IMG/VR virus record: IMGVR_UViG_3300006733_000042
Coordinates: 1 to 23,853 of that record
Reading direction: 5' to 3' (one strand)
DNA length: 23,853 nt
Origin: a virus
Position 1 is the stretch's first letter. Each line of letters starts with the position of its first letter. The notes beneath the pieces are model-generated. The model worked only from the letters and a program-made list of their open reading frames with translations. It was not told the DNA's origin and ran no database searches. Positions 1 through 23,853 of the stretch are shown here, piece by piece. A program made the translations under genes and the position numbers.

Positions 1-9
1 AGATTAGAA

Positions 10-28
10 AAATGGTTTTAAACCATTT
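10..28 (-). terminator. A+T-rich palindrome over the sulfotransferase stop
   Basis: AAATGGTTT and AAACCATTT form a perfect 9-bp inverted repeat with one central base, overlapping the stop codon and followed on the minus strand by TTTCT. It could form a weak transcription terminator or 3'-end protecting hairpin. Low G+C content and a loop of about one base (so fewer pairs would really form) make this uncertain; the next gene is outside the window. Confidence 0.25.
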
Positions 29-161
29 CCATTTTTATGATTGTTCGACCGCTTATCTTTTTTCCATCCAAAAATAGAAAGTTATCGTGTAGATCTTTCA
101 GACTTTTGAACGTTCTTGTTTCTCCATTACCATAGGTAACTTCAAGACGTTTTTTTGTCAT
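18..161 (-). CDS. 47-aa ORF nested in the sulfotransferase frame
   Basis: Starting at the ATG at 161, in the same frame as the sulfotransferase and using the same stop, is MTKKRLEVTYGNGETRTF, followed by KSLKDLHDNFLFLDGKK and SGRTIIKMEMV. It is preceded by AAGGAGGTGA, complementary to ten bases of the 16S rRNA 3' end, with a 7-base spacer: the best ribosome-binding site in the window. The short protein, with a strand-helix-type pattern, does not resemble sulfotransferase. Either it is made separately by internal initiation, or it was once a separate gene whose upstream neighbour lost its stop. I do not recognise a family. Confidence 0.55.
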   Translation of the reverse strand: MTKKRLEVTYGNGETRTFKSLKDLHDNFLFLDGKKISGRTIIKMEMV

Positions 162-755
162 TGTTTCCTCACCTCCTTTGATTCGTTCTCCCATCCCTGA
201 TATACCTTTTCCAGGATTCCAACCCACCAAACAATCAAGTGTTTTCAATGGCGGATTATAGTTCAAATGAAAATGTTTGGCGATCTCATCCAAATGTTTT
301 AATGGATACAATACAAATTTTTCATATTCAATAACATAAATATTCGTTTTCTCCCATAATCGAATATGGTCATCTATTGCCTCCAATATTGTTGAACCGG
401 GGCGATGGGTTGGAATTGCCCCATTTGAATATACATTGGTAATAGAAATATTCAAAAAATGTTTGAATGAAAAATTCCGTTTATACATACGATAAACCGA
501 ATATGCAATATCCAGAGGATTTCTTTTAATATATATTGAACGGTCGAAATTATCATATATATTTGGGAACAAATGCCCACCATGTAGACCCGCCCAAGGA
601 CTTTGGGGAATAATGTTTTTATTCGGGGAATGAAATCGTCCAAATGTACTCCCCAATAATTTTGTTTCAGGATAAAAATTAATGAATAAATGCCCCAATA
701 ACATATTATTCCCTGCACGAGGGTGACCATATACTTTGATTATTTCATTCTTCAT
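18..755 (-). CDS. PAPS-dependent sulfotransferase, fused to a small C-terminal ORF
   Basis: A 245-aa protein. The 5'-phosphosulfate-binding loop is VYGHPRAGNNML (8-19), and the 3'-phosphate-binding motif is RNPLDIAYSVYRMY (78-91), with R78 and S86 in the expected places. YVIEYEKFVLYP (140-151) and NPGKGISG (180-187) fit the later conserved blocks of sulfotransferase family 1-like enzymes. It transfers sulfate from PAPS to a sugar, lipid or protein acceptor. I chose the ATG at 755: it overlaps the glycosyltransferase stop as ATGA; the upstream reading to 779 would overlap it by 28 bases. The last 47 codons have their own near-perfect ribosome-binding site and look like a separate gene fused in frame. 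Confidence 0.85.
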   Translation of the reverse strand: MKNEIIKVYGHPRAGNNMLLGHLFINFYPETKLLGSTFGRFHSPNKNIIPQSPWAGLHGGHLFPNIYDNFDRSIYIKRNPLDIAYSVYRMYKRNFSFKHFLNISITNVYSNGAIPTHRPGSTILEAIDDHIRLWEKTNIYVIEYEKFVLYPLKHLDEIAKHFHLNYNPPLKTLDCLVGWNPGKGISGMGERIKGGEETMTKKRLEVTYGNGETRTFKSLKDLHDNFLFLDGKKISGRTIIKMEMV

Positions 756-1864
756 TTTATACCCATTCCTCCATTCCATCCAGAAATTTCCATTAACCGT
801 AATGGTTTATTCAATCGCAATATAAGACGATTATTGATTATATTAATCTCCCTTGTATCAGATATTTGGTCAATAAAATATTTTGCCAAAATCTCAATGT
901 CGTGAGTTTTTTCAACCCATCTTCTTGTCTGTTTGGATAACTTTTCGAGTCCATTTCGATTATTAATTAATTTTGATATTTCTCTTACAATATCATTTTT
1001 ATTTCTTACTCGGATTATGGGGGAATTGTTCGCTCGATCAGTATCACATAAACATATAGAACCAAAACTTCCCGCCTCAATAAGACTTGTTCCATACCCT
1101 CTTGTCTTTTTGCATTTTTCAGGAATATATCTTTGTAAAATTTGGTCAAAAAATATATGGCATTCCTTCTTTCTCTCCATAGATTCATCATAATGAACCT
1201 TTTCGATTAATTCCTGAATTAAAATATTGGGAAATTTCTTATCTAATATTTTAAATGCTTTAAGAAATACCTCTGTTTTTTTTACTTCCCTTCTTGAAGG
1301 ACTGTGACCAATGATTAATTTCCCATTCCATTTTTTCTTATTAAATTTATATTTTTCTGTATCAATGGGTGCCTGTAATTCAATATTTCGATCAGACAGA
1401 TTAACCAAATCATAATGAGTAAAAATATAATCAAAATGTGGGTGGATTAGTTCATTAATAAATTCATAGTTTTGTCTATAAAAAACTCCACCATGCCATA
1501 TCCCTCGTGGAATATTGGGTGGCGGAGTTATCCCATGTGGTTTGTAATAATACGATGAACTCGTATATAATATGAAATCCGCCATATGATACAGTTGCTT
1601 CATCTCATTATAATCTATATCTTTTTCGAGAAGATCGGTCGGCCACCTAAAAGAATGAGGATTGGAGACAATACATCTCGCCCTCCATCCCTTCACGTAT
1701 TTATTTATTCCATCACATAAAAATTTACCGATGGCAGAAAAATCCCATTTGCCAATAACCAATAAAAATTTATCTTTGCCTTTTTTGAATCGATTGGATG
1801 CAGATGGAGGAAGTGGTGTTTCATATATCATATTCTTGTCTGCGATGGCCGTCAATCCGGACAT
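752..1864 (-). CDS. GT-B glycosyltransferase (GT4-like)
   Basis: A 370-aa protein with a Rossmann-like two-domain plan. The N-terminal half has KFLLVIGKWD (32-41), MADFILYTSSSYY (94-106), IPRGIWHGGVFYR (118-130) and YIFTHYDLV. The second half opens with KLIIGHSPSRREVKKTEVFLKAFKIL (broken; 182-207), the usual donor-domain start, then GYGTSLIEAGSFGSICLC (257-272), where E263 is the probable nucleotide-sugar contact, and SPIIRVRNKND (281-291). This pattern fits GT4-like retaining transferases. It would add a sugar to a glycan or protein, on virion or host envelope. AGGTGATGG precedes the ATG; its stop overlaps the sulfotransferase start as ATGA. No catalytic test is possible here. Confidence 0.8.
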   Translation of the reverse strand: MSGLTAIADKNMIYETPLPPSASNRFKKGKDKFLLVIGKWDFSAIGKFLCDGINKYVKGWRARCIVSNPHSFRWPTDLLEKDIDYNEMKQLYHMADFILYTSSSYYYKPHGITPPPNIPRGIWHGGVFYRQNYEFINELIHPHFDYIFTHYDLVNLSDRNIELQAPIDTEKYKFNKKKWNGKLIIGHSPSRREVKKTEVFLKAFKILDKKFPNILIQELIEKVHYDESMERKKECHIFFDQILQRYIPEKCKKTRGYGTSLIEAGSFGSICLCDTDRANNSPIIRVRNKNDIVREISKLINNRNGLEKLSKQTRRWVEKTHDIEILAKYFIDQISDTREINIINNRLILRLNKPLRLMEISGWNGGMGIK

Positions 1865-1865
1865 C

Positions 1866-2630
1866 TTATCCCATCACCTTTTCGTATTCATCATATAAAT
1901 CGATCTTGGAAAAATCGTCCCCCACATATATTATTTTGGGATGAGCTTCATGTCTACCGCATTTTTTACAGAGCATTTCATCATATGTCTTTTTGTTAAA
2001 CCGCATATCATTTCCGCATTTTCGACATCGGCGTTTGACCTTGTCCATGTGGGATTTATGACATATCCAGATTCGGTCATATCTGTTCATTGCCTCAACC
2101 GATGGAGTACGATAAAATAACAAAACGAGAATCTTTTTCGCATATCTTTCTCTCCAATAAAATTGAGGGAGGGATACCTCTATGCGATTTCCCATTTCGT
2201 CCACTCGGTCAGATTTTATACTATCCTTCTTTTTCCCTGCTCGTTGAAATTGTGCCTTTATGGATTGAGGTATTTTCCCTCTTGAGTTGGGAAATATTAT
2301 GGCAAGATGTTCCCAATTCGGTCGATCTCGAATATTTTCGGGATCCTCCATCGTTGCATCAAGAATATTCAATCCTTTTTCTTTAATTTCCCCCCTGACA
2401 GTTCGACGGGAAAAAGCATTTCTCCCTTCATTCGGCCCATACAACCAACCGTCATAAAAATCCCGTAACATATCCGGGGTTGGTCGTGGTTGTGGAACCA
2501 GGTGAACCTTAAATGAAGGTATTTTCGCCCCCAATCCATCAGCAGTTTCTTCCTTGATGAATCGGTCAATCAGTTCAATTTGTTTGTTGTTTGTTATGTC
2601 GAATACGACATCTACATGTTTTGATTTCAT
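1866..2630 (-). CDS. Unknown protein with C-terminal zinc ribbon
   Basis: A 254-aa protein. I do not recognise its N-terminal part. It begins with a beta-alpha stretch (HVDVVFDITNNKQIELIDRFIKEE, broken), has many basic residues in the middle (RGKIPQSIKAQFQRAGKKK), and ends with a zinc ribbon CRKCGN...LCKKCGRH at about 202-230. Downstream, on the same strand and two bases apart, is a glycosyltransferase, so it may belong to the modification module; as it starts after a TATA-like gap, it may head that unit. A regulator, an adaptor for the enzymes, or an RNA/DNA-binding protein are all possible. Confidence 0.55.
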   Translation of the reverse strand: MKSKHVDVVFDITNNKQIELIDRFIKEETADGLGAKIPSFKVHLVPQPRPTPDMLRDFYDGWLYGPNEGRNAFSRRTVRGEIKEKGLNILDATMEDPENIRDRPNWEHLAIIFPNSRGKIPQSIKAQFQRAGKKKDSIKSDRVDEMGNRIEVSLPQFYWRERYAKKILVLLFYRTPSVEAMNRYDRIWICHKSHMDKVKRRCRKCGNDMRFNKKTYDEMLCKKCGRHEAHPKIIYVGDDFSKIDLYDEYEKVMG

Positions 2631-2673
2631 ACAATGGTCTCCGTTAATTCTATATCATTCCATTATACGATTT

Positions 2674-2704
2674 ATAGACATATATATTTTTCGTTATTGT
2701 CTAT
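2674..2704 (-). promoter_or_regulatory. Inverted repeat around TATA-like box (promoter candidate)
   Basis: ATAGACA (minus 2704-2698) and TGTCTAT (2680-2674) form a 7-bp inverted repeat around AAAATATATA (2690-2681), in the 63-nt gap before the zinc-ribbon gene. TAACGGAGAC follows 34 nt after the box, the same sequence and almost the same distance as in the gap before the protease gene. The second copy supplies the likely ribosome-binding site (GGAG, eight bases before ATG). The repeat could be an operator. This is suggestive, not proven. Confidence 0.38.
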
Positions 2705-3635
2705 CAAAATGAATATACCATACGACAGACAAAAGGTCAGTGGAAAACTTTTCGATTACCTCCTCCAATGCTATTCTTGCCACCATTTGAGGTAATCGAT
2801 TTAAAACCGAATCATCAGGAGGGGGAGTGAAACTTGTTATATTCCCAATTCCGCCAATATCCGCCACATGATCCCTGTGAGGAGAAAATGAAATCAAAAC
2901 CACATTATTGGCAGGAGATGGGACAGGAATATTACCCAATGTTATAACCTGATTCAATCTATCCCAACTAAATATTGTATTAGGCAACCCCAAACTGTCA
3001 TCTCTTAATGTTTGATACGCCTGTGCAGTATTCACAACATGAACATTGTAAATTTCCCATGCCAAATTCCCCGCTCCACCACGAGTAAAATCAATCTGAT
3101 TCGCTCCATCGAATGCCCGAACGCTCCCCATCCATTGATTCCAAAATAATCCGAGTTCCCATATTGGTAATATTGAAACTCCTGGAGGATAAATTGTGCC
3201 AATTCGAATCGAATCATTATCCGTAGTTGAACCGCCCAATATAGGCCCAAGAGGTTCCATCGATGTGTGCGCATTTCTATATCCATTTGCGATAAATGGA
3301 GCAATTAATCCATTTTGTTTTTTATTGGGAGGTGTCGAATTTTGACCCAACCCTATAAGTTCAGGGTGAAATCCAATTTTATAATCATCAATAAATGCGG
3401 TTATTACAGCGTTCAATTCAATGCCTTGAACATGTTGAGTAATTCCCTTATTATGCAATGGGTCATGTAATGATGACAATGCTTCATATCCCAATGTCGT
3501 TCCTCCACAATTCGTCATTGCCATTGCCAATCTATCGAAAAATCTGCCCATGAGCATATTTCTTTGAAGAACTTTTTTCTTTATCTTTCCATATTTATCT
3601 GTTAAGACAATTTCAACTTCACCCCATATTTTCAT
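2694..3635 (-). CDS. Tail-tip / receptor-binding-like protein B
   Basis: A 313-aa protein, probable paralogue of the neighbour. It shares the plan: IWGEVEIVLTD at the N-terminus, RNMLMGRFFDRLAM (24-37), LIGLGQNSTPP (about 94-104), PIWELGLFWNQ, QMVARIALEE and the final LLSVVWYIHFDRQ. The shared DR, GLGxxxxPP, GLF and LxVxWxIxFDR positions suggest a duplication, with divergence in the middle. It is the last clear virion gene before the modification genes. AGGGGGG lies close to the ATG. Because such proteins vary quickly, it may be a receptor-binding or adhesin component of the tail tip. Confidence 0.6.
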   Translation of the reverse strand: MKIWGEVEIVLTDKYGKIKKKVLQRNMLMGRFFDRLAMAMTNCGGTTLGYEALSSLHDPLHNKGITQHVQGIELNAVITAFIDDYKIGFHPELIGLGQNSTPPNKKQNGLIAPFIANGYRNAHTSMEPLGPILGGSTTDNDSIRIGTIYPPGVSILPIWELGLFWNQWMGSVRAFDGANQIDFTRGGAGNLAWEIYNVHVVNTAQAYQTLRDDSLGLPNTIFSWDRLNQVITLGNIPVPSPANNVVLISFSPHRDHVADIGGIGNITSFTPPPDDSVLNRLPQMVARIALEEVIEKFSTDLLSVVWYIHFDRQ

Positions 3636-3636
3636 C

Positions 3637-4674
3637 TCATTCCCCCCTGTCGAAAAATATCTGCCATGTAACTGTTAATGTATGATTCGGATTTTTAACG
3701 AATGAAACGGGCATTACCCTTCTCGCCACCATTCGACCATTATCGAACCCCAAATTTGTTCCAAATTCGCCCATCCACCCATGCCATACAGTTCCAACAC
3801 AATCATAACGGGGAGTAAATATAACCAATGCTCTTGCTGTTCCCGCATCGATTGACCCCACATCACAATATATTCTCTGACTTTCTCGATTGGCATCTAT
3901 CTGTTGTTGATTTAGAACATGCCCTTCCCAATTCCCGCCATCAAGAAGCATGACAAATACATTTAAAACAGACCAAAAAGTATTTGGATTTCGTGTCGGT
4001 TCACCTGGAGCCAAAGGTGTTTCACAATTGAATAAAACATATCCATCATCATCAACATAATAATGCCCAATATCCATATATGGCAGAAACAACCCCACTT
4101 CTGTTATGGGAGCTTCTAAATTATTAAATTCATCAGATAAATATATTGCGTTATATTTTGCGATATTGTCCCATCGAAATCCCAAACCTGTTTTATATGC
4201 TTGGGATTCAACTCCTCCAAATTTAGAATTGTGTGTGTTCCTTAATGTTTCATCAACAGGAATATCTAAATCAGTGTCCAATATTGTAGGAGTTGTATTG
4301 CCTAACCCCAATTTAATTAATTCGGGAAAAAATGTTTCCCATCCTGGTGTCGTGCAAACACCCGCATTCACAGACACCATTAATGGAAAATTACACACAT
4401 TCATTTGGGTTAATCGATTTCGATAGTCAGTAAATAGATTATGCCAATTCCCAACAGTATAACCGACCAATTCAACACACCTATCTGAAAAAAGAGGCAA
4501 CAACAAATTTCGCCCAATATCTTCTTGAACCTTTAATTCTTTCAGTTTTCTCCAATCCTCTCCATTCATCTTTGAAGGAAATTCAATCGATTTTTTAATC
4601 AACTTATCGAATCTTTTATTTGATTGATAACGTGTTACCGTAACTTCTCCGTATATTCTCACTTTTTCGATCAT
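3637..4674 (-). CDS. Tail-tip / receptor-binding-like protein A
   Basis: A 345-aa protein related to the next gene. It starts with a beta-rich YGEVTVTRYQSN, then RNLLLPLFSDRC, LIKLGLGNTTPTILDTDLDI and PITEVGLFLPYM, RMVARRVMP and a last strand LTVTWQIFFDRGE. The pattern GLGxxTPxxxDTxL, ITExGLF and LTVTWxIxF is common in phage tail tip and fibre proteins, where it forms a beta-sandwich that docks next to the baseplate. Cysteines are scattered and the protein has a glycine/aromatic-rich middle. It follows the hub, with GAGGATAATATT before the ATG. Its exact role, baseplate piece or receptor binder, cannot be resolved. Confidence 0.6.
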   Translation of the reverse strand: MIEKVRIYGEVTVTRYQSNKRFDKLIKKSIEFPSKMNGEDWRKLKELKVQEDIGRNLLLPLFSDRCVELVGYTVGNWHNLFTDYRNRLTQMNVCNFPLMVSVNAGVCTTPGWETFFPELIKLGLGNTTPTILDTDLDIPVDETLRNTHNSKFGGVESQAYKTGLGFRWDNIAKYNAIYLSDEFNNLEAPITEVGLFLPYMDIGHYYVDDDGYVLFNCETPLAPGEPTRNPNTFWSVLNVFVMLLDGGNWEGHVLNQQQIDANRESQRIYCDVGSIDAGTARALVIFTPRYDCVGTVWHGWMGEFGTNLGFDNGRMVARRVMPVSFVKNPNHTLTVTWQIFFDRGE

Positions 4675-4684
4675 AATATTATCC

Positions 4685-7681
4685 TCATGGAATATGGAAT
4701 GTCATATATGTTGTAACAGGAATCTGTCCCTCTGAATATATCGTAACCATATATTGTTCCCACCATTCAGTATATCCATCAATATTCGGAACCGATACTT
4801 GAGGAGCTGTTGTTCCTCTTGGACATGGTTGATCTTCGGCTAAATATTCATTGGTCAAAAACCACATTATATCAATATCATCACCCGAACCAAAACCAAG
4901 AGCCACAACATCCAATAATGCCCTATTTTTTACACCTGTCCATGAATAATTCGCAGGAGAACCCACTCCAAATCGAATTTCAGTTCCAACTTCAACAATG
5001 TCAATTATGAAATTTGTTCCTTGAAGTTTGACATTGCAGGGTTGCCACGCCCCAGGCCCTACGCTATCCCTTACCATAAATCCATATCCCAGGGGTTGAC
5101 CAGGGAATGTATGATTAAATGGATTCAATTCAACCTGCAAATCTGCTCCAACCATAACCAAAAACCACGAAGCATGATTATGTTCGGGATATATTGTAAT
5201 CCCCACATCCTCAAATATATCATAATGTTCCGTGGGAACGGGTAACAAATTACATTCTTGAATATCGGGGTCAATAAAGTTTTTTTCGACCCAATCAATC
5301 TGCCTCCGAGTGTCCGCAAAATGTTTAGCAATTTCCCAAGGTCTAACATTTGGTTGAATCTTCATTACTGCTCCCTGACGGGAAAATTCCCATCTAACCC
5401 CTTTAATAATGAATTTGAATGATGAAGCATCAGAGAAATGAGATTCTGCCACCTCTCCAAGCAATGTAAGGGGTTTGCGGTAAAGATGCGCCTGATTAGT
5501 TCTGTCTTTCTCATCGAGAGCATACACGCCATTACAGTTCCCCAAAAACCAATTACTCTGACCATTCCACCATTTATCTGCTGTAATGCGGTCATAACAG
5601 TCATCCGCAATAGAATCATCGTAATCCGTATCATCAAACCACGTTTCAATTCGATTGGTATTCTCGACTTGAATATGACCTTCAATGGGTTTTCGTGCCA
5701 AATCCTCATGCATATATTGAGCATTTTCATTACACAAATCTTGACCACGAATAGATTGATTGGATTCTTTTTTGTCTCGTGTGTTTCCTTCAATATTATA
5801 ATTATGAGGATAGTCACCGATTAAAGGGTATCCCTTATCGTCATGCGCCCCCTGACATGCAACATAATCAACATAGTTCTCCGTTCCCTGCTCCAATTGA
5901 CATCCCAATATTGAACGATTTATTCTGTCCATCACATAGGTTGATTGACCGCTCCATAAATCTAATATCGGGGTTCCTTCTTCATCCCTTCGATCTCGGA
6001 AAAATATTATATGTTCATTTCTGAACTCGAAATCGGCATATTCCTGAAATTCTAATAACAAAGTTTCAGCAACGGATTTTATAGCATTATACAAAGATGT
6101 CTTTATATCATATACCTTCGTAACGACAGAATCTTGAGTATCTTCGGTCACATTGTAAATGTTGGCATTAAATACTTGATCATGGTAATATCTGTATCCC
6201 AATCCGGTCAAATCCAATAGATGTAATAAACCATGATAATTCCCTCTATATTCTGCCCCGTCCACGATTTCATTTGGTGGGTCAGCAAAATGCCCCCATA
6301 AAACATCAGTCAATAACTTTTTATAGAATCGGGAAGAATCAGAATATATCAGTTTTTGAACTGCAATATACAAATCAGACAATAAAGTTATCTCGATCGT
6401 TGGACGGGCAGACCATTTATAATTTATCCGTTTGAATTGACCAATCAGAATATAATCTCCCAATGAAGGACTATTGATTCGTGGCATTCCTCTGACAATC
6501 ATATAGGATATATCTGTTGTTGGATTGGCGGTCATATTGTGATCTAATGTCAATTCATCCCCTGATATATTCGTTATTTCGAACCAATTATTTTCGGATA
6601 TTCCCTGACAGAAAATCCAAACATAATCTCCCACTTGAGCAGAATTGAAACCCGCAATTGCATTGGGACAAACAAGAATGTCGAAATCAGGCGCAACAAC
6701 TCCAGCTTTATAATCGTGATATATTAATTGAGATTGTTGAATGAATACCAATGCTTTATTATCGCATGAAATATGTTCAGGTTCATCGTCATTATTAGAA
6801 GTATAAATATCATCCCACCAATCCGCTATCATGGGATAAATTAAATCGAGTTTGCATTCAGATACTTCTCCCGTCAATTTCCCAACATTTAATTGAGAAA
6901 TATTGGATTTGAGTTTATGGTATTTGGCTTTATCATTCCCTTCAATTACAACCTCATAAAATGGACACCCATCAGGTTGTTCTATCATATCGGCCCAATC
7001 TTTTCCAACAATTCCTCCAATATACCATGTGCCACCATTCCCGTCTTTTTCCATCTCAAATCTGTGAGTTGTGGGTTTTGTTGTATCGGGAAGAATTGGA
7101 GCCACAATAGTTTCCAATTCATCACCAGGAACATTCTCCAATATTAATCCTATGGGATTGTACCATAATTTATATCCGTCCATGAAAAACTCGAAATATC
7201 CTCCAGACATATAAGAATTAACCTGATGAATAAGGAATCTGAACTCATGCCATTCATCGTCTAAATATACAGGTACTCCTTCAACCTGTCTCCATGCCGT
7301 TTCTTGTACCACATAAACCCAAACTTGTCCTTGAGTTAATCGGATTCGGACAATATGGTTCCCTAAATTGTTCATCAAGTTGATTGTAAGAACATCAGCA
7401 TTATTCGGGTCGAATGCATTTATAAGAAAACTAACATCAGTAACAAATGAATTGGGTTCCATAACAGCATTATGTTCGGCCCATTCATCGAGAATATCAT
7501 GTCCACCCTCGAATATCAGCATTTTTTGTTTATTCTTGGTAGAATGTTGATGATCAATAATTTTTAAATCTGTTGAGGATACCGTATAATTTTTAATCTC
7601 ATTGCCAGATGAACCAATCGTTTCATTCTCGAATAATTCGCGAAAAATGAAATAACTTCCTTCTGGAATATATCCTTTCAT
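4685..7681 (-). CDS. Large tail hub protein with lectin-like ends
   Basis: A 998-aa protein. Residues about 12-230 look like a concanavalin/LamG-type lectin: DVLTINLM, VRIRLTQGQVWVYV, and the typical turn DDEWHEFRFLIHQ then YFEFFMDGYKLW. From about 243 (FYEVVIEGNDKAKYHKLKS) to about 860 is the hub body, with beta-rich repeats (QSQLIYHDYKAGVV, ELTLDHNMTANP, RINYKWSARPTIEITLLSD) and a long helical-mixed segment, in the manner of tail-associated/gp27-like proteins. The last about 140 residues (GYGFMVRDS... IDIMWFLTNEYL) form a second beta-sandwich-like domain. It forms the tail tip that contacts the cell. GAGGAAT precedes the ATG. Catalytic motifs for a cell-wall enzyme were not seen. Confidence 0.75.
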   Translation of the reverse strand: MKGYIPEGSYFIFRELFENETIGSSGNEIKNYTVSSTDLKIIDHQHSTKNKQKMLIFEGGHDILDEWAEHNAVMEPNSFVTDVSFLINAFDPNNADVLTINLMNNLGNHIVRIRLTQGQVWVYVVQETAWRQVEGVPVYLDDEWHEFRFLIHQVNSYMSGGYFEFFMDGYKLWYNPIGLILENVPGDELETIVAPILPDTTKPTTHRFEMEKDGNGGTWYIGGIVGKDWADMIEQPDGCPFYEVVIEGNDKAKYHKLKSNISQLNVGKLTGEVSECKLDLIYPMIADWWDDIYTSNNDDEPEHISCDNKALVFIQQSQLIYHDYKAGVVAPDFDILVCPNAIAGFNSAQVGDYVWIFCQGISENNWFEITNISGDELTLDHNMTANPTTDISYMIVRGMPRINSPSLGDYILIGQFKRINYKWSARPTIEITLLSDLYIAVQKLIYSDSSRFYKKLLTDVLWGHFADPPNEIVDGAEYRGNYHGLLHLLDLTGLGYRYYHDQVFNANIYNVTEDTQDSVVTKVYDIKTSLYNAIKSVAETLLLEFQEYADFEFRNEHIIFFRDRRDEEGTPILDLWSGQSTYVMDRINRSILGCQLEQGTENYVDYVACQGAHDDKGYPLIGDYPHNYNIEGNTRDKKESNQSIRGQDLCNENAQYMHEDLARKPIEGHIQVENTNRIETWFDDTDYDDSIADDCYDRITADKWWNGQSNWFLGNCNGVYALDEKDRTNQAHLYRKPLTLLGEVAESHFSDASSFKFIIKGVRWEFSRQGAVMKIQPNVRPWEIAKHFADTRRQIDWVEKNFIDPDIQECNLLPVPTEHYDIFEDVGITIYPEHNHASWFLVMVGADLQVELNPFNHTFPGQPLGYGFMVRDSVGPGAWQPCNVKLQGTNFIIDIVEVGTEIRFGVGSPANYSWTGVKNRALLDVVALGFGSGDDIDIMWFLTNEYLAEDQPCPRGTTAPQVSVPNIDGYTEWWEQYMVTIYSEGQIPVTTYMTFHIP

Positions 7682-7690
7682 TTTTATTCC

Positions 7691-8131
7691 TCAAGAACTA
7701 TATCCAACGAGAGTTATATTAATGACATAAGTGGCAACCCTATCAGTCAAATGATAACCGATTCCCGATTTCTCGACAATATCCAATTTCATGATTTTTG
7801 TGTGTTGATAAGCCCCCCCCAAAACATTTGTTACATAATCGCAATAAAAATCCAAATCTCGACCATTCCTTGCCCAATCCTGTAAAGTGTCCACAACATC
7901 ACTCGGAATTGTTCCTCCCGTAACACTAATAAGCCGAGTATCATATAATGGGATGGAAAATGTGAATTTATGTGAATTGGATCCCATTGATTGAATTACC
8001 GATTCCAATCCACCTGGAATACTTTGTTCAGCGACCATTATATCTGGATCAATTTTTAATTCTCCTGGTCTTACTGCAAATAAAACTGTCGTTCCACCGT
8101 AAACTAATTTAAATTGTTCTTCATATGCCAT
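7691..8131 (-). CDS. Distal tail / tail-tip structural protein
   Basis: A 146-aa beta-rich protein: FKLVYGGTTVLFAVRPGELKI (7-27), HKFTFSIPLYDTRLISV (54-70), YLTDRVATYVINITLVGYSS at the end, with a helix-containing DWARNGRDLDFYCDY in the middle. It lies between tape measure and the large hub, the usual place for a distal tail protein (Dit) or a hub-adapter ring, and its strand-rich layout resembles tail tube-fold proteins. There is no unambiguous motif. The start overlaps the previous stop as TAATG. A tract of eight G bases within the coding sequence (7813-7820) is slippage-prone. Confidence 0.55.
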   Translation of the reverse strand: MAYEEQFKLVYGGTTVLFAVRPGELKIDPDIMVAEQSIPGGLESVIQSMGSNSHKFTFSIPLYDTRLISVTGGTIPSDVVDTLQDWARNGRDLDFYCDYVTNVLGGAYQHTKIMKLDIVEKSGIGYHLTDRVATYVINITLVGYSS

Positions 8132-9063
8132 TATAACCCCGCCGATAAATTATAACTTGATGTTTCCGTATGCAATAACCCCTTTCTGACCATCTCACTG
8201 ACTATTTCTTGAGCGGTCGATAAATTACCCCAAATATTGATTGTTGTGCTTGTTGTTCCCCCCCCTCTGTGAACGAATTCGCCTTCATGCACAAATGCCA
8301 ATCCTTCAGACATTACTTGTTTAACCTCCGCCCCTTTTGTTTGCATCCCAGGTATTTCTCCCGTTGTTTCTCCCGCCATAACCTCCGATTCTTTAGGCAT
8401 ATCGGGGGTAATTGATCGAGCCAACGCAATTCCACCTGCTACTGCTCCTGCCATTATAGCAAGACCAACCCCCCACGTCGTAACCGAAGCCTCAATAATC
8501 TTGGCGGCGATAAGTTGATAGGTTACCATTATCATTGTTCCAATTTGGGCAATCATTAGAGTATATTGAACCATTAACATTTTTCGTTGTAAGATCATTT
8601 GTTTTCGTTGTAATGCCAACCGTTCCTCCGTCATTGACATATTTCTTCGGGTATTTCTTAATTTATCCTCAACTTGCCATTGCTGAAATGTTATATCTCT
8701 GGAAGCCAACTGAACCCGTAATTGAGCCATTTGGACATCTAATCTTCTTCCTGTTCGTTGCGTTATTAAATATTGTCTTTGTGCTAATTTAAGGGATAAT
8801 TCCGCCTGTCGAATATCCAACCCAAATTGTCTTTCAGATAATCGGTTTATCTCCCTTTTGGCGTCTGCCAAAGACCAATAAGACTGAATTAACGATAAAT
8901 TAGATTGTTGAAGCGATAATGTGGTTGTCATCAATGACATAAAGGCACTTGTGAGAGAATGTGCCATATTGGAAATAGTATTAAGACTATCCTTAACATC
9001 TTTTGCGCCTTGATCTTTCCACTGAACCCGTAAAAGTTCTATATCTGTTTCTTGTGTGACCAT
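8131..9063 (-). CDS. Short tape measure protein
   Basis: A 310-aa protein directly after the chaperone pair, the standard place. Residues about 35-160 form a long coiled-coil with regular spacing (SLADAKREINRLSERQF, RLDVQMAQLRVQLAS). Residues about 163-217 are strongly hydrophobic, two potential membrane segments (MLMVQYTLMIAQIGTMIMV and GVGLAIMAGAVAGGIALA). Near 255-266, GLAFVHEGEFVHRGG, matches the common phage tail tape measure ending (VHxGEFVH/VxxGG). At about 1.5 angstrom per residue, 310 residues would set a tail near 46 nm, unusually short for a siphovirus. A run of eight G bases lies in the C-terminal coding part. It overlaps the chaperone extension at its start. Confidence 0.8.
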   Translation of the reverse strand: MVTQETDIELLRVQWKDQGAKDVKDSLNTISNMAHSLTSAFMSLMTTTLSLQQSNLSLIQSYWSLADAKREINRLSERQFGLDIRQAELSLKLAQRQYLITQRTGRRLDVQMAQLRVQLASRDITFQQWQVEDKLRNTRRNMSMTEERLALQRKQMILQRKMLMVQYTLMIAQIGTMIMVTYQLIAAKIIEASVTTWGVGLAIMAGAVAGGIALARSITPDMPKESEVMAGETTGEIPGMQTKGAEVKQVMSEGLAFVHEGEFVHRGGGTTSTTINIWGNLSTAQEIVSEMVRKGLLHTETSSYNLSAGL

Positions 9064-9304
9064 TTATTTTTCACCCAATCGGGTTTTTCCGTTGCTTTAT
9101 CCCAATCTTCACCAAATTCAGTTTTTTCAACTTCCTTTATTCCCTCGTCAGTATGCCCTAAATGTTCTTTCGTCAATGCATCCATCTGTGAAATCGCTCG
9201 TTCAGTTAATAACCATATCCGTGAACATGGTTCGTTCATTATCGTTTTTATATCGTAGTGATACGTTTCTGTCAATATTTCAATCGGAGATAATACATTT
9301 ATTT
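9039..9304 (-). CDS. Tail chaperone frameshift extension (T part of gpGT)
   Basis: This is the -1-frame ORF entered through the slippery site; the predicted fusion is 128 residues of the upstream frame plus about 88 of this one, roughly 216 aa. Its N-terminal residues after the shift read QINVLSPIEIL, and the C-terminal half is acidic and lysine-rich (EKTEFGEDWDKATEKPDW). It has no ATG or Shine-Dalgarno of its own: only a GTG upstream of the slip without a ribosome-binding site. The extension is the part that recruits tube protein in lambda. Its end overlaps the tape measure start by 25 bases. Confidence 0.72.
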
Positions 9305-9688
9305 GTTTTTTTTTAATACGTCCGTTGGTTGTGAAATCTCCCACACCAAAACATATAACGGATTCATGGCATGAAATAATCTTACATCATCATTAAGTGA
9401 ATCTGTTGATATGTTATTTTTTTCCAAAGTTACTTTTAAAACATACGATTGATGTTTAAAGGATTTCTGTGAAAAATTATCATTCATCATTTTCTCCATT
9501 ACGGATTGGGGAGAGTTCCCTTTATCCAATTGTTCAATTTCATCCATTGTAAAATCAGGGATGGGTAATAGGGTCAATGCTTCCATATATTCCTCAAATT
9601 TGAGCGGATATGCTTTAATCCTATTACCCAATATTTCGATCTCCTCCGGTGTGCCTAACATTCGTTTCATATCGTCTATAATATCCAT
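9299..9688 (-). CDS. Tail assembly chaperone, unshifted form (gpG-like)
   Basis: A 129-aa protein with DIIDDMKRMLGTPEEIEILGNRIKAYPLKF near the N-terminus and VEISQPT-type helical C-terminus; the sequence EEYMEALTLLPIPDF and the helical acidic character fit small tail assembly chaperones. It lies between the tube and tape measure genes, overlaps a second ORF in the -1 frame, and carries a slippery A_AAA_AAC three codons before its stop, exactly the lambda gpG/gpGT arrangement. It coats the tape measure during tail assembly and is not in the final virion. AGGAG is nine bases before the ATG. Confidence 0.75.
   Translation of the reverse strand: MDIIDDMKRMLGTPEEIEILGNRIKAYPLKFEEYMEALTLLPIPDFTMDEIEQLDKGNSPQSVMEKMMNDNFSQKSFKHQSYVLKVTLEKNNISTDSLNDDVRLFHAMNPLYVLVWEISQPTDVLKKNK
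9305..9311 (-). other. -1 ribosomal frameshift slippery site
   Basis: Minus-strand heptamer A_AAA_AAC, read in the chaperone frame as TTA AAA AAA AAC AAA TAA. Slipping one base back on this run of nine A residues continues with CAA ATA AAT in the -1 frame, into the downstream ORF. A AAA AAC is one of the strongest known X XXY YYZ slippery sequences, and programmed shifts at this spot between gpG-like and gpGT-like products are widespread in tailed phages. No downstream pseudoknot was worked out by eye. Confidence 0.75.
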
Positions 9689-9707
9689 TATATTTGTCTC
9701 CTTTTTA

Positions 9708-10970
9708 TTATACAGTATAAATTTTAATTCGTAAATCTGCTATTTCATCCTCTAACCAATTTCCGATTAACATGGGCCAAACATCCGCTATATTCTGCCA
9801 ATTATTCCCTCCCGCATATGACCCAGGGATTTCGGCATTCAAAATATAGTATTCATCGTCATTGCATTGTAATGTTGTTTCAACCGTCACAATATAAAAT
9901 CCTGGCACTAATGTAAAGGGTGTAGCGAACTGAAATTCGTTATATGCTCCAAGAACAATATCTCCATGAACTTTTGATTCTGTTGATGCTAATATTGGAA
10001 GAACAGGATTAGGAGTTGCACCATATATCCGGCAGATCATTGGTTGCGGAGTTCCAACTTTTCCGTATATATAGGGATATATTGCACAAAGATCAATTGA
10101 TTCTGTAACCTCAAATACCTGACCCTGAAAGAAATTCTCGAATATGGCAATATTAACCTTTCTTCCAACATATCGATATTCCTCTCCTTCATCTCCAATA
10201 TGAAGATATTCCGCACATTCTGGTAAATGAAAGGGATAATCTGGAATATTATCATCATATGGAAGGGTCCGAAGATATGTAGATTCACCTTTTATCGAGC
10301 ATTCCAATATTTTATCCGTTACATTATCTTCCCTAAAATCTGAAAACTTAGTGCAAGGACATATTATTGTTTGTCTCACACTTGCATCTGCTTCATCTCG
10401 GATATGCAATATAACCAAATAATAATCTTGAACCTTTCCGTCCACGTAATCCGGAACTTCAATTAATCCGTTACCCAAAAATCCGAATTGTGTCCATACA
10501 TTATTTTCTTTGGTAGGAACAATTTTTCTTTTGTCAATAAAACATTTCTTTATATCGAGTTCATTGGAATATACGGTTGCCTGAATATCTGATGGATAAC
10601 ATGACCCTATTTCTGAATGAACTTCAATCGGGCGTTTATAATCAATGCTCATCGATGTGACTTTTCCGATTGATCTTTGTTGTGGTGTCCAATATTCCGT
10701 TTCATCTGCTTGAATTCCATCATAATATCGTAATTCTCCCGTGTCTATATCTATTACCCACGCAATAAGACCAGGAGAAGCGACCACAATATTTGTGAAT
10801 GAATCATATGGTGGAAGAAATGAAGATGAAATATATACAATGCCATTAAGCATTACAACATTTCCCGCTCCATCTTCGATCAGATTTCCTCCCTTTCTAT
10901 ATGGGCACATGGAATTTTTCTCGATTATGAGATAACAATTCTCACCCGTCCATATTTCTTGCCTTGCCAT
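9708..10970 (-). CDS. Tail tube-like paralogue 3 with C-terminal beta-sandwich
   Basis: A 420-aa protein with the same two-part plan as its neighbour. The core has CPYRK, WVIDIDTGELRYY, YWTPQQRSIGKV, FIDKRKIVP and IICPCTKFSDF. The C-terminal half has GQVFEVTESIDLCAI, FVLVP-like LVPGFYIVTVE, GSYAGGNNW and a DLRIKIYTV ending. The core is closer to paralogue 1 in the FIDKRKI block, the extension is shared with paralogue 2, so the family probably expanded by tandem duplication with domain gain. The start overlaps the previous stop as TAATG. Function is inferred as tail tube or tube decoration; a separate surface-adhesion role is equally possible for the C-terminal domain. Confidence 0.55.
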   Translation of the reverse strand: MARQEIWTGENCYLIIEKNSMCPYRKGGNLIEDGAGNVVMLNGIVYISSSFLPPYDSFTNIVVASPGLIAWVIDIDTGELRYYDGIQADETEYWTPQQRSIGKVTSMSIDYKRPIEVHSEIGSCYPSDIQATVYSNELDIKKCFIDKRKIVPTKENNVWTQFGFLGNGLIEVPDYVDGKVQDYYLVILHIRDEADASVRQTIICPCTKFSDFREDNVTDKILECSIKGESTYLRTLPYDDNIPDYPFHLPECAEYLHIGDEGEEYRYVGRKVNIAIFENFFQGQVFEVTESIDLCAIYPYIYGKVGTPQPMICRIYGATPNPVLPILASTESKVHGDIVLGAYNEFQFATPFTLVPGFYIVTVETTLQCNDDEYYILNAEIPGSYAGGNNWQNIADVWPMLIGNWLEDEIADLRIKIYTV

Positions 10971-12271
10971 TATGTCACCTTATAGATTTTGAACCATAAA
11001 TCCTCGTTTTCCACTTGCCAGGAAGAACCTGGTGGATATATTAAATCAATGGAATAATATGCATTACCTCCCGCATATCCACCTGGTTCATCTTCTTCAA
11101 TTATTATATGAAAGGTATAAGGATTGGTTGGTTCTTCAGTATCTTCAATTGTGAAAAAATATTGTGTTGTTGCCAATAAATTGATCGAAGCAGGGAACAA
11201 AAATTTGTTTTCTGAATTTGCGATCAATTCATCCCATGCCTTTGGTAATGAACTTGCCAATAAATTTCCAGAAACTGCGTCCCACAATCGAATTATTAGG
11301 GGTTTATGATCCGACGTTAATACATAATTTCCAAGTTGTATCCCCACCGAACAAAGTTCGAATGCTCCAATCGTTGTGAATGTTTGACCTTTCCAAGTAT
11401 AAAATACTCCTCCATGTCCGGCATGATGTCCCACCCATGCATCAGCAGGAGTTTGATTCCACCATTCGATCTCAACAACAGTGCATTCTATTTCAGGAAC
11501 CACAATCGATTGACCATATGTTATGATCTCTTTCGCCGGATATTGAATCATATAGGTTGCTTTTCCGCTCAAATTACATCGGATTATTCTGGATGATTCA
11601 TTTATTATTTCTATATTATCGAATCTCGCACATGGTAAAATAATCGTTTTGGCAATCTTTCCGTCATCATTATCGTGATATAAATAATATAGAACGACAA
11701 AAAACCAATTCTTTCGCAAAACTTGAACATATGATAAAAATGAAGAATCATTTATAAATTCATGCCCATCATATCCAATAATATTCCCCAAAGGAGAATC
11801 AACATCAATATCAATATCCGTGCTTATATCCAATTTGTCTTTTGAGATAAATGTTTTGCTCAATTGAAATCGAATATCATCCGTTTGATGAGGTATCCCA
11901 TGAGCATATTGTTGTCCAAGTTCTTTTATGGCCATCGATTGATGAGATTCTGTTATTGATATGGATTGAGTTTTTCCCATTGCCAACTGCATCGGTGTCC
12001 AATATTCATCAGGGTCGGGATGGGCAATATCGATTTGATAATATCGCAATTCTCCTGTATCAACATTTAAAACCCACGAAGTCCCCAAACAATTATGGGC
12101 AATCGCAGAAAACGAATTAAACGGCCAGGGATTTGTGGATGTAAAGGCAATAAACCCATTCATTGAGAATGGAGTTCCATCTGGAAGAACTGTAGGATTT
12201 CTCACAGGACATTGGTCATTATTCTCAAAAATTATTAGGTATGCCTGGGTTCCTGATAAACTATCATCCAT
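10970..12271 (-). CDS. Tail tube-like paralogue 2 with C-terminal beta-sandwich
   Basis: A 433-aa protein whose first about 240 residues resemble the preceding gene (QCPVR, WVLNVDTGELRYY, YWTPMQLAMGK, FISKDKLDI, IILPCARFDNIE, GKATYM). The last about 170 residues are an added beta-rich domain with GQTFTTIGAFELCSVGI, LIIRLWD, LFPASINLLATTQYFFTI, GGYAGGNAYYS and a final DLWFKIYKV. This ending resembles beta-sandwich modules of the 'choice-of-anchor' kind, common in extracellular and carbohydrate-associated proteins, which end in YxGG...D-L-F-xxY. An exposed tube decoration, or a special tube end, is plausible. GGAGG precedes the ATG. Confidence 0.55.
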   Translation of the reverse strand: MDDSLSGTQAYLIIFENNDQCPVRNPTVLPDGTPFSMNGFIAFTSTNPWPFNSFSAIAHNCLGTSWVLNVDTGELRYYQIDIAHPDPDEYWTPMQLAMGKTQSISITESHQSMAIKELGQQYAHGIPHQTDDIRFQLSKTFISKDKLDISTDIDIDVDSPLGNIIGYDGHEFINDSSFLSYVQVLRKNWFFVVLYYLYHDNDDGKIAKTIILPCARFDNIEIINESSRIIRCNLSGKATYMIQYPAKEIITYGQSIVVPEIECTVVEIEWWNQTPADAWVGHHAGHGGVFYTWKGQTFTTIGAFELCSVGIQLGNYVLTSDHKPLIIRLWDAVSGNLLASSLPKAWDELIANSENKFLFPASINLLATTQYFFTIEDTEEPTNPYTFHIIIEEDEPGGYAGGNAYYSIDLIYPPGSSWQVENEDLWFKIYKVT

Positions 12272-12282
12272 TTGGGATCCTC

Positions 12283-13026
12283 CTATGGCGGAGTCCCCGT
12301 CGGTGTATAATCCTCAATATTTACTGAATCATCAGGGAGATAAAATACATATGTGGCACTTCCGGATAATGAAATTGCCTGTAATTTATCGTTCTCTGCT
12401 GATGTTTCATATTTGGAGAATTTGGCACACGGCATTATCAAAATTCTTGCTACATTATCAGAATCCGAACTTGCATCCCATTGATAAACTATAACAAGAT
12501 ACCAACTCTGTGCATATGGTTCCCACCTTCTTGGGATTGAAACAACTCCAGGTCCGCCAAATCCTGCCTGATTTTCTAAAGGAGAAGTTCGAGAAATGGC
12601 CGCAATCTTTCTTTTGTCAATGAAAGTTTTTGGCATCTCGAAATTAACATCGAACTGTTGTGATTTTAAATCAACGGCATGAATCTCACCCAATGCCCGA
12701 TCTTTCTCAACTGTTCTCTCGTTCGTTATTCGAATATTTTTAACTTTCCCGATGGCTCTTTGCATCGGTGTAAAATATTCAGCCAATACACCTGAAGCCG
12801 CATAATATCGGATTTCGCCCGTTTCCACATCTATCTGCCAGCCCGTAACAGTGGGAATCCATGTATCATATGGAGCCGCAAAAGCAGAGGATAAATAATA
12901 TATTCCATTACGATACACTATATTTCCATCAGATTCTCCATCATCGGTTATCACAGTTCCCACGGGACATTCTGTCGTGCGTTCAACGATTACATAGTTA
13001 TTCCATCCTGCGTATGAATCTTCCAT
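12283..13026 (-). CDS. Tail tube-like protein, paralogue 1 (short form)
   Basis: A 247-aa protein at the tail-tube position. It shares a pattern with the next two genes: ECPVG near residue 19, WQIDVETGEIRYY (62-75), YFTPMQRAIGKV (83-94), FIDKRKIAA (about 138-146), ILIMPCAKFSKYE near 195-207, and LSGSATYVF near 220. The tube-protein role is inferred from gene order (tail terminator before, chaperone and tape measure after) and the beta-rich fold; no known tube motif is visible. It ends about residue 247 without the extra domain of its paralogues, so it may be the main tube subunit. GAGGTGA is upstream of the ATG. Confidence 0.6.
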   Translation of the reverse strand: MEDSYAGWNNYVIVERTTECPVGTVITDDGESDGNIVYRNGIYYLSSAFAAPYDTWIPTVTGWQIDVETGEIRYYAASGVLAEYFTPMQRAIGKVKNIRITNERTVEKDRALGEIHAVDLKSQQFDVNFEMPKTFIDKRKIAAISRTSPLENQAGFGGPGVVSIPRRWEPYAQSWYLVIVYQWDASSDSDNVARILIMPCAKFSKYETSAENDKLQAISLSGSATYVFYLPDDSVNIEDYTPTGTPP

Positions 13027-13035
13027 TATCTCACC

Positions 13036-13512
13036 TCATGGTATATCTTCCAATGTTTCAATGTATGTTAAGAGTTTTAAAGTTATATTATATTTTCTCA
13101 ATCCTTCTAAATTATGGTCAAAGTCTAAATGCCACTCTCTTGTAATGTGATGGGGAGGAACTTTAATTCCCAATCCTGCCATATATACCCGAAATTCTCG
13201 ACTTCGTAAATATCGCGCATAATCATAAAAAAATGTATCACCCAATTCCTTTTCAGTTCCGGATAACGACATTGTATTATCTCTAAAACCCAAGATAATA
13301 TTGAATGTGATGATTGTTTGTGTTTGAGTATCACCCAATTCATAGGGCGCAGGATCCACCTCATAACCCAAGACAATAAATTTTTTATATTTATTAGTTC
13401 TTTCCTCTTGAGGATGTGTGTAAATATGATCTTCCAAATCAGAATCCCCTACGGCTTTGGATTCCAAATATGCAATCAATGATTTAACTACGTCGATAAC
13501 GGATATATTCAT
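13036..13512 (-). CDS. Tail terminator-like protein
   Basis: A 158-aa protein: an N-terminal helix (MNISVIDVVKSLIAYLESK), then strands around TIITFNIILGF and NITLKLLTYIETLED with an intervening helical FYDYARYLRSREF. The alpha/beta layout and order (after gp10-like, before the tube proteins) match tail terminator proteins such as gpU/gp17, which cap the tube and join it to the head. No single diagnostic motif is visible. The start overlaps the previous stop as ATGA. The stop leaves nine bases before the first tube-like protein, which has GAGGTGA upstream. Confidence 0.6.
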   Translation of the reverse strand: MNISVIDVVKSLIAYLESKAVGDSDLEDHIYTHPQEERTNKYKKFIVLGYEVDPAPYELGDTQTQTIITFNIILGFRDNTMSLSGTEKELGDTFFYDYARYLRSREFRVYMAGLGIKVPPHHITREWHLDFDHNLEGLRKYNITLKLLTYIETLEDIP

Positions 13513-13916
13513 ATGCCAACCGCCTCCTGCAATCGTTGAAATAATCTTTGACTTGCTCTTTTTATGATATTATGCGGTTGGATTCCTTGAACCCATCGAG
13601 TGAAAATTTCCTTATCATCAATGAAAAAATGGAGTGCCTTCGCTGTTACTGGACCATGAGCAGAAGTTCCATGCTCAATATAAAGAACAACCATCGAATC
13701 CGCCCGAAGAGCAAAATAACCGTGCCCCACTTCCAAAGTTATTCCTTCCGCTGTTTTTCCTGATTTTTTGGGAAATTCACTTTTTATCTCGCCCAAGGTT
13801 CCTGTCATTTCTTCCTTTAACCATGCTATAAAATGATCAAGTGCCTCGTTTTGTCGTTGTCGATATTTTTTGGCATATTGTGATAAATCCGTGGAAGATA
13901 CTTTCATTGTTATCAT
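13509..13916 (-). CDS. HK97 gp10-like tail-completion protein
   Basis: A 135-aa protein, MITMKVSSTDLSQYAKKY, followed by a long helix (RQRQNEALDHFIAWLKEEM), then FPKKSGKTAEGITLEVGHGY, MVVLYIEHGTSAHGPV and a C-terminal helix with IKRASQRLFQRLQEAVG. The order helix, PxxSGxT, strand, YxxxxExGTxxxGP matches the HK97 gp10-like putative tail-component family, which joins tail to head. I use the ATG at 13916 because it overlaps the previous stop as ATGA and has GGAGGTG five bases upstream. The 13958 start would overlap the previous gene by 46 bases. Confidence 0.7.
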   Translation of the reverse strand: MITMKVSSTDLSQYAKKYRQRQNEALDHFIAWLKEEMTGTLGEIKSEFPKKSGKTAEGITLEVGHGYFALRADSMVVLYIEHGTSAHGPVTAKALHFFIDDKEIFTRWVQGIQPHNIIKRASQRLFQRLQEAVGI

Positions 13917-14341
13917 GCCAGCACCTCCGTTATCAATTTTCTCAACAGCATATGCCAATATGGAACTTCATTATCAACATCTTCGGGTGAGCGAATTTCA
14001 ATCACCCTAAAATATAACTCATCAATTATGACCTTGATATTATCGTAATTATTGAAAACAAAGAACTGCTCAACCAATTCGGGTTTTAAATCTGCTTCCC
14101 AAATAACGACTTCCAAATCCGAGGCTCCAACTATAGCAATATTCCCCCAAATCTTCGAATTTTTGACAGGGGATATTATTGCTTTGACAGTTTCTTTTAT
14201 CTCCAAATCTTTTTCCGACCCGCCGTAATTTGTATAAATTCCACTATCATTCACAAAAACCAAAGTAACGGTTTTCCCCTTATAGAATGTGTGAATTACT
14301 TCCAACCGATCTCGGAATATCTCATGGATTCTTAACGTCAT
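13913..14341 (-). CDS. Head-tail stopper-like protein
   Basis: A 142-aa protein, mostly predicted beta strands (TVTLVFVNDSGIYTNYGGSEKDLEI, broken over 24-48; VKAIISPV; NIAIVGASDLEVVIWEADL split over 67-85; DELYFRVIEIRSPEDV) with a C-terminal helix. This small beta-barrel style and its place as the second protein after the adaptor fit a head-closure/stopper protein. There is no diagnostic motif, so the role is inferred from gene order. The ATG at 14341 overlaps the upstream gene by 20 bases and has GGAGGG ten bases before it. Its stop overlaps the next start as ATGA. Confidence 0.5.
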   Translation of the reverse strand: MTLRIHEIFRDRLEVIHTFYKGKTVTLVFVNDSGIYTNYGGSEKDLEIKETVKAIISPVKNSKIWGNIAIVGASDLEVVIWEADLKPELVEQFFVFNNYDNIKVIIDELYFRVIEIRSPEDVDNEVPYWHMLLRKLITEVLA

Positions 14342-14591
14342 CCTTGAGACCCTCCATCCAGAATGTATTTTCTGGGTCTCGATGTCGAAGATATGTTAAA
14401 ATATCTCTTGTATGACGATTCACGACCCTTAATGAATTTCTGATCTTGTGTAATTCTTGCTCTTGCTGAACATTTAATCTTTCTGTCTGATCCAAGCGAT
14501 ATTTCACCATCATCAATCCACCACCGCCTCCCGCAATCATTCCCCCCAAAACAGAGATTAAGGCGGTCAAAACCGTGACAACTTCAATCAT
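14322..14591 (-). CDS. Small membrane protein with coiled coil (holin-like?)
   Basis: An 89-aa protein. Residues about 2-30 (VVTVLTALISVLGGMIAGGGGGL) form one long glycine-rich hydrophobic segment that can span a membrane, followed by a charged heptad helix DQTERLNVQQEQELHKIRNSL and a polar C-terminus. The start at 14591 overlaps the previous stop as ATGA and is preceded by GGAGGGGAGGG; a TTG at 14606 is less likely. A membrane protein among head-tail joining genes is unusual. A holin or a tail/injection-associated membrane protein are possibilities, but the sequence does not decide. Confidence 0.6.
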   Translation of the reverse strand: MIEVVTVLTALISVLGGMIAGGGGGLMMVKYRLDQTERLNVQQEQELHKIRNSLRVVNRHTRDILTYLRHRDPENTFWMEGLKDDVKNP

Positions 14592-15061
14592 AACCCTCCC
14601 CTCCAAGGTGCAGTTTGATGGAAATTATCTCCTACAATTCCATAAGGGTTATCATCCCATTGAGTTTGTTGTGATACATCAATTCTCTTTTTCAACATCC
14701 CCAACAATTCATCTTTCTGTTTTTTGTAGGCATCACAACGAGATTGTAGGACCTGAGGAAAAGTTCCCGTTTGAACTGAAAATTGAAGAGTGGAATACGA
14801 AAATCCTGTTGCCATGACCTCACTATAGATATGTTCGGTTAATCTCAATGCCCCTTCGGTTAAAATTAAATCATCATATAAATTGGCTTTACTTGTTTGT
14901 GTTGTTGTAGAAATTTGTTCATTCGCCCAATGGTCTGCCATATCAAAATATCTCGATACAGTATCCTCATGAATTTCATATATTCGGAAAAAAGTATATT
15001 GATTTCCAACAGGTCCGGACCCATTCATAAATGTTACTAAGTCTCCAACAACAACAACCAT
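14588..15061 (-). CDS. Head-tail connector (adaptor-like) protein
   Basis: A 157-aa protein directly after the capsid gene, the usual place of the head-completion adaptor that binds under the portal. It starts MVVVVGDLVTFMN, has a helical middle (YDDLILTEGALRLTEHIYSEV, 63-83) and a charged helix KKQKDELLGMLKKRIDV near 117-131. The call rests on position and size, not on a motif. I use the inner ATG at 15061 with GGAG seven bases upstream; the longer reading from 15214 would run through the terminator hairpin and overlap the capsid gene out of frame, which is implausible. The stop overlaps the next start as ATGA. Confidence 0.6.
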   Translation of the reverse strand: MVVVVGDLVTFMNGSGPVGNQYTFFRIYEIHEDTVSRYFDMADHWANEQISTTTQTSKANLYDDLILTEGALRLTEHIYSEVMATGFSYSTLQFSVQTGTFPQVLQSRCDAYKKQKDELLGMLKKRIDVSQQTQWDDNPYGIVGDNFHQTAPWRGGL

Positions 15062-15082
15062 TTTATGTCTCCATAAAAATCG

Positions 15083-15123
15083 TAAATAAAATAAAAATAT
15101 GGGGGATAAAAATCCCCCATATT
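15083..15123 (-). terminator. Hairpin-plus-T terminator after capsid gene
   Basis: Nineteen bases after the capsid stop codon the minus strand forms a perfect 12-bp hairpin, arms at 15123-15112 and 15107-15096 with a TTTT loop and a GGGGG/CCCCC core, followed by TTTATTTTATTT. This is a textbook intrinsic terminator in bacteria, and the T-rich tail would also suit archaeal termination. The other strand has no T-tract after the hairpin, so it acts in the direction of the genes. It should reduce transcription of the connector and tail genes relative to the capsid genes. Confidence 0.85.
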
Positions 15124-15141
15124 CAGAATTCAATATTTGAT

Positions 15142-16056
15142 TTATGACGATGCTCCACCAAAGGTCAGTTTCACAATCCCCTCGCCATATGTGATTCCCA
15201 CGCCATATTCCCAAACAGAGAATACCTGGAATCCATCTCGATGTTCAACGGGTCGATTGAGAACTTCCAGAGGTCTGGATTCAATGAAGAATCCGACGGG
15301 GGTATATTGTCCGGTTCTCCATGATTTTGGATCCGTGGCAATGAGAAAAGCCGTATTTGCTGGAACCAAATTCGAAACTATCACCTGTGTTCCTTCAATT
15401 GAACCCCTCATTCCATCCATATATGCCGATTTACCATATTGATTCTTTGACGAATAATGTGGCAATCGTGAAACCTGTTGTTTTCCTATTGGATTCACCA
15501 AGAATACAATTTTTTCCTTCAAACCTTTATAGTTCTCCTCCAAAATTCGTATTCCGTTTGTGATGTCATACTGTCCGATTGTTCCCGCAATCGTGAAAAC
15601 CGTTCCATCGTTTCCCAGGCTTGTTCCCGTACAGGCGATGATATTTGCTACAGGAACACCCGCACCAATAGCAGTTATCACATCTATATTGGCAGTATTT
15701 TTCATCTCAAGTGCCAGACGTTTAAGTCTATGCTCAATAACAGGTATCTGCTGATACTGTGCCATTTCGTGCGTGATCATATATCCCCGACCAATTTTAT
15801 AGGTGACGATTTCTTGGCCTTCGATGGGTGAGAACATCAAGGGTATTTCGGCTCCCTGACCTACTCTATCCACGACTGCCGTAGAACACGCTTCCTCGAT
15901 TGGAACAATCACACGATCGGATTTCGCCCTGTGATATTGAAGTAATGTTCTCATGTCAAACCCATCCATAGGGGTCTCGACGATCTTCTGTGTAAGTTCA
16001 GGGAATTTTATGGCATTGTTGTCCCATGTCCCTGTGTTGTTCGGTGTTATTGGCAT
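15142..16056 (-). CDS. Major capsid protein (HK97 fold)
   Basis: A 304-aa protein with the composition and order of an HK97-fold capsid protein. The N-terminal arm (TWDNNAIKFPELTQKIVETP) is followed by the E-loop/P-domain region with KSDRVIVPIEEAC and GQGAEIPLM, the spine helix YMITHEMAQYQQIPVIEHRLKRLALEM cut by short links, and the A domain with VFLVNPIGKQQV, GMRGSIEGTQVIVSNLVP and a beta-rich C-terminus (RDGFQVFSVWEYGVGITYG). It lacks a long N-terminal delta domain, consistent with scaffolding being supplied by the protease fusion upstream. GGGAGG lies about ten bases before the ATG. A strong terminator follows within 20 bases, so it is the last gene of a unit that can be transcribed at high level. 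Confidence 0.85.
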   Translation of the reverse strand: MPITPNNTGTWDNNAIKFPELTQKIVETPMDGFDMRTLLQYHRAKSDRVIVPIEEACSTAVVDRVGQGAEIPLMFSPIEGQEIVTYKIGRGYMITHEMAQYQQIPVIEHRLKRLALEMKNTANIDVITAIGAGVPVANIIACTGTSLGNDGTVFTIAGTIGQYDITNGIRILEENYKGLKEKIVFLVNPIGKQQVSRLPHYSSKNQYGKSAYMDGMRGSIEGTQVIVSNLVPANTAFLIATDPKSWRTGQYTPVGFFIESRPLEVLNRPVEHRDGFQVFSVWEYGVGITYGEGIVKLTFGGASS

Positions 16057-16061
16057 CTCAA

Positions 16062-16532
16062 TCAGCCTCCCTCATTCAAGACCATTTCAACCCATTCCCC
16101 TGCCGCCGTGCAAGATGATTTCGTTCTGCCCATCAAGGACATAGCCGCATCCACTCCCACAACCCACGGTCTCAATCTGCCTGTTGCATCTGAACAAACC
16201 AATGTGTCATCCGCAAGGGCTTCCCCTGCCAAACATCTAATTTGTCCATCTGTGGTATATGTCAAGGGACGATCCCTGTTATATATCCCGTTTGCTTGGA
16301 GAAGTTGATCTTCGATTAAAACTCCTCTCCATTCGGCATCGGCATTTCCAGCCAATGCAATTTGATTCAGAACGACCGCCGAACGAGCAACAATTAATCC
16401 CGCTGTCAGTCCCACCGCAACATAATTTTCATCCGGTCGAGCGAATGCATGTCTATTTTGCGGGTTTATGTCCACCGGACCACTCGCACAGTTATATCCG
16501 GATTGCTCGTAAAGGTTTCCTGCTTGAACCAT
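16062..16532 (-). CDS. Capsid decoration / DUF2190-like protein
   Basis: A 156-aa protein located between the protease-scaffold and the major capsid protein. It is rich in small residues and has the short beta-strand repeats of a capsid-stabilising protein: YVAVGLTAGLIVARSAVV (37-54), DGQIRCLAGEALADDTLVCSD (96-116) and WVVGVDAAMSLMG (123-135). The second block matches the pattern LAGEALxxDxLV of DUF2190-type head proteins, which bind the capsid surface like lambda gpD. The start has AGGTGATT, a full-length Shine-Dalgarno, six bases upstream. The stop lies six bases before the capsid gene start, consistent with a co-transcribed, highly expressed pair. Confidence 0.65.
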   Translation of the reverse strand: MVQAGNLYEQSGYNCASGPVDINPQNRHAFARPDENYVAVGLTAGLIVARSAVVLNQIALAGNADAEWRGVLIEDQLLQANGIYNRDRPLTYTTDGQIRCLAGEALADDTLVCSDATGRLRPWVVGVDAAMSLMGRTKSSCTAAGEWVEMVLNEGG

Positions 16533-16534
16533 TT

Positions 16535-17530
16535 TTAATCACCTCTCCATGCGCTATACTCTCGCATGTCATATCCTTTTTCTTCGAGCCACGCATACCA
16601 TTCTTTTGTGACTCGATCAATGCTTCCTGTTGCCTCATCTGAAGGATTTACATGCCCCTGTGAAGGCGGGGGGACTTTGCTCAATGCTTCTTTGAGCTGG
16701 GAGTTCTCCCGTTTTAGAGAATCAATTGATGATTTTTTGGCTTCCTCCTCCTCTTCCTCATCATCATCATCCTCCGCCTCTTTCTTATCTTCTTTCTTCT
16801 CTTTTTCGTCCTCTCCTTTCTTGAGTTTCTCTCGATACTCATCAAGCTCGGCCTTCACCTGTGCATATTTCTTTTTCAGTGCGGCATAATCTTCGTTTTC
16901 ATCTTTTTCTTTTTCATCTTTTTCAGACACTTTAATCTCCTCCGAAATTTTACATTTCGATTCATAAGATTTTTTCTCGTAATATTCATCAAATGATGCA
17001 GAGAATGGGATAATTTTGGCATTATCGTAAGCCCCATCCGTAACAATAGATACCTCTTTTAGATTGACATCCTTGATTATTTGATGGGCATTCTTGCACT
17101 TACAATTCTTTCCATTGTCGGCAGATTTTCCACATACCGAACATTCGGAATGTTTGGGAACTGCTGAAACAGAAAAATCAGTAACTGCCCCATCATGAAT
17201 CAATTTCGCCACATATCTATCAGAAATAAATCCCGTGGCAATTATAGATTTCCCATCTCTTTTTGCGGAAGTAAATCCTCCGATTATTTCTCTAACTTTA
17301 TTTTTGGAGTGGTCAATCCTTAACTGTGTTCCAGCAATCTGTTCAATGATTTTATCGATTTCCGTTTCTGGAATTGCCCAACGATTCGCATTCACAGTTG
17401 TATCAATTATCCGTGCAACAAAAGGATATGTTTCATCGTTCTCATCCCATATTTCAGAGAAAGAGGTTTTTTCCGATGATTCGAATGGAACTCTCCAACT
17501 TGGTATTATAGCTATTTTTTCCTTCGACAT
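16535..17530 (-). CDS. Prohead protease fused to acidic scaffold domain
   Basis: A 331-aa protein in two parts. Residues 1-180 resemble the HK97-family prohead protease: LRIDHSK supplies the likely catalytic His74, TDFSVSAVP the likely Ser120 region, and LKEVSIVTDGAYDNAKI (158-172) the final conserved strand. A CSVCG...CKCKNAH cluster (130-149) between them could bind zinc, as in several phage proteases of this type. Residues 195-285 are a highly charged coiled coil with an unbroken D/E run (253-263), typical of a scaffold, and the C-terminus ends with WYAWLEEKGYDM. The protease would cleave scaffold and itself during capsid maturation. The ATG has an AGGTGT site nine bases upstream. It starts the capsid transcription unit. 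Confidence 0.85.
   Translation of the reverse strand: MSKEKIAIIPSWRVPFESSEKTSFSEIWDENDETYPFVARIIDTTVNANRWAIPETEIDKIIEQIAGTQLRIDHSKNKVREIIGGFTSAKRDGKSIIATGFISDRYVAKLIHDGAVTDFSVSAVPKHSECSVCGKSADNGKNCKCKNAHQIIKDVNLKEVSIVTDGAYDNAKIIPFSASFDEYYEKKSYESKCKISEEIKVSEKDEKEKDENEDYAALKKKYAQVKAELDEYREKLKKGEDEKEKKEDKKEAEDDDDEEEEEEAKKSSIDSLKRENSQLKEALSKVPPPSQGHVNPSDEATGSIDRVTKEWYAWLEEKGYDMREYSAWRGD
16739..16775. repeat. Short-codon tract encoding D/E run
   Basis: On the plus strand this stretch is built almost only from cctc/ctt/cat triplets, which encode the uninterrupted Asp/Glu segment of the scaffold domain (residues about 253-263). It is a low-complexity coding tract prone to length change by replication slippage in steps of three bases, not a mobile or regulatory repeat. 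Confidence 0.5.
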
Positions 17531-17611
17531 AGAGACACCTGAATATATAGAACAAAAATGAATTTATTCAAATGTCTCCGTTATCCCTAAGGATAATGAT
17601 ATATTGTAATG

Positions 17612-17624
17612 TATCATATTTAAA
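17612..17624 (-). promoter_or_regulatory. TATA-like promoter candidate for capsid genes
   Basis: In the 100-nt gap before the protease gene the minus strand reads TTTAAATA (17624-17617), an exact match to the archaeal TATA consensus TTTAWATA, continuing as AAATATGATA (17621-17612). Transcription would start about 25 bases downstream, near 17592, leaving a leader of about 60 nt containing the hairpin TTATCC-TTAG-GGATAA (17596-17581) and then TAACGGAGAC. The same decamer AAATATGATA occurs upstream of the gene at 23776, and TAACGGAGAC recurs before the gene at 2630. If the host is bacterial, TATGAT could be a -10 box, but I see no clear -35. Confidence 0.45.
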
Positions 17625-17632
17625 ATTTATCT

Positions 17633-18286
17633 CTATATTTTTTCTTGTGGTGGAGGAATCAACTCAAAATTTTGAATAATATCTCTTATCAATTGCTCCA
17701 TATTTCGTTGGAGTGTTTTGTCAAATATATCAAATTTGGGAACGGAAACCAACTTTTTCGGAACGGGGGATATATATCCAATGTTCACCAATTCCAACCA
17801 ACATCTACAATTGGGATGAACGGGAATAGGGTCATCTGTGATGGGAAATATCCGACCATTTAAAGGTATACATTTTTTACAAGCTCCAGGATGTATTCGG
17901 AATTTTACATTGCGATAACCATTCATATATGCCGTTTTCCTGAATGCCCACTGATATGCTCTCCGAACTTCTGTTATCACCATTCTTTTCGCATTTCCTG
18001 GCGATACCCCAAATTGTGTTTTTAACTGTTCAATTATTTTGGGTTTTGACCATCCTTCATTTATGCCCTTTGACATCAATAATCTTACTGCTCTTTCCTT
18101 TGATGAAGGAACGGTTTTTATGTGATGAACATTTGAGATAACCCATTCCTGAACCTTCCTTCTACGTGTTTCCGTGGCATCAACATCCACATGCATAGGA
18201 GTTGTTATCGTGGCGGGGCCGACAACTGACTTAACCCGATCCACTCCGGCAGAAATAGCAGATACAACAAAAAGATCAACTGTCAT
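17633..18286 (-). CDS. MuF-like minor head protein
   Basis: A protein of about 217 aa from the ATG used here (a TTG three codons upstream is possible). A helical N-terminus leads to KRMVITEVRRAYQWAFRKT, then the diagnostic C-terminal block ACKKCIPLNGRIFPI followed by HPNCRCWLELV. The CxxC...HPNCRCW pattern with the preceding TEVxRAxxWA helix is typical of Phage_Mu_F head morphogenesis proteins (PF04233), which sit next to the portal gene and are packaged in the head in small numbers. No convincing Shine-Dalgarno precedes either start, so translation may be coupled to the portal gene ending 28 bases upstream. It lies at the end of the terminase-portal segment, just before a promoter-like gap. 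Confidence 0.82.
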   Translation of the reverse strand: MTVDLFVVSAISAGVDRVKSVVGPATITTPMHVDVDATETRRRKVQEWVISNVHHIKTVPSSKERAVRLLMSKGINEGWSKPKIIEQLKTQFGVSPGNAKRMVITEVRRAYQWAFRKTAYMNGYRNVKFRIHPGACKKCIPLNGRIFPITDDPIPVHPNCRCWLELVNIGYISPVPKKLVSVPKFDIFDKTLQRNMEQLIRDIIQNFELIPPPQEKI

Positions 18287-18314
18287 TTTCTTCAACTTTT
18301 ATTTTTAGATATAT

Positions 18315-20426
18315 TTATTTTGATTCCCTATACATATCTTCTTTTATCCCAAAATCCTTATTTCTCCCCTTGTTCTCCACAAATCCAAATGTTTTGTAAA
18401 ACTTCTTTAATCTTGATACTGTCCCCCCATAATCAGAGGAGGGAGTTAATGTTATTATTTTTTTTTCTTTATCTGCCAAATCAATTAATTTTTTCATCAC
18501 CTTTCCTCCTATTCCCCTTCCTCGTTGATTTTTTGGTAATGATATTCGTGATAAATTTAATTTATCTTTTGTAATGTATATTTCTAATTTCAATTCATCA
18601 TATTTTTCTTCCATCTCGGACATAAAATTATTTATAATATCCTTTATTTCTTTCTTATCTTCTTGTTTTTCTTCTTTCATATTATAGTCCTTATGAATCT
18701 CTCCATCTTCACCAATTGGTACTTTTCTGCCCTTAATTGTCACCCATTTAGTTATCTCACTATCTGGAATATCTGAGGCCTTCTTCTCGTCCCAATTGCC
18801 CATCATTTTCTCGAACATATCTTCATAGGGATCCCACGCAGGAGCGGGGGTTTCCACCACCTTTTTCATCAATTCCGGTTGCTGAATCTTCGATAATCCC
18901 ATTGATGTGATTCCCGCCCGTTTAGTTCTCATCGGGTCTCGAACTTCTTCTGAATCACCCATTCCTCCCATGCCTCCATCCATGTCCTGTGGATTCAACT
19001 CAAATAAAAATTTGTCTCCTTTTTCTTCATCGACATCTTCGAGATGTATCATTTTGCGAAATTCGTTCAGGGTTATTCCAAATGCCTTAAACTCGTTTAT
19101 GGCTCTATTGGTATCCATATTTTCATCTTGTATCGCTAAATCATTCCATTCCATGTGTAAACCTGATTCTTCCAAATCTTCTCGATTCCACCCCATTCGA
19201 ATTAATCCTGGATAAACAATCTTATGCAAAATATAGATTCCGATTCTCTGCTGAAGTCCGTGCAACTTTACAATGAACGAATCCCAATTTACTGCGGCTG
19301 TTGTGTGCGAACTTCCTTCAGGAATGCCCATGATATTCCGTGGGACACCCATCGCCACAATTCGGTCCTCCCGTAATAATTTATAGAACTCAATCATCGC
19401 ATTCATAGCCACTCCTGGCTCCGCCTGGGGTTGAACATCCGTTCCCATTGCATAAATATCATCCCCTGCCCTTCGAGATTCGTTCGCTCCCTTAACCCGT
19501 TCCCATTCTGGATCAGATAGAGGACGAGTATCTCCAGACATTGCCTTGAAAATGACAGGAGGTCTAACGATTGTATGTGAGCCAATATATAGATTATTTT
19601 CACATGCCCGTATCAATTCCGCTGTGCGAACCATTGACATTAAATCACTCGTGCCATATGCTGATTCATGGCTCAAGGTTCTCGGCATCCATCGAAATTG
19701 AACAATCTTATCACAAGTGAACGCAATAGGAGGGAAACTCAAAACTTGTAAATATCCATAAACATTTCCCAAACTATCGTTTCGAACCCTCATATAATAT
19801 GGGTCGAGTGCTTTAATGTTAAGTAGGATTTCACCATCTTCAATGTCAATTTCCTTTTTTCCTTCCCATCTTCGCTTTATTCCGTTTATGTCGATATATT
19901 CATTTTGTTTCCTTGATTCTTTGGACAATTTCCTTTCTTTCTTTTCTGCCCCATAAACGAGTTCAATGTATGCGCACCCATACACAATCATATCAGACAT
20001 TATGGCCGGAAGGATATGTTGATCTAGTTCATTTTTTATCAATGAGAACAATCTGTTTGTATCATCCAGAACCTTCTCCCCATTCTTTTGATCTGGATCA
20101 ACTTCCCATTCATATCCTTTTTGTAGACCCAAATGAATCTGAACGGCAATACTCGATTGAACCCACGGATCATTCCTCACAATATCCCTATACTTGCCCA
20201 AATCTTCGATGGGTTTGATTCCCCATCGTTTCGTATAGAAATCCGTATATGGAGATTGAATATATCCAATGCCCGAATAAGGAGGGATTTTATCTTGAGA
20301 TATTTTTAATGGTTCTCTCCACGATTCATCAACACCATCCAATTCAATCGCTTCTTCTGGTGGAATTTCTCGATATGCATCTTTACTTTTTTTCTTTCGG
20401 CGAAATAAACCATCAAAAATACTCAT
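18315..20426 (-). CDS. Portal protein with C-terminal GNAT-like domain
   Basis: A 703-aa protein. Residues about 40-480 are a portal: KYRDIVRNDPWVQSSI (78-93), YGCAYIELVYG (149-159), the IVQFRWMPR segment (241-249), SAYGTSDL, and HTTAAVNWDSFIVKLHGLQ (374-392). The portal dodecamer forms the head vertex through which DNA passes. Residues 480-560 are a methionine/glycine-rich and acidic linker, followed by WVTIKGRKVPIGEDGEI (561-577), a motif seen in phage head proteins. The end (about 605-700) matches a GNAT fold: LSRISLPKNQRGRGIG carries the acetyl-CoA-binding Q/RxxGxG loop, followed by ITLTPSSDYGG and FYKTFGFVENKGRNKDF. Ordinary portals are roughly 400-550 aa. GGAG precedes the ATG by five bases. 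Confidence 0.93.
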   Translation of the reverse strand: MSIFDGLFRRKKKSKDAYREIPPEEAIELDGVDESWREPLKISQDKIPPYSGIGYIQSPYTDFYTKRWGIKPIEDLGKYRDIVRNDPWVQSSIAVQIHLGLQKGYEWEVDPDQKNGEKVLDDTNRLFSLIKNELDQHILPAIMSDMIVYGCAYIELVYGAEKKERKLSKESRKQNEYIDINGIKRRWEGKKEIDIEDGEILLNIKALDPYYMRVRNDSLGNVYGYLQVLSFPPIAFTCDKIVQFRWMPRTLSHESAYGTSDLMSMVRTAELIRACENNLYIGSHTIVRPPVIFKAMSGDTRPLSDPEWERVKGANESRRAGDDIYAMGTDVQPQAEPGVAMNAMIEFYKLLREDRIVAMGVPRNIMGIPEGSSHTTAAVNWDSFIVKLHGLQQRIGIYILHKIVYPGLIRMGWNREDLEESGLHMEWNDLAIQDENMDTNRAINEFKAFGITLNEFRKMIHLEDVDEEKGDKFLFELNPQDMDGGMGGMGDSEEVRDPMRTKRAGITSMGLSKIQQPELMKKVVETPAPAWDPYEDMFEKMMGNWDEKKASDIPDSEITKWVTIKGRKVPIGEDGEIHKDYNMKEEKQEDKKEIKDIINNFMSEMEEKYDELKLEIYITKDKLNLSRISLPKNQRGRGIGGKVMKKLIDLADKEKKIITLTPSSDYGGTVSRLKKFYKTFGFVENKGRNKDFGIKEDMYRESK

Positions 20427-20496
20427 ATAATCTCCTCAACAAGATGAGGGGTTGGCTCTCACGAGTCCACGAACGGAGACTGTTCTTACCCCTCAT
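20427..20496 (-). promoter_or_regulatory. Inverted-repeat leader, possible RNA switch before portal gene
   Basis: The 66-nt gap between the zinc-ribbon gene and the portal gene contains a perfect 9-bp inverted repeat: ATGAGGGGT at 20496-20488 and ACCCCTCAT at 20452-20444 (minus-strand sense), with a 35-nt loop. The downstream arm also contains CCTCA (20449-20445), which can instead pair with TGAGG (20438-20434), part of the portal ribosome-binding site TGAGGAG, across a 6-nt loop. The upstream arm includes the stop codon of the preceding gene. Two mutually exclusive hairpins, one hiding the ribosome-binding site, are therefore possible. That they regulate translation is inference. Confidence 0.45.
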
Positions 20497-20768
20497 TTAT
20501 CAATTTCAACTTCCATCTCCTTTACAACAATTTTAATATTTAGAACATCACTCATATGTTTCTCAAGAGATATAATATTTTCGTTTATCTTTTCAAGTGC
20601 TTCCCTAAATTCATTCTTGTTCAATGTAAGATTTTCATGCATATGCCAAGCCTTACAATATTCACAATCGACATATACGACTGTTTTTATCATTGCTTTG
20701 GGATTATCGCATCTGTTACATTTCCCTTTATGCTCCCTTTCTCTTATTATTGTGTCTTTTACTTCCAT
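20493..20768 (-). CDS. Zinc-ribbon protein with coiled-coil tail
   Basis: About 91 aa (95 if the ATG at 20780 is used). The N-terminal part carries CNRCDNP and DCEYCKAWHMH, a four-cysteine zinc ribbon with nearby histidines. The C-terminal half (FREALEKINENIISLEKHMSDVL) is a heptad-like helix likely to form a coiled coil, ending in VKEMEVEIDK. The ATG chosen is the one that overlaps the terminase stop as TAATG, a spacing used repeatedly in this window; the upstream GGTGAT is close to it. Its place between terminase and portal suggests a packaging accessory or adaptor, but that is position-based inference only. Confidence 0.65.
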   Translation of the reverse strand: MEVKDTIIREREHKGKCNRCDNPKAMIKTVVYVDCEYCKAWHMHENLTLNKNEFREALEKINENIISLEKHMSDVLNIKIVVKEMEVEIDK

Positions 20769-22402
20769 TACATCACCCATACATCTGATCTTTGTGTTCC
20801 TCCACTGAATCCTCGAATTGAAGGAATATTTGAAGAACCCGAAAACTTTGCTACTTCCTTGGAAATCTCACTTATGACTTTATGTGGCATGAAATAATCT
20901 AATCCTATGGCATCAATACAATTTCCCAAGCTCGAACAATAATCATCATGTTCTCCCGTGGGATGATGACATTTCAATAGTCCTCTTTGATATTCATATC
21001 CGAGCCGAGAAAATTGGTATTTAAACTTTATACTCTCCATCGACCCATCGTCAGGATATAGGATTCGTCCCTCCCACCATTCATTATGTAACCTCCGAAA
21101 AATATCGTGATGATTGTATTGTGTCCATTTAAGTGATTTTATCTTTGTGTGTCGATGATGTAGAAAATTGCCCACCACGAATTTGCGTTCCAACATATCA
21201 ACGAATACATCGCCCACTCCCACAGCATCAACCGATATTCTCCTTATGGCATATCTGCATAAAAACTCATATACGATTTCAATCTGTTTATCGTATGTAT
21301 CACCCATCAGCTCCAACCAATCGAGTATTATCATTTTATAGGGGCGTTCCTCGTTATAATCGGGATCATCATCCATAATTTTAACCAATTGTATCACAGT
21401 GCAAACAGTAGAATCGGGAGATTTTGCCACATCAATTCCCACATAAATATTGTCCAATGTCTCCTTGAAATTGTTCACGAGTGCAGTTTTTATCCTTCTA
21501 ATGTCGGCTCTCCCATTTCGTTTTAACTGTGAGTAATCTGTGAATGATAGGGATTCAATCGGCCACCTCAAGAGATAAGAGCATTGGAACCCAATATCAT
21601 CTTTTCCATATAATTCAATCTGTCCTTGGACATATGTCGCATAAGCATCAGAATATTTCGCGATCTCATTCCAATCATAGATATAACAATTTGTGCCTTC
21701 AGTTATCTTGTCATAAAAATATCTTTTCTTATCAAGTGTCATTGTAGGTGTGCCAACCAAAACCGATGTTGCCATTGTATGCGTTCCCATCGGAAATATA
21801 GATTTCTTCAACATGATATCCTCAACATCTTGAGCTTCGTCGATATAAATAAAATCCAATGTTGCTCCTTCGATGTGAGAGCCTGGAGAAGCAGTAAAAA
21901 TCGAGACTTTGGATCCCGACGGGAACTCGATATAATCTTGTCGATCAACCTTCATATCTATTTTATATTTGTCAATCATCCGATGAACTATCGCCCGAAT
22001 ACGAATATAAGCAAAATTCGACTGTTTTAGACCAGGGGCAAATATTCCCGTTCTAATTCCACCACAAAAATATACCAACATTGTTGATACTTCATTATCG
22101 TATACTTGGGATTCATCGGCATAAATTGGGAGATAATAAGAGAGATAAGATACAATCCATGCCATTGTATATGTTTTCCCACTCTGTCGAGAAAACTCAA
22201 CATATATTTGTTCCATATCTCGAAAGATAACAGAATGGATAATATGCTCCGCAATCTCCCACTGTGGAGCATATAACGCCGTTATGTTCTCAATCTTCAT
22301 TTTCCGAATAAATGATTTAAAATTTTTTAAAAAGAACAACTCAAACCGTGCCATTGAACTATATCGTTCATATTTTTCTATGGCATTTTTGAGATAATTC
22401 AT
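20768..22402 (-). CDS. terL: Terminase large subunit (ATPase-nuclease)
   Basis: A 544-aa DNA-packaging motor with the full two-domain plan. The N-terminal ATPase has the terminase-type Walker A SRQSGKT (71-77), Walker B DFIYIDEAQD (183-192) and coupling motif VGTPT (216-220). The C-terminal RNase H-like nuclease has GIDVAKSPDST with D324, VDAVGVGD with D392, and HDDYCSS with D486/D487 as the likely metal ligands. It docks on the portal and translocates and cuts concatemeric DNA. The length is normal. The start is weakly supported: the next upstream ATG is out of frame and the Shine-Dalgarno (AGAGGG) is distant. The stop forms TAATG with the next gene, suggesting translational coupling. Confidence 0.95.
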   Translation of the reverse strand: MNYLKNAIEKYERYSSMARFELFFLKNFKSFIRKMKIENITALYAPQWEIAEHIIHSVIFRDMEQIYVEFSRQSGKTYTMAWIVSYLSYYLPIYADESQVYDNEVSTMLVYFCGGIRTGIFAPGLKQSNFAYIRIRAIVHRMIDKYKIDMKVDRQDYIEFPSGSKVSIFTASPGSHIEGATLDFIYIDEAQDVEDIMLKKSIFPMGTHTMATSVLVGTPTMTLDKKRYFYDKITEGTNCYIYDWNEIAKYSDAYATYVQGQIELYGKDDIGFQCSYLLRWPIESLSFTDYSQLKRNGRADIRRIKTALVNNFKETLDNIYVGIDVAKSPDSTVCTVIQLVKIMDDDPDYNEERPYKMIILDWLELMGDTYDKQIEIVYEFLCRYAIRRISVDAVGVGDVFVDMLERKFVVGNFLHHRHTKIKSLKWTQYNHHDIFRRLHNEWWEGRILYPDDGSMESIKFKYQFSRLGYEYQRGLLKCHHPTGEHDDYCSSLGNCIDAIGLDYFMPHKVISEISKEVAKFSGSSNIPSIRGFSGGTQRSDVWVM

Positions 22403-22405
22403 GCA

Positions 22406-22522
22406 TTAACAACCCTCTTGTTTCCTCTTGATTTTTGCCACCCCATACCCACAATGACGGCATATAAAATGACAACAAGTTTCTCTCATCTCAATATCAG
22501 ACTTACATTTAGGACATTTCAT
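22406..22522 (-). CDS. 38-aa zinc-ribbon miniprotein
   Basis: A very short ORF starting MKCPKCKSDIEM and continuing with a CC pair, CRHCGYG and a basic C-terminus ending EGC. The CPKC...CRHCGYG pair is a textbook zinc ribbon occupying nearly the whole protein. The ATG is preceded by AAGGAGTGAT five bases away, one of the better ribosome-binding sites in the window, and the stop lies just before the terminase start codon at 22402. That the ORF fills the gap between two genes and carries both cysteine pairs makes it real despite its size. The function is unknown. Confidence 0.65.
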   Translation of the reverse strand: MKCPKCKSDIEMRETCCHFICRHCGYGVAKIKRKQEGC

Positions 22523-22526
22523 TTTA

Positions 22527-22706
22527 TCACTCCTTGAAATTTATCAGATGACCACAATATTTATTATCGAATGTTTTCGTTATAACCTTGATTTTATTCT
22601 CTGTTATGACATGAGGGGAACCACAATTATCACACCATTTCCGTGCTCCTTCATTATGAAACCCAAAATTTATTTCTCCACAACCATCACAATAATGATT
22701 TTTCAT
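22527..22706 (-). CDS. Small zinc-ribbon protein
   Basis: A protein of 59 aa (61 if the upstream ATG at 22712 is used). It has two knuckles, YCDGCG near the N-terminus and WCDNCGSPHV about 20 residues later, which is a classic four-cysteine zinc ribbon, followed by a short beta-rich tail with one more cysteine. The first ATG overlaps the previous stop (ATGA) but lies one base from GAGG. The second ATG has the better ribosome-binding spacing and is used here. Such single-ribbon proteins act as nucleic-acid or protein adaptors; the specific role here is unknown. It sits in a run of small genes immediately before the large terminase. Confidence 0.6.
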   Translation of the reverse strand: MKNHYCDGCGEINFGFHNEGARKWCDNCGSPHVITENKIKVITKTFDNKYCGHLINFKE

Positions 22707-22708
22707 TT

Positions 22709-22975
22709 TCATTCCTCAGTATATATTTTTTTAAATATTCTATCTTTACATGAATAATATTCTCCTTCTATACCTTTGATTACCCAATCACCAGGACAAA
22801 CGATATGCTCACCCTCTAATGTTTGTATCCATCCATGCGAATACATATTTTTCCCACATTCTTGACAAATATTGTCATTTGATACATCATACATTGAAAT
22901 AATATCCGGTAGTTCATCTGATGTGAACCATCTCCCTGCTTCTATTACTATCGGTATTTTTCTATATAATTTCAT
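22709..22975 (-). CDS. PGDW-motif conserved phage protein
   Basis: An 88-aa protein starting MKLYRKIPIVIEAGRW and containing the C-terminal signature TLEGEHIVCPGDWVIKG followed by GEYYSC and a F-KK-Y ending. This N-terminal MKxYRKxPxVIEAxRW plus PGDW(V/I)IKGxxGExYxC pattern is familiar from many small uncharacterised proteins of tailed phages; no function is established that I know of. A CQECG motif and two later cysteines could bind a metal ion. I chose the inner ATG because it overlaps the previous stop as ATGA and has AAGGAG eight bases upstream; the longer reading from 23005 would overlap the preceding gene by 34 bases. Confidence 0.7.
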   Translation of the reverse strand: MKLYRKIPIVIEAGRWFTSDELPDIISMYDVSNDNICQECGKNMYSHGWIQTLEGEHIVCPGDWVIKGIEGEYYSCKDRIFKKIYTEE

Positions 22976-23469
22976 TTCAATATCTCCTTGATCTTTGCTC
23001 TGCAACCTTCACATAATTTCGCCCACATTTCATCAACTACAACCTGAACTTCACTATGAATATTAACCTGTGTATTCTGTATGTTCACCTCACCAATGGC
23101 AACAAACACCCTTTCAATCTCCATTTCAGTTTTGCATATCTTCAATGCATCAATTGAAATCTTTCTTGCCTTTGCCCAAGATTTTTGGGAAATGGCATCA
23201 GCAATTCCACGTTCATGCAAACGGTATGCCGTCTCAATAATTTTTTCCCTATGATTTGTTCCTAATTTCAATTCTTTTACCTTGTGTTCAAATTTCTCTA
23301 TCGTTTTTTTAGTTTGAGCTCGATATTCAGGATCCTTCCAATATGCATAAAATGTTGCTGATGAAATCTTCATGTATTTAATAATATCTATTTTTTGAAT
23401 GATTCCTTTATCAAGTGCTTCAAGATATTTCTGTCCAAATTGAACAGGTGAAAACTTTTTAAATCCCAT
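22972..23469 (-). CDS. Small terminase-like HTH protein
   Basis: A 165-aa basic protein. Residues about 20-50 (IIQKIDIIKYMKISSATFYAYW) form a helix-turn-helix, followed by a charged helix to about 75, a helical middle (HREKIIETAYRLHERG), and a beta-rich stretch (EVNIQNTQVNIHSEVQVVV) near 127-145, with CEGC near the C-terminus. Size, N-terminal HTH, helical body and position just before the large terminase all fit a small terminase subunit, which recognises viral DNA and hands it to the motor. I see no sequence signature that proves this; a viral HTH regulator is the alternative. The start is two bases after the previous stop codon. Confidence 0.6.
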   Translation of the reverse strand: MGFKKFSPVQFGQKYLEALDKGIIQKIDIIKYMKISSATFYAYWKDPEYRAQTKKTIEKFEHKVKELKLGTNHREKIIETAYRLHERGIADAISQKSWAKARKISIDALKICKTEMEIERVFVAIGEVNIQNTQVNIHSEVQVVVDEMWAKLCEGCRAKIKEILK

Positions 23470-23470
23470 A

Positions 23471-23776
23471 TCAACACACCCTATATCGTTCCTTCTGTCC
23501 GTTCTCTCTCATTATCTCAATCATCGTTAATCCTTGATGATTGATCTTGATGAATATAGATAAAATGGTTGGTGCTACTCTCGTATATGAACGACAATTG
23601 CGACCCCTGCCATCCTCCACATATTTTATCAAACCTTCATTTTTCAGTTTTGTGCAATGAGAATAAATCATGGCAAATGAATATCCTGTTTTCTCTGCAA
23701 GTTCCTTGAACCCAATTGGTTTGTTAATGTAGAGCAGAATCTTGATATGAGAAGGTAGAAGGTTGTAGAATATCAT
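23471..23776 (-). CDS. Small winged-helix DNA-binding protein (MarR/ArsR-like)
   Basis: A 101-aa protein with a compact winged-helix pattern. A helix with LPSHIKILLYI (residues 7-17) is followed by the helix-turn pair GFKELAEKTGYS (22-33), a recognition helix around SFAMIYSHCTKLKNEGL (33-49), and a basic wing with DGRGRNCRSYTRV (55-67). This is the usual layout of MarR/ArsR/PadR-type regulators, and such one-domain proteins are common in archaeal viruses and plasmids. The ATG is preceded by GGAGGG at a good distance. The stop codon nearly touches the next gene, so the two are probably co-transcribed. It may control the late genes that start here. The target and any ligand cannot be read from sequence. 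Confidence 0.72.
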   Translation of the reverse strand: MIFYNLLPSHIKILLYINKPIGFKELAEKTGYSFAMIYSHCTKLKNEGLIKYVEDGRGRNCRSYTRVAPTILSIFIKINHQGLTMIEIMRENGQKERYRVC

Positions 23777-23853
23777 TTGTTTTTGTCCCTCCAGATAATC
23801 TTATCATATTTATTCGGAGTAATTATGTTTTTGATGGTTTCTACATTTTGTTC

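Follow-up and report, generated by a model that had tools for sequence, protein, structure and literature searches.

Tandem genes for plain and extended tail-tube-like proteins suggest a composite tail tube in a short-tailed, probably archaeal virus

In most known tailed viruses the tail tube comes from one gene, and tail tubes are usually regarded as homopolymers whose length is set by the tape-measure protein. Phage SPP1, however, makes two major tail proteins by translational frameshifting, gp17.1 and gp17.1*, which form a mixed tube at a ratio of 3:1; the extra domain of gp17.1* is dispensable and has been proposed to aid weak surface contacts (PMC8718954). The tube proteins lambda gpV and T5 pb6 carry a Big_2 Ig-like domain (PMC8718954). 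A preliminary description of the locus reported here had held that a hetero-tube, or a tube bearing lectin-like domains, would be unusual; lambda gpV, T5 pb6 and SPP1 gp17.1* show that decoration as such is not (PMC8718954). Tandem tube-like paralogues also occur elsewhere, as gp179 and gp180 of Bacillus phage G. Among archaeal siphoviruses, HFTV1 has a 341-aa tape measure, 11 tube rings and a 56-nm tail (PMC12494034). Decorated tubes and tandem tube-like paralogues are each already known; judged against the part of the literature that was searched, what is new here is their combination in a short-tailed archaeal lineage.

The window (the whole stretch of DNA analysed, 23,853 nt, IMG/VR record IMGVR_UViG_3300006733_000042) contains the structural genes of a tailed virus, arranged as a cassette on the minus strand. 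Three consecutive minus-strand genes, T1, T2 and T3, encode the putative tail-tube paralogues P0001, P0002 and P0003. T1 (12283..13026) is a complete ORF for a plain protein of 247 aa, whilst T2 (10970..12271) and T3 (9708..10970) encode extended proteins of 433 aa (core ~1-255, extension ~256-433) and 420 aa (core ~1-245, extension ~246-420), respectively. The end of T2 is overlapped by the start codon of T3, and a purine-rich, SD-like stretch lies upstream of each of the three genes.

A core of ~240 residues is common to T1, T2 and T3 and aligns end to end at 31-37% identity. By BLASTP, P0001 matches P0002 at 32% identity (E 9e-34) and P0003 at 36% (E 3e-47), and P0002 and P0003 align along their entire length at 28% (E 8e-40). 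The pair scores lie 59-72 SD above chance, as measured against 200-500 shuffled sequences, and the paralogy is far beyond chance. The extensions of P0002 and P0003 (~175-180 residues) are 28% identical to each other and by themselves score 18 SD above shuffled sequences. The ORFs, the BLASTP matches and the shuffles thus bear out the preliminary description, both in its three consecutive paralogues with a common core and in the C-terminal extension shared by the last two. All of the core motifs that it listed are present, but its first block was one residue short, missing the (Q/V) after the W: the block reads W-(Q/V)-(I/L)-(D/N)-(V/I)-(D/E)TGE(I/L)RYY. The further core blocks are Y(F/W)TP.Q...GK and PC(A/T)(K/R)F, and those of the extension GQ.F...(E/D)LC and YAGGN...DL(W/R).KIY.

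On its head side the cassette runs through terminase, portal, MuF-like, protease/scaffold, major capsid protein (MCP), head-tail genes and Neck1; on its tail side it continues with a terminator-like gene, the three tube genes, a chaperone pair, the tape measure, a small connector and the hub. A related virus from a terminase-alignment scan (IMGVR_UViG_3300009320_000043, hereafter G003), whose TerL is 41% and MCP ~50% identical to those of the window, has a tail module that is syntenic gene for gene. In the window all of the tail-module genes listed here are on the minus strand. The Neck1/tail-completion gene (13509..13958) matches phrog_5 (E 4.5e-5). Between it and the tube genes is a gene for a 158-aa protein (13036..13512), tail-terminator-like by this position and 39% identical to the syntenic G003 gene. 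On the other side of T1-T3, an ORF resembling tail assembly chaperone G by position and synteny (9299..9688) ends in a slip-site stretch with nine A (TTA AAA AAA AAC AAA TAA). A GT-like ORF in the -1 frame (9039..9344) overlaps it across the A9 run. G003 has the same -1 overlap, with an A10 run, and the pair is a classical G/GT arrangement. The next gene (8131..9063), inferred from its place after the G/GT pair and its helix-like product to encode a short tape-measure protein of 310 aa, is 41% identical to a 308-aa G003 gene that is likewise the putative tape measure. It is followed by a baseplate-connector-like gene of 146 aa (7691..8131), placed by position, whose G003 orthologue matches phrog_380 (E 5.7e-5), and by a tail hub/Tal-like gene of 998 aa (4685..7681), placed by position and size and 32% identical to the syntenic G003 gene.

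T1-T3 are flanked by the terminator/neck genes on one side and by the G/GT pair and the tape measure on the other, a position kept in G003. Tube genes are to be expected at this place, and the rest of the module contains nothing tube-like. With a contractile (myovirus) tail in mind, 20 window proteins were scanned and gave no PHROG match to a sheath or wedge protein, with profiles missing most of the module. Nor did the window show a clear Dit ring.

Elsewhere in the cassette, the portal (window 18315-20426) has an acetyltransferase-like (GNAT) domain at its end, to which phrog_10691 also matches (E 2.6e-25) and which the G003 portal does not have. The portal and MuF-like genes of G003 (L023:13334-15792) are on the strand opposite to its terminase/protease genes, unlike in the window, a local inversion of the head module. 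The two genes after the hub (window 2694-4674) are mutually paralogous, and each matches both G003 counterparts. Directly behind the tail genes, window 18-1864 contains two genes, one sulfotransferase-like (PF00685, E 2.7e-5) and the other conserved and glycosyltransferase-like by eye, with no Pfam match; both are syntenic in G003, at 35% and 45% identity, respectively, and hint at sulfated or glycosylated virion proteins.

Searches with the cores of the three proteins gave nothing significant in PHROG, Pfam, NCBIfam or PDB-sequence profiles, and a tblastn search of 50,697 phage records with the proteins returned no relatives. HFTV1 has a proven tube protein that is likewise without a PHROG match, so the silence of the profiles says little for or against a tube. 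Folds were compared using AlphaFold models of P0001 (5 sequences; mean pLDDT 51.5, pTM 0.57) and P0003 (3 sequences; mean pLDDT 45), both of low confidence and, with alignment rows partly in common, not fully independent. In VIA-align, nearly all 50 rows for the P0001 model were Hcp or phage/injection-system tubes (top Z 8.8), and the HFTV1 tail entry 9fkb matched with Z 6.6 over 126 residues. Rows for the P0003 core were almost wholly Hcp or tube entries (top Z 9.1). In two odd-looking P0001 rows, 4ksr and 7o42, the match falls at the very end of a much larger chain; the title of 7o42 names Hcp1, and 4ksr, too, is probably a fusion with Hcp1. Foldseek lists (PDB and BFVD) were likewise dominated by named tail tubes, at low TM-scores (about 0.1-0.35 on the query). 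As unrelated proteins can reach a Z of 7-8, we give more weight to how uniform the lists are, and to the gene order, than to any single score. On these models the shared core most likely has a tail-tube fold, and the gene order also supports this. The tail-tube-like core of the preliminary description is backed in the same way: the AlphaFold modelling it had proposed as a check returned tube and Hcp neighbours for P0001 and P0003, if at low pLDDT.

In their overlap with the window, two IMG/VR contigs from other samples match it at 100% identity, including the parts of the three genes that they cover. One of them (L013, 39.7 kb) supplies the rest of the genome and an MCM helicase (L013:61-2130). 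Since, among phage records, this virus-encoded MCM matches archaeal viruses only (of Halorubrum, Haloarcula, Haloferax, Methanocaldococcus and Altiarchaeum), the virus probably infects archaea. Neither a provirus nor a host turned up when GTDB species genomes were scanned twice, with the tube core and with the MCP.

G003 has two tube paralogues, the plain P0004 (270 aa) and the extended P0005 (449 aa). The identity between P0001 and P0004 (38%) is the highest between the two viruses, and in a tree of the five sequences P0001-P0005, P0003 groups with P0005 (support 90/91). Because G003 has both forms and P0003 groups with P0005, the pair of plain and extended genes is probably older than the split of the two viruses, with moderate support from a five-tip tree; the window virus has one additional extended copy relative to G003. 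That G003 retains the pair makes it unlikely that the duplication is a chance or decayed one. When loci with distant terminases were scanned with HMMs of the core and extension, the only hits were in G003 and in L107, which represents the G003 virus. In a more distant virus (L109, an 87-kb contig with an MCP 38% identical to that of the window), the tube position (L109:14496-15731) is taken by one 412-aa tail protein that is unrelated and matches phrog_290 (minor tail protein); the tandem tube set is therefore not found throughout the wider group.

The P0002 extension scored 20.3 bits against choice-of-anchor R (NF041539; E 4e-4, or 5e-5 for the extension alone), below the curated cut-off of 30 bits, and the P0003 and P0005 extensions had no NF041539 match. 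Filing of the extension as choice_anch_R was rejected, a direct family search of the two virus records being negative. In its low-confidence model the P0003 extension is predicted as strands; structurally it matches best to part of the phi812 baseplate chain 9euj_G (Z 7.1, 98 residues, 3.0 A, 19% identity). The models make a beta-sandwich surface domain plausible; sugar binding is a guess. Of the beta-sandwich or lectin-like module envisaged earlier, the beta-rich character stands, whilst a lectin-like identity is tentative, given a single match below the cut-off and a model of low confidence. The two IMG/VR contigs that are otherwise identical to the window both break off within the T3 extension, at window 10076 and window 10158, and the former also starts at window 9726. 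No repeat was found as a cause of these breaks; the T3 extension may vary within the population or, as the other option, strong folding potential at ~9900-10050 may have broken the assembly.

On balance we favour a composite tube of plain T1 and decorated T2/T3 subunits in a short-tailed, siphovirus-like and probably archaeal virus; we infer that all three proteins are present in the virion, that the tube is mixed and that the extensions bind surfaces. The tape measure is only 310 aa; scaling from HFTV1, a single reference structure, gives a tube of ~10 hexameric rings and ~60 subunits. T1 would build the conduit together with T2 and T3, and with the same conduit core in plain and decorated subunits either could enter the rings. 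The beta-rich C-terminal domains of T2 and T3 would project outside the tube and probably touch the host surface (S-layer or glycans) weakly. Encoded by separate genes, the cores of the decorated forms would be free to diverge, and such divergence would be in keeping with mixed rings in which each form has a set place, as in Hcp2-Hcp3, or with a restriction to certain rings along the tail. The extended copies might also sit at one tail end only. An obligate hetero-oligomer, with plain and decorated paralogues at fixed ring positions (alternating or 2:2:2), reduced symmetry and a regular, unequal decoration, seems to us unlikely. The literature searched yielded no tailed virus with a gene-encoded hetero-ring tube and, in so far as it was covered, no description of a short-tailed archaeal lineage in which plain and decorated tube genes are conserved together.

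The main rival to the composite tube is that only T1 is the repeated tube protein and that T2 and T3 form dedicated single end rings (Dit-like or collar), with the extensions as adhesins or adaptors. Terminal tail rings are commonly made of tube-fold proteins, and baseplate, cap and neck entries are among the tube-like structural matches; that the best match of the P0003 extension is a baseplate chain, and that no clear Dit ring was found, would also fit. However, T2 and T3 lie between the terminator and the chaperones rather than past the tape measure among the baseplate genes, and their cores resemble T1 almost as closely as T1 resembles its G003 counterpart. We consider dedicated rings doubtful, though a serious contender.

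T2 and T3 might instead be alternative decorated subunits, variants of a host-range domain of which one is dispensable or little used. A single extended gene suffices in G003, and the two contigs that stop inside the T3 extension with no repeat to explain the break are what would be expected if the domain varies. Contig ends arise from many other causes, however, T2 and T3 are both intact ORFs with SD-like starts, and at just 28-31% identity their duplication is not recent; we judge this explanation improbable. Even harder to sustain is the idea that the genes encode other head-tail or decoration proteins with a coincident beta-sandwich. It draws on the low model confidence and the absence of a sequence-profile match, but would require almost wholly tube/Hcp PDB lists for two models and an exact placing at the tube position, in a module with no other tube-like gene, to be misleading, and we regard it as very improbable.

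A composite tube with separate plain and decorated genes raises the questions of how ~60 positions are divided among the paralogues and whether these mix within rings or are sorted into different rings along the tail. Decoration of the tube may help archaeal viruses to bind S-layers or glycans. For annotation, the locus is a warning that a tail tube may be more than a single gene.

Each of the known systems shares some of these features. HFTV1 is, like the window virus presumably is, an archaeal siphovirus with a short tail and a short tape measure (gp40, 341 aa), and its 9fkb entry matches the core at the level of the fold; unlike the window virus it has one 158-aa tube protein, gp35, with no paralogues or extension annotated, and gp35 has no detectable sequence similarity to the core in a weak profile comparison from one sequence. 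Bacillus phage G has adjacent paralogues, gp179 and gp180, that are 38% identical, lie just upstream of chaperones and tape measure, and both match the P0001 model (BFVD). Their tube identity comes from fold match and position only, PHROG 985 being filed under head proteins; moreover, this is a giant phage with a tape measure of ~2,890 aa, and gp179 and gp180 are too short for such an extension. The Hcp2-Hcp3 heterohexamer of the Bacteroides fragilis T6SS (PDB 9vne), which matches both models (Z 7.9-8.0, VIA-align), has a related tube fold with two paralogues per ring, but belongs to a secretion system and not a virus. Lambda gpV and T5 pb6 resemble T2 and T3 in having a C-terminal beta-sandwich on a tube core, but there the domain is on every subunit of a tube from a single gene. 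In SPP1, plain and C-terminally decorated subunits have a common core and together build a siphovirus-type tail, as proposed here, but they come from one frameshifted gene rather than from three separate, diverged genes with a different, larger extension. By analogy, the best reading is that the window tube would work like that of SPP1 gp17.1/gp17.1*, with the decorated form supplied by separate genes.
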